A DNA stretch of 64,000 nucleotides from a virus. Positions 1 through 64,000 of the stretch are shown here, one piece after another (within the stretch, counting starts at the first letter, position 1; every line of letters starts with the position of its first letter). Below the pieces are notes generated by a model. That model made no database searches. It had not been told where the DNA came from and saw only the letters and a list, made by a program, of their open reading frames with translations. A program made the position numbers and the translations under genes. Where the stretch lies: IMG/VR virus record IMGVR_UViG_3300009085_000003, positions 1 through 64,000 of that record. One strand, 5' to 3'.

Positions 1-292
1 CGTTGCTGGATTGGAGCCTCCCTATCCTTGCAATCGCATGTTCTACCGTAAGCTCCGAGCCAGCGCCTTCAACTCCAATAGCAACAGCCAACGTACTTAT
101 ATTGGCTTCCAGTTCCTCAATGCTGGATTGAAGGGCATCTTCGAGAGGGCGCGATTGCCATTTCTCGATGGGCACTCCGTACCAGTTCATAGGGCACAAA
201 GCGTCACCACAAAACACGAGTTCATTTTTAGACAGTTCGTGACTTGAAAATGCGGCATGTTTACACAACGGGCACGATTTCAGTTCGCTCAT
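1..292 (-). CDS. Lar-like zinc-binding protein, 3' end missing
   Basis: The open frame begins at an ATG at 292 and runs off the left edge. The N-terminus has two Cys pairs spaced like Lar-type or other small phage Zn-ribbon proteins: CPLCK near residues 8-12 and FCGDALC near residues 31-37, followed by WYGVPIEKW and an Arg-Pro. Lar-like proteins are known as restriction-alleviation factors in some phages. That role is only family-level inference here, because many unrelated small phage Zn-ribbons look similar. It is the last visible gene of a minus-strand operon. Confidence 0.6.
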   Translation of the reverse strand, partial: MSELKSCPLCKHAAFSSHELSKNELVFCGDALCPMNWYGVPIEKWQSRPLEDALQSSIEELEANISTLAVAIGVEGAGSELTVEHAIARIGRLQSSN

Positions 293-475
293 TCATACCT
301 CCTTACGATATGTTGCGTCGTGGGTGTTTTCCTGTTCATCTACTTTTTGCATAAACTCGTCTGTTATTGGTTTCTTCATATCATCATATTGGTAGGTATA
401 GATATAAAGTTCCTCCTCGCAGTAAGTACAAATACCACCACGGGTTTCAGAACCACATTTTGTACACTTACCCAT
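293..475 (-). CDS. small double-CxxC zinc-ribbon protein
   Basis: A 60-residue protein starting at an ATG that overlaps the upstream stop (TGATG), so translation is probably coupled. It begins MGKCTKCGSE and has a second pair, CTYCEE, giving a compact four-Cys zinc ribbon followed by a Tyr/Asp-rich tail. There are no catalytic motifs. It may bind nucleic acid or protein, but no function can be assigned. Confidence 0.6.
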   Translation of the reverse strand: MGKCTKCGSETRGGICTYCEEELYIYTYQYDDMKKPITDEFMQKVDEQENTHDATYRKEV

Positions 476-753
476 CACCCACCTTCCTTACGATAGGCTG
501 TGTAGCGACTGACGATACAGTCGGGGGAGTGGGTTGTGCCATCGCTATCATACGGGCTTGGTTGAATCGCGTCGCAGTATCGACAAAAATCGCCATCGCG
601 TCTCCACCCATTCGCCACTATACTGCGTAACTCGGATAGCTCGACAAGGGCATCCAAAGCTTCGATAGGGCTAAGCGGGAATATTGTGGTCGGTCTTTCG
701 TCTGTGAGATAATCTACTATTTCATCCACTCGCTCTTTACTAATAATGTTCAT
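475..753 (-). CDS. hypothetical protein with C-terminal Cys/His cluster
   Basis: A 92-residue protein. The N-terminal two thirds are predicted helical (ISKERVDEIVDYL, ALDALVELSEL). The C-terminus has CRYCDAIQ followed by HSPDCIV, a plausible Zn site. Its ATG overlaps the stop of the preceding gene as ATGA. The family was not recognised. Confidence 0.55.
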   Translation of the reverse strand: MNIISKERVDEIVDYLTDERPTTIFPLSPIEALDALVELSELRSIVANGWRRDGDFCRYCDAIQPSPYDSDGTTHSPDCIVSRYTAYRKEGG

Positions 754-980
754 TTATTCACCTCTTTCAGGGCGGCATAATCACTCTGCCAAACAGAGAT
801 GTCATTTATCACTGCGCTTACACTACGGAAGTGACCCAGCACAAGATTCACTCTCTCCAGCAGTTCACGGGAGACGATTAGCTCTTTTGCCAAATCATCA
901 ACCTCTCTGGAGCCACGAACCCACTTCCAGTCACCAGAGGCTAGTTTTTTCAATCGCATGTCACTTATTCTGTCCATCAT
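750..980 (-). CDS. hypothetical helical protein
   Basis: A 76-residue protein with a clear Shine-Dalgarno (AAGGAGATAG) before two adjacent ATGs. It is mostly charged and helical with no Cys cluster or membrane segment. It overlaps the upstream membrane-protein gene by 20 bases and the next gene by 4, as in a compact operon. Function unknown. Confidence 0.5.
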   Translation of the reverse strand: MMDRISDMRLKKLASGDWKWVRGSREVDDLAKELIVSRELLERVNLVLGHFRSVSAVINDISVWQSDYAALKEVNK

Positions 981-1167
981 CTATCTCCTTGTCACTCCGT
1001 TGTTCACGTAATGTGATGTTGAACGCCTGCCACGCCAGAATCCGCCCCCACCACGTACCGAATGCGAACCACACTATCGAACCTAGAAACCAAGCGGCGA
1101 CTATTACCATTCCGGTATCTACTGACATAATAGCTACAAGAATTTTGACCAACAACTCCGTGCTCAT
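961..1167 (-). CDS. small membrane protein
   Basis: A 68-residue protein with a strong ribosome site (GGAGGTACCGCG before ATG). Hydrophobic stretches at about residues 5-22 and 24-42, including the run WFLGSIVWFAFGTWW, suggest one or two membrane helices. The tail is charged and probably cytoplasmic. It could act in membrane remodelling or superinfection exclusion, but nothing in the sequence decides this. Confidence 0.55.
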   Translation of the reverse strand: MSTELLVKILVAIMSVDTGMVIVAAWFLGSIVWFAFGTWWGRILAWQAFNITLREQRSDKEIDDGQNK

Positions 1168-1178
1168 CGCGGTACCTC

Positions 1179-1673
1179 CTACAGCAAGATTAGGCTCTTT
1201 ATGAAATCCGGGTCGGGCTTGATATGCTCCAAACTCCAGTTACGCTCTTTAAGCGCCTCGTAGAACAGAAACCATGGATTGAGAGACGCAGCCGCCCTGA
1301 GCTTGGCTCTGGCGTCCCGGTAGTTTGTCTGACGCTTACTGCCCTTCACCTCGACGCACACTATCATTCCGTTGTCCATGACATAAACAAAGTCTGGGGT
1401 ATACGAACCACCCGGCAGCTTGAACGTGAGCCACTCGTATAGCCGCGCCGAGACAGTGCGCCCGGTGGCGCCACTAATCAGCACAGCATCATACTGACGC
1501 CACTCATCCTCAACGGTCGAGCGAGACCGCAGGTAGAATTCCATCAACGTACGGTCGGCTGTGGATGGTGGCTTGCCGGATACCACATAGGCTTGTATGG
1601 CTTGGATAACTTCGCTGTCCAAACCATACTTCATTACTTTATCAACCGTGCTGAGTTGTTTTGCACGCGCCAT
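1179..1673 (-). CDS. PD-(D/E)XK-type phage endonuclease
   Basis: A 164-residue protein with the core of a PD-(D/E)XK nuclease: Pro93-Asp94 in YTPDFVYV, then Glu108-x-Lys110 in CVEVKGSK, followed by a Lys/Arg-rich helix and a C-terminal FLFYEA strand. This layout is typical of small phage recombination or Holliday-junction-type nucleases (DUF1064-like). The start overlaps the upstream stop (TAATG). It lies downstream of the replication genes, which fits DNA recombination or repair. The exact substrate is not deducible. Confidence 0.7.
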   Translation of the reverse strand: MARAKQLSTVDKVMKYGLDSEVIQAIQAYVVSGKPPSTADRTLMEFYLRSRSTVEDEWRQYDAVLISGATGRTVSARLYEWLTFKLPGGSYTPDFVYVMDNGMIVCVEVKGSKRQTNYRDARAKLRAAASLNPWFLFYEALKERNWSLEHIKPDPDFIKSLILL

Positions 1674-2668
1674 TACTCACCTCCAAATCGTAACCAGTGA
1701 ATCTCGTCACGCAGTATACCCGTCACCGATTCCGGGAGCACTATCTCAAAATTCACCAAAAGGCTAAAACATAACACGTGGCTCATCCACAACACATGTG
1801 GCTTGAAACTATCTGCCAGCTTGTGCCCGGTCTTGGCAGATGAGTCCCCAAAGAACTCTACAGTATCTGTAATGATTTTCTGGACACGCCGCGCATCGCC
1901 CGTCGAATCGGCAAGTTTATTAACCGCCAGTTGCAAGCGCTTGGCACGCTGGGCAATCACGTCGTTACTATACAGGCTTTCGTTCTCTTGGGCATTCATA
2001 ATCAGCTGCTCGAGCAACGCGACACCCACCTCCAAATATATCTCGGGCATCTTACGAATCACGTAGTCCTGCTTGACGCCCTGCTCGATGGAGGTCTTAA
2101 ACATGACCGATACATCTTCGCCACTCAATAGTGCGCCACGCTTAGTGTGCACGGCGCGATTCACCATGGTATTGTTAAGGCTGGCGACCACGATGTTGAG
2201 GTTTGCAAGGATTGCTGTGGGTGTTTGTTCTCCAAACCGGGATACCACGCCGTGCCCTAGGATACAGGACTCTGGGTACCCAGCCCGCCACACGGCACTC
2301 ATACCGCGACAAAAATCAGCAAGACGCTCGTACCCGCCCTCTGCTAGTTTGGCAACGTATAACGCCACCATCTTGTGCCGCGCAGACTCGAGGGCGCACA
2401 CACGCAGGTCAGACATAACATCATTGGTATTATATCGGGGATACTTGTCGCCCATGGCGTCCACCAGTTGCTTGGCGATAGCTGGCACATCAGAGTCTGG
2501 CTTAATGAACTCGACCTCAGCCATGTCGTTGACACGCTGGTGGTCGATGCGTTTCTCGCCATGCAGCATATTCAGGGCTTCGTCTTTGCTGTCTGCATAT
2601 ACCTTGGCGTAGAACACGCACGCTTTTTGCAAGATGTCTGGGGTGATATCCGTTCTCTGTTCTGACAT
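1673..2668 (-). CDS. hypothetical 331-aa helical protein
   Basis: The likely start is an ATG at 2668 with GAGAGG seven bases upstream; the spacer between them is ATTGATA, part of the recurrent 10-mer GATTGATAAT. A TTG two codons earlier would also be in frame. The protein looks almost entirely alpha-helical with no recognised motif. It is transcribed downstream of the tRNA-like RNA and its promoter, and upstream of the nuclease. I do not recognise the family. Confidence 0.6.
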   Translation of the reverse strand: MSEQRTDITPDILQKACVFYAKVYADSKDEALNMLHGEKRIDHQRVNDMAEVEFIKPDSDVPAIAKQLVDAMGDKYPRYNTNDVMSDLRVCALESARHKMVALYVAKLAEGGYERLADFCRGMSAVWRAGYPESCILGHGVVSRFGEQTPTAILANLNIVVASLNNTMVNRAVHTKRGALLSGEDVSVMFKTSIEQGVKQDYVIRKMPEIYLEVGVALLEQLIMNAQENESLYSNDVIAQRAKRLQLAVNKLADSTGDARRVQKIITDTVEFFGDSSAKTGHKLADSFKPHVLWMSHVLCFSLLVNFEIVLPESVTGILRDEIHWLRFGGE

Positions 2669-2693
2669 TATCAATCCTCTCCACGAACTAGAT

Positions 2694-2829
2694 TTGCCGA
2701 GTCAGGATTTGAACCTGATTGCCTACCATTTCGTCCATCCACCTGCTTTCGCATTTGACGCTTCACGCTAGGTTGGTAGACCGAGAAGTGTCCTAACCTC
2801 CTCTGTGTGTTCCACCACACCGCCCGGCA
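2694..2829 (-). ncRNA. tRNA-like structured RNA, about 135 nt
   Basis: The 5' segment TGCCGGG (2829-2823) pairs over seven bases (one G-U) with CTCGGCA (2701-2695). Directly 5' of CTCGGCA lies a canonical T-arm: TCAGG, loop TTCAAAT, CCTGA (2718-2702). A helix CTACC/GGTAG followed by a four-base GCAA linker sits where an anticodon stem and variable loop would be, but about 50 nt lie inside it. A possible D-like hairpin GTGT/ACAC is near the 5' end. No encoded CCA and no normal anticodon loop are seen, so this is not a standard tRNA. The 5' end matches the expected start of the promoter at 2835-2862. It could be a tRNA mimic, an intron-bearing tRNA or a leader RNA. Confidence 0.5.
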
Positions 2830-2834
2830 TCATC

Positions 2835-2862
2835 ATTGTAGCACATTGGCAGGTTTTGTCAA
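2835..2862 (-). promoter_or_regulatory. strong sigma-70 promoter for the tRNA-like RNA
   Basis: On the minus strand, TTGACA (2862-2857) and TACAAT (2840-2835) are separated by 16 bases, with TGC extending the -10. The helicase stop codon TGA is embedded in the -35 hexamer. The expected start is near 2828, at the 5' end of the tRNA-like fold. Confidence 0.7.
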
Positions 2863-4178
2863 GCGCCTCTTTCGGGACTGGCAAGATAGAACTTTTGTTC
2901 TTTGAGCGCGTATTCCAAGCGCACCACTGTATCGATGGAGCCGATACGGTTTTTGCGTATCCACAGCTCGGTCTCCTTAACGTTTGAGGCTGAGTTGGAG
3001 GCTGAGGCTTCACTCAGGTCTGGGCGGTACAGCATCATCACGCAATCGGCTTTTTGTTCAATGTCACCAGACCACCGCAGGTCAGACAACACCGGGCGCC
3101 GGTCGCCCTCCTCAGCACCGCGGTTGAGTTGGTGCACGCACATCACATGCGCATTGTATTTTTTGGACAGGTTCCGCAAATACGTTACGACCGCTGCCAG
3201 CCACATCACTGGGCTATCGGATTTTTTGTCGTCCTCGTCGATTTCATCCAAGTGGTCGACCACAATGAAGTCCGGCTTGCACGCAGCCACCGCGTGGTGT
3301 ATCTCGGACAGCTTTCGGGACACACTATCCACAAACAGGGTGTTGGGGAATTGCTGAGCCAGTCGGGTGGACTCTTTGATAAGCAGGTCGTTTTGCAACT
3401 CCGAGGTTTTACCGGCAACCACGTCACGCCACTCGATACGCATGGAGCCCGCGGCTGTGCGTGCCCACAAGTCCTCGCCGCGCAGCTCGGTGCTGAAATA
3501 GATAGCCTTTTTACCCATCGACGCGACATACTGTGCCATCTGCCACGCCAGCGCCGTTTTGCCCACAGACGTTCTGGCAGCTAACACGCTCAGCTGGGTA
3601 CGCTGCAACAGCCCCAGCGCATTATCCAGCGTGCTCAGTCCAGTAGAGACACCATCCCAGCCCTGCTTGACGCTCGCGTTAAATTTGGCAACTATCGTGT
3701 CGATATTTTCAAACGACGGCTTGCCTTGGTTGGAGTCCTTGGATAGCGTCTTGCTCATGATATCGACCGCGCCCATCAGGTCTCTGGCGGACATAAACTT
3801 CATCGCGCCCTCAATGGCGGTCAGGAAATCAATCTCACGCCCGAGCGCTACCATCCGGTCAGCATAGTGGTCGATTCGTTTCAGGTCGGGGGTCTGGTTT
3901 ATCCAGTCAATAAATCCGGCGTCGTTCTGGATGGCGTCGAGAGCCACCATGGGGTCTTGAGATTCCAACAGCGCACGCCAGACCTTGCCAGCGGCAACGT
4001 CACAGAACGAATCCGGGGATACCCATGCATATTCACTCAGGGCAATCTTGGTGTCATGTCCAATGGACGCTGCCACAAACCGGCGCTCGACGTCGCGTTT
4101 TTCCTGCGTGGTCGCCCGGAGAACATCACCGGTGCGTATCTTGGGTTGTAAAGCGGGAGACTGATTTTCGGCTGTCAT
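2859..4178 (-). CDS. DnaB-type replicative helicase
   Basis: A 439-residue RecA-fold helicase that would unwind DNA at the phage fork. The ATG at 4178 overlaps the upstream stop (TGATG). An N-terminal helical domain (about 20-150) is followed by a linker and the motor. Walker A is ARTSVGKT (about 201-208), Walker B ends in FIVVDHLDE (Asp about 308), and a conserved CVHQLNRG segment lies near 350 as in DnaB/gp41-type enzymes. The length is normal for a phage DnaB. It is cotranscribed with the winged-helix initiator, a standard initiator/helicase pair. The primase is separate, at 58772-59779. Confidence 0.88.
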   Translation of the reverse strand: MTAENQSPALQPKIRTGDVLRATTQEKRDVERRFVAASIGHDTKIALSEYAWVSPDSFCDVAAGKVWRALLESQDPMVALDAIQNDAGFIDWINQTPDLKRIDHYADRMVALGREIDFLTAIEGAMKFMSARDLMGAVDIMSKTLSKDSNQGKPSFENIDTIVAKFNASVKQGWDGVSTGLSTLDNALGLLQRTQLSVLAARTSVGKTALAWQMAQYVASMGKKAIYFSTELRGEDLWARTAAGSMRIEWRDVVAGKTSELQNDLLIKESTRLAQQFPNTLFVDSVSRKLSEIHHAVAACKPDFIVVDHLDEIDEDDKKSDSPVMWLAAVVTYLRNLSKKYNAHVMCVHQLNRGAEEGDRRPVLSDLRWSGDIEQKADCVMMLYRPDLSEASASNSASNVKETELWIRKNRIGSIDTVVRLEYALKEQKFYLASPERGA

Positions 4179-5188
4179 CACCACACCTCGTTTGCGGATT
4201 CTATTCCAAGGTCACCCTTACGCTTGGGTTTTGACTTGAGGCTGTAAGCCATGTTCGTGACGCTTTTGGGTGAGCCGATAGGCAGCTCGTCCTCGCGCAT
4301 TTTTTTGATAGCCCGCTCGATATCATCCGGCGTCAAGCCTATCGCAATCTGCTTACGAAATTCCTTGAGCCAAAAACCAAACTCGTCCCCGGTCGCCATT
4401 CGCCCGAACAGGGTGCAAAACCGCTGGGCAAGCACACGTACATCCTCTGGGAATTTACTGGCGTCGATAATTTTGACCTCGTGCTCTTGTGCGTTCCGGG
4501 CTATCCCGCGGTTCATCGCTTTGCGTGCGCTCTCCCTCCGAAGAATTGCAGGGTTGACCCCTTGTGGGTCATCTGTCGTAGTCTCTGTTAAGTTAACAGT
4601 ATCAGGTACTGTTAACGTTAACGGTACGCTAGAGGGAATTTCGGGTGTAGCATTGTCCGCTGGCGGACAGGGCGATGTATCGCCACAAACAGGGTCGTCC
4701 TGCCGAAAGACCATCTGTTGACCCTCCTCTGGTGGATTATCATCCGGGTCATTCAACGGAACCATAATGACCGGGGAGGCATGAACCACAGCCGGGCGAA
4801 ACGGTATGATGGGCTTGGAGACCACCGGTTTGTTTTTATCAATAAACAACTGCCAAAGCTCACCTAGCTTTTCGAGGTCTAGCTCATAATAGGTGGTCTG
4901 GTGCTCTCTCCACATCCCGACCGACAACTTAACGATACCCATATTTGCCAGAAGCTCTTTGGCTGCCCGGAGTCCATACCGGGACATACAGAGCTCGTCA
5001 CAGAACTCAGCATCCGATTTATAGATGCCCTCATTTGCCGCCCTCGGGTACCAGTATAGCAACTGCCCGAGCAACACCCCGGCGTCATAGGAGCCTGTGA
5101 ATTTGATGAATGCCTTGGAAACCATGAAGTAATTCCTGTCCCCCGAAACTTGCAGTAGCGTCGCCGCCAAAGAATTTGTTGACGTCAT
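4178..5188 (-). CDS. winged-helix replication initiator-like protein
   Basis: A 336-residue protein. I chose the ATG at 5188, which has GAGAGG in good position, over an in-frame TTG at 5203. Residues about 20-120 form a winged-helix domain of the phage O/DnaD type (GVLLGQLLYWYP, DAEFCDELCMSRYGLRAAKELL). A Pro/Thr-rich linker follows, then a C-terminal helical region that could bind the helicase. It is placed directly before the DnaB gene. I infer origin recognition or helicase loading; no origin iterons were identified. Confidence 0.7.
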   Translation of the reverse strand: MTSTNSLAATLLQVSGDRNYFMVSKAFIKFTGSYDAGVLLGQLLYWYPRAANEGIYKSDAEFCDELCMSRYGLRAAKELLANMGIVKLSVGMWREHQTTYYELDLEKLGELWQLFIDKNKPVVSKPIIPFRPAVVHASPVIMVPLNDPDDNPPEEGQQMVFRQDDPVCGDTSPCPPADNATPEIPSSVPLTLTVPDTVNLTETTTDDPQGVNPAILRRESARKAMNRGIARNAQEHEVKIIDASKFPEDVRVLAQRFCTLFGRMATGDEFGFWLKEFRKQIAIGLTPDDIERAIKKMREDELPIGSPKSVTNMAYSLKSKPKRKGDLGIESANEVW

Positions 5189-5240
5189 CGAGACCTCTCT
5201 CAAACTAGGATTCCCTCAAACCGAAAACAGGGTGACCACT

Positions 5241-5269
5241 ATTCTACAGAGTTAAGTCCTTAAAGTCAA
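5241..5269 (-). promoter_or_regulatory. promoter of the replication operon
   Basis: Minus-strand TTGACT (5269-5264) and TAGAAT (5246-5241) are 17 bases apart. It points to the initiator and helicase genes and is divergent from the plus-strand promoter at 5306-5334. Confidence 0.6.
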
Positions 5270-5305
5270 TAGAACAAACATTCTGATGTACTAAAATGTC
5301 AGGTA

Positions 5306-5334
5306 TTGACATTGTGTTTACAATATGCTATAGT
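5306..5334 (+). promoter_or_regulatory. sigma-70 promoter of the plus-strand operon
   Basis: TTGACA (5306-5311) and TATAGT (5329-5334) have a 17-base spacer and TGC before the -10. The ATG of the first gene is 23 bases downstream of the -10. Confidence 0.75.
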
Positions 5335-5356
5335 GGACACACATATAGGAGTGACT

Positions 5357-5557
5357 ATGACAAGGAAACGTTTTGACAGTCAGTTTGCTTTCCCGTGGAG
5401 CCACGTGATGCGTGAGGGGTACGACAAGTTAGCCGCAAGGCGGAACACGACCGTATCACAAATCATTCGTGATGTCCTGTGGGACAATCTGCTTAAAGAG
5501 GGCTTAGTGAAAGACGAACCACTAACCCCCATCGCTCAGCCCGAAACAACTGAGTAG
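5357..5557 (+). CDS. ribbon-helix-helix (CopG/Arc-like) regulator
   Basis: A 66-residue protein. The ATG at 5357 has AGGAG seven bases upstream; a longer in-frame start at 5306 would lie on the -35 element itself and is rejected. The sequence MTRKRFDSQFAFPW, then a helix with YDKLAARRNTTVSQIIRDVL, fits the strand-helix-helix of RHH proteins. As the first gene after a divergent promoter pair it may regulate that region. A toxin-antitoxin antitoxin is less likely, since no toxin gene follows. Confidence 0.6.
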   Translation: MTRKRFDSQFAFPWSHVMREGYDKLAARRNTTVSQIIRDVLWDNLLKEGLVKDEPLTPIAQPETTE

Positions 5558-5581
5558 ACCAATCAGAGAGGATAACAACAC

Positions 5582-6229
5582 ATGACCGACCCAACCCCAA
5601 GCGGTGCGGCTGCTTCAACGCCGCAAGTAACAGCCACCCCTGACCCCCAGCCTGATATTATCATTCAGGATGGCGAGCAGGCTTTACTGGGTGAGGCTGG
5701 CGGTATCGCGTATACGGATAACTGCCTGCTTGACCCGACAACCAAAATCCGTGTGAACCTGACGGCTCGAGGGCTCACCACTGACAAAGCTGCCACACTC
5801 TTAATGCAAACCGTGACCCGGTTACTTGCTCAGGGGTGGACAATCGTTGAGAGCGCCAAGAACACGCCGCGCCAATCCACCACCAATAACAGCGCTTCAC
5901 TTAAGGCGCTCCCTACCAGCACCGGCGCCCCAGCCAAACCAGCTGGAGCCGTCCAGTCACTGGGAGCTCCCGTCAACGTACCCGGACAGGTTGGCGGGTC
6001 TGGGGAGGTTGTCAGCATCACCAGCATTGCCCACAATGTTACCAAAAACGGCACACACTGTATCACGTGCCGCGGCGGTAAGTACGTGAAGTGGGGCTTG
6101 ACCCTCTACCCGGAAAACATCCCGGCGGACTGGCAGGCATTCCAGCAGTGGAACGTTGGAGAATTCTATGCTCTGGAGAACCCACAAAATGTTCTCACCG
6201 ATGGTACCAAAGTCTTAAAGGTTCTATAG
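5582..6229 (+). CDS. hypothetical protein with Pro/Ala linker
   Basis: A 215-residue protein with AGAGAGG upstream of its ATG. It has a low-complexity start, a structured segment (about 35-105, containing KIRVNLTARGLTTDKAATLL), a Ser/Pro/Ala linker (about 110-145), and a C-terminal domain with THCITCRGGKYVKWG and LYPENIPADW. The linker-joined layout could suit a nucleic-acid or protein-binding adaptor, but the family is not recognised. It is in one operon with the RHH gene. Confidence 0.55.
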   Translation: MTDPTPSGAAASTPQVTATPDPQPDIIIQDGEQALLGEAGGIAYTDNCLLDPTTKIRVNLTARGLTTDKAATLLMQTVTRLLAQGWTIVESAKNTPRQSTTNNSASLKALPTSTGAPAKPAGAVQSLGAPVNVPGQVGGSGEVVSITSIAHNVTKNGTHCITCRGGKYVKWGLTLYPENIPADWQAFQQWNVGEFYALENPQNVLTDGTKVLKVL

Positions 6230-6238
6230 GCTTACGAC

Positions 6239-6766
6239 ATGGCGTCCAAACCGGTTATCACCCACCAAGGCTCTATGAATGCCGCACCGTCCATTACCAA
6301 TCTGGTCGGTAGTTTGGCATCACAGAAACCGCGCCGGGTGGTATCCAAGGTGGATTTGACCAAGGTAGTTGATATGCGCGTGGACTCAGCTATGGTAGAC
6401 GATAACCACTTGGGCGATATAGATTATGAGGAGGAGGACTCCCTGCCTCGTCTACCATATCGCTGGGGTTGGTATAAAAAAATCAACAATACCATTTATG
6501 CGCTGGCATACGCCAAGCCCCGCAGGGGGAATCAAGGCGCTCTCAGGGGAGGGCTCACCTTATTAGATGGTATCGCCCCGCTCTTGGATAAAATATTCGA
6601 TGCCAATGCTGACGAACCCGCCAAAATGCAACAGCTGCAAAAGCTCTTGATTGACCAAGCTGGTCTATTGGAGGGCAGCGCCAAAACCATGCGCGTGCTG
6701 GCAGACGTCATCCGTATTCAAAGCGCAAGCCGAACACCCGGAGTATATGTAGACGACGACCAATAA
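6239..6766 (+). CDS. hypothetical acidic protein
   Basis: A 175-residue protein starting nine bases after the preceding stop, with only a weak ribosome site. The middle is acidic (DIDYEEEDSLPRLP), followed by LPYRWGWYKKINNTIYALAY and a helical C-terminal half ending in DDDQ. No motif was recognised. It closes the first plus-strand operon before the promoter at 6777. Confidence 0.5.
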   Translation: MASKPVITHQGSMNAAPSITNLVGSLASQKPRRVVSKVDLTKVVDMRVDSAMVDDNHLGDIDYEEEDSLPRLPYRWGWYKKINNTIYALAYAKPRRGNQGALRGGLTLLDGIAPLLDKIFDANADEPAKMQQLQKLLIDQAGLLEGSAKTMRVLADVIRIQSASRTPGVYVDDDQ

Positions 6767-6776
6767 AAACTGGTAC

Positions 6777-6804
6777 TTGACAAACCCCCACAAAGTGCTA
6801 TAAT
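6777..6804 (+). promoter_or_regulatory. sigma-70 promoter of the AAA+/VWA operon
   Basis: TTGACA (6777-6782), 16-base spacer, TATAAT (6799-6804) with TGC before it. The 31 bases at 6792-6822 recur exactly at 9755-9785. Confidence 0.8.
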
Positions 6805-6850
6805 CATAGTGTAATACAGTGTAAGACAAATCATTTTCAGGAGAGGTAAA

Positions 6851-7951
6851 ATGACAAAGTTTGTTGGTGCTTATCCGAAAGTAATCAAAGAGGTGCTTAC
6901 TACCTCGGCAGTCTCCGGCGAAAACGCCATGCTGCTATCGTCACCCGGCTGGGGCAAGACCGAAATGGCTTTGCAGACCGCGCTGGGTATCACCAAGTCC
7001 AAAGACAACGTTATCTTTTTAGAGCTCGACCCCGCCACGCCGCCTGAGGTTGTTCGCGGTTCATATGACCCGGCGCAGGCTTTGCAGGGCAAGTTGGTTC
7101 GGATGCTTGAGAATACCCCCTACGACCCCAAAGCCAGAATCGTTATTCTGGACGAGTTGTGGCGGGCGAACGACGTCTTGTTCGATGCTCTGGTGCACGC
7201 CACCTCCAATAAGATGGCAAACCCGGTAACCAAACCTGTGTTCTGGGGCACCAGCAATTTCACTGGTAAGGCAGAACGCGTGGCGGCTCTGCAAGACCGT
7301 TTCGCAATCTGGTACTACCTGTCAACCCCAGACCTCGAAATCAAATCCATCGTGTCGGCTCATCTGAATGATGGTGACCCACAGAACGTGGACGGCGACT
7401 GGGCTATCGACCTGCCCGAGCTCAAGACAATTGAGTCGGTTCGTCAAGCCAAACCGAGCCAGTCCACTGTGGACGCCATTCAGGAAATTCTGTACTCACT
7501 GGCTGATGAGGCGATGCATCAATCTTTTTCAATCAACCCGCGCCGCATCGTCCAGTGGACTGCCATGGTCTACCGCATGGGTGTTCTGGAAACTGGTAAG
7601 AGCGATTTCACAGACATCCCGATGCGTGCCCGTCGCATCCTGCGCTGGGCTTATCCCTGCCCGGATGCGAACACAGCCAGCAAGTGGGCTGAGGTCAGCC
7701 GGGTCATGGAGGACTCCATCGGCGCCGCAATCGAGGCATATCGTGCCGAGGCTATCAACAAGTTTCGTAAAGTGTTCAAGCAATCTGATGCGTCCGCTCG
7801 GGCTGGTCAGGTTGCAGAGCTTGGTATGATGCTGGCGAATGCAGAGTCCGAGCTGATTAAAATCGGTGGCAAGGACGCTCGTGTGCAAGAGGTTATGTCC
7901 GAGCTTTCCAACCTGTTCGGTCGCGCCGTTCGTGGCGAAAAGATTGACTGA
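6851..7951 (+). CDS. MoxR/CobS-like AAA+ ATPase
   Basis: A 366-residue AAA+ protein with CAGGAGAGG before its ATG. Walker A is SPGWGKTE (31-38) and Walker B is IVILDELW (97-104), with a sensor-1-like FWGTSNF near 131-137. The C-terminal part is helical. It belongs to the MoxR/RavA/CobS/CbbQ group, which act as ring ATPases with a VWA partner to remodel proteins or insert metals. The partner is the next gene, ten bases downstream. The target in a phage context is unknown. Confidence 0.8.
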   Translation: MTKFVGAYPKVIKEVLTTSAVSGENAMLLSSPGWGKTEMALQTALGITKSKDNVIFLELDPATPPEVVRGSYDPAQALQGKLVRMLENTPYDPKARIVILDELWRANDVLFDALVHATSNKMANPVTKPVFWGTSNFTGKAERVAALQDRFAIWYYLSTPDLEIKSIVSAHLNDGDPQNVDGDWAIDLPELKTIESVRQAKPSQSTVDAIQEILYSLADEAMHQSFSINPRRIVQWTAMVYRMGVLETGKSDFTDIPMRARRILRWAYPCPDANTASKWAEVSRVMEDSIGAAIEAYRAEAINKFRKVFKQSDASARAGQVAELGMMLANAESELIKIGGKDARVQEVMSELSNLFGRAVRGEKID

Positions 7952-7960
7952 GAGGCAGAC

Positions 7961-9646
7961 ATGAAAACATGCTCAGCTAAACCAAACGTATCAACTCTCA
8001 AGTTAACACCCGGTCAACGCACCCTCGGTGGAATGATAGAGCTTACCTTGGACAAGCCCTTTGGTTTTGGCAAGGACGAAATCCAACGCGCGTTCGACGA
8101 TTTAGCCGCCGACCTGTTCTGGAGTTACTACGCGGTCGAGCCTGAGCAACTCTCCGTTCCGAAAGACCAACTGCCAACCGAGCGCAAGTTTACTGGTATG
8201 CTCATCGACTGGTTACGCCAGACCCAAACATGGCAGGCTGGTCATGAGCGTACCGCTGGCTCGTTGGTGCACTCCGCCCTCACAGCCAACCGGATGTGGT
8301 CGCTACTCACCGACGATGACCTTATCCGCCAGATGCTGCAAAACATGGCTGAGTCTGCTGAGCTTGACAAACAGGCTGCCAAAAAAGAGCGTAGCGAAAA
8401 CAAAAACAGTGACTCTGAATCAGACTCATCTCCCTCCCAGTCCGACGGCGATGGTCAGGATGGTGATGGTCAGGACGGCGATGGTCAGGATGGCGATGGC
8501 GATGGTGATGGTGATAGTGATGGTCAGGATGGCGATAGTGACAATCAGAGCCAGCAGCCCAAGGCATCCTCGCAGGAGTTACGAAAACGCGCCAATAGCA
8601 AAGCAGCCAAGGCGCAACAGATGTTCGATAAGCTGACACAATCCAAGCACAATGAGGCTTTTCGTGCCGGGTTTGCCCAGCAAGCCAAAACCGATGCCAG
8701 CGACTCCATGGAAGTCTTAGCATCTTGGGGCGTGGAGCTTGACAAGATTCAGCCAAACGACATTGGCAAAATTCAGAATCTGCTCAACCGGGGCACTTTC
8801 GAGCGCCTCTCGGGTATGGTAGAGCTGTTCGGTCGTGCCAAGGGATTCGCCATCAGCGGTCGTATCAAATCTGCTGAGCGCCGCGGGTTCGTGGTTGTAC
8901 AGGATGGCTTTACACAAGACATCGCCTCCATCTTTCCGTCGGAGCGTTCGATGCTCATGTCAAGCAACCCGCTGTTACAGGCACAGGCTACCTGTGAGTA
9001 CGCTGACCATGGCTTGATGGGCATGGTCAAGGGGCACGACACAGACAAGCTGGGCTCGCTGGTTATCGCGGTGGACTCCAGTGGTTCCATGGGCACCCCG
9101 GTGCACTTGGACATCAACGATGACGGATTCGGCAGACAAGCTACCCGCCATCAGTCCGGTAGTTATTCAGCCGAGGAGGTTTCCAAGGGTCTGTCGCTGG
9201 CAATCACCAAAGCCGCCAAGACATTCGAGCAATACTATCATATGTTCTTGTTCGGCTGTGGCAGCGGATACGACTTTGTAAATTCCAGCACCAGCGACTT
9301 GGATACTCTGAGCTGGGCTGGCAAGCAATACGGCGGTGGTACCGATTTCGACTCAGCGCTTACCAAGTGTGTGGATATTATCAATAACGATGTTCCCGAG
9401 GCGGAGCGCAACAACGCTGACGTCTTGTTCATTACAGACGGTCAGGCGAATATCTCTGAATCGGTTGCTGAACAGCTCAAGAACCTTAAAGAAAACCGGG
9501 GCACTCGTTTTATCTTGATGTACATTGGCAGCGGTATCTCGCAAGTCAAACATCAGTTTAGACATATCTTCGATGCGTATATCGATGTGTGTAGCATTCC
9601 CAGCTTCGATGACCTCTCCCGGCAGGTTACCGATGCACTGAGGTAG
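7961..9646 (+). CDS. CobT/ViaA-like VWA-domain protein
   Basis: A 561-residue partner of the upstream AAA+ ATPase, with GAGAGG before the ATG. A helical N-terminal region (about 25-145) is followed by a Ser/Asp/Gly/Gln-rich repeat (about 150-195), a second helical region, and a C-terminal VWA domain. The MIDAS motif is complete: Asp372-x-Ser374-x-Ser376 in VDSSGSMG, Thr461 in GGTDFDS and Asp493 in FITDGQ. The acidic linker before the VWA recalls CobT of cobaltochelatase. I infer a metal-dependent substrate adaptor for the ATPase. Confidence 0.8.
   Translation: MKTCSAKPNVSTLKLTPGQRTLGGMIELTLDKPFGFGKDEIQRAFDDLAADLFWSYYAVEPEQLSVPKDQLPTERKFTGMLIDWLRQTQTWQAGHERTAGSLVHSALTANRMWSLLTDDDLIRQMLQNMAESAELDKQAAKKERSENKNSDSESDSSPSQSDGDGQDGDGQDGDGQDGDGDGDGDSDGQDGDSDNQSQQPKASSQELRKRANSKAAKAQQMFDKLTQSKHNEAFRAGFAQQAKTDASDSMEVLASWGVELDKIQPNDIGKIQNLLNRGTFERLSGMVELFGRAKGFAISGRIKSAERRGFVVVQDGFTQDIASIFPSERSMLMSSNPLLQAQATCEYADHGLMGMVKGHDTDKLGSLVIAVDSSGSMGTPVHLDINDDGFGRQATRHQSGSYSAEEVSKGLSLAITKAAKTFEQYYHMFLFGCGSGYDFVNSSTSDLDTLSWAGKQYGGGTDFDSALTKCVDIINNDVPEAERNNADVLFITDGQANISESVAEQLKNLKENRGTRFILMYIGSGISQVKHQFRHIFDAYIDVCSIPSFDDLSRQVTDALR
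8444..8544 (+). repeat. Asp-Gly/Gln-Asp coding tandem repeat
   Basis: Repeats of about 15 bases built on GATGGTCAGGA(T/C)GGC encode the DGDGQ-type acidic linker of the VWA protein. The copies are nearly identical, so length variation by slippage is likely. Confidence 0.7.
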
Positions 9647-9674
9647 CCTGAAAAGCATCGGGCTGGATGCGCGA

Positions 9675-9713
9675 CCGAGACCCCACGGCAACATCCGGGG
9701 TCTCGGTTTTTTT
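9675..9713 (+). terminator. rho-independent terminator after the VWA gene
   Basis: Stem CCGAGACCCC (9675-9684) pairs with GGGGTCTCGG (9697-9706) across a 12-base loop and is followed by seven T residues. Confidence 0.88.
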
Positions 9714-9719
9714 GTGCTC

Positions 9720-9737
9720 AAATCGGGGAAAATTCCC
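9720..9737. promoter_or_regulatory. operator-like 18-bp site, intergenic copy
   Basis: AAATCGGGGAAAATTCCC ends two bases before the -35 of the promoter at 9740. Near-identical copies are at 13813, 42384, 53324 and (reverse) 29733, with a palindromic relative at 34177. Its position suggests binding of a regulator next to RNA polymerase. Confidence 0.5.
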
Positions 9738-9739
9738 TA

Positions 9740-9767
9740 TTGACAAATCCCTGTAAAGTGCTATAAT
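9740..9767 (+). promoter_or_regulatory. sigma-70 promoter, duplicate of the 6777 promoter
   Basis: TTGACA (9740-9745), 16-base spacer, TATAAT (9762-9767) with TGC before it. It shares a 31-base identical block with the 6777 promoter covering the -10 and start region. Confidence 0.8.
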
Positions 9768-9820
9768 CATAGTGTAATACAGTGTTCAACAAACAGGTTC
9801 AAACAGAGAGAGGACAAGCT

Positions 9821-10981
9821 ATGAATCCTAACACACCAGAATTGGTCAACTCAGGGTCGCTCAACGAGGATACGCTGACAGGCTCTTATATCGTAATTGT
9901 CGAGTGGGACGGCAGGCGCCCTCCAACCAAGTGGTACAACCGCCTCGCGTCAATTGGTCTGTTCGTGCGTGGTTCCGACGCCGCTAAGGAAACATCTCCA
10001 ATTGCGCGACGCTATCAATGCAGTGGTAGCCACAGCCGGGCGGTCATCGTCCAAGAGGGTATGATTATCACTCCAGATGAGCACACCGCTCACCTAGTAT
10101 TCGGATGGGCGCACCAGATGGGTGCCCGGCACGTCAGCATCGGGACTGCCCAGTTTGCCAACCACTACGCCTCTGAGATGGACATGGATGTCATCAAGAA
10201 ATTCGAGACACAGTTCGGGCTCAACAAACGCGGTCGTACACAGCAACCAGATAAAGAAATCACCACAGCGGTGGTAGTCTGTGAAACCTGCGGACACACC
10301 GAGCAGCGCAAAGCGCCATCCAGCCGCGGTCGCCAAACTGTCAACTGCGCCAGCTGCCACAGCAGCAACGTAACCGTGCGGCTTGGAAAAAAGCACACAG
10401 TGCGATTCCCCTCCAGCGAGAACGCGAGCCGGTTTGAAATGTGGGCTCGTCAGTACCTATGGGCACAGTCAATCCCGCTCAAAGACGCACCCGCCTATGA
10501 GGGCTGTAACATCGCTGAGCCTACCGCCCGAGCTTACGACTTTGACGCGAAACTATCACGCTGCGCGACTGTGGCTGAGGTTGAGGGGCAGATGGGGCAC
10601 GAGGTCTCTATCGTACGAACAGTCATGGAACAGTGGAAAGACAGCTCGCAGTTTACCCAGACCGAGTACAACGCAGTCGCGTCCTTGGTCTTTTGGTACG
10701 CCCATAGTCGGGTGGCAGAGATGGAGAGGGCTAAGCAGGTTGCCGATAAAGTTGAGCACTGGTGGGACGCTGAACAAGCACGCCGTATCGATGGCGCCCG
10801 GATATATTATCTGCTGGCAACCAAGCCCGCTGACATCCAGTTATCGGTCAGAGCCCGCAAAAGGTGGTTTGCCTTCGATATCATCGATATCCTGCCGACC
10901 GTTGCCAAAATCAGCCTGACCCACATCTCGACCGAATCTGCCGATAAAATCATCCGCTCGCTGGTTGAATCAGTCAAGTAA
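9821..10981 (+). CDS. hypothetical protein with central zinc ribbon
   Basis: A 386-residue protein. The ATG at 9821 follows AGAGAGG; an in-frame GTG at 9782 lies too close to the promoter start and is rejected. Residues about 160-195 form a four-Cys ribbon (VVCETCGH, then NCASCHSS). The rest is a mixed N-terminal domain and a helical C-terminal half rich in Trp and Arg. It is a single-gene transcription unit between its own promoter and a terminator. Possibly DNA- or RNA-binding; family not recognised. Confidence 0.6.
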   Translation: MNPNTPELVNSGSLNEDTLTGSYIVIVEWDGRRPPTKWYNRLASIGLFVRGSDAAKETSPIARRYQCSGSHSRAVIVQEGMIITPDEHTAHLVFGWAHQMGARHVSIGTAQFANHYASEMDMDVIKKFETQFGLNKRGRTQQPDKEITTAVVVCETCGHTEQRKAPSSRGRQTVNCASCHSSNVTVRLGKKHTVRFPSSENASRFEMWARQYLWAQSIPLKDAPAYEGCNIAEPTARAYDFDAKLSRCATVAEVEGQMGHEVSIVRTVMEQWKDSSQFTQTEYNAVASLVFWYAHSRVAEMERAKQVADKVEHWWDAEQARRIDGARIYYLLATKPADIQLSVRARKRWFAFDIIDILPTVAKISLTHISTESADKIIRSLVESVK

Positions 10982-10998
10982 ACCGCTCAGGTCACACA

Positions 10999-11030
10999 AA
11001 AAACCGCCCCGGACTGGGGCGGTTTTCTTT
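10999..11030. terminator. bidirectional terminator between convergent genes
   Basis: AAAACCGCCCC (11000-11010) pairs with GGGGCGGTTTT (11016-11026) over five loop bases. A-rich and T-rich flanks let it work on both strands, ending the plus-strand Zn-ribbon gene and the minus-strand lysis operon. Confidence 0.88.
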
Positions 11031-11043
11031 AATACATTCTGTT

Positions 11044-11379
11044 TTATTGGTTAGAGATAGCCTTGGCAATCTCGACCACCTTGTCAACTTTGTGGGCTGT
11101 CTGGCTTCCAAGCCACACCATGACCACGTACAAGACGGGTCTGAAATAGACATCGATGGCTGCCACCAAGTCTGGGAACTGTAACAGCCACGTGGCTAGA
11201 ACACCCAGAACAGCAGAGAGTCCAAGGATTATCAATGTCTTGAGCTTGCTCGATAGAGCCTCCCACTTGGGTACGCCCTCAAGACCCCACGCAATTGCCC
11301 AGCTTATCAGCAGGAAAGCCCCGCCGCCTGTGCCTGTCAACCATTTCAGGACTTCACTTAGATTCGTAGCTGTTTCCAT
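11044..11379 (-). CDS. putative holin
   Basis: A 111-residue protein with AAGGAGTGACGAT before its ATG. Hydrophobic segments at about residues 20-33, 47-66 and 77-93 suggest two or three membrane helices, with a short charged C-terminus. It is the last gene of the operon containing the GH25 endolysin, the usual place for a holin. It would form the membrane lesion for lysis. Assignment rests on size, topology and context, not on a motif. Confidence 0.6.
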   Translation of the reverse strand: METATNLSEVLKWLTGTGGGAFLLISWAIAWGLEGVPKWEALSSKLKTLIILGLSAVLGVLATWLLQFPDLVAAIDVYFRPVLYVVMVWLGSQTAHKVDKVVEIAKAISNQ

Positions 11380-11399
11380 ATCGTCACTCCTTAAGGTTA

Positions 11400-11672
11400 T
11401 TATACGCCTTTTTTCTTGCGATAGGCTTTACATCTTACCCGGTTATGGATAATCTCAACCGACTCATAATCGGGGTAGTTTCGCTCCATATAGCGCCGGA
11501 TAGCATCACGGGATATGCCCAGCCGGTGCTCGAGGTCTTTTTGCAGGATATCTCCGGGCTGCATACGTTGTGTGGCGAACCCTCTGGTCATCTCCTCGAG
11601 CAACTTCTCGTAAGTTACAGCCGGACTATCGTCGGCTGGGGCAGTTTGTACAGTTTTCGACTCAGTTGCCAT
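11400..11672 (-). CDS. small HTH-like hypothetical protein
   Basis: A 90-residue protein with GAGGTGGAGA before the ATG. Residues about 40-62 (GDILQKDLEHRLGISRDAIR) look like a helix-turn-helix, and the tail is basic. It overlaps the end of the phosphoesterase gene by 58 bases. It could regulate late genes or act as a small terminase-like DNA-binding protein. The location in a lysis block argues for regulation, but this is inference. Confidence 0.5.
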   Translation of the reverse strand: MATESKTVQTAPADDSPAVTYEKLLEEMTRGFATQRMQPGDILQKDLEHRLGISRDAIRRYMERNYPDYESVEIIHNRVRCKAYRKKKGV

Positions 11673-12469
11673 TCTCCACCTCGCGTCCGAATCACGACCC
11701 CACCGATATGGGGCATCCTGATGCGGTCAGATTTATACACAAAAGGCGTCTTGAGCTGCCAGCCGGGTGTAATGACACACAGCCGGTCGCTATCGCCCTC
11801 GCGTGCCAGCGGCACTGTTAGGTACCTGTGCCGATGGGAACGAATGATAATGTCCGGCAGCTTGGCGCCCCACTGCGACGCTTCGACCATGGCGGCGTCC
11901 AGCTCCCGCTTGGGGGCACTGGTCTCGTATCCAGACGATGACGAGTTGCCAATGTGGTGGGAGGCGTGCATCAGAACGTTGTCAGGCGTCTCCATCCATA
12001 ACTCCCACCGGGCGCAGTTACCAGTGGCATCATCTTTGAGAGCACCAATATCCGCAGCAATGCGCTCGGTAGATTGCTCTCCAATACCACCATGAGCCTC
12101 TGTGCCCCTAACAACAAAACACTGGTCGAAACCAGCTGCTTTTATCATGGGTTTTATGACATTGACCGCGGCAATCTCTTGTGACTGTACCGAAGGAACT
12201 ATATCGACCGCCTCGTGGTGATTGCCGTCTATAATGTCTCCGTTGAGTATCAACGCTGTTTTTTTCGCGGTTTGTAAAAGTGGGGGTAGATACTCAGACC
12301 AGAAGTTAACCCAGAATCCCCAGACCATCAACTGAAAGGCAGACGGCATAATGCGCCCGCCCGTATCTGTCTGAATTCCATCTGCTGGGCACAACCCTAA
12401 ATAGCTGCCCACATGCAAGTCGCTTAGAACAACGACTGCGGAGTCATGTATGTAATTAGTTTTTGGCAT
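11615..12469 (-). CDS. calcineurin-like metallophosphoesterase
   Basis: A 284-residue protein. The ATG at 12469 overlaps the upstream gene; the frame is open a further 60 codons upstream but that part lies over the GAF gene. Metallophosphoesterase motifs appear in order: VVLSDLHVG (motif I), NGDIIDGNH (II), RGTEAHGG in place of GNHD (III), a His pair in MHASHHIG (IV) and RSHRHRY (V). The changed motif III is typical of phage and bacterial variants. It may hydrolyse phosphodiesters in nucleic acid, nucleotides or envelope lipids; the substrate is not shown. Confidence 0.75.
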   Translation of the reverse strand: MPKTNYIHDSAVVVLSDLHVGSYLGLCPADGIQTDTGGRIMPSAFQLMVWGFWVNFWSEYLPPLLQTAKKTALILNGDIIDGNHHEAVDIVPSVQSQEIAAVNVIKPMIKAAGFDQCFVVRGTEAHGGIGEQSTERIAADIGALKDDATGNCARWELWMETPDNVLMHASHHIGNSSSSGYETSAPKRELDAAMVEASQWGAKLPDIIIRSHRHRYLTVPLAREGDSDRLCVITPGWQLKTPFVYKSDRIRMPHIGGVVIRTRGGEWQLSRKLYKLPQPTIVRL

Positions 12470-13163
12470 ATGTTTTTGGTTTGGTGTGCGTGAAATTTGA
12501 ATGAATGTCAGCCATACTGCAAATGCCAATCGATATACGACTGGCAACGGATTTGAGATTTTCAATCTCGGCTTTGGTGTAGTCACGGTGATTTTCTGTT
12601 GACACCGAGAATGCCCCGATAAGGTGACCAGATAGGTTAAACAACCCACACAATACCAGTGTGCTGACGTTATGGGTGTCCATACTGCCGTTTAAGGGGC
12701 TGGTCGCCGCCTTGTCGCTATTGTGTACAATTACAATCTTATTTTTGGCTAAATCGACCACAACGTCGGCAAAGAGACTCAGGGGAATGTCTTTATACGT
12801 GTTAGCGTCCGGCACCATGCCGGTCGTTACATACTGGTGCGTAGCGGTCATTTTTAGGAAAGGCACGCCAGCAAAACTCACAACACCATTATGAAATTGA
12901 AACAAGGTGGAATATTTCGCGCCGTACTTCACGGCTGTCTCGGCAAGGGCGGTATCGATTTGGGAATCGATTTTTGCCAGCTGCTCTAGTATAACGGAGC
13001 CATCATATGGATAGTCAGTGGTGCGACGCCGCCTTTTGTCGCGCTCCTGCATATCCTTAACCCATGGTATGAACCACACCAAGAGCATCAAAATCAACAT
13101 CACGAGAGATATCCCGTGATTTTCTACCAACTGTAATATTTTTTCAAAGGTTGTTAAATCCAT
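12456..13163 (-). CDS. membrane-anchored GAF-like domain protein
   Basis: A 235-residue protein with CAGGAGACGCGC before the ATG. One hydrophobic helix (about 18-36, VMLILMLLVWFIPWV) is followed by a basic stretch and a soluble domain (about 60-225) with a GAF-like pattern: FQFHNGVVSF, PLSLFADVVVD, and LCGLFNLSGHLIGAFSVS. Such proteins occur in phage genomes beside endolysins. The role is unknown; a membrane sensor affecting lysis timing is possible. It overlaps the phosphoesterase start by 14 bases. Confidence 0.55.
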   Translation of the reverse strand: MDLTTFEKILQLVENHGISLVMLILMLLVWFIPWVKDMQERDKRRRRTTDYPYDGSVILEQLAKIDSQIDTALAETAVKYGAKYSTLFQFHNGVVSFAGVPFLKMTATHQYVTTGMVPDANTYKDIPLSLFADVVVDLAKNKIVIVHNSDKAATSPLNGSMDTHNVSTLVLCGLFNLSGHLIGAFSVSTENHRDYTKAEIENLKSVASRISIGICSMADIHSNFTHTKPKTYAKN

Positions 13164-13205
13164 GCGCGTCTCCTGTATCTCGTTGTTTAAGATGTTGACT
13201 TACAC

Positions 13206-14102
13206 TCACACGCGCACAGTATATTTTAGGTTAATCCACCCAGTCCCTCCATTATACATGATTTTTCCCCAATATAGATTGGATATCTCCAGAATAGTCA
13301 CTACCTGCCCGGCAAGCACATAGCCGCGTACCGGAGAATACATCGTGGCGCTTAGGCGAACAGTAAGCACTGCGGTGTTGATTTTGACGTCGTAGGGCAA
13401 ACCGGTTGCCGGTGGTTCGATGACGATGGGTGGCGGATTGGCTGGCACACTATTATCATTCAGGAACTTTTTCCACGATGCCTCGTCGCCATACCACAGA
13501 TTCATGTCAACCGCGGTAGGCACCCCATACACCGACCCAGCCTCAGTCCACTGCCATATCCAGTATGAGCTCCACCCGCTGGGGAGCCTTGGATAGTCGA
13601 CCCGGTAGTTTGCGACCCAGAGACCATATTTTTTGGTTAGGTTACTGTTCTTGGGTAGGTGCGTGTTCCAATATCCCATCGACGTGTAAATCCATGGAAT
13701 GCGACCGGTCTTTTGCTGGATAAACGACAGGCAGGTATCAAGCAGCTGGCTGAGCTTGTACGGTTCGGGCTCAACAACATCGCCTAGCCACTCGACATCC
13801 AGAATCGGGGGTAAATCGGGGAAACTTCCCACTTTGTTCAGAAAAGTTCGCGCCTGTTTTATTGGGTCAATACGGCAGTCAAAAAAGTGATATGCCCCGC
13901 GGGGTATCCCGACATCTTTCATGCCAGCCCAGTTGTAGTTAAACCGACTGTCCCAAAAGTAATCTCCCTGCGTTGCCTTGGCAATACCAAAGCGTATCGC
14001 GGGTATCTGGTTGGCGGCAACTTTGCTCCAGTCAATCACACCATCGTGGTGTGATACGTCGATGCCGCTAATTTTATCAATCAAGATTGCTGATGATGGC
14101 AT
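13206..14102 (-). CDS. GH25 muramidase endolysin with SH3-like domain
   Basis: A 298-residue lysozyme of the Chalaropsis type that cleaves the MurNAc-GlcNAc bond of peptidoglycan. It has Asp15 in GIDVSHHDG and the catalytic Asp102-x-Glu104 in PPILDVEWLGD. The domain spans about 12-210, then a Pro-rich linker (about 222-238) and a C-terminal SH3-like domain (about 240-298) for wall binding. No signal peptide is seen, so release probably depends on the holin. The start follows AAGGAGAGCACC. Confidence 0.9.
   Translation of the reverse strand: MPSSAILIDKISGIDVSHHDGVIDWSKVAANQIPAIRFGIAKATQGDYFWDSRFNYNWAGMKDVGIPRGAYHFFDCRIDPIKQARTFLNKVGSFPDLPPILDVEWLGDVVEPEPYKLSQLLDTCLSFIQQKTGRIPWIYTSMGYWNTHLPKNSNLTKKYGLWVANYRVDYPRLPSGWSSYWIWQWTEAGSVYGVPTAVDMNLWYGDEASWKKFLNDNSVPANPPPIVIEPPATGLPYDVKINTAVLTVRLSATMYSPVRGYVLAGQVVTILEISNLYWGKIMYNGGTGWINLKYTVRV
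13813..13830. promoter_or_regulatory. operator-like 18-bp site inside the endolysin gene
   Basis: AAATCGGGGAAACTTCCC, read on the plus strand, lies in codons for GSFPDLP of the endolysin. It matches the sites at 9720, 42384 and 53324 apart from one base. Confidence 0.4.
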
Positions 14103-14124
14103 GGTGCTCTCCTTTTAAGTCAAG

Positions 14125-14349
14125 TCATTTCTGTGGCTCTGGTGGACGAGGGATTTTGTTAACAGAGACGTCCAAGACTGGCGGCGTCTCTGGGTCGAGA
14201 CGCGCGGTAATCTTATTGATAATCGACGCCATCAACACCACTGGTTTAGCACCAACTACGGTGATGCTTCCACATAGCTCAAGTAGGGCTCGGTACTCCT
14301 CTTGGGTAAAGATATCAATTGCTGGTGATTCGGATTTCGCGCTCATCAT
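14125..14349 (-). CDS. small hypothetical protein next to the tail fibre
   Basis: A 74-residue protein starting MMSAKSES after AAGGAGATAT. The frame is open a further 21 codons upstream without a better ribosome site. It is helical with a Pro-rich end (PRPPEPQK). It sits between the endolysin and the tail-fibre gene, where fibre chaperones or lysis accessory proteins are often found. No motif. Confidence 0.5.
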   Translation of the reverse strand: MMSAKSESPAIDIFTQEEYRALLELCGSITVVGAKPVVLMASIINKITARLDPETPPVLDVSVNKIPRPPEPQK

Positions 14350-14412
14350 ATATCTCCTTATGGATAGTTTATTTGACACCATTATTATACACGATTGCCA
14401 CGCTCTCGACAC

Positions 14413-17400
14413 TCATGCGAGAGCAGTCAAGCCTTTGTTCTCTAGCACTACAAGTATCGCGTTAATAGCTGCCCGCGACTGAGAATCCACGGTGGCGCCA
14501 CCTGACGGGTCGGCGATATGTGCCGCTTGAACTACGGGAGTTGCGTTGTGAAACGCGACCTTCTGTGCGGCGGCTGAGCCTATTTTTAATCCAGTGGTGG
14601 TATCCGTGATAATGCTTGTGGCATTGGCTGTTATTGTGCCAGCAAATGTAACGTTCTTGGTGGACTCAATCCGCATTGCCTCTACTGCGGTTGCAGACCC
14701 CACCGGAGTTGTTGCGAATGTCATATATGAAGATGCATCACCGGAGCCCCACGCGGCAGCTGAATACACCCTTATCCTACCCGATGCAGCTGTAGTTGAG
14801 CCGGTCGTGATTGCTCTAAAATCTAGCACCCCTATCCTTTTGTCGGCTGCGCTCGGAGTGATATCCCCTTCCACCGCAAGAACACCCCCAGAGGCAGCCC
14901 CCTCCGCAGAGCTGTTATGAATGAATATTCCGTGTCCGCCCGTAATACAATTAACCGATATTGCCTGCTGCGAAGTCCCTGCCGTGACTTGTAACACGCC
15001 AAGTTCTGAGCTTGTTGCTGCCGGAGCCGCTCCAATGCCAATGTTGTTATTTCCGGCATCAAACACAAGCAGGTTCGCGTTGGTGTCGCCCTCGTAAGTG
15101 ATATTAAAATCCCCGCCAGTATCATTGATGATAATATCTGTTGTGGGCTGCAAGGGCATCGCCCCAGCCGCTACGGGGAGGGTGCTCCAAGAGGGAGTGG
15201 CGTCGCCGCGCAAGAACTTTGCCGTGTCGGATGGAGAGGCTGGGCATAGCCCTGCCGCAGCACCCACATTCGGCAATATCCCGGCAGCCTGCGCCCCCGT
15301 TAGACCGGCGATATTTCCACCTGTGATGCGACCGACTATGCGCTGTTGTAATATCTCGATAGGGTTCACCCCACCATCAGTCCCAGCCGCCCGGCACACT
15401 AGGTAGTTCGCAGTTATATTCGCCAGTTTTGACCACGACAGAGCAGCGTCTGCGATAGTCAGCGACAGTGCCCCAGTTGCCAATGTTGCGGTGATACCAC
15501 CAGAGCCAGACACAGTGAGTTGTTGAGTAACACCATCACTGCCAGCCGCCCGACCTAGTATTCTTTGGTCGGTGGTATTGGCAATTTTTGCCAATGTAAT
15601 CGCCGAGTCCGCAATTGAGGCGGTAAGCGCCCCGGTCGCCAATGTCAAACCTACTCCGCCGGTACCAGTAACAGTAAGAGCCTGTGGCACGCCATCAGTT
15701 CCAGCTGCCCGACCGATGATTCTCTGGTCGGTCAGGTTTGCCATCTTCGCAAGCGTAATAGAGCCATCTGCCACAGTCGCCGAGACCGTGAGCCATGTAC
15801 CCACGCCGCTCAAAAACTTAGCAGCATCGTTCGGCAAAATCGGACACAGCCCATGGGCAGTGATACTGACATTGAGGTCAGTATTATTGTCCGGTGTTCC
15901 GAGGTCATCCAACTTAAGCGCCGTTTTATTGGTAGCGTTTGTTAAGTCTCGGTCAGTGGCATGATAATGCAGGGCGGAATCCCCGCCATCCGTTAAGTCG
16001 GTGTGCTGGGTAACTGTGAGGTGGTAATATGAGCCTGCGGAGCCGCCCTGTAAACTAGCCAGTGAGTTGTGGTCTATACTGCCGCCAGTTCCTACAACGG
16101 AGGTCAGAGAGATGTTGAGTTGTACTGGGATGCGAGTGAGGCGGCACTTACCCTTGGTGCCAAGAGCTGCGTTCGTGCCCCATGTAAATTGGTATGCAGC
16201 AACACACTCAGCAATAGGAAATCCGGTAAAGTCAAACGTATTAATGTCCTCGGCATAGGCTGCGTTCGCGTTGGCAAACTCGCCACGCCCGTGGATAATG
16301 ACAAACCGGGCAGCACCCGTCAGGTTGGTGAACAACAGATAGGTGTTATAGTAATCGCCGTTTTGCCCCTCGGTCATAGCTCCGGCATTATCATACTGGA
16401 TATATCCGGCGGCAGTATAACGGAACGGGACTGCCGAATATTCCCACGTCCATGACCCACCAGAGCGGTAGAAAATCACATAGTCGCTTCCGGCACCGCT
16501 GGGGTCAGCCAGAGCCGCAAGCGTATGGAACAAGTCCTCGTCAGCAATCTCAGCCTCAGTAAGACTAAACGTATTGTCATCATCGGTCGACCCACCGACC
16601 GTATAGTCACCGGGCTCTCCGCCAGACACGTGCATGGTACCCTCGGTGTAGTGATGGATACGATGCCACCGCCTGTCTACGAGAACGGTATGTCGCTCAT
16701 CCATCAGCCAGTATTTTGGCGTATTGCTCGCGTTCCAAATGATGATAGCCACCGGCACCTTGGTATCGTTCAGCGTCCACGAACTTGTGGACGAGCTTAG
16801 CGTGCCATCTACAGCATCTATATAAATGAAGTAAGTCCCAGCGGCAGGCGGCGCCCCCAGCGAAACAGTCTTGTTTCCAGCAATGGTGTACTTGACACCG
16901 GCGCGATAATAAGACCAACTGGCGCCCACTGATGTGAGAGTGAACAGATAGGTACCATCGTTGTAAGATAGGCTTGTCTCAACGTTATTATCAAGGAACC
17001 CAAAACGATACACGTCGTTTGAGAACGACGAGAGCGCAAAGTCAGATGCATGGAACCCATCCAACAGGTCAGCATTGAGATTCGGGTTCATGGTAATACT
17101 TGTGACCAATATGGGCACCGTTCCAGTTGGAACCAGAGACTGCAACGCCCCGTTCGAGTAAAGTCCACCGGTTGTGTTCGTAGCGGGGGCGGCAGCTCCC
17201 AGTGCACCGTCCGCAGTATCGTCAGTGTATGTGGTAGTGGTATTATCATTAATGGTGGTGACCAGCAAATAGTTACCGGCTCCGCCAACCACGGTACGAT
17301 AAATCTTACGCCCAGTAACGGTAGGAGCCCCCACTGGGATATCCGTCAAAGTGATTTTATTATTACCGCCAGTAGTAACCGAACCAATCTCCCCGGCAGT

Positions 17401-17631
17401 GGTCTCTCCACCCAGCAAATCGGTGAAAGTTACCACATAGTTATAAAGCCCAGTTCCGGGATTGCCCGCGACGCCTGAGTCGGTCGCCGTCAATGCATAC
17501 CGGGGCGGTACCAATGGGCGTATTTTCTGGGTGCCATGGGATAGAGGAGCGGTCATTCCAGCCGACAAAATATTGAGCTTGCGTTGCAGTTCATATATCT
17601 TAGCGGCTAAAATTGAGGTTTCGCTTATCAT
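14413..17631 (-). CDS. tail fibre / receptor-binding protein
   Basis: A 1072-residue protein starting at an ATG that overlaps the upstream stop (TGATG). It has an N-terminal helix, a fibronectin-like beta region (about 45-150), a region around LNADLLDGFHASDFA typical of phage fibres, a large central beta domain, and a repeat region (about 640-860) with units such as ITLAKIANTTDQRILGRAAG. The C-terminus resembles a trimeric fibre end. It follows the hub gene and precedes lysis genes, the usual place. It probably recognises the host surface. Confidence 0.82.
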   Translation of the reverse strand: MISETSILAAKIYELQRKLNILSAGMTAPLSHGTQKIRPLVPPRYALTATDSGVAGNPGTGLYNYVVTFTDLLGGETTAGEIGSVTTGGNNKITLTDIPVGAPTVTGRKIYRTVVGGAGNYLLVTTINDNTTTTYTDDTADGALGAAAPATNTTGGLYSNGALQSLVPTGTVPILVTSITMNPNLNADLLDGFHASDFALSSFSNDVYRFGFLDNNVETSLSYNDGTYLFTLTSVGASWSYYRAGVKYTIAGNKTVSLGAPPAAGTYFIYIDAVDGTLSSSTSSWTLNDTKVPVAIIIWNASNTPKYWLMDERHTVLVDRRWHRIHHYTEGTMHVSGGEPGDYTVGGSTDDDNTFSLTEAEIADEDLFHTLAALADPSGAGSDYVIFYRSGGSWTWEYSAVPFRYTAAGYIQYDNAGAMTEGQNGDYYNTYLLFTNLTGAARFVIIHGRGEFANANAAYAEDINTFDFTGFPIAECVAAYQFTWGTNAALGTKGKCRLTRIPVQLNISLTSVVGTGGSIDHNSLASLQGGSAGSYYHLTVTQHTDLTDGGDSALHYHATDRDLTNATNKTALKLDDLGTPDNNTDLNVSITAHGLCPILPNDAAKFLSGVGTWLTVSATVADGSITLAKMANLTDQRIIGRAAGTDGVPQALTVTGTGGVGLTLATGALTASIADSAITLAKIANTTDQRILGRAAGSDGVTQQLTVSGSGGITATLATGALSLTIADAALSWSKLANITANYLVCRAAGTDGGVNPIEILQQRIVGRITGGNIAGLTGAQAAGILPNVGAAAGLCPASPSDTAKFLRGDATPSWSTLPVAAGAMPLQPTTDIIINDTGGDFNITYEGDTNANLLVFDAGNNNIGIGAAPAATSSELGVLQVTAGTSQQAISVNCITGGHGIFIHNSSAEGAASGGVLAVEGDITPSAADKRIGVLDFRAITTGSTTAASGRIRVYSAAAWGSGDASSYMTFATTPVGSATAVEAMRIESTKNVTFAGTITANATSIITDTTTGLKIGSAAAQKVAFHNATPVVQAAHIADPSGGATVDSQSRAAINAILVVLENKGLTALA

Positions 17632-19073
17632 CACAAATACTCCTGCGATACTGCGGTCAGCTCGATTGATTCTCTGCCGCCCTCATATGTAATATGGACA
17701 CCGCTGACGTGGCAATCGTATACCTTGCCTTTGTATCCAACTGTAATGATATCCCCATAATTGAAATCAATTCCATATCGAGCGTTCGGGCTGTCGACGA
17801 TTTTCGCCTGAAACGTGATGCGCGGGCGATAGCGTCTGAGATTATCATTCGCTGCGTTCTGGAGGTTCGTGATGTCTCCAACGCCACCCACATTCAGATA
17901 AGCCTCCTTGCGACCAAAGATGCTCATGTTAGACAGCTCCTCGTCCTCTGCCTCGGTCAGCATCTTTACATCCGCCTCCCCCTCTCCGCTGACATAGACC
18001 ACAGTAGCCATATCAGCATAGTTGTATAGCAATGTCGGCTCGAACACATTTCCAAAGGTGTCGGCAATCTTGAGATTGGCGCCGCTAGTCTTGCCCCGGT
18101 CTACACCGCGTTGATTGACATAAGTCATAAACTTAAAGGTTTTTTCAGTTGGGTTAATCACGTCAAAGGCTAGGTAACAACGTTTCGTCGGGTCAGTGGG
18201 TAGGAACTGGCTGTTGGCTGCTGACGCAACCTGATTCAGCGCCTCGACCACATTCAGGTATGCGAGCTTCATGTCAACATACGCTAGGCTGGCAGAGATA
18301 TCTGCATCGACCGACAATGGGTTGAACCGCTTGTAGTTCGAGATAAGGTTCCGTTTCAGGAATCCCACCATCACATGATGCACGGTGGTGGCGGCAATCG
18401 TTGCTGTCACGGTAATGGTACCGCCCAACCCAGAGCCGCCATCAGCTACAATCGCCTTGGCTCCAATAGTGGTGTAATCCGCAGTGTGTGCCACCAGCGA
18501 TGCGTGTTCGCTGTCTTTATAGATACTGATAGAGTAGTTCGGGTCTGAATAGTTAATGACGATGTACAGCATTCCGCTGTCTGTGTTCGTATCGTCCACG
18601 CCCGTAATATTTTCGTACCCATCCAGCTGGTTATAGTCATCATGACTTTCCGATATACCAAACTGCTGTCGGACAATCGATTTCATGACGTCATCAGCAT
18701 ATCCGTATTTTAGAGACCGGTCACTCTCGTCATTCGAGTTAACGATATGCGTGGACAGAATATAATTATTATCATAGCAAGCCAGCCGGATACTTTGTTT
18801 CAGGGCGGAGTCAGTCGAAAACGCGGGCGCCTCAATAAACCACTGCGTAGCACCCTCAATATATCCGGGATACCCATCTACCGTTCGTATCAGCAAGATA
18901 CGATAGTCTCGTTTTATCAAAGACGGGTCAAACACTGGTGGCAGCACGGCTTCCAGACTACCGACTTGATTCTCTGCACGCGAAAACTCCAGCCGCGATA
19001 GGTCATTCAGAGACACGTCGGTAATCCGGTTGCCGAAAGAATCGAGAAATCTGAGCCTGTAATTAACTGCCAC
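17631..19073 (-). CDS. baseplate hub / Gp37-like tail protein
   Basis: A 480-residue protein with a GTG start after AGGTGATATGA. The N-terminal half has the hub-type pattern (RLEFSRAENQVGSLEAVLP, GYIEGATQWFIEAP), and the C-terminal half ends in a strand-rich region (YGDIITVGYKGKVYDCHVSG). It resembles Siphovirus Gp37-like tail proteins that cap the tail tip. Residues about 157-231 are an inserted domain that is homologous to residues 857-935 of the next protein. Confidence 0.75.
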   Translation of the reverse strand: MAVNYRLRFLDSFGNRITDVSLNDLSRLEFSRAENQVGSLEAVLPPVFDPSLIKRDYRILLIRTVDGYPGYIEGATQWFIEAPAFSTDSALKQSIRLACYDNNYILSTHIVNSNDESDRSLKYGYADDVMKSIVRQQFGISESHDDYNQLDGYENITGVDDTNTDSGMLYIVINYSDPNYSISIYKDSEHASLVAHTADYTTIGAKAIVADGGSGLGGTITVTATIAATTVHHVMVGFLKRNLISNYKRFNPLSVDADISASLAYVDMKLAYLNVVEALNQVASAANSQFLPTDPTKRCYLAFDVINPTEKTFKFMTYVNQRGVDRGKTSGANLKIADTFGNVFEPTLLYNYADMATVVYVSGEGEADVKMLTEAEDEELSNMSIFGRKEAYLNVGGVGDITNLQNAANDNLRRYRPRITFQAKIVDSPNARYGIDFNYGDIITVGYKGKVYDCHVSGVHITYEGGRESIELTAVSQEYL

Positions 19074-19088
19074 TCATATCACCTAGCC

Positions 19089-21980
19089 TCAATCAATGGA
19101 TGTGTACCCATTTTGCCATTGTAGGTAAATCTTGCTTCTGAGATACCCGTAATGAACTTCAATGTCATCGTCTCCGCCAGATATCACATCCGCATCAAAA
19201 ACAACAGAGGCTGCAATGCCTGAGGCATTATCTTCTATCAGGGCTTGGAGGATTTGCCCACCACCCGAGACGTCAATAGAGGCAGTATGCGCCACTAAGT
19301 CACCAGCTCCACGAGCTGCATCCTTATACATCTCGATATGGTACAAATCGCCACCATCATCCACGAGAGTAACATACATAATCCCGTTATTCGTGTTCAC
19401 CGTTGTGATACTGCCCGCTAAATCATAGGCGTAAGACCAGCTATATAGCAGGGCGCCGTTGTCATCCCCGTAGGAAATCATATACGGGTGGTGAATCACT
19501 GAAATGCGGTTCTCCCCGGTCTCAAAGCCAAAGTCCATGTCGGAGACGGGGTTGATGTAGGCAAGCAGGTCACGGGACTGAGATTGGAACGTCACCGTAT
19601 TGGTCACGCGGTCGATAGTCAGCGTGGCGACCTCATTAAGGGCTATCGACAATCCATCAAAATAGATTGCCTTTTTATTCGTGTGGTTAACGATAGCATA
19701 CACATTGGTACCACCGTATATGACAAATTTGATGGTTGTAGAGTCACCAGACCAATCTACTACGTTGTCGTAGGTACGCATATAGATGCTACCATTATTG
19801 AGGAGGTAGATATTATCATCCGGTGTAATATACACGTAATAGGGCTGCTCGCCCAAAGCCACCGCTGGGTCATTCCATTGATAATCAAAGTTCCAGTCCG
19901 CTGGGTACCAAGCACCGTTTTTATATCTAACCACCAAGCCCGGAATCAACACCCCGTATAGGTAATACTTTGGGGAATTTTGGTCTACTGTAAAAGTATA
20001 TGAACCATCGTCCATCACCACTACATAATTGAATGATACGTCGCCTGACACTCGGGTAATCTGTTCTTGATTGAGGAGTTTGGAGTATTGGTTGCCATCC
20101 CAAACCACTATCCCATCAGCACCATCAATACCACCGCCATCCTCAAAGTAACCCACGACGATTAGTTCCCCAGCTTTGTTGAAAGCCATACCACCGCCGG
20201 ATTCCGAGGAGCCAGCGTCCAGTATCCATCCACCCACGGGCTCCCACGTTGAGAGCGTGGAATTCCATTTGACAAGCCCAGCCAACGAGGTGCCGAAATA
20301 CATCGAGCCAGACATATACAACGAGCCATCCATAGGCGAGACTGCCAGATGGAACGGGGTATCAACCCAGTTTATCGTGCCCATTGGTGCCCACACAGTA
20401 CCATTCCACTGGGCAACCGCGACAGCAGCAACGCCATCCACTTCGGTGAATTGCCCCACTATCACAAGATTACCATTCGGCAGCTTCGTAATGGCAGTCA
20501 CTTCTGTTCCAGCGGTGATGCCAGCGCCCAGCGACATCCAAGTCGTGCCATTGTATCTGGCGATACCGTTGACCGTCACGCCATCCACCGTTGTAAAACT
20601 GCCACCGATATAGATGTCGCCGTTATTATCAAAGTAGATGCTGTCTCGAGACGATGCTGATGCATCAAACGAACCAACATCGACCCACGCCCCACCGTCC
20701 CAGTATTTCAGGTCGTAAGTGGCGCCATTGTCGACGATGACATAGATATATCCGTTATGGGGATTGCGCCAGAGCCTGCCCCCACTATCGGTCGGCGGAA
20801 ATACCCCATCTCCAAACTCCTCCCAGACCCCATTTTCGCGGGCATAAAGATAGTCAGCAGTCTGTAAGTCAGTTTTATTCGTATATGTGAGCTCTTGGGC
20901 GGTGTTTCCCTCTTTGATGATGAGCGGCAGAAACTGTTTATACTGTAAGACGATGCGCTCCTGATAATCGTTATCGATATTGCCTTCGAGCCCACTGTTA
21001 TACAGCGCCGGGATGAGAAAATCCTCGCCCATCTCCTCTCCATCATCGTTGAGAGGGCGATACTTAAGCAGCAGGGGCTGCCGAAATACGGTTCTATCGT
21101 GGCGGTGAGCATCTAGCAACTGACCACGGAGCTCATGCAAATCATTAACGCTGCCAGTGCGCGAGAACAACGCTCCACCTATAGCGAAATCGCGCACCCC
21201 AAAAATCGAGTTTTGATAAAATGCGCCGCCAGTGGCGGAGTCCAGCGCAACATTATAAACCGGTGGCATACCAAGACCAGCCACCATCATTATTACCAAT
21301 CCAAACTGTAGAAAACTCATCTCTCGACCTCCTGCTCTAGTATCACCACTGCGCCACGATACCGACGCGTGCGGCGCACCGAGCCATTTGTAGGCTATCT
21401 GACCAGCCACGTAACCGGTCTGGTCACCATCGCAGTATGTGGTCGCATACTTTTTCGCTTCCACCTGCAAACCATCAATGTAGAACGGTTCAACCCCAGA
21501 TATTGCACTCCTTGTCACATAGATTCTATGGGTAGCGCTGGCAGTCGCAGTATATGTGACGCTGCGCCGTATCCAGAACCCTCTACCCTTGACAGTCACC
21601 TTCTCGCTCTTAAGTACACCGGCGTTATCCGTGACATAGATATAATATGTAACACCGGGCAGACCATAAAGATACACACTAGATGTGTAGCTGGTGTTAG
21701 CAACCAGACTCAGCGCATAATACGCACCAGATTCGGTCATGTTCACCGGAATCGCTTTAAGAGAGAACAGCCCATACTTTTGCTGTTCGCCACTTTGCGA
21801 AATCGTCGCATCCACCGCAGTCCACCCGGTAGTATTGGTCTCGATAGATGGATTCCACACGAGGTTTTCGGTCAGCTCTGGTATGACAATCAGGAACGAA
21901 TCCTGTTCTATCGCACGCCCGTTAACAACCGGAGGAACTGAATAATGTAGCCTAGGATTTTTATCAAACAAATCTGTCAT
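19089..21980 (-). CDS. distal tail protein with CBM-like and beta-propeller inserts
   Basis: A 963-residue protein just after the tape measure, the place of Dit. The core has GREMSFLQFG (about 217) and RTVFRQPLLLKYRPL. Residues about 35-185 look like a carbohydrate-binding jelly roll (NLVWNPSIETNTTGW, ATSYT-type strands). Residues about 420-660 carry at least four propeller blades of the type DIYIGGSFTTVDGVTVNGI. The C-terminus has the insert shared with the hub protein. The start overlaps the tape-measure stop (ATGA). It likely forms the tail-tip ring and binds surface glycans. Confidence 0.72.
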   Translation of the reverse strand: MTDLFDKNPRLHYSVPPVVNGRAIEQDSFLIVIPELTENLVWNPSIETNTTGWTAVDATISQSGEQQKYGLFSLKAIPVNMTESGAYYALSLVANTSYTSSVYLYGLPGVTYYIYVTDNAGVLKSEKVTVKGRGFWIRRSVTYTATASATHRIYVTRSAISGVEPFYIDGLQVEAKKYATTYCDGDQTGYVAGQIAYKWLGAPHASVSWRSGDTRAGGREMSFLQFGLVIMMVAGLGMPPVYNVALDSATGGAFYQNSIFGVRDFAIGGALFSRTGSVNDLHELRGQLLDAHRHDRTVFRQPLLLKYRPLNDDGEEMGEDFLIPALYNSGLEGNIDNDYQERIVLQYKQFLPLIIKEGNTAQELTYTNKTDLQTADYLYARENGVWEEFGDGVFPPTDSGGRLWRNPHNGYIYVIVDNGATYDLKYWDGGAWVDVGSFDASASSRDSIYFDNNGDIYIGGSFTTVDGVTVNGIARYNGTTWMSLGAGITAGTEVTAITKLPNGNLVIVGQFTEVDGVAAVAVAQWNGTVWAPMGTINWVDTPFHLAVSPMDGSLYMSGSMYFGTSLAGLVKWNSTLSTWEPVGGWILDAGSSESGGGMAFNKAGELIVVGYFEDGGGIDGADGIVVWDGNQYSKLLNQEQITRVSGDVSFNYVVVMDDGSYTFTVDQNSPKYYLYGVLIPGLVVRYKNGAWYPADWNFDYQWNDPAVALGEQPYYVYITPDDNIYLLNNGSIYMRTYDNVVDWSGDSTTIKFVIYGGTNVYAIVNHTNKKAIYFDGLSIALNEVATLTIDRVTNTVTFQSQSRDLLAYINPVSDMDFGFETGENRISVIHHPYMISYGDDNGALLYSWSYAYDLAGSITTVNTNNGIMYVTLVDDGGDLYHIEMYKDAARGAGDLVAHTASIDVSGGGQILQALIEDNASGIAASVVFDADVISGGDDDIEVHYGYLRSKIYLQWQNGYTSID

Positions 21981-24900
21981 TGCGCTGAACCTCCAACCAA
22001 ATGCATCAACTGGAAATTGCGTATCACTGCCGGGGCAGACTCTTGCGTCGTGACGCCCAGATTATAGGCGTTATGATTGTTAATCACCGTCGAGCGACCC
22101 AGCACTGGGGCTATCGAGCTTGCATACGGCTCGACCGTGCCAGTGTTTCGACCGACACTATTCATGGACGGAGCATTAGCGCCGCCGCCACCTATCAAGT
22201 CCCATACCCAGTCTGGAATCAGGCTTTGCAGGTACGCAAGGATTTTCCAGCCGATAGAGCGCAGCCCGTCTAGTATACCTTGAATAATGGCGATGCCCGC
22301 ATCGCGCAAATCGACATAGATGCCAGATATCCAGTCCATAATATCTTGGATATACTCCGTAACGTTGGTGTATATCTCCAGCGCCTTTGTGGTGACCGCA
22401 GTCACCATATTTGACCACGCCTCGGAAAGATTAGTTTTGATTTCTTCCCATTTGTTCACCAACCAGTCCTTGACCTCTTGAATTTTCGCCGCGATTCTAT
22501 CCTTGATTTCTTGCACCTTGGCAGCTATAGCAGTTTTTATCAATTCCCAGATAGCCGAGGCATTCTGGCGCATTTCATCCCACTTGCTTTTGACATAGGC
22601 GACAATGGCTGGGATGCCCACTGTAAATATTGCCTTCCACGCAGCGACCATCCGCTTAATTCCATCGCTAATCTTTGCCCCGTAAACCTCCCAAGCTAAT
22701 TTCAGCATAATGATATACTGCATGACCAGCATGATTCCCTCAAACACACCTTTCACCAACAAACCTATTGTGACTAGGATGCCACCAATAGATTTGCCGA
22801 CGGCTTTCCCTAGTGACTTCCAGATGGACTCACCAAAGGCTTTTTTCCAATCGTCGAGCACAGGCTTAATCCGTTTGTTGTAGTAACGCTGTATTGCCAT
22901 CGAAAGCGTGTTAAACTCGCGTATCAATGGCTTGAACATAGGTACAATTTCGTTGTTCCACTTATCCTTGAACGGCTGAAACATCTCATCGAGCTTTGCT
23001 TTAACATTCTCTTTGATGGCATCCAAAGCTGTGGTGACATTCAACTTGCTCATGTCTATTCCGCCCAGCGCGTCCGCCGCAGCCTGAGCCGCAGCTGCCG
23101 CAGCAGCGCCAGCTTTAGCCTCTGCTTCCGCAGCTCGAGCAGCGGCGTTCCGAGCGTTGGCGATTTCCAACTGCTCCTCAAGTGCCTGCTGCATCAAAGA
23201 CACCTGCTCCATCAGGGGCTCCACGACCTCTACTTGGTCATCATATTGCTCCTGCGCGGCGTCGGCGTTATCTTCTGCCAGCCGGTAAGCATCCTGCGCT
23301 GCCTGTAACTCGGCACGCTTGGCAGCCAACACTGCTGGGTCGGCTCCGGCTTCAACGAGAGCGGTGTACTCATCAGATAATTTCTGGACATTCTCTCCGG
23401 CATCCTTTTGGGCTTTGTTAGCGTCCTTGAGGATTTCCTGATACTCCTCGAGCATCTTGGTTGCATCGCCCAAAGCTATTTGCTGCTCGACAAGCTCTGC
23501 CAGTTCGTCGCCATAGTCACCCGCTGCGCCGCGTATCCGTTCCAGTAGCTCGTCCAGCCCAGTCCCAGTAGCAATGACCTCTGTAATCTGTTCAGATAGG
23601 TCAGCAAACAGAGTTTCGGCAGCTCCTCGCTCACCACCCACTCCACCAAAGGCGGTCATCAGGGCAGCCCGCAAGGGGCTCTGAATAGCATTCAAGATGC
23701 TGAACTGAGCTTGCGTGAATCCGTTAAGATATTCATTCATCGCCGCCGCACCCCAGACATCAATCTCGGGGGCAACTTTAGGGGGCGAGCCGGGGGACAA
23801 CCATCCGCCCAGCATACTACTGATAAGGCTCATGGCGCCGCCAATACTGGAGAGAGCGCCCTCAATCAAGCCAAGGGCAAACTCGGCTATGGTATTAAAA
23901 CCCCATGTGCCAGCCTTGGTGATAAAACCGATAAATTGACTCGCTGCATCATTGAGCATATCAATGATAGGCATGACAGCCGACCCAGATGCATCGCGTA
24001 TTTGTTCCATGAACCACTCAGCCGCACCGCCAGCTAAACCCAGCACCTGCTGTAGATTATCAACCGCGGTCGTCACAGTGTTGATTTGAGTCGCGTCCAA
24101 GTCCTTGCCTAGAGCCTTACCGATATACTCGATAGCCTTTTGCGCGTCTCCCGACAACAGGGCGGCAAAAGCAGAGGCGAACCGGTAAACACCCTGCATA
24201 GCTGCATCGAAGGCGCCCGTGAATGGAGCACCAATAGCCAGTTGTATATCGTTGAGCACGCGCGGCATGGAGCCCATGATTTTATAGCCACTGGTCATCG
24301 CTAAGTCGTATGCCCCGGCAATCTTAGCGCCTTCGGCAATCACCGCGTTAAGCATAGCCTGTTGTTTTTCAACTGGGGTCAATTGCCCAGCCGTTTTGTT
24401 CAACGTTTTGGCGTAGGTATTGAACGCCTCATCAGCACTAACCATGATTCCATACGTGCGCAAAATCATGGTGTTGTAGGTCATCACGCCATACTTTAAG
24501 CCCTCGAGGGTATCAGTAGAGTTACGACCAGCAACCACCGCTGCGTCCTTGGCAACATTCGCAAGCGCTTCGGCATCCGCCATATCCATGGAGGCGCGTG
24601 CCATCTCGGTGATAAGCTCAGCAGCTGTTGCCGCTTCGATACCAGAGTCACGGATTCTCTTGATGAACTCATCAACCTGCTGGGTTGTGTAGTTTTGCTT
24701 TTGCCCCATCATATAAGCCACAGTCGTGATTTCCTCAAAGCGGCTTGCTGCCTGAATAGCCTCTTTTTCAAACGCAACGAATTGCTGAACGGTGTGTTGT
24801 ACCCAGTTCGCTAGATTGATGAAAGATTCAGATAGCAGATTTCCACCCGCGACAGCCAGCATCATGGCTGGATTCACGGCGCCCGTGAGCACCCCGGTCA

Positions 24901-25084
24901 ACTTACCAAAAGCAGACATTCCCATCCCGGCTTGGGATGGGATTGACTGTAGTTGTCCGCCCAAATTTTTGAGCATATCAGAGAACCCACCCGTAGACTG
25001 GCGTGCCGCATCGATGCCTTTGCGAAAGGCAGCCTCATTCTCGACTATTAATCGCACGCCAGTTGGTACTAGGTTATCACCCAT
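21977..25084 (-). CDS. tape measure protein
   Basis: A 1035-residue protein that sets tail length. It has an N-terminal helical region with a TP901-like segment (AASRFEEITTVAYMMGQ, TDTLEGLKYGVMTYNTMI), a coiled-coil centre rich in Ala/Glu/Gln (about 500-680), and hydrophobic helices (about 770-815) that could cross the membrane during ejection. At about 0.15 nm per residue the tail would be near 150 nm. Its ATG directly follows the TAA of the frameshifted chaperone. Confidence 0.9.
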   Translation of the reverse strand: MGDNLVPTGVRLIVENEAAFRKGIDAARQSTGGFSDMLKNLGGQLQSIPSQAGMGMSAFGKLTGVLTGAVNPAMMLAVAGGNLLSESFINLANWVQHTVQQFVAFEKEAIQAASRFEEITTVAYMMGQKQNYTTQQVDEFIKRIRDSGIEAATAAELITEMARASMDMADAEALANVAKDAAVVAGRNSTDTLEGLKYGVMTYNTMILRTYGIMVSADEAFNTYAKTLNKTAGQLTPVEKQQAMLNAVIAEGAKIAGAYDLAMTSGYKIMGSMPRVLNDIQLAIGAPFTGAFDAAMQGVYRFASAFAALLSGDAQKAIEYIGKALGKDLDATQINTVTTAVDNLQQVLGLAGGAAEWFMEQIRDASGSAVMPIIDMLNDAASQFIGFITKAGTWGFNTIAEFALGLIEGALSSIGGAMSLISSMLGGWLSPGSPPKVAPEIDVWGAAAMNEYLNGFTQAQFSILNAIQSPLRAALMTAFGGVGGERGAAETLFADLSEQITEVIATGTGLDELLERIRGAAGDYGDELAELVEQQIALGDATKMLEEYQEILKDANKAQKDAGENVQKLSDEYTALVEAGADPAVLAAKRAELQAAQDAYRLAEDNADAAQEQYDDQVEVVEPLMEQVSLMQQALEEQLEIANARNAAARAAEAEAKAGAAAAAAAQAAADALGGIDMSKLNVTTALDAIKENVKAKLDEMFQPFKDKWNNEIVPMFKPLIREFNTLSMAIQRYYNKRIKPVLDDWKKAFGESIWKSLGKAVGKSIGGILVTIGLLVKGVFEGIMLVMQYIIMLKLAWEVYGAKISDGIKRMVAAWKAIFTVGIPAIVAYVKSKWDEMRQNASAIWELIKTAIAAKVQEIKDRIAAKIQEVKDWLVNKWEEIKTNLSEAWSNMVTAVTTKALEIYTNVTEYIQDIMDWISGIYVDLRDAGIAIIQGILDGLRSIGWKILAYLQSLIPDWVWDLIGGGGANAPSMNSVGRNTGTVEPYASSIAPVLGRSTVINNHNAYNLGVTTQESAPAVIRNFQLMHLVGGSAQ

Positions 25085-25312
25085 TTAGTGTTTTCCTTTG
25101 CCCGACTTGGGCTTTTTGGGCTGGTTCTCTTTTTGTAACAGCGCCTCCATAGCGCTAGTGTCTCGGTAAGCGGCAATCACAAACGATTGCTCATCTCCAT
25201 CCATCTCGCAAAACCTGTCCCATGGTATATGCGCCCAGCGAGCCGCATTAATCCACTCAAGATATGGTGCGTGTCGAAATCCAGACTTGGGGATACTGTA
25301 GCTACTGAGCGG
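25085..25312 (-). CDS. tail chaperone frameshift extension (GT part)
   Basis: A 75-codon open frame follows the G chaperone in the +1 (equal to -2) frame, with no ATG until codon 37 and no convincing ribosome site there. It reads PLSSYSIPKSGFRHAPYLEW, then AARWAHIPWD and FVIAAYRDTSAMEALL, ending in a Lys-rich tail, typical of the T part of tail chaperones. The frames overlap from 25302 to about 25350, with GGGGACGCCC (25319-25310) as the best slip region. The TAA abuts the tape-measure ATG. Expected product: a G-T fusion made at low frequency. Confidence 0.65.
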   Translation of the reverse strand, partial: PLSSYSIPKSGFRHAPYLEWINAARWAHIPWDRFCEMDGDEQSFVIAAYRDTSAMEALLQKENQPKKPKSGKGKH

Positions 25313-25817
25313 GCGTCCCCTGTATAGTGTCTGGAAATAATTCAGCGGCTTGCTTCACCGCCATTTCCGTAGGCTGAGACCTACGCATAATAGTTTCGAT
25401 AAGCTCGTTCATATCGTCCGGTGACCCGATTGCGACATACGAGATGAACGCAACCAAATCGTTCTTTTCGAGTTCACCCATTTTGTTTTCAGCCCAGTAG
25501 TCGCGTATCTCTTTCAGGCGCTGTTTGTCATCGTCGGTCAAGGTGTACACGACACCAAACTGAATCATGGCGCGGCGGACACGCAGCTCCAGCTCAGTAT
25601 CGTAGGCTTTCATTGCCTTGAGATGACTGGGGTGAGCGGCATTCGGCTCGAGCTTCTTTTTTCCGTCCCCGTAATCAACTTCTTGCATAGGCGGCTCGGG
25701 CGGCGGAAAGCCACGTTGGACTTCCATCACCAAAAGCGGGGAAACTTTGCGGATTTGAACTTGATAGCCGCCATCTTTGAAAGTGAACGGGGTTAGTTCG
25801 TTCGGTTTGAGACTCAT
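25302..25817 (-). CDS. tail assembly chaperone G
   Basis: A 171-residue protein. The ATG at 25817 follows GAGGAG with TATTGATAAT in between; an upstream GTG at 25835 is rejected because it is the Shine-Dalgarno region itself. It lies between tail tube and tape measure and has the usual mixed N-terminal strand region (FTFKDGGYQVQIRKVSPLL) and helical C-terminus. It coats the tape measure during tail assembly. A second frame continues past its stop. Confidence 0.78.
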   Translation of the reverse strand: MSLKPNELTPFTFKDGGYQVQIRKVSPLLVMEVQRGFPPPEPPMQEVDYGDGKKKLEPNAAHPSHLKAMKAYDTELELRVRRAMIQFGVVYTLTDDDKQRLKEIRDYWAENKMGELEKNDLVAFISYVAIGSPDDMNELIETIMRRSQPTEMAVKQAAELFPDTIQGTPAQ

Positions 25818-25846
25818 ATTATCAATACTCCTCACACATAGATTAG

Positions 25847-25884
25847 ACCGTGTGGGTATATCCGCTAGGACACACCCACACGGT
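25847..25884 (-). promoter_or_regulatory. large perfect hairpin between tail tube and chaperone genes
   Basis: ACCGTGTGGGT (25847-25857) pairs perfectly with ACCCACACGGT (25874-25884) over a 16-base loop. No T-run follows on either strand, so it is not a classic terminator. It may stabilise the 3' end of the tail-tube mRNA or reduce read-through, matching the large expression difference between tube and chaperone. Confidence 0.6.
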
Positions 25885-25895
25885 AGGTCAACATT

Positions 25896-27434
25896 TTACA
25901 GCTTGGTGGCGGTGCCGACGAGAATAATGCCGTCGGTCGCATTACCAGCCAAACCAGCTACAGCCAGATTGTTTGCGGCAACGCCAGCAAAGGTATCTGG
26001 GAACGCAAGTCGGTGTGCATAGTCAAACACCGGCAGGTTCATCACGCGGGGCGCGGTCATTGTCCAGTCCGCACCGCCATTGAACGTGCCAAAGATACGT
26101 GCCGTGGGTGTCGCAGTTGAGTGCGAGAACCAGCCGACCTCAGCAGTTGGGAATATGATGTCATACAAGACACCAGCTCCGCTACCAGAGAATGCGACTT
26201 CCACCCAGCTTTCGCCGCCATCAAGGGTGTAGTACAGATGCCCACCCGAGCCCAGCCAGAACCTCTTGGATGTCAGGACACAAACAGCAGTGCCATCATC
26301 AGCGGAGGGGCTGGTGGTCGTGGTCGCCCAAGTCAAGCCACGGTTGATGCTCTTAATCACAACACCACCAACACCAAAGCACACAATGGTGTCGTTCTTG
26401 TCGCCATGGATGCGTGTCAGGTCAGCAGAGGTTGCTGAACCAGCGCTCTTAACTTCCACACCGGCGGTGATATTGTCACTAAAGTAGACATAACCGTCCT
26501 CAGCCGAGAACCACACTTCGGTCGAGTTGGACACGAACATATCCAATGGTTTGTGGCTGCCATCAAAGCCACTGGAAACCTTGGTGAAGGTTCCCGGCAC
26601 ACCAGTGCTGGTGTTGATAGCTGCGTAGAAATACGCGCCGTTGGATGACAAAACAACCAGATAGTTACCGACGATATCGATAGCCAGAGGCTGGTCGCTG
26701 GCGCTTGTCCATCCAGCAATGTTGGCTTGGAACCAGTTTGCCCCACCATCCAGAGAATAGACAATCTCAGACGGCATACCGGGAGAACCGGAGCCACTGT
26801 CCTTGGTCACACCGTAGATGAGCTGCGTGCCATCGCTGACAATTCCGCACTCACCACAGGAGAACTTGCTGTGATAGACGATATCTATCACCTCAAGGTC
26901 AACCTGAGTTGTGGCACCCTCTCCAAACGAGATGGAGCCAACGGGGTAAATGTCGTCAAGTGTCAGGGACAGGCTATCTTCCATGGCATCATCAGAATCC
27001 CAGCTTGTGCGGGAGCCGAGGTCTTTGCTGTCGACCAAGGCACCGCTGTAAATCAGAACGTAGTCTGACCAGCCGTTGAGGAAATCGCTCAAGTCCTCGC
27101 AGTTTCCGGTGACTTCGTACAGATTGAAACGGCAACCCATGGTGAGCAGCTGACGCGGGATAGAGCCGTGCTTCTCGTGCATGAGCAGCGTGGCGCTTGC
27201 CAAATCCGGCGCGGAAATCTGGCGTGCTACCAGTTTGTAGCGCCCGACTTGACGTGGGTCATGAACCCAAATGGGGTCTGCTCCACCAGTCTCGGGCAGC
27301 GTGACACCCTCAATCGCCATATACTGGGCATTCTGTCCGGCATACTTGACTGGGTTAGCAGGGCTTGCACCGTTGAACTGGATGAAGTTTCGCTTGTGTT
27401 TTTGAGTAATTAGCTCATCGGCATTAATGGTCAT
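25896..27434 (-). CDS. major tail tube protein fused to a BNR beta-propeller
   Basis: A 512-residue protein with TATAAGGAGTATCGAT before the ATG. Residues about 1-190 and the C-terminal 50 look like a tail-tube fold (KLVARQISAPDLASATLL, SLTLDDIYPVG). Between them lie BNR/sialidase-type Asp-box motifs: SLDGGANW (227-234), SINRGLTW (362-369), TLDGGESW (403-410) and TFNGGADW (450-457), suggesting a propeller displayed on the tube. The position upstream of the G chaperone supports the tube role. Enzymatic residues are not evident, so glycan binding is more likely than sialidase activity. Confidence 0.7.
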   Translation of the reverse strand: MTINADELITQKHKRNFIQFNGASPANPVKYAGQNAQYMAIEGVTLPETGGADPIWVHDPRQVGRYKLVARQISAPDLASATLLMHEKHGSIPRQLLTMGCRFNLYEVTGNCEDLSDFLNGWSDYVLIYSGALVDSKDLGSRTSWDSDDAMEDSLSLTLDDIYPVGSISFGEGATTQVDLEVIDIVYHSKFSCGECGIVSDGTQLIYGVTKDSGSGSPGMPSEIVYSLDGGANWFQANIAGWTSASDQPLAIDIVGNYLVVLSSNGAYFYAAINTSTGVPGTFTKVSSGFDGSHKPLDMFVSNSTEVWFSAEDGYVYFSDNITAGVEVKSAGSATSADLTRIHGDKNDTIVCFGVGGVVIKSINRGLTWATTTTSPSADDGTAVCVLTSKRFWLGSGGHLYYTLDGGESWVEVAFSGSGAGVLYDIIFPTAEVGWFSHSTATPTARIFGTFNGGADWTMTAPRVMNLPVFDYAHRLAFPDTFAGVAANNLAVAGLAGNATDGIILVGTATKL

Positions 27435-27466
27435 ATCGATACTCCTTATATTAGTTATTTAAAAAT

Positions 27467-27545
27467 ACCGCGCACCCCTTGGGTACACGGTAGCCAATCT
27501 CCGAAACCCACTCAGATGCAGTGGTCTGGCAAAATCATTATAGCA
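27467..27545 (-). promoter_or_regulatory. promoter plus structured leader of the tail operon
   Basis: An extended -10 (TGC then TATAAT, 27545-27537) has no clear -35. About 45 bases downstream is an 11-bp stem, ACCGTGTACCC (27491-27481) with GGGTGCGCGGT (27477-27467), loop AAG, followed by ATTTTTAAA. A smaller CCACT/AGTGG hairpin precedes it. This is a terminator-like element between the promoter and the tail-tube ribosome site, so it is either the terminator of the upstream operon or an attenuator. Confidence 0.55.
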
Positions 27546-27555
27546 CATAGGTACG

Positions 27556-28263
27556 CTAGTGATACTTATTATCAATCGACTTGATGAACTCCACTATTGT
27601 GTCTGGTGTGTCATCCCGGTTGAACTCGACTCGCACAAAACGCGGGTCGTCCGGGGTCTCGCGTACCGCTTTCAGCTCCTCCATGCGTATCTCCAAGCTA
27701 TTCGCTAAATCCCAGATTGCCAATTGGTTGTGTTGCTGCGCCAGCTTGATGGCTTTTTCGTAGTTGTGCTCAACCACGGAGACGTCAAGAAAGAACTTGC
27801 GGCTCTCCTTATCGTACCACCCGCCGATATGGGTCTGGTTGTTCTTTTTCAGCAAATCTTGATGCTTGTCGATAAAGTTGGCGACATCGTTCGGATTCGG
27901 ACTCGTGGCATCGATGATAGTTTCGTAGTCTTTAAAGATTGACAGGGCATAGCCATCAGCTGGGCTACTGGCACTGCGTGGCTCAAACGTGAACCCGCCC
28001 TCAGTCAGCATCCGGTCGGTCAGGAACTTACCCATCTCAACTTTTTCCTCTGGAGCAAAATACCGCTCCTCTTGAACCTGTCGAGGCGCATCAGCACCCA
28101 TGGATTCCGACTCGGCTTTACCAGAACCATCACCCTCGCCACTACCACCAATTTTGCCCGGACGCCCAGCGTGCCCAAAATTACCGGAGCCCTTGCCTCC
28201 TTTGGTAGTGACAAAAACAGACAGGATGTTTTCAATCGCAGTGAAATCATTTGGCTCGGTCAT
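27556..28263 (-). CDS. hypothetical protein with Gly-rich head-protein element
   Basis: A 235-residue protein whose ATG overlaps the stop of the connector gene (ATGA). The Gly-rich element lies at residues 21-41 (bases 28141-28203), starting KGGKGSGNFGHAGRPGK. After an acidic linker comes one compact domain (about 70-235) with HIGGWYDKESRKFFLDVSVV and QLAIWDLANSLEI, a pattern I have seen in phage proteins of unknown function. It is the only copy of the element outside the head block. A virion-associated role is inferred. Confidence 0.6.
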   Translation of the reverse strand: MTEPNDFTAIENILSVFVTTKGGKGSGNFGHAGRPGKIGGSGEGDGSGKAESESMGADAPRQVQEERYFAPEEKVEMGKFLTDRMLTEGGFTFEPRSASSPADGYALSIFKDYETIIDATSPNPNDVANFIDKHQDLLKKNNQTHIGGWYDKESRKFFLDVSVVEHNYEKAIKLAQQHNQLAIWDLANSLEIRMEELKAVRETPDDPRFVRVEFNRDDTPDTIVEFIKSIDNKYH

Positions 28264-29525
28264 GGGACAAATCCTTGTATCTTACGATTGATTTTAACCT
28301 CTTTCCACGTCATCACTTGCCCACGGCGTGTTCCCAGAGGGTTCATTAAGTCCTCCCGGCTGATAAGACCATACGCCTCACCCGCGTTACCAGATGACTG
28401 GGCAAGGTCATATTGCCAGTAGGACAGGTTACGGTTTGCGATATCGCACGCGCAAATTCTCCGAGCCATCTCAGCGGTAGCGAGTCGCGCCACCATGTTG
28501 GCATATCGCATGTCCATGCGGTCGTGGTCGGCGCGGGGCGCTCCAGCTTCGTAACGCACGAGCACCCGGTCTGGTGGTCTCCAGTTGTAGTAACAGCCAC
28601 ACCAGTCCACACCGACCCACTGACCAGACGTTGCGTTGTAAACCGACTGACCGATGCCGATGAGACCCGGCTCCGAGTCACGGATAACCGCACGCGCCAG
28701 CGCATACCCGACCGCAGCCGGGTCGTAGGAATTCGATGATGGATATGCCCAGCACGGATACGGGGTAGTTTCCCAGATTAAAACGCACTGGCAGTCATCC
28801 TCTGTGATTCCGGTATTATCAATATGGTAGTCGTAGATGTCCAAGTCGTCAGCAAAGTTCGTGGCGTCTGACGGGTCAATGGGAGCGGTTTGGTTTTCGT
28901 ATAGGATGGGACGCACAATTAGCCGGATGTCTCCCTTGACGGTTACAGAACCACCCGCAATGCTTATCTTGACCGGGCGAACGCGCCAGCGGTCACTGAT
29001 ATCGTCCCCGGTGAAACGGTCGCCACTGTCGAAATAGACTCGAATATAATCCTCATTGGTGACCGTGGTCGCCAGTGTTATCGTGAAGGTATCGTTGAGA
29101 CCATCTCCGTCCACGTCACTTAAAACCACCGCGGCACTGCCAATAAGTGTTTCGCTCTTGTATCCCAGATGCTGTACCTTGCCCTCGGGGAGCTGCAAGG
29201 TGAGCCAGCGGTCATCGGCTGCGGAGTATCCCAAGCGCATCAAATCTTGCTGCGGATAACGTGGGAATTGTAGCGTGACCTCTTTATAGTGCGGGGCAGG
29301 AGCAAAACCGAGGAGTGGCATCAGCCTCTCCTCAGCTGAAATAATAGCCCGATTGATATCATCGCGCCCAGCAGCATCGGCTGTCAGCCAAGGGTACTGA
29401 AACACGATGTCGTTACACTGGCTGGACACCGGGAAGCGGGCGCTCGATGACAGCCCCCAGTAGTGCCATGGGTGGTAACCAATTCTCTCGCGCCACTCCT
29501 CCAGTGATAACAGGGCTTCTGACAT
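28260..29525 (-). CDS. head-tail connector / structural protein
   Basis: A 421-residue protein with GAGGAG and the spacer ATTGATAAT before its ATG. It lies between head genes and the tail tube, where adaptor and stopper proteins are encoded. An insert contains DVDGDGLNDT (about 137-146), a calcium-binding-loop-like motif. Trp-, Tyr- and Cys-rich stretches (DDCQCVLIWE, VGVDWCGCYYNW) follow. No family was recognised; the structural role is inferred from place and size. Confidence 0.55.
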   Translation of the reverse strand: MSEALLSLEEWRERIGYHPWHYWGLSSSARFPVSSQCNDIVFQYPWLTADAAGRDDINRAIISAEERLMPLLGFAPAPHYKEVTLQFPRYPQQDLMRLGYSAADDRWLTLQLPEGKVQHLGYKSETLIGSAAVVLSDVDGDGLNDTFTITLATTVTNEDYIRVYFDSGDRFTGDDISDRWRVRPVKISIAGGSVTVKGDIRLIVRPILYENQTAPIDPSDATNFADDLDIYDYHIDNTGITEDDCQCVLIWETTPYPCWAYPSSNSYDPAAVGYALARAVIRDSEPGLIGIGQSVYNATSGQWVGVDWCGCYYNWRPPDRVLVRYEAGAPRADHDRMDMRYANMVARLATAEMARRICACDIANRNLSYWQYDLAQSSGNAGEAYGLISREDLMNPLGTRRGQVMTWKEVKINRKIQGFVP

Positions 29526-29529
29526 ATTA

Positions 29530-29853
29530 TCAATCTCCTCGGCTGGATAGGAAAGCCATGATGTGATGCCACAGCAAGGTCATGCCAAACATCACCAGCC
29601 AGTACCAAACTGCCACGCCTATCGTACTATCGTATAAGACCATGGCGAAAATTGCGAACACGAGCGTGAACCAGAACGAGATACAGAGCGGGCAGGTAAA
29701 TCCCTCGGCAATCCACTCGTGCTTAGTGCGGAGGGAAAGTTCCCTGATTTGTTTGAACACCGCGAACGTCCCGGTTTCGTATGCGACCATGTATGCCAGC
29801 CGATAGGCTGCCAGTGACGAAAGCATCAGGAACGCAACGAGCGACGGTATCAT
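29530..29853 (-). CDS. DUF1360-like membrane protein
   Basis: A 107-residue protein starting directly after the glycosyltransferase stop (TAG-ATG). It has about three hydrophobic segments (residues 3-22, 55-75, 78-98) and the motif CPLCISFWFTL, typical of small phage membrane proteins of the DUF1360 type. The family function is unknown. It sits in structural surroundings, but may be a host-envelope factor. Confidence 0.6.
   Translation of the reverse strand: MIPSLVAFLMLSSLAAYRLAYMVAYETGTFAVFKQIRELSLRTKHEWIAEGFTCPLCISFWFTLVFAIFAMVLYDSTIGVAVWYWLVMFGMTLLWHHIMAFLSSRGD
29733..29750. promoter_or_regulatory. operator-like 18-bp site, reverse orientation
   Basis: GGGAAAGTTCCCTGATTT is the reverse complement of AAATCAGGGAACTTTCCC, differing at three positions from the copy at 13813. 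It lies within the DUF1360-like coding sequence. Confidence 0.35.
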
Positions 29854-32730
29854 CTAGCCCCTTTTCTTGCTGCCAAGGAAACCATCCAAGAACGGTTTAT
29901 CCGCCACTGGCGTCTCATTCACGGTGGAGACGCGGGGCTTCACAGACTCCGAACGCGCTTGCGCCTCGGCATGTAGCTCATCCTGCGACGCGGCTTTTTC
30001 GGGGTTGCGGGTCTTGGTTGCCTGAGTATTCACTGGCGGGTTGGCTCGCGCACCAATCACACGAAAGACGCGCAACTTCTCCATGTCCGCCACATCGGTG
30101 GCAAGGACGTCGAGATAGCGACCCGACTGACTGGCGCCAGCACGATAAGTGTGCCCATTGACTTTGAACGTCATGTTGCCTTGGGCGCTGCCAATATATT
30201 CCATGCGCACCTTGGCGGGCTCAATATTGACATTTTCAATCCGCTTGACGTTAATAGGCTGACCACCACCACCAACACGTGGTGCTTGCTGAGATGCAAT
30301 CACACGCTTGGCGGCAATAATTTGTTTTCCTGCTTTACTACCACAACCACTACAAGCCATCATCTTGTTTACTCCTTTATAGTAACCAGAATATTGTTTT
30401 GAAAGTCTCCCAAGAATCTCTTTGCCTCGAGTAGAGAGCTCTCCCTGCTTGGTCAGGGTTAACATGCGCCTGTGACCGGTATCAATGCGATAAATCATCA
30501 GGGGTTCTGGAACGTGCTGCCCACAGATACCATTGACCGCGCATCTCACAAAATATTCCCAGTCCTCCCAAGACTCATAGGTCTCGTCAAACTTCATGCG
30601 CTGAGCGCACTCCGTATACATGAGGACTGTGACAGCGTGCTGCAACTTCCAGTCCATTCTATTATAACTCTTTAAGCGTTCGATTGAGTCACCGGACTTT
30701 TGCCGCAGGATATAGTCTGAGTACACATATGAGATTTCATCGTCGCTGCGTGCCAGAGCGCCCAGTAACACATCCAGTGCGTTATTGGTTAGCATATCAT
30801 CACAATCTAAAAACATGAGGGTCGGTGCTATGGCGGCATCGATACCGAGATTCCGTGCAATCCCAGCCCCATGCTTTCCCATGTTCGGCACCACGCGGGC
30901 GAACGGGTACGGAGACATAATGTCGCCGGTGATTTCACTCTTGTCGTCCTCAATCGTATCATCTACGATTATCAATTCCCACTCACGGCACGACTGGGCA
31001 ACGACGCTCTCAATGACCTCTGGCAGATACCGGGCATGTCCCTTGCCTACCGGGACAACGACACTGACCAGCGGAAATAGATATGAGTAGATAGCATCAG
31101 GGCGGCGCAACAGGGGGGCGCCCATAGGGTATACCCTGTCCCTCATCCATGGCAAATCCTCATCGATAGTACGGTAAGGCTTCGTGACGTGGGCACCAGC
31201 ATCATGTAGGCGGTATCGAAACAGCGGGGTTGTCGATACCCGGCGAGCGGTGAAACCAACCGACAGCCCACGTGTCCAGAATTCCGCATCCTCTCCGGGT
31301 GCAAACTTTTGCTTATGCCAACCAGCTCGGCGCCACATCTCCTTGCGGAACATGGCTGCGCTCGGTATGCAGTTGGCGGGCGGGTTGGTGAGGCTGCTCT
31401 GTATATCCCAGCTGAATTCCGGCGGAAACTGGGATGACCCCAAGGTTTTACCCTTGGCGTCTATCAGGGTCAAACCGGCATAGGCGATGCCCAAAGAACG
31501 GTCTTGCTCCATGGCGCCCGACAGCAAGCCCACATATCCGGCTGCCAGTTCATCGTCAGCGTCAAGACATATTATCAATGGGTACCGAGCTGCTTGAATG
31601 CCAGTAGTGCGTGCCGCCGCCACGCCCTGATTCGCCTGTGTGATGATTTTGACCAGCGGGTTTGACCCATAGCGCTCACGAATCAACTGGACACTGTTAT
31701 CTTTTGACCCATCATCCACCACAATTATCTCGTCGGGCTTCTGGGTTTGTTTCAGTGCACTATCGATGGCGCCCATCACCCACTTGCTATAGTTGTAATT
31801 CGTGATAACCACGCTCACGCCATGGGTATCTTTTTCATTCTGGAGCTCATGGGCAATGCCCTCGTACAACTTGGCGTATTGCGCCATGATATTCGACCAG
31901 TCGTACTGGGCTGCTTTTTCGCGTGCCCGGTCAGACATCTCAGCGCGGTGCGCCTGTATGTATTCGTATCCAGCCGCCAGACCCTCGATATCTCCGGGGG
32001 CAACAAGGTAACCATCCACCTTGTGGGTCACGATATCAGCTGTGCCGCCCCAGTTGTACCCGAGAACTGGCACGCCACACATCATTGCCTCCAGTGTACC
32101 AACACCAAAGGTCTCAATGGTTGTTGCCAGATAGATGTTTGCTGAGCCAACCAGTACCATCATGTCAGCATGACTCATGGTGCCCACTACCCGTAACTTG
32201 TCCAGTGCAGGCTTATTCGGTACCGCGAACGTAGATACAATGTCGATACCCTTGGCAGCCAGCTCCCAAGCCGGTGTAGGGTCACATACGTCACCGACCC
32301 GGTTCTTGTTCCAGAGAGCATAGTTCACCGGCTGGTCGTGTCTGGCATCTGTCAAGTCGATACCGTGTCCAATCACTACTGGGCTGATACGCATATCGCG
32401 TTTGAACGGCATCGCTACCCACTGGCTGGGAACGGTTATTTTCAATGCCTTACGGCTGCTGTCTACAATCTCGTGGTTGACAGCACTGTGCCAGCTGACA
32501 TAGGACATATGGGGGAGGTCGGCGAAATAGAGACCATGGCTGTGGAGAACGTCAACACGCTTCTCACCCCCACGCGCGGCAATATGCACAGCCACTACAT
32601 CAGCGTTTTTCCAATCGTTCGTAATCTCTATCCCATATCGGGGCAGGTATTTATGCTGGGCATGAACCACGCGTCCAATGCCATTGTCATCAGATGCATT
32701 ATTAGGATTCAGGTTTAGGAATAGTTTCAC
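29854..32730 (-). CDS. three-domain glycosyltransferase (GT4-GT2-GT2)
   Basis: A 958-residue protein with a GTG start overlapping the upstream stop (GTGA), after GAGGAC. The GT4-like domain (about 1-295) has the E-x7-E motif ETFGVGTLE (206-214). The first GT2 domain (about 303-560) has VVDDGSKD and the DxD LDADDE (389-394). The second GT2 domain (about 565-790) has IIVDDT and LDCDDM. The C-terminal tail has CSGCG and a Lys/Pro-rich end. It probably builds a glycan on virion proteins, DNA or the host surface. It is cotranscribed with a sugar nucleotidyltransferase-like gene. Confidence 0.85.
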   Translation of the reverse strand: MKLFLNLNPNNASDDNGIGRVVHAQHKYLPRYGIEITNDWKNADVVAVHIAARGGEKRVDVLHSHGLYFADLPHMSYVSWHSAVNHEIVDSSRKALKITVPSQWVAMPFKRDMRISPVVIGHGIDLTDARHDQPVNYALWNKNRVGDVCDPTPAWELAAKGIDIVSTFAVPNKPALDKLRVVGTMSHADMMVLVGSANIYLATTIETFGVGTLEAMMCGVPVLGYNWGGTADIVTHKVDGYLVAPGDIEGLAAGYEYIQAHRAEMSDRAREKAAQYDWSNIMAQYAKLYEGIAHELQNEKDTHGVSVVITNYNYSKWVMGAIDSALKQTQKPDEIIVVDDGSKDNSVQLIRERYGSNPLVKIITQANQGVAAARTTGIQAARYPLIICLDADDELAAGYVGLLSGAMEQDRSLGIAYAGLTLIDAKGKTLGSSQFPPEFSWDIQSSLTNPPANCIPSAAMFRKEMWRRAGWHKQKFAPGEDAEFWTRGLSVGFTARRVSTTPLFRYRLHDAGAHVTKPYRTIDEDLPWMRDRVYPMGAPLLRRPDAIYSYLFPLVSVVVPVGKGHARYLPEVIESVVAQSCREWELIIVDDTIEDDKSEITGDIMSPYPFARVVPNMGKHGAGIARNLGIDAAIAPTLMFLDCDDMLTNNALDVLLGALARSDDEISYVYSDYILRQKSGDSIERLKSYNRMDWKLQHAVTVLMYTECAQRMKFDETYESWEDWEYFVRCAVNGICGQHVPEPLMIYRIDTGHRRMLTLTKQGELSTRGKEILGRLSKQYSGYYKGVNKMMACSGCGSKAGKQIIAAKRVIASQQAPRVGGGGQPINVKRIENVNIEPAKVRMEYIGSAQGNMTFKVNGHTYRAGASQSGRYLDVLATDVADMEKLRVFRVIGARANPPVNTQATKTRNPEKAASQDELHAEAQARSESVKPRVSTVNETPVADKPFLDGFLGSKKRG

Positions 32731-33365
32731 AAAGTCCTCGTTTTGATATAGCCCAGAACTTGGTTGTAGGTTTCAACCAAATCCCAGTCATAGGCATCGT
32801 TGTCGATATCGATAAACACACCGGTCTTATCGTATTGGTGGATATCCAGAGGCATACCGCAAAACGAGCGATACAGTGACCAGAGTCGATACGGAGTTTT
32901 ATGGGCTAGGTGGCTATGGACTGCGAAATCAAGCGCTCCACGAACGTGAATCATATCGTGTATGACCAAGGCATATATTTCGCCCTTGGGCTTAGAGCCA
33001 ATCACAGCGAGACCGTTGGTGTTGTCCTGTGCCCCAGCCGATACTATCACATCCCACGCCTCGCTGGTATAAACACAATCACTTAACAACACCAGCACCG
33101 GGGATGCCGTCACGAGCCTTATGGCATCCTGTAAGCTCTCAATAATGGTGTTACTTGGGCGCAGGACAAACTTTGCCCGAGCAACGTCGATGATATCCTT
33201 TTTGCCGGTCACCAGATACGGCTCCAGAGTCAGCCGCCTGCGGCACTGCCCCATGATGAGGCTGACTGCCGGGGTGCCATTGATGGGAGCGAGCTCTTTG
33301 GGGGACGGAGCCGTCCACCTCTCGCCCTGTCCGCCAGCCATTAGGAAAACAGTCTGTATGCTCAT
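32727..33365 (-). CDS. nucleotidyltransferase (sugar-phosphate type)
   Basis: A 212-residue protein. The ATG at 33365 has AAGGAGCACACA upstream; the frame extends eight codons earlier into a non-coding spacer. It starts with the NTP-transferase signature VFLMAGGQGERW, followed by SPKELAPINGTPA, then VLVLLSDCVY, and ends with VFIDIDNDAYDWDLV. This is the GT-A fold used to make nucleotide sugars or molybdopterin cofactors. Next to a large glycosyltransferase, a nucleotide-sugar donor role is the best inference. Confidence 0.78.
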   Translation of the reverse strand: MSIQTVFLMAGGQGERWTAPSPKELAPINGTPAVSLIMGQCRRRLTLEPYLVTGKKDIIDVARAKFVLRPSNTIIESLQDAIRLVTASPVLVLLSDCVYTSEAWDVIVSAGAQDNTNGLAVIGSKPKGEIYALVIHDMIHVRGALDFAVHSHLAHKTPYRLWSLYRSFCGMPLDIHQYDKTGVFIDIDNDAYDWDLVETYNQVLGYIKTRTL

Positions 33366-33389
33366 TGTGTGCTCCTTAATTATTATCAA

Positions 33390-34121
33390 TCAGGAATTAT
33401 TACCCAGACATCCTGCGCGGCGCAGCTCCTCGTAGTCATCCTCGCTGAGCTGCCTTGCTGGGTGCATCCAGTCTCCCTCTTTAACGAATTGTCCGCCGCG
33501 TACCATAATCTGGTAACACAGCGCCCATTGTGCCTGACCATACACTCCCAGCTCTGGCATAGACGCAAGGCGGTTGGTTCCTTGGAGCTCTATCTCCCAT
33601 GGTGACATGCCCGGCGTCAAGATTCGCTTAAAGCTCTCGACATTCCAGATACTGGCTTGCAGGCTGACCTGATACGGGGTGTGGTAGGAACGGAATATGT
33701 CGACATCACCACGATGGGTAATCATATTGATTTTGCCGCAGTTTAATCTATCCGTGGTGAGGTCGAAGCGCAGCGCGTGGGGGTGCTCAGTCATCCAGAC
33801 CTGCCCGGCGATAAGAGCCTGATAGCTGACCTGCCTGACCAGCCAGTAATCCTCGAGCATCACCAGCAGCAGCGGGTCGTTGGTATATTTCATCACCTTT
33901 AACAAAGCGTCCGACCACTTGTTTGCTGGGTAGTCGGACATTGCCCCGATGGAATAGAATTCGTAACGTTTTTCGTTTATCGGGAAATCTGGTTTGGTGA
34001 AGCCTGCCAGTAAGACTGGGTTGGCTGTGATGGTGTGGTCTGATGCATACTTATCCCACTGGTGCATAAAACCCTGCAAGAGCCAATTGTGTTTGTCGGA
34101 TGTCATTACAACGATTCGCAT
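33390..34121 (-). CDS. glycosyltransferase-like protein
   Basis: A 243-residue protein, first gene of the glycosylation operon. VVMTSDKHNWLL at the N-terminus, LLLVMLEDYWLV (about 84-95) and later QASIWN and PWEIELQG resemble phage and capsule glycosyltransferases with a variant DxD (Glu-Asp-Tyr). No signal peptide. Substrate unknown. Its own promoter lies at 34142-34170. Confidence 0.6.
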   Translation of the reverse strand: MRIVVMTSDKHNWLLQGFMHQWDKYASDHTITANPVLLAGFTKPDFPINEKRYEFYSIGAMSDYPANKWSDALLKVMKYTNDPLLLVMLEDYWLVRQVSYQALIAGQVWMTEHPHALRFDLTTDRLNCGKINMITHRGDVDIFRSYHTPYQVSLQASIWNVESFKRILTPGMSPWEIELQGTNRLASMPELGVYGQAQWALCYQIMVRGGQFVKEGDWMHPARQLSEDDYEELRRAGCLGNNS

Positions 34122-34141
34122 GTTATCTCTTGTCCCACTCG

Positions 34142-34170
34142 ATTATAGTATATTATCAATCGAAAGGCAA
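34142..34170 (-). promoter_or_regulatory. promoter of the glycosylation operon
   Basis: Minus-strand TTGCCT (34170-34165), 17-base spacer containing GATTGATAAT, TATAAT (34147-34142). It is divergent from the cassette promoter at 34204, with a palindrome between the two. Confidence 0.55.
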
Positions 34171-34176
34171 GCAGGA

Positions 34177-34200
34177 AAATCGGGGAATCTGACCCGATTT
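34177..34200. promoter_or_regulatory. palindromic operator between divergent promoters
   Basis: AAATCGGG (34177-34184) and CCCGATTT (34193-34200) are perfect inverted repeats eight bases apart. The left half continues as GGAA like the 18-bp sites elsewhere. It ends three bases before a -35 hexamer (34204) and starts six bases upstream of the other -35 (34165-34170). Confidence 0.6.
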
Positions 34201-34203
34201 AAC

Positions 34204-34232
34204 TTGACAAACTATCTGTAATGTGCTACAAT
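34204..34232 (+). promoter_or_regulatory. sigma-70 promoter of the plus-strand cassette
   Basis: TTGACA (34204-34209), 17-base spacer, TACAAT (34227-34232) with TGC before it. The first ATG is 23 bases downstream. Confidence 0.78.
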
Positions 34233-34255
34233 GTACTTAGATAAGGAGCTAAACG

Positions 34256-34516
34256 ATGAACCAATCAGAGATTATCCAGATGAATCGCACGGCAGCCGAA
34301 ATCTACGTCGCCAGTGGTCTCAACCCAGAGGTCAAAAAGGCTGTCCGCCAGATGGTCGCCAATCAGGTCGACATTCATAACATGAATTGCAGTATCCGCT
34401 GTGGCGACAAGGAAATTCCGCACGCCAGTGTCGACAAACACTTTCGCATCGTGGTCGCTGAAATCATGACACGCAATTACGAGGCTGCAAAGTGCAAGGT
34501 TCGGGAGCAATCATAA
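34256..34516 (+). CDS. hypothetical cassette protein 1
   Basis: An 86-residue, largely helical protein with AAGGAGCTAAACG before its ATG. It contains two Cys residues (MNCSIRCGDKEI) and no membrane segment. It is the first of four small genes on the strand opposite to all surrounding structural genes. Function unknown. Confidence 0.6.
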   Translation: MNQSEIIQMNRTAAEIYVASGLNPEVKKAVRQMVANQVDIHNMNCSIRCGDKEIPHASVDKHFRIVVAEIMTRNYEAAKCKVREQS

Positions 34517-34716
34517 TGATGAAGATAACCGAGGCTCGTGCGCTGGCAAAGAAAAAGTGGGGCTCCCTTGGCTTCGCCGCCAAGACCCGATATGGTGGCG
34601 CCTGCTACACCGTTGGCAAGTGGGTCGTGATTGGCAAACAGCTTCACAAGGAATACTATGGGCAGGGAACCTCTTGGGAACACGCCTTTGAGCGAGCCGC
34701 CCAAAAGGGATACTAG
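34516..34716 (+). CDS. hypothetical cassette protein 2
   Basis: A 66-residue basic protein whose ATG overlaps the preceding TAA by one base. It reads EARALAKKKWGSLGFAAK, then a Gly/Tyr-rich middle and a helical end, like small phage proteins that bind nucleic acid. No family recognised. Confidence 0.55.
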   Translation: MMKITEARALAKKKWGSLGFAAKTRYGGACYTVGKWVVIGKQLHKEYYGQGTSWEHAFERAAQKGY

Positions 34717-34733
34717 AGAGAGGATGGTAGACA

Positions 34734-35069
34734 ATGAATGAGCAGCGTTTTTGGATAACTCAAGGTAAGGGCTTTCAGATGAAGTTTGACAACGGCTATA
34801 TGGTGTCGGTACAGTGGGGCAGCATGAATTACTGCGATAACCGTACCTTTGGCACTGACATTGTTCCGCCAGATGGCGAGGCTGCCAGAGGCGCCATGGG
34901 TTCCAACACTGCTGAGGTCGCTATCATCAACCCCAGCAAGCAGTACGTTGGATTCAAGGTGACCGCACGTGGCATCCGGCGCAGTAACAACCCGTCGTAC
35001 CGTGTCGGCAGCTACATGGATGCCAACGAGGTCGCCCGAGTCATCGCTTGGGTGGCTCGCATCAAGTAA
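34734..35069 (+). CDS. hypothetical cassette protein 3
   Basis: A 111-residue protein with AGAGAGGATGG upstream. It has alternating strands (FQMKFDNGYMVSVQWG, VAIINPSKQYVGF) and a C-terminal helix, suggesting a compact beta-rich fold. The same order of strand-rich small proteins is seen in other phage accessory cassettes, but I do not recognise the family. Confidence 0.55.
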   Translation: MNEQRFWITQGKGFQMKFDNGYMVSVQWGSMNYCDNRTFGTDIVPPDGEAARGAMGSNTAEVAIINPSKQYVGFKVTARGIRRSNNPSYRVGSYMDANEVARVIAWVARIK

Positions 35070-35083
35070 TCTAGGAGGAACGT

Positions 35084-35281
35084 ATGTTCTATAAAATCAC
35101 TTGGCAAGATAATAGTGGAACATTCCACACCGACTATTTTGTGAGCCCACACACAGTCTGGGCTCACGATGGCGGGTACCGGGAATGCAGCTTTGTGCAT
35201 GTTTCCAACGACCCAGAGACAGCCCTGCGCAAGTTTCTCAAGGCGCTGCCTCTGAGAAACGTGAACATCGTCTGCCGGTAG
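35084..35281 (+). CDS. hypothetical cassette protein 4
   Basis: A 65-residue protein with AGGAGGAACGT before the ATG. Sequence FYKITWQDNSGTFHTDYF and DPETALRKFLKALPL suggest a strand-helix fold. It is the last gene before the terminator at 35299. Function unknown. Confidence 0.55.
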   Translation: MFYKITWQDNSGTFHTDYFVSPHTVWAHDGGYRECSFVHVSNDPETALRKFLKALPLRNVNIVCR

Positions 35282-35298
35282 TACAGCAATTAAAATAT

Positions 35299-35325
35299 CC
35301 CCCCGGAGTTTCCTCCGGGGGGTTT
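35299..35325. terminator. terminator between cassette and capsid gene
   Basis: CCCCCCGGAG (35299-35308) pairs with CTCCGGGGGG (35313-35322) over four bases. Three T residues follow on the plus strand and an ATATTTTA tract on the minus strand. A second, 8-bp hairpin (AAGCGGAT/ATCCGCTT, 35348-35366) directly follows the capsid stop. Confidence 0.75.
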
Positions 35326-35370
35326 GCTTTCATCCGCTATTTAGGCTAAGCGGATTCAATCCGCTTATCT

Positions 35371-36828
35371 CTAGTTATTCTCTGGGACAGGCGAATAGTA
35401 GCTCGGGATAGTGGTATCGCCTGCGGTCTTACCGCCATTGACGAAGTAGCCACTATCGGTGAACGGTGAACGTTCGTGTGCCAGAGGTGCGTATCCGACA
35501 TTATCAATCCGTGCCGCCAGATACGGGGTGAGCAGCATGAGCCGGGGCTCGGTCTTGGCAAGCACCTGAACACAGAAATTGTTCGGTGGCTTCTTGTGCC
35601 ACATAAAGCGACCGCTATCTGTGGTGTAGAAGCTGCCATCCGGGGCGAACAGGTTCGCCATTGCCATGGCACCGTTCGGTGAGTCGTAGCTAAAGTATTC
35701 CATGTAGGTCACTGGCATACGACCGAGAACGGTCATGGGCAGGATAAAGACCCCAGCCGAGAACACGCCCGGAGCCACTTCGGTTTCGGGGATTGCATCG
35801 TCCAAAACCACCGGGACTTTCTGACCGTCGATGAGCAGGTACTGACCTGTATATTCATACAGGTTGCCACGCATTTCATCGCGCATCCGTTCCACGTCAG
35901 CTGAGTTAAGTGACAGTTCCGCTGAATTCAGGGTCTGGCAGCGATAGCTCAGGTAAGTGCACGGGTAGCTCTCTGTGATTGCATAGAACAGAGAGAACGG
36001 CATGACGATTTTCCATGACACCGGGTCAAGCCCAGCGCGGGAGGCAAGCCATTTCAGGTTGCGCATGGTGCTGGTAATCAGGCGGATAAAGCCCTCAGCA
36101 TCGTCCTCGATTTGAACGTCGTTATAGTCGTAGACAATGGAGTCAGCTGCCGGGCAAGCGACGCCAGTTTCAGCATCCTGATACCCAGTATTGACCAGAG
36201 TCTCCAGACCCCAGAATTCACGATACCCGCCGCCCGCCGTGTTATTGGTGGGTGTACCGGTGTAGAGAATCCGGGCGAAGTCACGCGACCACGTGACACC
36301 GAGCTCAAACAGAGCCTTGGCAATTTCATTCTGAGCAGCTTTCGCAGCGTCAAAACCGATGATGCCGGGGGTCTGGGGATTATCGCCAGCGCCAGCAAAC
36401 GGATTGCCGTAGATGTCAAAATCGGTGAATTCTCCCCGATTAGTGACACGTCCCGCGCGGTCTACGTCGTAGACCTTGGTCATGCGGGAGAACCGACCAA
36501 ACACAAAGCTGTGGGTGCACAGCTTCATGACACCAGTCACGGGCGGGTCATCACAGACACCGGTCGGCTCATCGCCTGACGATGCGGTGACACCAGTGAT
36601 GATGCCATACAACGGGTTGGTCTCATTCGCTGCTTTGACCGGAAGCTGAGCTTGCAGACCCAGCTTGGGCAGAACCATTGCTGAGAACAACGGCTTTGAT
36701 AATCCGGGGCTTGAGAACAAGCCACCCATACCGTGTCCCATCGTTGCAGACGGGGTACTGGATGGAACGTCTTTCAGGCTCACGGTGGAGAGCAGCGATT
36801 TCGCTAGTTTTTCGTAATCAATGTCCAT
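35371..36828 (-). CDS. major capsid protein
   Basis: A 485-residue protein with AAGGAGAAAACCT before the ATG. It is directly downstream of the protease-scaffold gene, the usual place, and of typical length. A helical N-terminus (about 1-45) could be the part removed by the protease. The body has alternating segments including NEIAKALFELGVTWSRDF and the C-terminal VLGRMPVTYMEYFS. No diagnostic motif exists for this family, so the call rests on order, size and composition. Confidence 0.8.
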   Translation of the reverse strand: MDIDYEKLAKSLLSTVSLKDVPSSTPSATMGHGMGGLFSSPGLSKPLFSAMVLPKLGLQAQLPVKAANETNPLYGIITGVTASSGDEPTGVCDDPPVTGVMKLCTHSFVFGRFSRMTKVYDVDRAGRVTNRGEFTDFDIYGNPFAGAGDNPQTPGIIGFDAAKAAQNEIAKALFELGVTWSRDFARILYTGTPTNNTAGGGYREFWGLETLVNTGYQDAETGVACPAADSIVYDYNDVQIEDDAEGFIRLITSTMRNLKWLASRAGLDPVSWKIVMPFSLFYAITESYPCTYLSYRCQTLNSAELSLNSADVERMRDEMRGNLYEYTGQYLLIDGQKVPVVLDDAIPETEVAPGVFSAGVFILPMTVLGRMPVTYMEYFSYDSPNGAMAMANLFAPDGSFYTTDSGRFMWHKKPPNNFCVQVLAKTEPRLMLLTPYLAARIDNVGYAPLAHERSPFTDSGYFVNGGKTAGDTTIPSYYSPVPENN

Positions 36829-36871
36829 AGGTTTTCTCCTTAGATAAAGGTTTATTTTTTATGTCCGCCAT

Positions 36872-37591
36872 CTACTGTGGGATGGTCGGCAAAACAAATT
36901 GCATGAAGTCATCAATCGGAGTAGATTTCTTCATGTCAACGTTTTTAAACTTGTTGACCACATCCTCGGCGGTCAGGGTGTTTGTGACCGAGTTGGACGC
37001 AATATACTTATCAGAACCCTTTTCCCGAGAGTTCTTGGGCATATTGCCTTCGAGACTTTCCAGACGCGAGGCGATTTCCTTGGTGGCTGCCTGACTGGAT
37101 TGCAAAGCCTCTTTGAGCGCCGTGATTTGGTCGTCCCGGCTCTTGGTCTCTTTGGCGGCACTGGCTTGGATAGCCTCAGCCGAGTTGATGAAAGGCTGAA
37201 TCGCTGATGCAAGAGCATCGCTCAACACCGTGGCGAACTGCCCCATGGAGAGGTCGGATAACTTGAGGTTATCAGCTTCTTTGCCAACTGCCGCCTCATC
37301 AGCAACAGGTGCCTCGGGCTCCGCAGCAGGTTCTGGTTTTTCAACCTCGGGCTCCGCAGCAGGTTTTTCCTCGGGCGTTTCGGCAGCCTCAGCCTCGGGT
37401 TTTTCGGTTACCTCGGCTTCGGGTTTTTCTTCGTCCTCGTCCTTTTTGGCTGGCTCAGATTCCTTATAAGCCAGACCACTCATTTCAGCCGCCTTGGTGA
37501 CCTTGGTTGCATTATCAATCACATCCGCAACCAAGCCATCATCGGCAAGCAGCTTCTTGAATTCATCGAGTTTTTTATTGATAGACGTCAT
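36872..37591 (-). CDS. nested scaffold protein (internal start)
   Basis: Within the protease gene an ATG at 37591 is preceded by AAGGAG eight bases upstream, and the product (239 aa, MTSINKKLDEFKKLLADDG at its start) begins exactly at the protease/scaffold border. Nested scaffold genes of this type are known in other phages, such as lambda C/Nu3. No other sequence evidence. Confidence 0.6.
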   Translation of the reverse strand: MTSINKKLDEFKKLLADDGLVADVIDNATKVTKAAEMSGLAYKESEPAKKDEDEEKPEAEVTEKPEAEAAETPEEKPAAEPEVEKPEPAAEPEAPVADEAAVGKEADNLKLSDLSMGQFATVLSDALASAIQPFINSAEAIQASAAKETKSRDDQITALKEALQSSQAATKEIASRLESLEGNMPKNSREKGSDKYIASNSVTNTLTAEDVVNKFKNVDMKKSTPIDDFMQFVLPTIPQ

Positions 37592-38917
37592 ACTGTCATC
37601 TCCTTGTTTTACTGCAAAGGCAGTGAGTATATTACTTGCATATCCGGCTGGCAGGATGGAGCGCTCAAAGCGCCGGATGTTATGAAACACACCTTGCTCA
37701 TCGGGTTCGTTGATGGGGTGTGTGAATCCCAGTGAAACTTGCAGGTCGGACGATGATTCTTTTATCGCCATGGCAACCCGCGGGTCAAAGAATATCCCGG
37801 ACTCGATAAGTACCCGGTCGTAGACCATGTTGAAATCACAGACGCCGATATCGACACCGGGCACGTGCCACCAGCGCAACGTTCCGTAATCACCATCGCC
37901 GTCTGCCCGGTCACAATCAGCCTCCAGCGCCTTGGTTGAGACAATCTCACGGTCTCGGTCGATGAAAGCAGTGGACGATATCGCAACCCAGCGGTCTTGG
38001 TTCCGGGCATCCTTGAATACCACCATGCTGCCGCGACCGCCAGTGACATCCGCATCATCATCGTTGAATCCAACAGGTGGAATGGATTCTTTCGCGGCTC
38101 GACCAATACCGAACAAACGTTCGACCCACCCCTTGACCCCATAGGTTTCGGTTTTTTCAATCGATTCTTTGCGGCTCTTGGGGTGCTCGCTCGGATAGAT
38201 GCCTGTCACAATCTTATGCGCTCGAGCGGCAATCGCCTTACGCGCCTCTGGCTCATACCTTGCCAGCTCATCGGAGCCCGCGACCTTCGTGAAAAAGTCC
38301 GGGTCTCCGCCATACTTGTTTGCCAGATGCTTGGCAAGTCCAGCCATGTTGCCAGCGCCTTTTGTCTTGCTTGATTCTTTCCATAGGATATTATCCCGAA
38401 TGAAAGATAGCGGGAACTCAGTATTATCAATCATCTCTACCTCAGGCGCCGCTACCGCAACTGGGGACGGCAATGCGACCCACTGTTTTTCTACCGGATA
38501 GGGTTCGCCACGAAACACGATTTGGCTACCCTCGAACAACTCAAAGTCCATCCGGTAGTATAGGTTGGTGGGTATAGGGCTGGTCAGAGCGGCAGGAGTA
38601 TTGGGGCTGCCAGTAACAGTGCTCTTGAGACCAGCACGAATAACAGCGTGGTCATCGTAAGTATCCACAACATAATAAACCGTCATATCACCGGGCACAC
38701 CGGCGAAAAATCGTTCAACGTGCCGTACAACTTCACTATCAATATAAGCCGATAAATCCTGTATCGAAAGTTCTTTTTTAGCATCCGATACGTTGGCATA
38801 CAAAGCCTTGACCTGAGCCTCAGCCTTGTCCTGACCGTCGTGCGTGCCAACCACCTTGCCGGTGTCCTTGGCAATCACAACCCATTTTTCACCACGTTTC
38901 ATCGCTTTATACGGCAT
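36872..38917 (-). CDS. prohead protease fused to scaffold
   Basis: A 681-residue protein starting at the ATG after GGAGTCAAAGACAG; an in-frame TTG six codons earlier is less likely. The N-terminus has a small domain with KWVVIAKDTGKVVGTHDGQ. Residues about 295-437 match a prohead protease: LRWWHVPGVDIGVC (His about 351), LQVSLGF (Ser about 395) and ERSILPAGYASN. The C-terminal part (about 443-681) is acidic and repetitive (Glu-Lys-Pro-Glu-Ala units), then coiled coil, as in scaffolds. An internal start makes the scaffold alone (next entry). The protease would mature the capsid and may process the element-bearing head proteins. Confidence 0.85.
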   Translation of the reverse strand: MPYKAMKRGEKWVVIAKDTGKVVGTHDGQDKAEAQVKALYANVSDAKKELSIQDLSAYIDSEVVRHVERFFAGVPGDMTVYYVVDTYDDHAVIRAGLKSTVTGSPNTPAALTSPIPTNLYYRMDFELFEGSQIVFRGEPYPVEKQWVALPSPVAVAAPEVEMIDNTEFPLSFIRDNILWKESSKTKGAGNMAGLAKHLANKYGGDPDFFTKVAGSDELARYEPEARKAIAARAHKIVTGIYPSEHPKSRKESIEKTETYGVKGWVERLFGIGRAAKESIPPVGFNDDDADVTGGRGSMVVFKDARNQDRWVAISSTAFIDRDREIVSTKALEADCDRADGDGDYGTLRWWHVPGVDIGVCDFNMVYDRVLIESGIFFDPRVAMAIKESSSDLQVSLGFTHPINEPDEQGVFHNIRRFERSILPAGYASNILTAFAVKQGDDSMTSINKKLDEFKKLLADDGLVADVIDNATKVTKAAEMSGLAYKESEPAKKDEDEEKPEAEVTEKPEAEAAETPEEKPAAEPEVEKPEPAAEPEAPVADEAAVGKEADNLKLSDLSMGQFATVLSDALASAIQPFINSAEAIQASAAKETKSRDDQITALKEALQSSQAATKEIASRLESLEGNMPKNSREKGSDKYIASNSVTNTLTAEDVVNKFKNVDMKKSTPIDDFMQFVLPTIPQ

Positions 38918-38936
38918 CTGTCTTTGACTCCACAAT

Positions 38937-39063
38937 ATTGTCAGTTTATGACAATGTAATAAAATAGCACCTCGGTCTGGTTAAGACGCGGGGTGCTAAG
39001 TCCCGCTGCACTGTCCCTGTAGAACAGCCCAGCAAATGTGTGAAACTTACCTGTATTATAGCA
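38937..39063 (-). promoter_or_regulatory. promoter and structured leader of the capsid operon
   Basis: An extended -10 (TGC plus TATAAT, 39063-39055) opens a leader of about 130 bases. It contains TAGCACC/GGTGCTA (38998-38992 with 38971-38965) enclosing a GTCT/AGAC helix and followed by ATTTTATT, an alternative GCGGG/CCCGC pairing, and ATTGTCA/TGACAAT (38955-38937) next to the ribosome site. The arrangement could be a terminator/antiterminator or a translation control. No -35 is evident. Confidence 0.5.
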
Positions 39064-39067
39064 TAAT

Positions 39068-39292
39068 TTACGACATTGTTACCACAGGTCTCCACTGACC
39101 TGTCTCACCGCAGTGTCTGCATATGAACGTTACCCGCAATGGGAACGCGGCATTATCAATATACAACCGAAAGCCATCGGTTTCACCGATGACCGAATCG
39201 CAATGGCGGCAGTGGAAGTCTTTTAACGGGACTCCTGCTTTGCTACAGTCGCCATGGATTTTTGAATCATTTTTGGGAGTCTCTTTGTCCAT
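39068..39292 (-). CDS. Com-like zinc-ribbon protein
   Basis: A 74-residue protein with AGGTGAAAA before the ATG, overlapping the upstream gene by 70 bases. It has FHCRHCDSVIG and FICRHCGETGQW, a four-Cys ribbon. Mu Com is a small phage translational activator with a similar ribbon, but the similarity is loose and the context (next to head genes) is the main support. Confidence 0.5.
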   Translation of the reverse strand: MDKETPKNDSKIHGDCSKAGVPLKDFHCRHCDSVIGETDGFRLYIDNAAFPLRVTFICRHCGETGQWRPVVTMS

Positions 39293-39684
39293 TTTTCACC
39301 TATAACTTTACTAAACTCACGTGCTTGGATACCGGGCAGGTTAATGTTCTTGTTTACAATGACGCCGCTGAATTTACCCTTGCGTGAGCGTATCTGTCCG
39401 GGAACGGTCTTGGCGACGAACGGCGGCAGCATCAAGGCGTGTCTTACCCGCGTGCCACGGTCGATATATTTGAAGATATCCTGCGTGGTGAAGATGTCAC
39501 GCACGTTTGGTTTCGTCGCTTCGATGACGAACAGGGGCTGGTTAATCCACGTTTGTGTGACCACCTTGTAATCGATACGCACATCCTCGGCAGCCTCGTC
39601 CAGTGCCCGACCGATACCCTTGAGGTACAAGCCGGGGTCTAGAAACGAGTTCGGTGGAACGTGAATTCGTGCCCCAAATCTCAT
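39223..39684 (-). CDS. putative neck / tail-completion protein
   Basis: A 153-residue basic protein whose ATG overlaps the preceding stop (ATGA), with AAGGAGATTGGCTGA upstream. The length, the position between head-associated genes and the pattern of strands followed by a helical Lys/Arg-rich end fit an HK97-gp10-like neck protein. No motif proves this. Confidence 0.5.
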   Translation of the reverse strand: MRFGARIHVPPNSFLDPGLYLKGIGRALDEAAEDVRIDYKVVTQTWINQPLFVIEATKPNVRDIFTTQDIFKYIDRGTRVRHALMLPPFVAKTVPGQIRSRKGKFSGVIVNKNINLPGIQAREFSKVIGEKWTKRLPKMIQKSMATVAKQESR

Positions 39685-41333
39685 TCAGCCAATCTCCTTA
39701 ATCCATTCACCATATTGCGGTAAATATCACTACCAAGATTATACGCCTTATGCTGGGCTTTCGTTGTGACCACTTGCGTTTCCAGCAAGGTTCGTCCACC
39801 CATCTTGAGCAGCCATGACAGGCTCTTGGATGGGTCGATGTGATACGTCTTGGCAAACTTCGCAAACTGCGCCTGACCCAAGTCGAGGATTTTCTGTAAC
39901 GTGGTCGCGCGAGCATCCTGCCGCATATAGACTCGCAGGAACCCACCCTCCGGGGCGTCCTGCCACTCGAACGAATCGACATTGCCACCCAGCATCCCAA
40001 GCGTAAATTTGGGGGTCTTGGGGTTCAGGTCTTGTTTCGTAGCTTGAATCAGCGCAGCCTGAATCTCGGGCGACAGGTCGGATGCCTTGATGTTTTTTAT
40101 CATTAATGCCTTAGCTTGCTCAACGTCAATCTTACCGCTGCCTAGGTCAGCCAGAACATCGGTGTTGCCGGGCACAAGGCGGAACAGGGCGGGCAGCTTC
40201 TCCTTTTGGAACAGTGCCAGATTGTCAGCCACCGAAATGGCAGTGCCAATCGGGTTGCCCTCCCAGTTGATGTCGGTCGATGCGTGGTTCGCTATCTCGA
40301 TTGCAATCGCATCAGCCACACGGCTGCCAAACGCCTCCTCAATATCCGGGCGCACGTTCACGTTATAATTCTCAGCTCCCCAGCGGGGATGTCCCATATC
40401 AAGGAATACAGCAGCGGGGTCAGTCAGATACCCAGCGTCGTGATAAATGTTCGCTATATAGGCTTGTGCGATATCAGTCGGGGTGTCCGAGCCCGGCACC
40501 TGTTTGAGTATTTCAGTGGCGAACTCGATATTGCCTCGGATATGATTGATGCCATGGTCACCCAGCTGGCGCTTCATTGCCTCGTTGTCTTGGACTGCCA
40601 ATGCATCGGCAGCGTCCATGGCGATTTTGTGTCGCAGTTCTGGTGACGCGTTTGTGTTGACTAAAATATCGTCCAGTTCATACAGCGTCTCGGCAATCAC
40701 TTTAGCTGAGTCTTTATGGATGAACTTATCGGTCAGTTGTGTCATGCGCTCATCGACCGCAGCACGAACATCATTATCATTCAGCTTGGGTCGCTCCCCA
40801 AACTCAGCAAGGCGCTCTTTGATGATTTCTGGAATCCGTTTCCCGGCATCTGCCATACGGTCTTGGGCATCAGCTCCAGCCTCAGTCCACTTAGCGCGTC
40901 GCTCATCCATGTCCATCTTCGCCCATTCAGCTTGGTCGAACGCGATAGCGGGCTTGTTCTGTACCATGAAATTTGGTTCGTCGAGTTTTTTGGCACCATG
41001 CTCACTGGCAAGTTTATCAAACTTCTCCAGCATCACCTTGCGCATCGACGCAGCCCGCTCTTGCTGCTCAGGTGTTTTGGGCTGGGCGGATGGCTGCGCA
41101 GCGGGAGTAGCCTCGGTAGCGGTGACTGGGCTGGACTCACCCTTGGGTTGGCTGCCGCCACGCTTGCCGGGAATACCAGCATGACCGCGGTTGCCGGAGC
41201 CAGCCCCGCCCTTTTCGCGCGTCCCAGACATGCTGCGCTTCACGGCAGCATCAATCTGCTCCGGGGTTGCCGTGTAAACGTTCAGCCCCTCGCGTTGCAG
41301 TTCATCTTCGAGTCCATCTAATTTGTATACCAT
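39681..41333 (-). CDS. head-associated protein with HD phosphohydrolase domain
   Basis: A 550-residue protein with GAGGTGGACAC before the ATG. The Gly-rich element is at residues 41-65 (bases 41139-41213). After an Ala/Pro linker and a helical region comes an HD-like domain (about 255-385): His260/His264 in GDHGINHIRG, His298-Asp299 in ANIYHDAGY, His315, His350 and Asp370 in SVADNLALF. HD enzymes cleave phosphates from nucleotides or cyclic dinucleotides. The C-terminus (about 440-550) is helical and basic. I infer a virion-delivered phosphohydrolase, possibly acting on host nucleotides or defence signals. Confidence 0.68.
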   Translation of the reverse strand: MVYKLDGLEDELQREGLNVYTATPEQIDAAVKRSMSGTREKGGAGSGNRGHAGIPGKRGGSQPKGESSPVTATEATPAAQPSAQPKTPEQQERAASMRKVMLEKFDKLASEHGAKKLDEPNFMVQNKPAIAFDQAEWAKMDMDERRAKWTEAGADAQDRMADAGKRIPEIIKERLAEFGERPKLNDNDVRAAVDERMTQLTDKFIHKDSAKVIAETLYELDDILVNTNASPELRHKIAMDAADALAVQDNEAMKRQLGDHGINHIRGNIEFATEILKQVPGSDTPTDIAQAYIANIYHDAGYLTDPAAVFLDMGHPRWGAENYNVNVRPDIEEAFGSRVADAIAIEIANHASTDINWEGNPIGTAISVADNLALFQKEKLPALFRLVPGNTDVLADLGSGKIDVEQAKALMIKNIKASDLSPEIQAALIQATKQDLNPKTPKFTLGMLGGNVDSFEWQDAPEGGFLRVYMRQDARATTLQKILDLGQAQFAKFAKTYHIDPSKSLSWLLKMGGRTLLETQVVTTKAQHKAYNLGSDIYRNMVNGLRRLAE

Positions 41334-41343
41334 GTGTCCACCT

Positions 41344-42525
41344 CTATGTCTCAGAACCTAATACATAATTATCAAACATCAAATCATCCAGACTTATACC
41401 ACAGTAGTTGTTCAGCAAATGATTGATTTTGTTGGTTTCAACGGGCGAGAACTGCCGGAGCAGATTTGTCCACCCGTTGGAGCCACTTTGCCACTTCAGT
41501 TTTTGGTCTGTGATATTACATGCCACCAGATGTATCAAGCCACGCACCTCGACAATAATTTCAGCGATTTTGTCAGGCGAATATCCCTTAGCTTGGAGCA
41601 TGGTGCGAAACAAAGCCACTGTATCGTCGAGTACCACGCGGTAGGTACTATCCGCTCCGCTGCCTATCCGCCCCGCTATCTTTCCAAAAATTTTGGCTAT
41701 CTCGCTGTACACCTCGCCGCCAGCGTCGTTACCGCTCTCGTTTGACACGTTCTTGGCTGCCTCGGGCAACGTCAGTATCTGGACGGCATACGCAACTTCG
41801 TCATTAATACCGGATATCGTTGAGATGCACTGGATAGACCGGGCACCGCTAACCACCGCCATGGCAATATCAGCAGATGACAAGGTGGACGCAGTTCCCA
41901 GCAGCTGGCGCTCCGCAAGCGCAGCGACGTGCGTGTATATTTGTTCGCCCTCCTCTTGACCATATTTGCGAATCAGGGTCTCTCGCGCTATATCAAAGTC
42001 GTACTCGTTATTCTTGGGATGACAGTGGAGTAGGGTCATGTCATCAAAACGCGCGATATCGTCGTCGGCGAACGCTATAGAGTGAGCACCGCCTCGCGCC
42101 TCGTGTATGATTTCCCCTTTCGGGTTCAGGACAAACGCATACTCCCTACCACCAGATATCTCACCCTGACGCATCGCCTCCTTAAGGAGCTCGTTGGTGA
42201 GCGCCCGGAACTCCAATGAATTCGTTGGCAGCTTCTCCGATTTTAGTGGGTCGGGAGCCCCGCCTGTCTCTGGTTTAGGATTATCAATCGGAGCTGCGTG
42301 CTCGCCTTTGGGGAGAGACCCACCTCGCTTACCGGGTCTACCGGCGTGACCACGGTTACCAGAACTGGCGCTGCCTTTTTCGGAAATCGGGGAAAGTTCC
42401 CGCTCTGACGCGAGTAAATCATCTAACGCCTGCTGGGTAATATCGGCGTCGTCATAACCGGCTTCTAGATATTTCAGCCAGTCGTCATTAAGCTCAGAGT
42501 TGTTAACAAAGTTCCTTGGTGTCAT
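41344..42525 (-). CDS. head-associated protein with JAB/MPN-like domain
   Basis: A 393-residue protein with TAGGAGTCAC before the ATG, overlapping the previous stop (ATGA). The Gly-rich element is at residues 50-74 (bases 42304-42378). Residues about 105-235 resemble a JAB metalloprotease: a Glu in FVLNPKGEIIHE (138-142), His167-x-His169-Pro in TLLHCHPK and LSSADI (215-220), although the His-to-Ser spacing is longer than usual. The C-terminal half is helical and unrecognised. An alternative is a non-catalytic fold. I infer an effector. Confidence 0.55.
   Translation of the reverse strand: MTPRNFVNNSELNDDWLKYLEAGYDDADITQQALDDLLASERELSPISEKGSASSGNRGHAGRPGKRGGSLPKGEHAAPIDNPKPETGGAPDPLKSEKLPTNSLEFRALTNELLKEAMRQGEISGGREYAFVLNPKGEIIHEARGGAHSIAFADDDIARFDDMTLLHCHPKNNEYDFDIARETLIRKYGQEEGEQIYTHVAALAERQLLGTASTLSSADIAMAVVSGARSIQCISTISGINDEVAYAVQILTLPEAAKNVSNESGNDAGGEVYSEIAKIFGKIAGRIGSGADSTYRVVLDDTVALFRTMLQAKGYSPDKIAEIIVEVRGLIHLVACNITDQKLKWQSGSNGWTNLLRQFSPVETNKINHLLNNYCGISLDDLMFDNYVLGSET
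42384..42401. promoter_or_regulatory. operator-like 18-bp site in the 393-aa head protein gene
   Basis: AAATCGGGGAAAGTTCCC lies in codons for ELSPIS, just upstream of the Gly-rich element. Confidence 0.35.
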
Positions 42526-45371
42526 GTGACTCCTACTATAAACGGATTATCATTCATTATAACAAACTCCAATTCGTTCAGACACCCAAAGCCAGTTAGG
42601 GCATTACAGAAAATTCGGCTGATGGGCACTCTGGCAGAGAACACGTAAGCTGAATTGCCGCTACTGTGACCATCACCAAATGTATACGCAATACCAACCG
42701 AGGATGTCCATGCCTCCATCGCGTTGCCATGATATAGCGCCGTATCGTACTTGTCAATACCAGCCCTACCCGCCTCAAAATTGATGTCTCCGATAGCTCT
42801 GGGTACCTCCAAATCGATAAAGCCTCGATAAAGCACAAGGGTGTCAGTCGGTTTGTATCCCATTTTGGCGAACCACGCCTGTGTTTGGCGATATATCGCT
42901 CGCAGCAACGCGCGTGCCTCGGCATTGGTCAATAGCATCATATGTTCGGAGCGGATGTCCATCTTCTCATCCGATGTCGACAGCTCCCCCTTCGCCAAGG
43001 TGTCCGCAACGAATACCGTGAGACGAGCGAGGTTTCTCTGCTTCTCGTCAGGGAACACGTCCGCAAAATTGCCCTCCAGCATATCATTGAGCGGAGACGG
43101 GTACAGGGCGGTGATATCGACACCGGTCTCGGCTGCGTATTGCTCTGCCAACACCGTAACTTTTTCATGTAAGGCACGGGCAATACTCCGAACGGAGTCC
43201 TCGGTTCCGATACTCCCCTTGTCACCATCCGGCACGTTGTATAGAAACCCGCGTATGATGCTACTTTCGGTTTCGTGGATGTAGGCGTAGTATTTTGATG
43301 TATCGGTAACTCCGGCTGCCGCCAGAGCTTCGTAAGCTACGGCTTGTAGTTCGTCATAATACTTGGTCAGAAAATCGCTCTTGGGTTGTACAGCGGCGTA
43401 TTTCTGTTCTTGCCACTGCGACATATTAGCGCCAAACTCGTCCTTCATCGCCTTTTGCAGACCCAGCATCATGGCATTATTATCATTCGAGCTGTGCGCC
43501 CAGCACTTAATAGCCGTACTCACTAGGGTCGGACTAATCCCAGTCTCTTGACTTAGGGTACTAATCACGTTCTTTTTAGCTTCCACACGCGCCACATTTA
43601 GTAGAGCCTCAACTTGCCCTTTATAGGTACCAGCTACAATCTGCCTAGAGAGCTCATCACGGTATTTGGTCGCCATGTCCACCATGTAGGCTGACTCGGG
43701 ATGCTTGGTGTAATGTTGTAGAAATTCTGGCGTGAGGTATTTGTCCAACATGAGCATCTCACGCTCGAGGGCGATTCGGCTCCTGTCGTCCCGGTCGCCT
43801 TTCTGAGTTCTATCAAACGGGGTAATATCCGCAAAATACTCCCCACTGCTTTGGCTTCCGCCCACCGCTACCGGTCGTGACGCCCCCTTTGGGGCGCTGC
43901 CGCCACGTTTGCCAAGGATGCCAACATGCCCATGGTGCCCAGAGCCAGTGCCACCTTTGAATGCAGCAACCTTGCCTTGGAGAATCCCCATGATGAATGC
44001 AAACATATCCGGGTCTTGGCGTGCCAATCGCCATGGGCTGACCGCGAATATCTCAAAAGCGCAGGACAGCAACTCGGTGCTCCCGTTCTGGTAGGAGGTA
44101 GTCATATACTCGAACAAGGGCGGCTTGTTCCGAGCTTCCAGCCGGTCTCGGTATTCGTTCAGTAACGCCCGGTCGTCGTCGTATAGCAGATATTCAATAG
44201 CGTGACCATACTCATGCGCGACCGTTGCCTTGAGCTCATCGTCCATGGTATCCACATCGAGGTCAGTCTCTCGGTCGGTGTATGGATAATTTTCCCGTGT
44301 TGGTAAGAGCTCAGAGTACCCAGCCAGAGCCCGCAGCTCGGGAACCACCTCATAAGGAATGTTCATTTGCGTATTGGTATCATCGTAGTTAGCGCCACTA
44401 TTAAACATACTGTACTTTAAGTTTACGCCAATCATGGGCTGGGTTTCGTCCACCACATCATAATTGACCAGCGAGTCGACTTCTGTAATCGCATCATATA
44501 TTTTCTGGTCGATAGCATCTCGAATTTCCGGCGTCAGTTGCTTGAGCACCCTATCAGGATAATTATGCATCACGTCCACGGTCTCATACTTGTTCAGATA
44601 CTGGGTGGTGTCAACACCAAACATATCGACGAACTGGCGTTGCATCTTGTGTTGCAGGGCTTGAGACACCTCTCGAGCCTTGGTATAGCGCTCCATGGCT
44701 GTCGATAGTTCATCGACCGCGTTCTGCATCACATCAGCTGCATGTTCGCCAAGGTACTTTTTTGCCTTGGCGTAAGAGTCTATAGCGACCACGCGTATCG
44801 GTTTCGATGGAATCTTGGCTGTGATATCAAATCCCGCATTACGCCACGCAGCGTTAGGCATATTATCAAGGTGTATATTTGGGTAGAACGCACCCTCAGC
44901 TCGAAACGCGATTGTCCAGTCCTCCGACACTTCATACTCGCCCAGCTCCAGCATATCCAGTACCTCGCCGTTACCAGCCCGCCACGCTGACATCACCGCG
45001 TCGAGCTGCTTGTGAGTCTCGGCATACGCTGCCGTGTACTGAGTCAGGTCTTTATCAATCGCTTTCATGTATGCGTCTAGATAGGTCTTGCCAATCGCCT
45101 TGGTCTGACGCAGTTTTGCCGTGAGTCCCTTTTGGTCGTAGTACCGATGCCGCACAGACGGGATATCGTACGACGGGATATCACGCTTTCCCTGCCCCCG
45201 CTCCCCCTTGGGTAACGACCCGCCACGTATCCCCGGACGACCCGCATGTCCCCAGTTTCCGGAGCTGGCACCACCTTTTACAGTGGCGCCAGTTCCCCAT
45301 ACAGCTGGGTCGATGATATCGATGTCAATCGATAACGGGATTCCGGGAACCGCGACGTTATTGTTTTTCAT
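42522..45371 (-). CDS. head-associated protein: metallopeptidase plus R-S-E ADP-ribosyltransferase
   Basis: A 949-residue protein with two Gly-rich elements (residues 32-56 and 472-496; bases 45204-45278 and 43884-43958). Between them is a gluzincin-like domain with VAHEYGHAIEY (HExxH, His386-His390) and STELLSCAFEIF (Glu433, possible third ligand). After the second element the C-terminus (about 835-949) has the ADP-ribosyltransferase R-S-E signature: Arg849 in LVLYRGF, the Ser pair 890-891 in AWTSSVG, and Glu933-x-Glu935 in NELEFVI. Both enzymes are typical of phage- and bacteria-borne effectors. The start overlaps the methyltransferase end by 14 bases. Confidence 0.78.
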   Translation of the reverse strand: MKNNNVAVPGIPLSIDIDIIDPAVWGTGATVKGGASSGNWGHAGRPGIRGGSLPKGERGQGKRDIPSYDIPSVRHRYYDQKGLTAKLRQTKAIGKTYLDAYMKAIDKDLTQYTAAYAETHKQLDAVMSAWRAGNGEVLDMLELGEYEVSEDWTIAFRAEGAFYPNIHLDNMPNAAWRNAGFDITAKIPSKPIRVVAIDSYAKAKKYLGEHAADVMQNAVDELSTAMERYTKAREVSQALQHKMQRQFVDMFGVDTTQYLNKYETVDVMHNYPDRVLKQLTPEIRDAIDQKIYDAITEVDSLVNYDVVDETQPMIGVNLKYSMFNSGANYDDTNTQMNIPYEVVPELRALAGYSELLPTRENYPYTDRETDLDVDTMDDELKATVAHEYGHAIEYLLYDDDRALLNEYRDRLEARNKPPLFEYMTTSYQNGSTELLSCAFEIFAVSPWRLARQDPDMFAFIMGILQGKVAAFKGGTGSGHHGHVGILGKRGGSAPKGASRPVAVGGSQSSGEYFADITPFDRTQKGDRDDRSRIALEREMLMLDKYLTPEFLQHYTKHPESAYMVDMATKYRDELSRQIVAGTYKGQVEALLNVARVEAKKNVISTLSQETGISPTLVSTAIKCWAHSSNDNNAMMLGLQKAMKDEFGANMSQWQEQKYAAVQPKSDFLTKYYDELQAVAYEALAAAGVTDTSKYYAYIHETESSIIRGFLYNVPDGDKGSIGTEDSVRSIARALHEKVTVLAEQYAAETGVDITALYPSPLNDMLEGNFADVFPDEKQRNLARLTVFVADTLAKGELSTSDEKMDIRSEHMMLLTNAEARALLRAIYRQTQAWFAKMGYKPTDTLVLYRGFIDLEVPRAIGDINFEAGRAGIDKYDTALYHGNAMEAWTSSVGIAYTFGDGHSSGNSAYVFSARVPISRIFCNALTGFGCLNELEFVIMNDNPFIVGVT

Positions 45372-45921
45372 ATGCAGCCAGATAATCTACAACCTCAAGT
45401 TGTTTGTGGGCAGTCATCATTTTGTCCACTACCAGTTTAACATCTTTCCAGACATCTTTACCGTAATCATGGAACAGAATAATTCCACCCTTTTTGACCA
45501 GTGGAACCCAGTCTGTGATATCGCGGGTGATTTCGTGCTCCAGATGACCATCGTCAACCAGCAGCAGGTCGATGGGTTTATTATCCGCCCAGTGCTTGAC
45601 CCGTGCCTCGTGCGCGTCCGCAAGAATCTGGACGGGATACGCCGGGAACCCATGCTCCAAAAATGCGTTCTGTTCATTCACCAAGCCGTGCCCTGTAGCC
45701 ATTAAGGTATTATCAATCGTGTACAGGGTCGGCAGCAGGTCTGGGCGTACATCAGCCACCGCCATGGCAGTGGTTCCCACGCCCGCGCCAATATTGACCA
45801 CCGTGGCATTCTCCGGGGCAAGCTGGGCATACTTCGCCAGTAGACCCACCTCGTTAACCGTCAGGTAGCCGAACGACCGAGCCAGATGCTCCGCACGTGT
45901 TGCTTTCAGTAACTCGCTCAT
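45358..45921 (-). CDS. class I SAM-dependent methyltransferase
   Basis: A 187-residue protein starting at an ATGA overlap with the giant head protein. It has VVNIGAGVGTTAMAVAD (motif I), TLYTIDN (the acidic end of beta2), PIDLLLVDDGHLEHE (motif IV) and KKGGIILFHDYG. This pattern fits the Methyltransf_24 group, which often modifies sugars or small molecules. The target is unknown; it lies between two effector genes and may modify head proteins or glycans. Confidence 0.75.
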   Translation of the reverse strand: MSELLKATRAEHLARSFGYLTVNEVGLLAKYAQLAPENATVVNIGAGVGTTAMAVADVRPDLLPTLYTIDNTLMATGHGLVNEQNAFLEHGFPAYPVQILADAHEARVKHWADNKPIDLLLVDDGHLEHEITRDITDWVPLVKKGGIILFHDYGKDVWKDVKLVVDKMMTAHKQLEVVDYLAAYEKQ

Positions 45922-48900
45922 AATCCTAGTAACCTCCTAATAGCAACCTCTAGGTCGCTACTGTTTAAATTATAGTCGAAATCAAATATATCGTTAGCAG
46001 CAATGATTTCGACATTCTCACCACCAAAGATACGGAACTCACCCATGGAGCTCATCTGGTAACCCTTGGCTTTGCCCAGCTTCCCCATTTTTGGTTTCAG
46101 AACAAGTGTCTTAAACTGTTTCGGGTCAAGTTTGGCGAGCGCTTTCCAGTTGGTGCCAAAGAATACCGGGTTGCTCATGCCGCCCGCACCTTCACGCGCA
46201 TATAGGTAGGCGTGTGACCACAGATACCACAGAGCCTCGCGGTACGCCTCCTCGGTCATCAGGGTTCCATCCCACTTTTTGACCTCCTCGCCACGTTCAT
46301 AAGCCATAAGTCTGTCCAGACTCTTTTCGCTATCGAACTCCCGGAATCGGTCGCTCCAATCTTCCCGGATACCCTCACTGCCGTTCTGGGCACCCTCAAA
46401 CATCTGGGTAGCAGTCAACATACCATTTGCGACTAACCACGCCTCCTGTAGAGACTGCTCGACTTCTTTGGCAGTCTTAAGGTCATTGGTCAGGGAGATG
46501 GTCTTATCATCACCGCCCGCAAGACCGACTTCGCTATCGTGCCCATGCATCTCGTAGCGGGAGCGGAGCTGGTCACCGATGACAGCTGCGGCATCGGTCG
46601 TGACGTGATATAGCTCATCCGGCAATTCCATCCATTTGCCTTGGTTACTGACATAAAACGCTGTCAGCGCCTCAACATCGGACGGGGTCAAGCGAGCAGC
46701 GGTGACCGCATGATTGACATCGAACTCGAACTTTTCACGCAGCTCCCCAGCCACTCCGCCATATTCTATGATATCGTAGTACCCTTTGTATTCTTTGCTA
46801 TCCTCGCCATACTTGGCTTTAAGTTGCTCCTCGTACCCCTGCAAAATATAGTCTGTCTCCGAGCGACTAAACTCGGTCATGTCAGGAGCGCCTGCCAGTA
46901 ACTCTCGGGCTAATTTTCTACCGTAACGACCACGCTCCGCACTGGCATCGCTTCCATCTTGTATCAAGAGCGACTTGTCAGTCATCCGTGTAGATAAATC
47001 CTCTGCGTTTTCAGGCAGCCCAAGCTGTTCGCGCACGCGACGTATGCGATTATCAAACTCGGCTTGATGGTGCTCCAATACTTTGGTTACCTGAGCTGTA
47101 GTAACATAATTGCAGTTCGTAAACACTTCCATCCCGAGGTCTACAGTTGCTGGGTCATCACTGTCCCGCAAAGCACGCCAGTGGTCATATGTCAGACCAA
47201 GCGTGCTAAGCGCAATATCAAAATCGTCAGCACCCAGTCCAACAGTGCCATTATTATCCGTGGCTTCCAGTTTGTTTTTGAGGAGCAGGTATGGTCTGGA
47301 TATTGTCATCTGCGGAGTCTCCAGTATCTCCGCACTCACATCCGGGTCTCCATACCCACGCCTGACGCTACGAGAACTGAAATAGAATTTGTCGGCTAGG
47401 TCAATCATGACATCTGGGTTAGGAATGATGCCATTGTTAGCGATGATGGCTTTCGCCTCTTGCACCAGAGCTTGCCGCTGGGCACGAGCTTGTTCGACCT
47501 CAGCATCCTCGATACCGTATGACACCACCGGTCGCGCGGCTCCCTTGGGCGCTGAACCGCCCCGGCGTCCCAAGACGCCCACGTGTCCACGGTGACCAGA
47601 ACCAGCCCCGCCTTTCAGCTTCGCCTCTTTGTTCACGCCAACGTAGTCCCACTCTTGGAGCGGGTGGGTACGCCAGCCACCATCGTCGCTGATGTATATA
47701 GCAATGTCCGACGGATTCAACTGTCGTTCAAATAAGGCGCTTAGAATGTCAGGAAAGTGTTTATCCAGCTTTTTCAATAACCGGTCGATATCATCATCAC
47801 CGTATCGATGCAGAGATACAATTGGCTTCCCTTTCACATACCCAAACAGCCCACGGAAACTTATGTTATCCTGATTTAATTTGTCATTACCACCATAACG
47901 ACCTGTCTCTCGCATGAGGATATCGTCATGTATCTCGTCTTTTTTCCCGGCGAACGCAAGCCCATCCTCGGTAACCAAGAATGGTCGAACGTCAGCCATG
48001 CCCTCTGTTTTATTGGTTCGTATCATGGCGTAGCCGGGTATCTCGTCCTCAGCCCGGAGTCGAGAGGCAACATCGATATCAGTAATGCCCATCGTCACGA
48101 GCCCACCGCGTCCTGAGCCACCCACCTTACCGGGACGTCCACGATGACCAAAATTACCAGAGCCCTCTCCGCCCTTGAGTACCACATTTCCGTGAATAAT
48201 CCCCAAAATGAATGAGAACAGGTACGGGTCTTGCCGCGCCAGTTTCCATGGGGCGGTAGCGAAAATCTCAAAAGCACAGGACAGGATTTCGGTCTCCCCG
48301 CTCGAGTATTCCCTGTTCATGTAGTCAAAGAACATATGAGACGTGTTCTTGTTCGTTCGGTAGTCCCTCAGGGCTTGGCGGGTCTTGGCTGGCAACCGTG
48401 CCTCTACGTGATGACCCAACTCATGCCACAACTCCGCTCGGGCAGCCTCTTGCATGGCGTCCACATCCAGTTCGGTATGGCGCTGTACATACGGATAATT
48501 GTTCGGGTCGTTAGCAAGGAACTCCCCGCTATCCCATGTGTACAAAGTCGCCTCGCCGCTTATCTGCTGTAAATCCGCAGTGTACGCGCCCCGATTCGGG
48601 TAGGTAACAAAGAGCACTTCGTTATCGACAGCTTTCGGGTCGTAGACACTTTTATCAATCATCTGGTTGGCACGCCACAGCTCCTGCCGGATAAACTCCT
48701 CGGCATCAGGGGCGTACCGTATATCGCCAATATTCCAACCGATAGGACGCGGCGCCAAAGCGATAGACGTCCTGAATTTCTCCGCCTTGTCTCCGGCACT
48801 CAGCACACTGGTATAACAGTCCATGACCATCTGGCGCTGCATGTCGTTGACCTCACCCTTGCGCTTGATAACCTCTTGAACAAATTCATTGTGTCGATTT

Positions 48901-51900
48901 AGATACGTCTCAAAGTGCTCCGCCGCCTGCGGATACTCTTTCTGAATGTCGCGCAAGCTCATCTCTCGCTCGAGCGTATTGTTGAACGGGGACGGCGAGA
49001 TTCGTCGCTCAGTAATTGTAAAAACTCTATCATCGATGCCTATCGGTCGAATGCGACTTGTCCCATAAAGATGGGACTCGATTCCAGCAACCGCGGTACT
49101 GGTCTGTTCGTTGAACATCGCCTCGCGCGTATCCGGGGATGACAGGGTAGACCTATCGTTTTCCATCCACACCATCTGGTTACGAACCCAGACGAGATAG
49201 TCATCGCGCAACTTCTCATACTGTTCTACCTGCGGTTTGACCCGGTTCATGTACTCGAGCACGGCAGAGGCGCCCGCCCGCATCAACGACTTAACGTCAT
49301 GTTCGTATACAACTGGATGACCGCTCACATCTTTTTCCGGTGGGAATTTCAGGAACGGATTATCAAGATTAATAGCGGGGGTGGAACGCTCACCTTTAGG
49401 TAACGAACCTCCACGCTTGCCCGGTCTGCCAGCGTGACCGATATTGCCGGAGCCCGTACCACCCTTAGTAGTAACATTCGGGTCATAGCCAAATGTAAAC
49501 GAGTCAAGCTCCGTGAGCCAATCAAAGTGCCGAAAGTATGGCTTGTTGGCAACGATGACCACGCGCAATGGCTTGCCCGTTAAATCACAATACTTTTTCA
49601 GGGCGCCCATGAATCGAGACCCTAGGTTGTTAAGGTTGTCTGGTTTTTTAAAGATGGTTCCCAAATATAGGTATGAGCCATCGTCCTGTATTCCAACCGA
49701 CAACTGGGTATTATCATTATCGGTGAAGTACAGCGACTCGACCGGATTGCCGTAGATGTCGTTCCACCGCTCGTCACCATTACCATAGCGCATCGTAACA
49801 TCCCCGCCCATTTCGCGCTCAAAGAATATCTTCACCGGGTTGTCTGGCGTGTTTAATAGTTGCCGACCAGTGATACTGCGACTCCACAGCTCGCGCCGGG
49901 GCATATCTGTGCCGTCAGCAACTTCACGTAGCTTATTAACAGCATCGTTATAACCCGCTTCGGAGCCGCCCTCCCCAGACCCACCCACCTGTCCGGGGCG
50001 TCCCCGGTGACCAAAGTTACCAGAACCCTGTCCGCCTTTCAGCACCGTAGTTCCCTGAATGATGCTGAGGATAAAGCCGAACATCTCTGGGTCTTGTTGG
50101 GCAAGACGCCATGGGGCAGTAGAGAATATCTCGAACGCGCAGGACAGGAGCTCGGTGGCACCAGTGCGGTACCGTGTTTGCATGTAGTCGAACATGAAAG
50201 GATTCTTACCATCGGCTACATCCACGCGAAAGAGATAGAAATTATCAATAGCATGACGGTATGGTACGGTTAGAGTGTGTTCCACATGATGACCAAACTC
50301 GTGCCAGATTTCCAGCCGCAGGTATTCTTGCAGTGTGTCGACATCCACATCGTAGTCTCGCGGTATGAATGGATAAATGCCACCTATGCCAGCACCGGGG
50401 AATTCTGGGGGTTCAGCCGCATAGGCGCTCTCGCGCTGGTCGTATGTCACCAGCTTGCGGTCTAAGGTGATGGTCGGTATATCCAACTCCCGGTTGTCCG
50501 CAGGGTTGGCATACGAACCGGTCATAAGGGAGGTGTCAATATAGAGCTTGTCACCATACAAGCTGCGGTTGCCCTCATGCAGAATGTTGACATTCACTAC
50601 GCCTGCCGCATCGTCTACGACGCTACGAATATAATCAATGGCGTCCGGTGAAATAGATAGGGGCTTACCGGTGATGTCTACTCCTCCCGTATTCATGTCC
50701 AGCGCGACCTCCCATGGTCTTGGGTTGGACGCCTTAAGAGATTTAATGAACTGGTTCGCTAACTCGGTCTGGACTTTGTTGGCTGCCTCGCGCTTTTCAA
50801 TATAGCCGTTCGCAAAGGCATTGTAATCGTTGAACCACTTATCCAGTCCGCCAGCAGTGAGGGCTTCTGGATATTTTTCCTTGAGGTCGTTGTAGCTGAA
50901 AACCTGCTGGTATTTGTGACCGGATTCGTGGGTATTTGGGTCATCAGCCGACGGTACCCATGGCTGGATAAGCAGGAACGGCTCATCCGGGCTCAGGGGA
51001 CGCACCTCCATGCGCGAGTCGTAGGTATTATCAAAGCGCTGCTGCCCGATACGAATCGACGGGTTCCGCACATCGACATGGGCAAGACCGTAATCATCAG
51101 GGGATAGGTGCCGAAACGTGTCATGGAGCACATTGCTAGAATCGGCTGACGGCAGACTTTGCAGGAACTCATGTGTTATCGCCTTAAAGTCAGCCTGTGC
51201 CTCAGTGACGAACGTCTCCCGCAGCTTTTTGTACTCATCCAGCTGGGGCTCGATGGATTTCAGGTATACAGCTGCCGCATCCTTGTTCGCGTCGATGAGT
51301 GCCTGAACATGGCTTGGGTATTGCGGTGCCGGGAATGTTTTGTCGCCCACGCGCAGGACACCACGCGGCTGCTTCTTGGGCTTGTCTACTGGAACCCCAC
51401 GAACGCCCTTGGGCAAGCTGCCACCGCGTTTTCCGGGTCGTCCTGCATGACCAACGTTCCCAGAGCCTGTGCCGCCCTTGGTGGTAGTCTCTTTCAGGGA
51501 GATGTTCCCATCGGAATCGATAAACACGTGCTTGGCAGACAAAAACTCGCTCAGGTCATATTCGAGCGATACACTGGAGTACCCATGACCGAGATGCTCA
51601 GAGTACGTCTGCCAGCGCACAGTGTCGTTGTCCGCCAGCTCCATATCCCAGACGCCAGCATCGTACATGCGTTGCAGCTGGCGGAGGATTTTGGAGTTGA
51701 CGTTCTGGGTGGTGATATATAAAGACTTGCCACGGAAATTACCAACCAACAGGCGGAAGTTCACGAACGGTATCGCGCTGTTCTCGTCCATGACCAACAT
51801 GCCATACGTCTCCTGCATGGCGTGGCGGAACATGCCCACGGTCTCAGAGAGCTTCACCGGCATCGTTGTCATGGGCTGATTCTCGAGCTGGTGTTTCAGG

Positions 51901-54041
51901 TAGATAGCGTTGTACTTATTAACTATCCGTTCGAGTTCTTTTTCAATCTCGTGGTCATCATCAAACACACCCTCATCGACCTCGCGGGTCAGCTTGTGCA
52001 TCTCTTTGTCCAAGTCGACATATTCCTGTAGCCACGCAATCGCTGGGTCATCGTTAGACTCCAGTATTTTCTTGGCGCTCCTAGCAACACCGATGATGGG
52101 GCGCAACGCATCGAACACAAAGACGGCTTTTTCACCAACCCGTCCGGGGTCAGCTTCCATCTCCTTGACGATATCGGGGAATAATCCCGGATTTTCGTAC
52201 ACAATTCCACCCACCAGCTGCTCGTGACTAAAATGCCCTTCGCCACGAACGCCAATCACGCCAATCCCCTCGATATAGGTGGCGGCTGCCGTGGTGAAGT
52301 CATCAACATCGTCTCCCTCGAGCTCAGCCTTAATCGCTTCGTTCACGCTGTCGAATGGACGGTAGCCACTCGGGAGCTTGACAGTGTTCCAGTCTATTGT
52401 CGGGGGACTATCGATGCCGTAGGTAATTGACTCGCCCGCAGGGGCACGGGGGACAGGAGCAGCGCCTTTCGGGGCAGAACCACCGCGCTTTCCCGGCACA
52501 CCTACGTGACCATGGTGCCCACTGCCAGCACCGCCCTTGGTGGTTACCTCGGGCATCAGATAATACAGCTTGTAAAAATACTTATAGCCATCCGGTGATG
52601 GGGATTCCTTAAATTCATCGAGAACCCACTGAGCGTCATGATTGAGACGCAACGTAAACATGCCATCTATCCACGAAGGCGGGATAGCCTGCTCCATGCG
52701 ATAGCACCCTTGAGTCTCAAAGTCAACGTCAGCTTGCGCGTCTGTAAAGATGTCAGATAATTTTTCAATCGGAACCCGGATACGCACCCACACAGGCTGG
52801 GTTTTCGCAGCAAACTCCTCCGGTGGAAACAAGTCAGTTGGTACGTTGTGTTGTACATAGCTGGCTAGGTCGGTCATCGTTTCTATGTCATCGACAAAAT
52901 AGGTCGATGGCGGTCTGCCATAATGGACACGACCGGGCAGAATGCCGTACTGCTTGAGACTGTCCGCCAAACCAGCTGGAGTCCCATGGTAGAGGTCAAC
53001 GTATCCGATACCCTTTGCGATAAGCTCCTGCTCCAGAGCGTCCAGTTTCGCAGCGATATCTGGGTCGTAGTTCGTAAAGTCTCCCTGCGCATGATACGGT
53101 GTCGCATACGGGTCTTTACTCGGGTCTGTTTTCATCGGTTCTAGGTCACGCTCCCAGCCATGGAGACCGGTGTAAGCCGGGTCTGTGCGACGCGGGTTGT
53201 GCATGTCAATGACTTCCGACGCCGGAGCGACCCTGCCACCGAACCGACTCCCGCCACGCTTTCCGGGAATACCAGCATGACCCGCCTCGCGCGTGAATCC
53301 ACTGCCCTTCCCGCCTTTGAGTGAAATCGGGGAAACTTCCCTCCCCGCTATGCGATGCAACGGCAGGTGAACTTGCTTCGTCCGGTACGGTAAGATGAGT
53401 TCCCAGTTCCGTATCTGGAGCGGGTTCCATGCACGATGACGCTCGACGCAGGTCTGGCAGTGCTCAGCGACCCCGAGCTCCCAGTATGCATCAGCGTTAC
53501 CGTCCTCGATATCACCGATGACCTCGATACGCCACCGGCATTTGCAGTTTTTCAAACATTGGCTGGTACCATCCCCCGGATAGGCTGGCAGGGGCATGTC
53601 ATCCACGCCCAGCTTGGCAGAGGTGTTGGCACGCCAGTATTGCTCTACCGCAGTGCGGTTGTACTGACGAGCACGCCCGAACCAGCGGCTGTCGAAATTG
53701 GTATCATCGAATTTGTTCCCGAGTTGGTTGGCTGCGATTACCAATGCAAAGCCAGACAAGAACGCCAGCTGCTGGGCAATCGCTTGTGTCAGGTAGTCGC
53801 TTGCTTTTGGGGGAATGACCTCAGAGCCAGCGCCGACCATGTAGCCGGTGGTGGCTCCCAAACCGATGAGCTCACCCATCAGCTGCTCCCAAGCCTCGAC
53901 GGTTATCTCACCGTTAAATAGCTCGTAGAGCAGGGCGTCGGTCTGTTCATCCATGCCCATAATAACGGGAATCAGCTCGGGGGGCAGACCGTCGTAGCGT
54001 TCCCACAGCTCGGGCTCACCAAGCGGGGTGTAGTCTGGCAT
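45918..54041 (-). CDS. giant MuF-like head protein with eight modules
   Basis: A 2707-residue protein following the portal (TAATG overlap). Seven Gly-rich elements, starting at residues 242, 502, 855, 1335, 1526, 1956 and 2143 (bases 53318, 52538, 51479, 50039, 49466, 48176, 47615), separate eight segments. 1-240: MuF-like head morphogenesis, with Cys162/166/168 and Cys195/198. 270-500: ADP-ribosyltransferase-like, LYHGTPAGLAD and STYFVDD. 530-850: unknown. 880-1330: metallopeptidase, WHEFGHH and TELLSCAFE. 1360-1525: GNAT-like, uncertain. 1553-1950: second metallopeptidase, WHELGHH. 1981-2140: unknown. 2170-2707: ADP-ribosyltransferase-like, ELYHVTT, ISLT and GEFRIFGGENV. I infer a packaged multi-effector precursor, possibly cut at the elements. 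Confidence 0.75.
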   Translation of the reverse strand: MPDYTPLGEPELWERYDGLPPELIPVIMGMDEQTDALLYELFNGEITVEAWEQLMGELIGLGATTGYMVGAGSEVIPPKASDYLTQAIAQQLAFLSGFALVIAANQLGNKFDDTNFDSRWFGRARQYNRTAVEQYWRANTSAKLGVDDMPLPAYPGDGTSQCLKNCKCRWRIEVIGDIEDGNADAYWELGVAEHCQTCVERHRAWNPLQIRNWELILPYRTKQVHLPLHRIAGREVSPISLKGGKGSGFTREAGHAGIPGKRGGSRFGGRVAPASEVIDMHNPRRTDPAYTGLHGWERDLEPMKTDPSKDPYATPYHAQGDFTNYDPDIAAKLDALEQELIAKGIGYVDLYHGTPAGLADSLKQYGILPGRVHYGRPPSTYFVDDIETMTDLASYVQHNVPTDLFPPEEFAAKTQPVWVRIRVPIEKLSDIFTDAQADVDFETQGCYRMEQAIPPSWIDGMFTLRLNHDAQWVLDEFKESPSPDGYKYFYKLYYLMPEVTTKGGAGSGHHGHVGVPGKRGGSAPKGAAPVPRAPAGESITYGIDSPPTIDWNTVKLPSGYRPFDSVNEAIKAELEGDDVDDFTTAAATYIEGIGVIGVRGEGHFSHEQLVGGIVYENPGLFPDIVKEMEADPGRVGEKAVFVFDALRPIIGVARSAKKILESNDDPAIAWLQEYVDLDKEMHKLTREVDEGVFDDDHEIEKELERIVNKYNAIYLKHQLENQPMTTMPVKLSETVGMFRHAMQETYGMLVMDENSAIPFVNFRLLVGNFRGKSLYITTQNVNSKILRQLQRMYDAGVWDMELADNDTVRWQTYSEHLGHGYSSVSLEYDLSEFLSAKHVFIDSDGNISLKETTTKGGTGSGNVGHAGRPGKRGGSLPKGVRGVPVDKPKKQPRGVLRVGDKTFPAPQYPSHVQALIDANKDAAAVYLKSIEPQLDEYKKLRETFVTEAQADFKAITHEFLQSLPSADSSNVLHDTFRHLSPDDYGLAHVDVRNPSIRIGQQRFDNTYDSRMEVRPLSPDEPFLLIQPWVPSADDPNTHESGHKYQQVFSYNDLKEKYPEALTAGGLDKWFNDYNAFANGYIEKREAANKVQTELANQFIKSLKASNPRPWEVALDMNTGGVDITGKPLSISPDAIDYIRSVVDDAAGVVNVNILHEGNRSLYGDKLYIDTSLMTGSYANPADNRELDIPTITLDRKLVTYDQRESAYAAEPPEFPGAGIGGIYPFIPRDYDVDVDTLQEYLRLEIWHEFGHHVEHTLTVPYRHAIDNFYLFRVDVADGKNPFMFDYMQTRYRTGATELLSCAFEIFSTAPWRLAQQDPEMFGFILSIIQGTTVLKGGQGSGNFGHRGRPGQVGGSGEGGSEAGYNDAVNKLREVADGTDMPRRELWSRSITGRQLLNTPDNPVKIFFEREMGGDVTMRYGNGDERWNDIYGNPVESLYFTDNDNTQLSVGIQDDGSYLYLGTIFKKPDNLNNLGSRFMGALKKYCDLTGKPLRVVIVANKPYFRHFDWLTELDSFTFGYDPNVTTKGGTGSGNIGHAGRPGKRGGSLPKGERSTPAINLDNPFLKFPPEKDVSGHPVVYEHDVKSLMRAGASAVLEYMNRVKPQVEQYEKLRDDYLVWVRNQMVWMENDRSTLSSPDTREAMFNEQTSTAVAGIESHLYGTSRIRPIGIDDRVFTITERRISPSPFNNTLEREMSLRDIQKEYPQAAEHFETYLNRHNEFVQEVIKRKGEVNDMQRQMVMDCYTSVLSAGDKAEKFRTSIALAPRPIGWNIGDIRYAPDAEEFIRQELWRANQMIDKSVYDPKAVDNEVLFVTYPNRGAYTADLQQISGEATLYTWDSGEFLANDPNNYPYVQRHTELDVDAMQEAARAELWHELGHHVEARLPAKTRQALRDYRTNKNTSHMFFDYMNREYSSGETEILSCAFEIFATAPWKLARQDPYLFSFILGIIHGNVVLKGGEGSGNFGHRGRPGKVGGSGRGGLVTMGITDIDVASRLRAEDEIPGYAMIRTNKTEGMADVRPFLVTEDGLAFAGKKDEIHDDILMRETGRYGGNDKLNQDNISFRGLFGYVKGKPIVSLHRYGDDDIDRLLKKLDKHFPDILSALFERQLNPSDIAIYISDDGGWRTHPLQEWDYVGVNKEAKLKGGAGSGHRGHVGVLGRRGGSAPKGAARPVVSYGIEDAEVEQARAQRQALVQEAKAIIANNGIIPNPDVMIDLADKFYFSSRSVRRGYGDPDVSAEILETPQMTISRPYLLLKNKLEATDNNGTVGLGADDFDIALSTLGLTYDHWRALRDSDDPATVDLGMEVFTNCNYVTTAQVTKVLEHHQAEFDNRIRRVREQLGLPENAEDLSTRMTDKSLLIQDGSDASAERGRYGRKLARELLAGAPDMTEFSRSETDYILQGYEEQLKAKYGEDSKEYKGYYDIIEYGGVAGELREKFEFDVNHAVTAARLTPSDVEALTAFYVSNQGKWMELPDELYHVTTDAAAVIGDQLRSRYEMHGHDSEVGLAGGDDKTISLTNDLKTAKEVEQSLQEAWLVANGMLTATQMFEGAQNGSEGIREDWSDRFREFDSEKSLDRLMAYERGEEVKKWDGTLMTEEAYREALWYLWSHAYLYAREGAGGMSNPVFFGTNWKALAKLDPKQFKTLVLKPKMGKLGKAKGYQMSSMGEFRIFGGENVEIIAANDIFDFDYNLNSSDLEVAIRRLLGL
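53324..53341. promoter_or_regulatory. operator-like 18-bp site in the giant head gene
   Basis: AAATCGGGGAAACTTCCC, identical to the site at 13813, lies in codons for EVSPIS just before the first Gly-rich element of the giant protein. Confidence 0.35.
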
Positions 54042-55726
54042 TAGCGCCCCCTGCGTGCGAATTTGGTTACTGAGCTGTACAGCTTCCGTGCGGCTCCCAT
54101 AGATTTAGCCAGAATGCTCTCAGCCCGTTTTTGTTCCTTGGGGGTCACAACCGGGATAGGCTTGTCACGCTTGGCTCCTAGACTGTTCACCTTGGGCTTG
54201 GGGGCTGGCTTGGTACGCACCGCCTTGGTTGCTTTAGGCTTAGCAGTTGCCACCAGCTTACCCAGCATCTGTTGCCGGAGCATCTTATTGAAATCAGCCG
54301 GGTTGGGCTTAACAGCTGGCGCAGCAGTGTTGGTCGCTACGGTAGGCGTTCCCGGCGTGACCTCTGGACTGGCATTATCATCCGGGCTCATGCTGACCTC
54401 ACCGGGTGCTCCAACCGGAGCGCCTGTCTGGACGCCGGGAGCCTTTGAATCAGCGAAATCCTTGGGCAACTCGTCTTTTTCAATCATCATCGTGCGTTCC
54501 TCGTCGGGTGTGGTCAGACCAGCTGACAGACGCACCTGCGCTGACTGCGCACGCTTGGTGGAGATATCCTCAGATTGCTGGATGTCACGATAGTCTTTTT
54601 CAACAAATGCAAACTCGGTATCCATGGGCATGACGTACTCATTCATGGCGTGTGTGAAAGCCTCGCGCCATGCGACCAAACCCTTGCCACGCGCCTTGTC
54701 CGCCAGAACCTGTGACTGGGCGCCGGTACCGATAGTGCCGGAGCTGAGCGGCTGGAGCTCTTGGGGGTCAAGACCGAGCACGTCTGCATAGGTCAGGAGG
54801 GCAATGTCAAACTCCTCTTTGCGCTGGAATCGGTCAGGCAGTTCGGCAAGTGGGATTTTTACCAGATTTGGCTGCATCTCATCCGGGACACCAAGCACCA
54901 CAGCGCCCATGTAGGACATGACGCCCTTGGCAGTCTCACCGGATTTGGTAGCCAGAACAGCCTCGCGCAACTGGGTGTCCAACACGCCGTTCACGATGTA
55001 GATAGCAAGCGGGTGCATACCGGAAATCTTCTCCCGGAGGTACCACTCAATCGCTGACAATTTGTAGATAGCTGGGAAAGCACGGCTGGCGGCACACAGT
55101 CCGACGCCGTTATAAATCTCGGACGGGTCTGGCATCTCCGAGAACATCATCACTTGGTGGTCACGCATCTCATGGTACGCGCCCCGCCTGTCCTGAAAGA
55201 CAACCGGGACGTCCGGGTCGCCGGTACGAATGCAGCGCAACGAGTCCAAGTGCCGGAGACCGATAATCTTGCTGCCCTCAGCTGGCGAAGCTCGGACGAT
55301 TTCGATGAAACTTCCGTTATCCGTGGTCAAATAATCGCGCAACTGTTTTGACAGGAACCCGACCCACCCGACCCGGCGTCCATCCGCACCACGCAGCAGC
55401 TCTTGGGTATCCTGTACACGCTGCGGCACTGAGCCCTTGATTTCCCATGACAGCGACACGATGCGCGTGATGGCAATACCGATGGCGGCTGACCACATGG
55501 CTTCTTTGAATAGAGAGCTGCGCAAGATAGCATCGCGCCCCCGCGTCCAATACGCCGGGGGCTGTGGGGTCATGGCGCTCGAGTCCTCGCTACGATGCCA
55601 CGGAACTACAATTTGTAGGACGCCACCATTCAGAACCTGCGCGACGTCATCTTTGGTGACAGACTTTTGTAAGAGCTTCTTGATGTCAGTTGCTCCGCTA
55701 TCCGCCTTTTTGTTTTTTTGAACCAT
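54041..55726 (-). CDS. portal protein
   Basis: A 561-residue protein with GAGGTATCC before the ATG. It has features of phage portals of the SPP1/HK97 type: a helical N-terminus, AMWSAAIGIAITRIVSL, the middle region with GSFIEIVRASP and DHQVMMFSEMPDP, a helical stem with VGLCAASRAFPAIYKLSAIEWY, and a Lys/Ala/Pro-rich C-terminal tail. It is directly upstream of the MuF gene, the standard order. It forms the ring through which DNA is packaged. No terminase gene lies upstream within the window. Confidence 0.85.
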   Translation of the reverse strand: MVQKNKKADSGATDIKKLLQKSVTKDDVAQVLNGGVLQIVVPWHRSEDSSAMTPQPPAYWTRGRDAILRSSLFKEAMWSAAIGIAITRIVSLSWEIKGSVPQRVQDTQELLRGADGRRVGWVGFLSKQLRDYLTTDNGSFIEIVRASPAEGSKIIGLRHLDSLRCIRTGDPDVPVVFQDRRGAYHEMRDHQVMMFSEMPDPSEIYNGVGLCAASRAFPAIYKLSAIEWYLREKISGMHPLAIYIVNGVLDTQLREAVLATKSGETAKGVMSYMGAVVLGVPDEMQPNLVKIPLAELPDRFQRKEEFDIALLTYADVLGLDPQELQPLSSGTIGTGAQSQVLADKARGKGLVAWREAFTHAMNEYVMPMDTEFAFVEKDYRDIQQSEDISTKRAQSAQVRLSAGLTTPDEERTMMIEKDELPKDFADSKAPGVQTGAPVGAPGEVSMSPDDNASPEVTPGTPTVATNTAAPAVKPNPADFNKMLRQQMLGKLVATAKPKATKAVRTKPAPKPKVNSLGAKRDKPIPVVTPKEQKRAESILAKSMGAARKLYSSVTKFARRGR

Positions 55727-55747
55727 GGATACCTCAGGTGAGTTAAG

Positions 55748-56065
55748 TTATTCCAGTTCGTCCGATTCTCCCTCGTCAAGTATTTCGCGTTCCTCGGAAT
55801 CACTGGAGACCACCTCTGCTCCCACGACATCACCATCGTATGGGCGCTTGGTCAGTGCCACTACTTCGCCGCCAAGTTCCTTGGCAACGTATTTGGCTAT
55901 TTCGTTATCGATATCCACCATCCCACCAATATGGTCGGTCGCATCCGCAACTGACCACATTCCACCTATCATCGTTGCCTGAAACAACAGGTCAGGGTCA
56001 TCGGACGACCACTGCTTGTTCGTCACAGTGGCGGTGTGTTCACCTAACTTTATCATTGCTGGCAT
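55748..56065 (-). CDS. hypothetical acidic protein
   Basis: A 105-residue protein with CAGGAGAGTAGCT upstream. A compact N-terminal domain (KLGEHTATVTNKQWSSDDPDLL, GGMWSVADATDHIGG) is followed by a strongly acidic tail (SSDSEEREILDEGESDELE). Placed between a helical protein and the portal. Possibly a structural or packaging accessory protein; not recognised. Confidence 0.5.
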   Translation of the reverse strand: MPAMIKLGEHTATVTNKQWSSDDPDLLFQATMIGGMWSVADATDHIGGMVDIDNEIAKYVAKELGGEVVALTKRPYDGDVVGAEVVSSDSEEREILDEGESDELE

Positions 56066-56122
56066 AGCTACTCTCCTGTGGCTTATTAAGCCATTATACG
56101 TTTATTATAGTGCACAATATGG

Positions 56123-56428
56123 TTATTTGTGCCGCTTGGCTTCGCGCACCATGGCACGCTCAATTGATTTGGCGGTTTTCAGCATGGCGTCCGCTGAGCG
56201 TGCAATGTTGTGAGACTGGATGTTGAGCATCTTTATCACTGCATCCATGGTGTTCACGAGGATGGCAATCTGCTCATCCGTGGTCAGGGGTCGATTGGGC
56301 AACCCGGCTTTTTCCGCAGCGGTCTGCTCTGCCTCAGCCACGACCGCAGGTACCTCGGGCGGGGTCTCTCCATTCATCCTGTCCATCTGGGCGTCTTGTT
56401 CTTTGGGGTCAATCTGTTGTTCATCCAT
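56123..56428 (-). CDS. hypothetical helical protein
   Basis: A 101-residue protein; the ATG at 56428 follows AAGGAG at a spacing of 11 bases. A Pro/Glu-rich N-terminus (ETPPEVPAVVAEAEQ) is followed by a long amphipathic helix (IAILVNTMDAVIKMLNIQSH, then AKSIERAMVREAKRHK). Coiled-coil oligomer likely. Position upstream of the portal suggests a virion accessory role, without proof. Confidence 0.5.
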   Translation of the reverse strand: MDEQQIDPKEQDAQMDRMNGETPPEVPAVVAEAEQTAAEKAGLPNRPLTTDEQIAILVNTMDAVIKMLNIQSHNIARSADAMLKTAKSIERAMVREAKRHK

Positions 56429-56458
56429 TTTGTACACACTCCTTGAGATTTGTAATTA

Positions 56459-56809
56459 TTATAACAAAAGTAACTGGACTGGACTAGCCTTTTTAGGTGG
56501 GAATGTGACCTCCCAGTATCCCAGTGACTCGTCCAGCAGCATCGCTATCTGTTTACCGTACCCACGCTCGACCTTGAATCCCAAGTCATACAGACGGTCA
56601 ATGGGAGCCCGGTAGGTTATCTTGGTGTCGAGGTTGGTGACCTCCACGATACGCGCCCCAGCTGCTTTGGCAGCTCTCAGGGTGCTGTCATCAAACGCCA
56701 GCGCTCGGGGTCGTTGGAGAACATGCTTCTCGTGGATGGTCTTTCGGAACGTGTCATTGAGAACCGACCCAACGACTTTGGAACCCACATAAATCGGTAT
56801 AGCACTCAT
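56459..56809 (-). CDS. hypothetical protein next to the DNA methyltransferase
   Basis: A 116-residue protein whose ATG overlaps the methyltransferase stop (ATGA). It has a strand-rich start (IPIYVGSKVVGSVL), HVLQRPRALAFDDSTLRAA, and IVEVTNLDTKITYRAPIDRL. The pairing with a DNA methyltransferase is tight, but the family is unknown; it could bind the methyltransferase or DNA. Confidence 0.5.
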   Translation of the reverse strand: MSAIPIYVGSKVVGSVLNDTFRKTIHEKHVLQRPRALAFDDSTLRAAKAAGARIVEVTNLDTKITYRAPIDRLYDLGFKVERGYGKQIAMLLDESLGYWEVTFPPKKASPVQLLLL

Positions 56810-57390
56810 GCCTCATCCTTTCCGCCAGCGCCATGCAGACGTCTGGCTGCGATATCAAAGTATTTTTTATCAATCTCAATTCCAGTGAATGCCCGCCCCA
56901 GATTCTGGCACGCCTCGCCGGTACGCCCAGACCCCATGAATGGGTCGAGCACACTGTCTCCGGGATTGGTATAGATACGCACCAGCCGCTCCATGAGCGA
57001 CAGTGGCTTTTCGTATGGGTGTTCGGTGGGACTGATATGCCGGTCGTCGTAGACCCCGGTCATCTGAGACCAGTGCAATCGGTTGAACGTGTTACCGCGC
57101 CGATTGACCAGTATCATCTCAACGAACCGACCGCACGCCCGGATATAGTTTTTGGTCGACGGGGTTTTTATCCAGAACAGATACTCATCCGCAGTCCAGT
57201 AGACGTTTTCCGGCTTGCAAAAAGCGATGATGTTGCCCTTGGCGATTCTGGCAAACTGTCCCAAGAGACTCATCGCCCTAAGCGGCTCAATGTCGTAGGG
57301 TGGGTCAGTAATGATGGCATCATAGGATTGGTCTGGTATCGTCGGGAGCACCGACAGGCAATCATCGAGCAGAATAATACCTTTCGTCAT
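56806..57390 (-). CDS. N6-adenine/N4-cytosine DNA methyltransferase
   Basis: A 194-residue protein with AGAGAGGATATCGAT before the ATG. Catalytic motif IV is DPPYD (29-33) and motif I, DPFMGSGRTG (149-158), comes after it, so the order is that of the beta class. It is short because the target-recognition region is minimal. It methylates adenine N6 or cytosine N4 in phage or host DNA, likely protecting the genome from restriction. No cognate endonuclease gene was found in this window. Confidence 0.85.
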   Translation of the reverse strand: MTKGIILLDDCLSVLPTIPDQSYDAIITDPPYDIEPLRAMSLLGQFARIAKGNIIAFCKPENVYWTADEYLFWIKTPSTKNYIRACGRFVEMILVNRRGNTFNRLHWSQMTGVYDDRHISPTEHPYEKPLSLMERLVRIYTNPGDSVLDPFMGSGRTGEACQNLGRAFTGIEIDKKYFDIAARRLHGAGGKDEA

Positions 57391-57406
57391 ATCGATATCC
57401 TCTCTG

Positions 57407-57673
57407 TTATAGCTTTAGTAAATAATCTCGGACTCTCTCAAATATATCAGAGCCCTCTTGCAGCTCACAGTCGCTGTTGATGACCTTGGCTGCTGTAGTG
57501 TCCAGCTCTTGCAGGAGCGCCCGGACGTATTCCAGCTCGTCAACCAGAGCCTGTATCGCACACCCCTCATGGATATAGCGGCAGTCCTTGTAATGGGTGG
57601 ACTCCACGCCGCTCGATAAAAACGACGTGATGACACGGCTGAGATTTAAAGCCTCTTTGACAGGTCTGGTCAT
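57407..57673 (-). CDS. hypothetical helical protein
   Basis: An 88-residue protein starting at an ATG that overlaps the stop of a 37-aa membrane protein (ATGA), so its start depends on coupling rather than its own ribosome site. It is predominantly helical (VDELEYVRALLQELDTTAAK) with Cys residues in DCRYIHEGC. Not recognised. Confidence 0.5.
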   Translation of the reverse strand: MTRPVKEALNLSRVITSFLSSGVESTHYKDCRYIHEGCAIQALVDELEYVRALLQELDTTAAKVINSDCELQEGSDIFERVRDYLLKL

Positions 57674-57783
57674 AGGAATACGCTCAGAAAAAAGACTCCG
57701 GCGACAAGCGCCAAAACAAACACCAACGCGAGACATCCGCAGCATCCGCTGCCGGGCTCGCAATAATCCTCATCATACCTCAT
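57670..57783 (-). CDS. 37-aa Cys-rich membrane protein
   Basis: A small gene linked by ATGA overlaps at both ends: its ATG at 57783 overlaps the preceding stop and its TGA overlaps the next ATG. The product starts MRYDEDYCEPGSGCCGC and continues with a hydrophobic helix ending GVFFLSVFL. The two overlaps and the Cys/hydrophobic pattern support a real gene despite its length. Function unknown. Confidence 0.55.
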   Translation of the reverse strand: MRYDEDYCEPGSGCCGCLALVFVLALVAGVFFLSVFL

Positions 57784-58103
57784 TCCCATAGTGTCTCACC
57801 TTTCGCATAAGCCTCAGCATGTTCCGGGCACAGGGTCTTAATCCACCCACGTGGCTCAGTCGGCTTGCCCGGTTTACCACACACCTCACAGATTGTTAAA
57901 CTACGATTTTCAATCTCATCCAGCAGGTCGTAGTAAGCCATGTCCGCCATGGAGGGGGTGATTCTGAGTCCGCCCCACTTCTCTTTGACTTCGACAATGA
58001 CCACTCTCTTGGGCTTGTTACGATATGCCTCGAGTAGTAGTTCGTGCCAGCCCTTGCCAACCTGCCGCTGGGCATCATGGAGTGTGATGTGGTCTTTATG
58101 CAT
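57780..58103 (-). CDS. phage zinc-binding protein (KEKWGGLR type)
   Basis: A 107-residue protein. I start at the ATG at 58103 (MHKDHITLHD), which overlaps the end of the previous gene. It contains EVKEKWGGLRITP and a CEVCGKPG ... CPEHAEAY zinc site, a pattern found in small phage proteins near replication genes. The family function is unknown. Confidence 0.6.
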   Translation of the reverse strand: MHKDHITLHDAQRQVGKGWHELLLEAYRNKPKRVVIVEVKEKWGGLRITPSMADMAYYDLLDEIENRSLTICEVCGKPGKPTEPRGWIKTLCPEHAEAYAKGETLWE

Positions 58104-58359
58104 GGGTGACCACCTGTTCGACCCCATCCCATGTTTCCATGGCATAGAACCGATTCGCCCAGCTGTCCTCGTCGATACCCTCGCCCCACACCCAACGCAT
58201 ACCCTTGGCAATCAGAGCGCGAGACGCCTCTTTTGCCGCCTCGTAACTCTTGAGACCAGACTGTTGACGCCGGGCACCACTGGCTGGGTCTTTGTAGTGC
58301 ACGACCCACGTGTTACGATTTGTGGTCTGAACGGGAATCTTAACTGTAGCCTTGGACAT
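58096..58359 (-). CDS. hypothetical protein with AP2/integrase-arm-like N-terminus
   Basis: An 87-residue protein with GAGAGAGGTGAGTGAGAT before the ATG. Residues about 15-50 (TWVVHYKDPASGARRQQSGL, then KSYEAAKEASRALI) resemble three-strand DNA-binding arms of AP2-like or integrase-arm domains. Expressed from the promoter at 58395. A DNA-binding role is a weak inference. Confidence 0.5.
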   Translation of the reverse strand: MSKATVKIPVQTTNRNTWVVHYKDPASGARRQQSGLKSYEAAKEASRALIAKGMRWVWGEGIDEDSWANRFYAMETWDGVEQVVTHA

Positions 58360-58389
58360 ATCTCACTCACCTCTCTCACTTATAGTGTA

Positions 58390-58596
58390 CTAACATGATA
58401 CTACATTTGCTGTTTTTGTCAAGTAATCCTCGTGACTGACGAACACGTCCGGGGTGTACACCTGACCACAGAACACGCACTTGAATAGTCCTCTGGGCAA
58501 GTCAACGCTGTACACCAATCTCACCTCATTACACACCGGACAATCCGCATATCTGCATTCTGGGGGTTTGGGCTTTTCGCCATGGTTGTGTTTCAT
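58390..58596 (-). CDS. small zinc-ribbon protein
   Basis: A 68-residue protein with AGAGGTAACC before the ATG. It has a basic start, DCPVCNEVRLVYS and FKCVFCGQVYTP, a clear two-pair Cys ribbon. The next promoter's -35 and -10 lie inside its last codons. Function unknown. Confidence 0.55.
   Translation of the reverse strand: MKHNHGEKPKPPECRYADCPVCNEVRLVYSVDLPRGLFKCVFCGQVYTPDVFVSHEDYLTKTANVVSC
58395..58422 (-). promoter_or_regulatory. sigma-70 promoter inside the end of a zinc-ribbon gene
   Basis: Minus-strand TTGACA (58422-58417), 16-base spacer, TATCAT (58400-58395). It points at the genes from 58359 down. Confidence 0.6.
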
Positions 58597-58632
58597 GGTT
58601 ACCTCTACTCAGATTATACATCGAAATGCAGA

Positions 58633-58729
58633 GCTCGGGTCACTGTACACATGAACCCGAGCCCTTTGAACAAGCGGCATATAGGTAATTTGGGGGCATG
58701 TGCACTGAGGCTAATCATGCCATGCCGCT
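58633..58729 (-). ncRNA. structured intergenic RNA region
   Basis: The gap 58597-58771 after the primase gene has no convincing gene. It holds two strong hairpins: GCTCGGGT (58633-58640) with ACCCGAGC (58655-58662), and AGCGGCAT (58673-58680) with ATGCCGCT (58722-58729), the latter enclosing GGCATG/CATGCC. It may be a small RNA, an mRNA stabiliser or a processing site. The minus-strand direction is inferred from its neighbours. Confidence 0.45.
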
Positions 58730-58771
58730 GATTTAAGTATAGGGGGTTTCCGTAAATTTGTGCCAGCCAGT

Positions 58772-59779
58772 TCACGGCTCCAGCCTTTTTGCGCACTTTA
58801 TCAATGCCCGGAGACCACCCTTGGTCAACGAGCCATCCAGAATCATGTCGTCGATTTTGCGGTTCAGGTTTATAATGCGGGATTTTTCACCGATTACATC
58901 CACCAGCCGTCCCAGTGGCGTGTTGGCAGCTTTCGCGTGCGAGAGCACCCTCGCGTCCGGGTCGAGACACACGTACACCGGGTCACAGTTCGCAATCGGG
59001 GCAAGCAAGTCGAGGTCGGGCGTCACACCGGGCACACCCACAACGTGCATATCGACGTCATCCAGCGCCAGATACGTGGTCATCGCCTTGAACTCTCCCT
59101 CGACCAACAGGCACGCCCCAGCCATGGGTCGGTCGTGGTCTGCCACAAATAGTCTGGGCGGCAGTCCCTTGACCTCGCTCCTGTAACGGTCATTCTTGCT
59201 GCGGGGATGGACAATGCGGTGCTTGATGTTCAGGACGGTGCCGGTCACAGGTTCGTGGAGAGGTATCGTCAGCGACGGGGATTCGTAGTACGCATCACCC
59301 ACCCACACGCCACGATTCGGGCAATAGCCCAGCTCCCAGTAATTCAGCCAGTATGGGTCAACGATACCGCGCTGGGCATAGAGCGCTCGAGCGGCATCAT
59401 CCAACTGGGCATGATAGGTTTTCCACACGTGGGACGCTGTGAACTCAGCCATGGCTTTCGCCGCCAGCTCCTGCTGTTCTTTTTCAAACGCTTGACGCTG
59501 GCGCTCTATCTCCGCCTGTTGTTCGGCAGTCAGAGTGACACCCGCCTCACGTCCCGGTAGCCAGACGTATCCGCATCGACGGCACCAGCCAAACGCGCCA
59601 CCGGTTGCCTTGGATTGCACGAACATTCGGAACCTGTCCGGGAATGAACCATCCTGATGGGGAGAGCCACCACACCGGGGGCAACTGCCGGAATACTCGT
59701 TGGCGCTGACCCGGACAACATGGTTGACGAGTGGCGTGAGCTCAGCACAGGCTGCTGGCAAAACGGCGGTATGCCTCAT
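58772..59779 (-). CDS. DNA primase (zinc finger plus TOPRIM)
   Basis: A 335-residue primase that would make RNA primers for the DnaB-type helicase at 2859-4178. The N-terminal Zn site is GSCPRCGGSPHQ (Cys33/36) with WCRRCGYVW (Cys66/69). A helical linker follows, then a catalytic region with a TOPRIM signature: LLVEGEFKAMT (Glu227) and CLDPDARVL (Asp273, Asp275). It has no helicase domain. The start overlaps the upstream stop (ATGA). Confidence 0.85.
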   Translation of the reverse strand: MRHTAVLPAACAELTPLVNHVVRVSANEYSGSCPRCGGSPHQDGSFPDRFRMFVQSKATGGAFGWCRRCGYVWLPGREAGVTLTAEQQAEIERQRQAFEKEQQELAAKAMAEFTASHVWKTYHAQLDDAARALYAQRGIVDPYWLNYWELGYCPNRGVWVGDAYYESPSLTIPLHEPVTGTVLNIKHRIVHPRSKNDRYRSEVKGLPPRLFVADHDRPMAGACLLVEGEFKAMTTYLALDDVDMHVVGVPGVTPDLDLLAPIANCDPVYVCLDPDARVLSHAKAANTPLGRLVDVIGEKSRIINLNRKIDDMILDGSLTKGGLRALIKCAKRLEP

Positions 59780-60066
59780 GCGTCCACCACGAGCAGCGGC
59801 TTGCGGGCACGATGCTTGGGAAATCCATCATGCTGCCTGCCCCACTTATCATCCATCTTCATCACCGGCTCATTCTCACCGTTGTCGTACTGGCAGACGC
59901 GACCGTCCTTGCCCAAGTGGGTGGGCACGATTGGCTCACCAATAAAATCGATGCCCAGTAGCGGCATGGAACGACCGCAGTGTGGGCATCGAATGGCACG
60001 ACAATAGGTTCCCTCGTGCTTGGCTTTTTTATATTCAGCGATTTTGCGCCTTTGACTGTAATTCAC
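59776..60066 (-). CDS. zinc-binding hypothetical protein upstream of primase
   Basis: A 96-residue basic protein with AGAGAGGTGCACAGTGA before the ATG. It begins MNYSQRRKIAEYKKAKHEG and has CRAIRCPHCGRS, a possible zinc site. Cotranscribed with the primase from the promoter at 60116. Function unknown. Confidence 0.5.
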   Translation of the reverse strand: MNYSQRRKIAEYKKAKHEGTYCRAIRCPHCGRSMPLLGIDFIGEPIVPTHLGKDGRVCQYDNGENEPVMKMDDKWGRQHDGFPKHRARKPLLVVDA

Positions 60067-60115
60067 TGTGCACCTCTCTCAAATTGTATCATTATCAAAC
60101 AACACGTACTGATAC

Positions 60116-60144
60116 ATTGTAACACAGTGTCATTATGGTGTCAA
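60116..60144 (-). promoter_or_regulatory. sigma-70 promoter of the primase operon
   Basis: Minus-strand TTGACA (60144-60139), 17-base spacer, TACAAT (60121-60116). The upstream gene's stop TGA is inside the -35 hexamer, as at 2857-2862. Confidence 0.75.
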
Positions 60145-60533
60145 GGGGTATCTTCTGGTTGGTCGATAGCTCCCTCAAGCTCGGGCACACGAGCCCAGTT
60201 GCGCATCTCATCCTTTGTCCACACCTCCAACACCTCGAGGTCGGTACAGTTCATCGTATCACCCACGCAGCCATGGGCGGGCGGGTCTCCGTAGTGCCAG
60301 CTCTTGGGCGGACGTTTGTTCGGCTTGAACCGGTCGAACAGGCTCAAGTGCATCTCGACGTCGAACCGCTGGTCGCAGCTCTGGCACCCGATACGCATCA
60401 AGACCACAACACGAGAATAAATATCTGGCGCCAAATCCGGCTCAAACTTGCCATACCGGGGCGTACCGTTTTCGTCGTACCACGTAGGCTGCTCCTGAAT
60501 CCGGGAGCGGATATCCTGAAACCTGCTATGCAT
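60141..60533 (-). CDS. hypothetical protein
   Basis: A 130-residue protein starting within the end of the preceding gene (8-base overlap). It has a Trp/Tyr-rich start (QEQPTWYDENGTPRYGKF), a CQSCDQRF pair, and a Lys/Pro-rich middle. The pattern suggests a small zinc-linked domain. Not recognised. Confidence 0.5.
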   Translation of the reverse strand: MHSRFQDIRSRIQEQPTWYDENGTPRYGKFEPDLAPDIYSRVVVLMRIGCQSCDQRFDVEMHLSLFDRFKPNKRPPKSWHYGDPPAHGCVGDTMNCTDLEVLEVWTKDEMRNWARVPELEGAIDQPEDTP

Positions 60534-60717
60534 GTTCCGGCTCCTCTCCGGTGGGAGACTTCGCTTGCTGCTCCGCCCATTTTATCAATACCGACACTGG
60601 TGTCTTGCTGAGCGACTTACCCGTAATATCGCTAAAGTCCTCCACTAGCTCATACAACATGCCACGCAATTCGTCGTGGCGTGCTTTGTGCTCTGCGGGT
60701 GTAAATGGTTTAGGCAT
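60526..60717 (-). CDS. small helical protein, tandem paralogue A
   Basis: A 63-residue protein with AGAGGAGTAAACC upstream. It shares with the next upstream protein the pattern HKxRHxEL, then M, ELV-DF, TGK-S-T and a Trp helix, so the two arose by duplication. Function unknown. Confidence 0.5.
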   Translation of the reverse strand: MPKPFTPAEHKARHDELRGMLYELVEDFSDITGKSLSKTPVSVLIKWAEQQAKSPTGEEPEHA

Positions 60718-60720
60718 GGT

Positions 60721-60903
60721 TTACTCCTCTGGATTCAATGTCTGTAAATACGACCAGTCCATCAGCTCTTTCAGGGTCGTCTGACTGGGCAACTTTCCGG
60801 TATGCAGTATAAAGTCCGCCACCAGCTCATCGAACATTTGGTGGAGTTCTCCATGGCGCTCTTTGTGCGCCTCGCGCTGCGTTTTATCAATCTGCTCACT
60901 CAC
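60721..60903 (-). CDS. small helical protein, tandem paralogue B
   Basis: A 60-residue protein with a GTG start after AGGAGG (six-base spacing). It matches paralogue A along its length (HKERHGELHQMFDELV in this copy). The three-base gap to paralogue A fits a recent tandem duplication followed by divergence. Confidence 0.5.
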   Translation of the reverse strand: MSEQIDKTQREAHKERHGELHQMFDELVADFILHTGKLPSQTTLKELMDWSYLQTLNPEE

Positions 60904-60913
60904 ACAGAACCTC

Positions 60914-61684
60914 CTAGAAATGGTTAAAGTAGACGCCATTCATTCGCTGATACAGCTGGGTGGTCAGGTATACGTCGTTGCTGACGTACTGGCGCCGGAC
61001 ATCATTGGTCATATCCGCAATCATCGAACCATCCAGCTCTGGCAGCGGGTTGTCCAGATTGTACAGCTTGGCAAGCGCCTTGAGTCCCTTGACGTTCTGG
61101 ATGCTCCAGTTATAGAGAATCGAGAACAGGTCAGTAATCGGTTCAGTGCGAAACCGCGCCAGATTCGGGATGTGACGCGGGCGGATACCCAGCGCCATGG
61201 AGCGGCGCATGATGTAGGGGATGTCGAAGTTAAGCACGTTGAATCCCACCACGCGCCCCTCGCACTCAGCGTACTTTTTCCAGAACAGCTCAATCAGGTC
61301 GCTTTCAGTAATCGTCGCGTGAACGAGCGTGCTTTCGTCAACGGTCTCGTCACCCACCAGCCACGCCTCTATGGGCAGGCTCGGGTGTGTGCGATAGGCA
61401 ATGGCGATGATGCGCCCATAGTCCGGGTCGAGCGGGGCGTCCTTGAGACGCTGCTCCTGCTTTTCGGACTTGTATTTTTCAATCGTGTCAGCATCCTTGT
61501 AGTTTCCGGGCGCCTTGACCTCTGGCATCAAATCGGCAATCAAAGGGTTCGCCTCGGTCTCGATATCAAAGAACAGGCGCTTGGATGCCGTGCGAATCGG
61601 CATTGCGACCGGTATCAAATCCGGCTGGGTCGCCACGTCCGCTGGGAACGTGGTCTCAATGGGATAGGGGGGTTTTTCACTCAT
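60914..61684 (-). CDS. DEDDy 3'-5' exonuclease
   Basis: A 256-residue protein with AAGGAGTGAGACT before the ATG. Exo I is FFDIETEANP (Asp/Glu), Exo II is VVGFNVLNFDIPYI, and Exo III is YVSNDVYLTTQLY with the Tyr-x3-Asp spacing of the DEDDy class. It resembles stand-alone proofreading or polysaccharide-PolB-like exonucleases of phages. It probably trims or proofreads DNA; no DNA polymerase gene is in the window. Confidence 0.82.
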   Translation of the reverse strand: MSEKPPYPIETTFPADVATQPDLIPVAMPIRTASKRLFFDIETEANPLIADLMPEVKAPGNYKDADTIEKYKSEKQEQRLKDAPLDPDYGRIIAIAYRTHPSLPIEAWLVGDETVDESTLVHATITESDLIELFWKKYAECEGRVVGFNVLNFDIPYIMRRSMALGIRPRHIPNLARFRTEPITDLFSILYNWSIQNVKGLKALAKLYNLDNPLPELDGSMIADMTNDVRRQYVSNDVYLTTQLYQRMNGVYFNHF

Positions 61685-61722
61685 AGTCTCACTCCTTGTG
61701 CGTTATTGTATCACATTATCAA

Positions 61723-62397
61723 TCAATGTCCCCACTGGTCGCGGCGCAGCAACAGACCGATGGCGCCGTACACAGCCAAGTCCATGAACGAATCCTCCAG
61801 CGACTCGTTGGCTGCCTCCGCAGGTGGGTTCACGGGCTCATCACTGATGGTCAGGATATACTTGCCGTCCTTGTGTTGCACCTCAATGTTGAACCCGAGC
61901 AGGTTCATGAGCCGGATGGTCTTGTCCCAGATACGCACCATGACACCCTTTTTGCCGGTGCCAATGATGTTGGCTGGGGAGTAGTCCGAATTCTTGCGGA
62001 CATGGACGCGGTACATCGATGATGTCAGGTTGCGGAACGCTTCGCACTGTACCGGGCTGGTCACCTCTGCTTTGGGTATCTTGGGCAGCTTGGGATAAAA
62101 GTACACCGGGATATCGTGCGCCTTGGCATACTCGACCTCCACCTTGGCGCCCTTACTGGATTCCCAGTCTGGGAGCGCAATCACAGCATCGACGCGCGAA
62201 ATCATGTCGAGGTCACCGGCGATATAGTCCTCCCACGTACAGGTGCAATCCTGCTCAAAGTGGGCAGTGTTGAGGTGAGGGCAGATAACGTGGTACCCAT
62301 CCTGCCAGAGCCGGACAGCCACGCGCCGGGCATTGGCAAGGTTCTGTTCCATAGTAGTACCACCGGTAGAATATGGGGCTGAGATATAGACTAACAC
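61723..62397 (-). CDS. DUF4406-like protein fused to a nucleotide-modification domain
   Basis: A 224-residue two-domain protein. Residues 1-100 (MLVYISAPYSTGGTT, GDLDMISRVDAVIALPDWESSKGA) fit the DUF4406/nucleoside 2-deoxyribosyltransferase-like fold. Residues about 128-224 (KNSDYSPANIIGTGKKGVMV, then SLEDSFMDLAVYGAIGLLL) fit the phage nucleotide-modification-associated domain DUF1599. The fusion suggests a role in nucleotide pool or base modification. The recurrent 10-mer GATTGATAAT lies directly at its stop codon. Confidence 0.65.
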   Translation of the reverse strand: MLVYISAPYSTGGTTMEQNLANARRVAVRLWQDGYHVICPHLNTAHFEQDCTCTWEDYIAGDLDMISRVDAVIALPDWESSKGAKVEVEYAKAHDIPVYFYPKLPKIPKAEVTSPVQCEAFRNLTSSMYRVHVRKNSDYSPANIIGTGKKGVMVRIWDKTIRLMNLLGFNIEVQHKDGKYILTISDEPVNPPAEAANESLEDSFMDLAVYGAIGLLLRRDQWGH

Positions 62398-62675
62398 ACG
62401 ACACCTCCATGCGCCCCGAATTCGACTATCTCGTCACCGCACCAGCAGCAGCGCTCCAGACATCGGAATTCTGGCGGGTGTCCTGCGGCAGCCCACTTGC
62501 CATGGGGCTTGGGCAACTTGGTGTTGTCCTGTTGTGACACCTCGTGCCAGCAGTGGCGACCGTCGGGAGCAACTTCGCAATTATATGTTGACATCACACC
62601 AACATCGTGCCCAACCACGCCATCGTATCTCTTGCGTTTCGTAGTGCGCTTAATATACTCTTTTACCTCACTCAT
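62391..62675 (-). CDS. zinc-binding hypothetical protein
   Basis: A 94-residue protein. The ATG at 62675 follows AAGGAGATGTGAG; an upstream in-frame start at 62720 has no ribosome site. A basic N-terminus (YIKRTTKRKRYDG) is followed by RHCWHEVS and CLERCCWCGDE, a Cys/His cluster. Unknown function. Confidence 0.5.
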   Translation of the reverse strand: MSEVKEYIKRTTKRKRYDGVVGHDVGVMSTYNCEVAPDGRHCWHEVSQQDNTKLPKPHGKWAAAGHPPEFRCLERCCWCGDEIVEFGAHGGVVC

Positions 62676-62881
62676 CTCACATCTCCTTTTTGTTTTCTGG
62701 TTGGCTTGGGCGGTTTCCACCCCTCGGGTGCTGTTCCGATATCCACCCGATGGGTAGTATCGTCGACGTGCCAGTAGAACATTACAAATGGGCTGTCAAA
62801 ATAATCGGCAGCACCCAGAGAGTCCACCACAAAGTCGACCTTTGGGATAACCGTACCGTTCACATGCATATAGTAATACAC
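62672..62881 (-). CDS. small hypothetical protein
   Basis: A 69-residue protein beginning MYYYMHVNG, with PFVMFYWHVDD in the middle and a basic end (PPKPTRKQKGDVR). The stop overlaps the next ATG (ATGA). It is strand-rich and aromatic; no family recognised. Confidence 0.45.
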   Translation of the reverse strand: MYYYMHVNGTVIPKVDFVVDSLGAADYFDSPFVMFYWHVDDTTHRVDIGTAPEGWKPPKPTRKQKGDVR

Positions 62882-62908
62882 TCACACACTCCTCTCTCAT
62901 GATTATTA

Positions 62909-63811
62909 TCAATCGCCCGGATATAGCAGGGGCGTCAAGTTGCCCTGCTTGCAGGCGTCGTACCAGATGCGGACAAAAGCCTTGACGATATCCGCCGGTA
63001 ACTCCAGCTCTGCAAACTCGCGCATATTGTAGCTCCAGACACCCGGCTGGCAAGCCATGGTGTTATCGTCCCGGACAAGCCACTTGCCTGCCGTGATGGA
63101 GCAACTGTATTGCACCGACTGGTCGAGACATGCTGGCAGGCTCTGGTTGCAGGCTTCGTTCTCAGCATAACTCAGGTTGTAAACGTACTCACCGAACAGG
63201 CTCTGGTAGTCTGGCTCCACATCGCAGTCCAGCTTATCTGTGACCACGTACAGGAAAATCGTGCGCAGGGACGGGAACTGGGTATAGGACGTCGACCACC
63301 CACAGGTATCCGCACCACTGCCCTCAACCTGTTCTGCTGGGCACGCTTTTCTGGGGCACTCATATTTGACCGGGGTCGGGGTCACAATCCATCCAGTCGG
63401 GGTGACCGTGGGGGTAAATTCCATGGTGGGGGTCGCAGTGAATTTAGGCGTGCTGGTCGGCGTAAACTCGGGAGTATTGGTAGCCGTAGGCTCTTTGGTG
63501 TTGGTGGCTGTGGGCTCCGGGGTATTGGTACTGGTGGGCTCGAGAGTCTTGGTGACCGTGGCGGTCTTGGTGACGGTTGGGGTGGCGGTATAGAGCCACT
63601 CGCATTTTCCGTTCTCAGACTCTGGGTTGAACGGGATACACGCCAGTCCGGGGCAACAGGGTTTGTCACTCTCGTTTATGGTGCACTCAGCGTGCTCATG
63701 CTTGCAGTCGGTACACTCCGCAGGCTGCGGTTGCGATATCAGCAGGGCAGCGACAACCACCAGAACAAGCACAACGAGAACATAGGGGGCAAGACGTAAC
63801 AGTTTATTCAT
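62909..63811 (-). CDS. membrane-anchored Cys-rich protein with Thr/Pro stalk
   Basis: A 300-residue protein with GAGGAGTGTGCCCC before the ATG. It starts with a signal-anchor helix (about 8-26) then a Cys cluster (CTDC, CTIN, PCCPGLACIPF, GKCEW), which looks knottin-like. A stalk of Thr-Pro-Glu-type repeats (about 75-150) follows, then a Cys-containing C-terminal domain (about 150-300). A similar stalk is frequent in Chloroflexota extracellular proteins. It is probably displayed on the cell surface. Superinfection exclusion or adhesion are possible roles; neither is demonstrated. Confidence 0.65.
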   Translation of the reverse strand: MNKLLRLAPYVLVVLVLVVVAALLISQPQPAECTDCKHEHAECTINESDKPCCPGLACIPFNPESENGKCEWLYTATPTVTKTATVTKTLEPTSTNTPEPTATNTKEPTATNTPEFTPTSTPKFTATPTMEFTPTVTPTGWIVTPTPVKYECPRKACPAEQVEGSGADTCGWSTSYTQFPSLRTIFLYVVTDKLDCDVEPDYQSLFGEYVYNLSYAENEACNQSLPACLDQSVQYSCSITAGKWLVRDDNTMACQPGVWSYNMREFAELELPADIVKAFVRIWYDACKQGNLTPLLYPGD

Positions 63812-63839
63812 GGGGCACACTCCTCGCCACTATTATACA

Positions 63840-64000
63840 TCATAGTGCATCCAACGAGGTGACCCTGATGCGGTCTGCCAGATACACAACCCCGCGGGCA
63901 TGAACCTTGGGGCGTATGAGACCCGCTGCCTCGCACCTGACGATACGCCTATTCTCCCGACGTCGAAACATCTTGCTGAAAAAATCTTGCGCCTCCTCGA
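63840..64000 (-). CDS. MerR/excisionase-like protein, 5' end missing
   Basis: The C-terminal 53 codons of a gene that enters from the right edge. It reads EEAQDFFSKMFRRRE, then NRRIVRCEAAGLIRPK and ARGVVYLADRIRV, the pattern of a winged helix-turn-helix of the MerR/excisionase type. Stop at 63842-63840. It may regulate the adjacent gene or recombination; the rest lies outside the window. Confidence 0.5.
   Translation of the reverse strand, partial: EEAQDFFSKMFRRRENRRIVRCEAAGLIRPKVHARGVVYLADRIRVTSLDAL

What the first reader, a model, noticed from the sequence alone, without database searches (positions are those of the whole stretch)
2694..2862. A 135-nt tRNA-like RNA transcribed from its own promoter, with the start at the acceptor-stem 5' end
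A seven-pair acceptor-like helix, an adjacent canonical T-arm (TTCAAAT loop) and a helix in the anticodon-stem position with a four-base variable region are present, but no normal anticodon loop, D-arm or encoded CCA. The consensus promoter places transcription at 2828-2829, the first base of the fold. It could mimic tRNA to recruit a host enzyme, or be an unspliced tRNA with an insertion of about 50 nt.
Basis: partly seen in the sequence, partly recalled or inferred. Interest (0 to 1): 0.72.

Follow-up and report, generated by a model that had tools for sequence, protein, structure and literature searches.

The report
Long tRNA-like RNA in a phage
Directly behind one of its own promoters, this phage carries a 136-base stretch that should fold like an oversized transfer RNA but cannot read codons in the normal way, probably a tRNA mimic of the same general kind as the long-unexplained RNA C of phage T4.

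Summary
Minus strand 2829-2694 has a 7-bp acceptor-like helix, a canonical T arm (TCAGG-TTCAAAT-CCTGA), a discriminator-like A and no CCA. The combination is unique in the window and absent from 40 simulated windows. It starts within 1 nt of the predicted start of a promoter belonging to a family used elsewhere in this phage. All arms and linker lengths then match a class II tRNA plan with a giant variable arm, and this is the unconstrained minimum-energy fold. ARAGORN and Rfam miss it. It fills a 160-nt leader before a 331-aa gene; the seven other promoters checked have 16-47 nt leaders. No homologue was found, so covariation in this element is untested. Two phages sharing its terminase lineage each carry one oversized tRNA-like RNA, and no normal tRNA was detected in them. 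T4 RNA C (139 nt, function unknown) is built the same way, with strong covariation. Best reading: a promoter-driven tRNA-mimic RNA cut from its mRNA, not a decoding adaptor. Main rival: a leader element that stays on the mRNA.

The parts
2835..2862 (-). Promoter TTGACA-16-TACAAT with TG before the -10
   Evidence: 11 of 12; member of the phage promoter family TTGACAAA...GTGC-TAYAAT, seen also at 5306, 6777, 9740, 34204 (+) and 60144 (-)
2823..2829 (-). Acceptor-like helix, 5' strand TGCCGGG; predicted +1 at 2828-2829
   Evidence: pair probability 0.81-1.0
2805..2820 (-). D-position hairpin GTGTG-GTGGAA-CACAC (loop holds GG), 2-nt linker before and 1-nt linker after as in tRNA
   Evidence: minimum-energy fold, pair probability 0.97-0.98
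2783..2803 (-). Anticodon-position hairpin GAGGAG-GTTAGGACA-CTTCTC; not a normal 7-nt anticodon loop
   Evidence: 0.97-0.98
2721..2781 (-). Giant variable arm: outer helix GTCTACCA/TGGTAGGC (2781-2774/2728-2721), inner helices ACCT(A)GC/GCAGGT and GCGT/ATGC
   Evidence: outer helix 0.74, inner about 0.5-0.6
2702..2718 (-). T arm TCAGG-TTCAAAT-CCTGA
   Evidence: 0.83-1.0
2694..2701 (-). Acceptor-like helix, 3' strand CTCGGCA (2701-2695), then A73-like base 2694; no encoded CCA
2666..2693 (-). Remaining leader of normal length with Shine-Dalgarno GGAGAGG (2682-2676) and ATG 2668-2666
   Evidence: leader lengths
1673..2668 (-). Downstream gene, 331 aa, predicted all-helical, no family
   Evidence: AlphaFold pLDDT 39.8, not usable
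2859..4184 (-). Upstream gene on the same strand, DnaB-like replicative helicase; its end overlaps the -35 region

Best explanation
A phage-encoded, promoter-driven, oversized tRNA-like RNA. The promoter starts the transcript at the 5' end of the acceptor-like helix, so little or no 5' trimming is needed. The first 135-136 nt fold on the class II tRNA plan (acceptor 7 bp, D-position hairpin, anticodon-position hairpin, very long variable arm, T arm, A73). Polymerase reads on into the 331-aa gene. Host tRNA 3'-processing (RNase Z or exonucleases) probably cuts after A73 and CCA may be added, leaving a stable non-coding RNA and an mRNA with an ordinary leader of about 25 nt. Without a normal anticodon loop it cannot be a standard adaptor, so it most likely acts by mimicry, engaging a protein that recognises the acceptor/T-arm elbow of tRNA (for example a tRNA-cleaving defence nuclease, or a processing or decay enzyme). 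Shown: the anatomy, its improbability by chance, the promoter match, and analogous RNAs in related phages and in T4. Inferred: expression, processing, stability and target.
For: Unique and not chance. The unconstrained fold gives all five arms with tRNA linker lengths 2, 1, 1, 2, 0. Promoter of the phage's own family, start at the helix end. 160-nt leader against 16-47 nt at seven other promoters of this phage, the extra length being the tRNA-like unit. Phages sharing its terminase (49-50% identity) each carry one oversized tRNA-like RNA: G014, L183:12914-13022, same GTGC-TATGAT promoter style, helix starting about 10 nt after the -10, tRNA model 24.7 bits; G011, L174:1712-1814 minus, 31.2 bits, over the family cut-off; ARAGORN finds no tRNA in them. 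T4 RNA C has the same acceptor/long variable arm/T arm build with covariation (14 pairs changed on both sides, 5.6 in shuffles; acceptor, variable and T helices each with at least one) and is a detected RNA of unknown function (PMC9697503, PMC3014915). The phage's real tRNAs also lack encoded CCA.
Against: No homologue of this RNA was found, so its own helices are not tested by covariation. No terminator. With 220 nt of downstream mRNA the equilibrium fold loses the acceptor, T arm and outer variable helix, so formation depends on co-transcriptional folding or prompt processing. No partner or target was identified. The RNAs of relatives share the kind of structure and position behind a promoter, not sequence.
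Confidence: 0.5

Rival explanations
1. A 5'-leader element that stays on the mRNA of the 331-aa gene: a tRNA-like fold at the very 5' end shields the transcript from 5'-end-dependent decay, or binds a tRNA-recognising protein to regulate translation.
For: No terminator, gene start 26 nt downstream, fold begins at +1.
Against: The Shine-Dalgarno region lies outside the tRNA-like unit and no alternative pairing that would switch it was identified; a full T arm with canonical loop and A73 is more than an end-protecting stem needs.
Confidence: 0.25
2. A decayed or rearranged tRNA gene, probably tRNA-Leu-derived, with no present function.
For: Best local matches of the 5' half and of the variable arm are D arms of tRNA-Leu genes.
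Against: These matches are weak (5 of 60 and 38 of 60 shuffles as good). Helices that no tRNA has are perfectly paired (8-bp outer variable helix, 6-bp anticodon-position stem), and promoter and start are intact.
Confidence: 0.12
3. A tRNA with an insertion that is removed by splicing to give a working tRNA.
For: Other viral contigs hold tRNAs with 47-48 nt inserts in the anticodon arm.
Against: No excision that I could see leaves a recognisable D arm plus 7-nt anticodon loop; ARAGORN intron modes fail at default thresholds; no RtcB in the phage.
Confidence: 0.05
4. A bacterial or phage Y RNA (YrlA type): tRNA-like module plus a Ro60-binding stem.
For: Size range 90-150 nt and tRNA mimicry fit (PMC8394870); phage Y RNAs have been proposed (PMC12282133).
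Against: No TROVE/Ro60 or DUF2828 protein in the 79.6-kb record; here the ends form the acceptor next to the T arm, whereas in YrlA they form the large basal stem that holds the Ro60 homologue (PMC8394870).
Confidence: 0.04
5. Chance pairing in an ordinary leader.
For: 42 of 852 real 136-nt windows fold as stably.
Against: Zero hits for the tRNA-like combination in 40 simulated windows and 0 of 2130 real windows, plus coincidence with +1.
Confidence: 0.04

Closest known systems
Phage T4 RNA C (species 1 RNA, rnaC, 139 nt)
   Same: Length, acceptor-like ends, hairpin in the variable position, canonical T arm, no working anticodon; covariation-supported tRNA-like fold.
   Different: No sequence similarity; RNA C lies inside a tRNA operon, has two U-U mismatches in the acceptor and one long arm instead of two hairpins; the present RNA has its own promoter and heads an mRNA.
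tRNAs with anticodon-arm inserts in viral contigs (L028, L116) and in terminase relatives (G014, G011)
   Same: tRNA ends with an enlarged middle; G014 also starts just behind its promoter.
   Different: They keep a recognisable D arm and anticodon stem or score with the tRNA model (24.7-54 bits); the present RNA does not.
YrlA-type bacterial Y RNA
   Same: tRNA-mimicking non-coding RNA of 90-150 nt (PMC8394870).
   Different: No Ro60-type protein in the phage; different connectivity of the ends.
tmRNA
   Same: tRNA-like ends with a long helix in place of the anticodon arm in one reading.
   Different: Far too short for a tag frame; ARAGORN tmRNA mode and Rfam give no tmRNA match.

Membership tests
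tRNA (canonical) | 7-bp acceptor plus T arm with TTCRANY loop, G53-C61 | tested here: met
tRNA (canonical) | 7-nt anticodon loop on a 5-bp stem | tested here: not met
   hairpin in that position has a 6-bp stem and 9-nt loop
tRNA (canonical) | Recognised by tRNA models | tested here: not met
   ARAGORN 0 at default thresholds; Rfam RF00005 no match at E 10, while T4 tRNA-Arg and L028 are found
T4 RNA C family | Sequence homology to rnaC | tested here: not met
   314 of 500 shuffles align as well
T4 RNA C family | Long RNA with acceptor, variable-position hairpin and T arm but no anticodon loop | tested here: met
T4 RNA C family | Stable processed RNA during infection | not testable with these tools
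   needs RNA from infected host
Y RNA (YrlA) | Ro60/TROVE-type protein encoded with it | tested here: not met
   (TROVE control rang in Deinobacterium; DUF2828 rang in G003, G019, G022); the record may be incomplete
tmRNA | Tag reading frame and tmRNA model match | tested here: not met
Spliced tRNA | Standard tRNA left after removing an insert | tested here: not met
   ARAGORN intron modes at default thresholds

The most novel reading that the evidence does not exclude
Phages of this terminase lineage carry nearly leaderless, promoter-driven, fast-evolving tRNA-mimic RNAs that standard tRNA finders tend to miss; together with T4 RNA C they would define a general class of phage tRNA decoys aimed at host tRNA-targeting enzymes.
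Probability: 0.25. Interest if true: 0.78.

Novelty: new variant of a known kind. Interest (0 to 1): 0.52.

Why it matters
T4 RNA C has been known for decades without a function. Independent RNAs with the same plan in unrelated phages, one of them behind its own promoter at the head of an operon, would mean that oversized tRNA mimics are a recurrent phage tool and would give several systems in which to test what they bind. They also show a class that current annotation tools tend to overlook.

Tried and rejected
Homologues of the element by DNA in phages, plasmids and held relatives: none. Exact 21-mer of T arm plus acceptor in viral contigs: none. Relatives through DnaB and the 331-aa protein: none in viral contigs or phages at usable similarity; terminase gave 18 viral loci, but only one of 13 records searched held a DnaB match (30% identity) and none the 331-aa gene. 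tRNA-Leu origin: suggestive but within shuffle range. Shared GCGTCAA in the variable arms of this RNA and T4 RNA C: treated as coincidence, overall alignment not above shuffles. Structure of the 331-aa protein: pLDDT 39.8, not used. T4-type RNA ligase search: the control did not ring, so uninformative. The pattern had the wrong spacing, so its empty result says nothing.

Full report
Setting. The window is bases 1-64000 of a 79,569-base virus record, G000, G+C 52.6%. Its terminase is distantly related to those of Streptomyces phages and Pontimonas phage phiPsal1 (23-25% identity) and at 48-61% to uncultivated viruses. The element lies between a DnaB-like helicase gene (2859-4184, minus) and a 331-aa gene without family (1673-2668, minus), both on its own strand. 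The record has two normal tRNAs, Met (CAT) and Arg (TCT), at about 69.7 and 70.7 kb, neither with an encoded CCA.

Observation. The minus strand from 2829 to 2694 reads TGCCGGG CG GTGTG-GTGGAA-CACAC A GAGGAG-GTTAGGACA-CTTCTC G GTCTACCA...TGGTAGGC AA TCAGG-TTCAAAT-CCTGA CTCGGCA A. The unconstrained minimum-energy fold has exactly these five arms. Pair probabilities for the RNA alone are 0.81-1.0 for acceptor and T arm, 0.97-0.98 for the two hairpins and 0.74 for the outer variable helix. Linkers of 2, 1, 1, 2 and 0 nt and the 7+5 bp acceptor/T stack are those of a class II tRNA. The D-position loop GUGGAA holds a GG, so a D-loop/T-loop contact is possible (inference).

Chance. A scan for a 5-bp T stem with TTCRANY loop plus an adjacent 7-bp helix found this one site in the window and none in 40 simulated windows. 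None of 2130 real 136-nt windows folds into such a shape. Stability alone is not exceptional: 42 of 852 real windows are as stable.

Promoter and transcript. TTGACA-16-TACAAT with extended -10 belongs to a set of closely similar phage promoters. Leaders behind seven other promoters are 16-47 nt; here the leader is 160 nt, and what remains after the tRNA-like unit is an ordinary stretch with GGAGAGG and ATG. No terminator was seen just after the element. The picture is a tRNA-like unit placed between promoter and a normal leader. With 220 nt of downstream mRNA the predicted equilibrium fold loses the acceptor, T arm and outer variable helix, so early folding or cutting would matter.

Known models. 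ARAGORN finds nothing at default thresholds, including intron and tmRNA modes. Rfam gives no match at gathering threshold and no tRNA match at E 10. In the same setting T4 tRNA-Arg is found.

Relatives. No homologue of the RNA itself was found. Thirteen viral records with related terminases plus the terminase contig found in a Methanothrix bin were scanned. ARAGORN found no tRNA in the fetched stretches, but two records have one oversized tRNA-like RNA each. G014 (L183:12914-13022) has an 8-bp acceptor, a normal D arm, an enlarged anticodon arm and a T arm, and lies behind TTGACA-17-TATGAT with the GTGC extension typical of this phage's promoters; the helix begins about 10 nt after the -10. 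G011 (L174:1712-1814, minus) has a 10-bp acceptor and scores 31.2 bits, over the tRNA cut-off. A relaxed search gives 2.4 chance hits per 600 kb, so canonical T loops and promoter position are what carry these two.

Wider comparison. A promoter plus T-arm pattern scan of viral contigs (truncated) and a geometry scan of 1.13 Mb around the hits brought up further oversized tRNA-like RNAs: L028, a tRNA with a 47-nt insert in the anticodon loop, 54 bits; L116, 48-nt insert, 40 bits; L082 and L030, whose acceptors also start 10 nt after a -10; and the L105 group.

T4 RNA C. rnaC (L131:1409-1547, minus) ends in a canonical T arm next to an acceptor-like helix and has a hairpin in the variable position. 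Across seven T4-like phages the structure shows 14 pairs changed on both sides against 5.6 in shuffles and 0-4 when slid, including acceptor G-C to A-U and T-stem changes. Its function is described as unknown (PMC3014915, PMC9697503). It is the closest known RNA in plan, not in sequence.

Mechanism. Shown: anatomy, improbability, promoter match, analogues. Inferred: transcription from the acceptor end, cutting after A73, CCA addition, stability, and action by mimicry. The preferred target class is a protein that reads the tRNA elbow; [quoted passage not shown] Nothing here singles out one enzyme. A leader element that stays on the mRNA is the strongest rival.

Verdict. A real, unusual feature; new variant of a known but unexplained kind. 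The lack of homologues keeps confidence near one half.

Noticed in passing
L105:698-814 (+), L107:183-299 (+), L110:3166-3280 (-), L115:8391-8506 (-), L112 near 8510 (-): Family of 115-120 nt tRNA-like RNAs whose anticodon arm is replaced by an insert with the shared motif ATCCTGnnAAGGATACA-n-CAGCAA followed by TTCCA...GGA; in L105 and L107 GGATGCTAACAGCAA follows the RNA. Possible phage Y-RNA-like family.
   Followed up: partly
L162 minus strand, about 2750-2630 (record G003): A strong promoter and a leader with two CTAACAGCAA motifs sit directly before a DUF2828 gene (PHROG 850 'RNA-binding protein' family in L078); the same motif as in the L105 group, whose record also encodes DUF2828.
   Followed up: partly
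L028 minus strand, within 928-812: The 47-nt insert in the anticodon loop of this tRNA is itself a minihelix with acceptor-like stem, T arm and ACCA: a small tRNA-like unit nested in a tRNA.
   Followed up: partly
L078:828-1125 (+): Permuted tmRNA (74.5 bits) in a 10.3-kb viral contig that also has an interrupted tRNA just before a DUF2828 gene.
   Followed up: no
L131:1409-1547 (-) and relatives: In T4 RNA C an invariant UGAC in the long arm can pair with an invariant GUCA in the variable loop, a possible loop-loop contact; invariance means no covariation evidence.
   Followed up: partly
window 6777-6830 and 9740-9790 (+): Two promoters of the phage family share the 17 bases CATAGTGTAATACAGTG after the -10, possibly an operator; they head a MoxR-type ATPase/VWA gene pair and the 399-aa gene.
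   Followed up: no
L183:13023-13145 (+): Directly after the G014 tRNA-like RNA lies a second strongly structured stretch closed by a 10-bp helix (GATGGGCGGG/CCCGCCCATC), no Rfam match.
   Followed up: no
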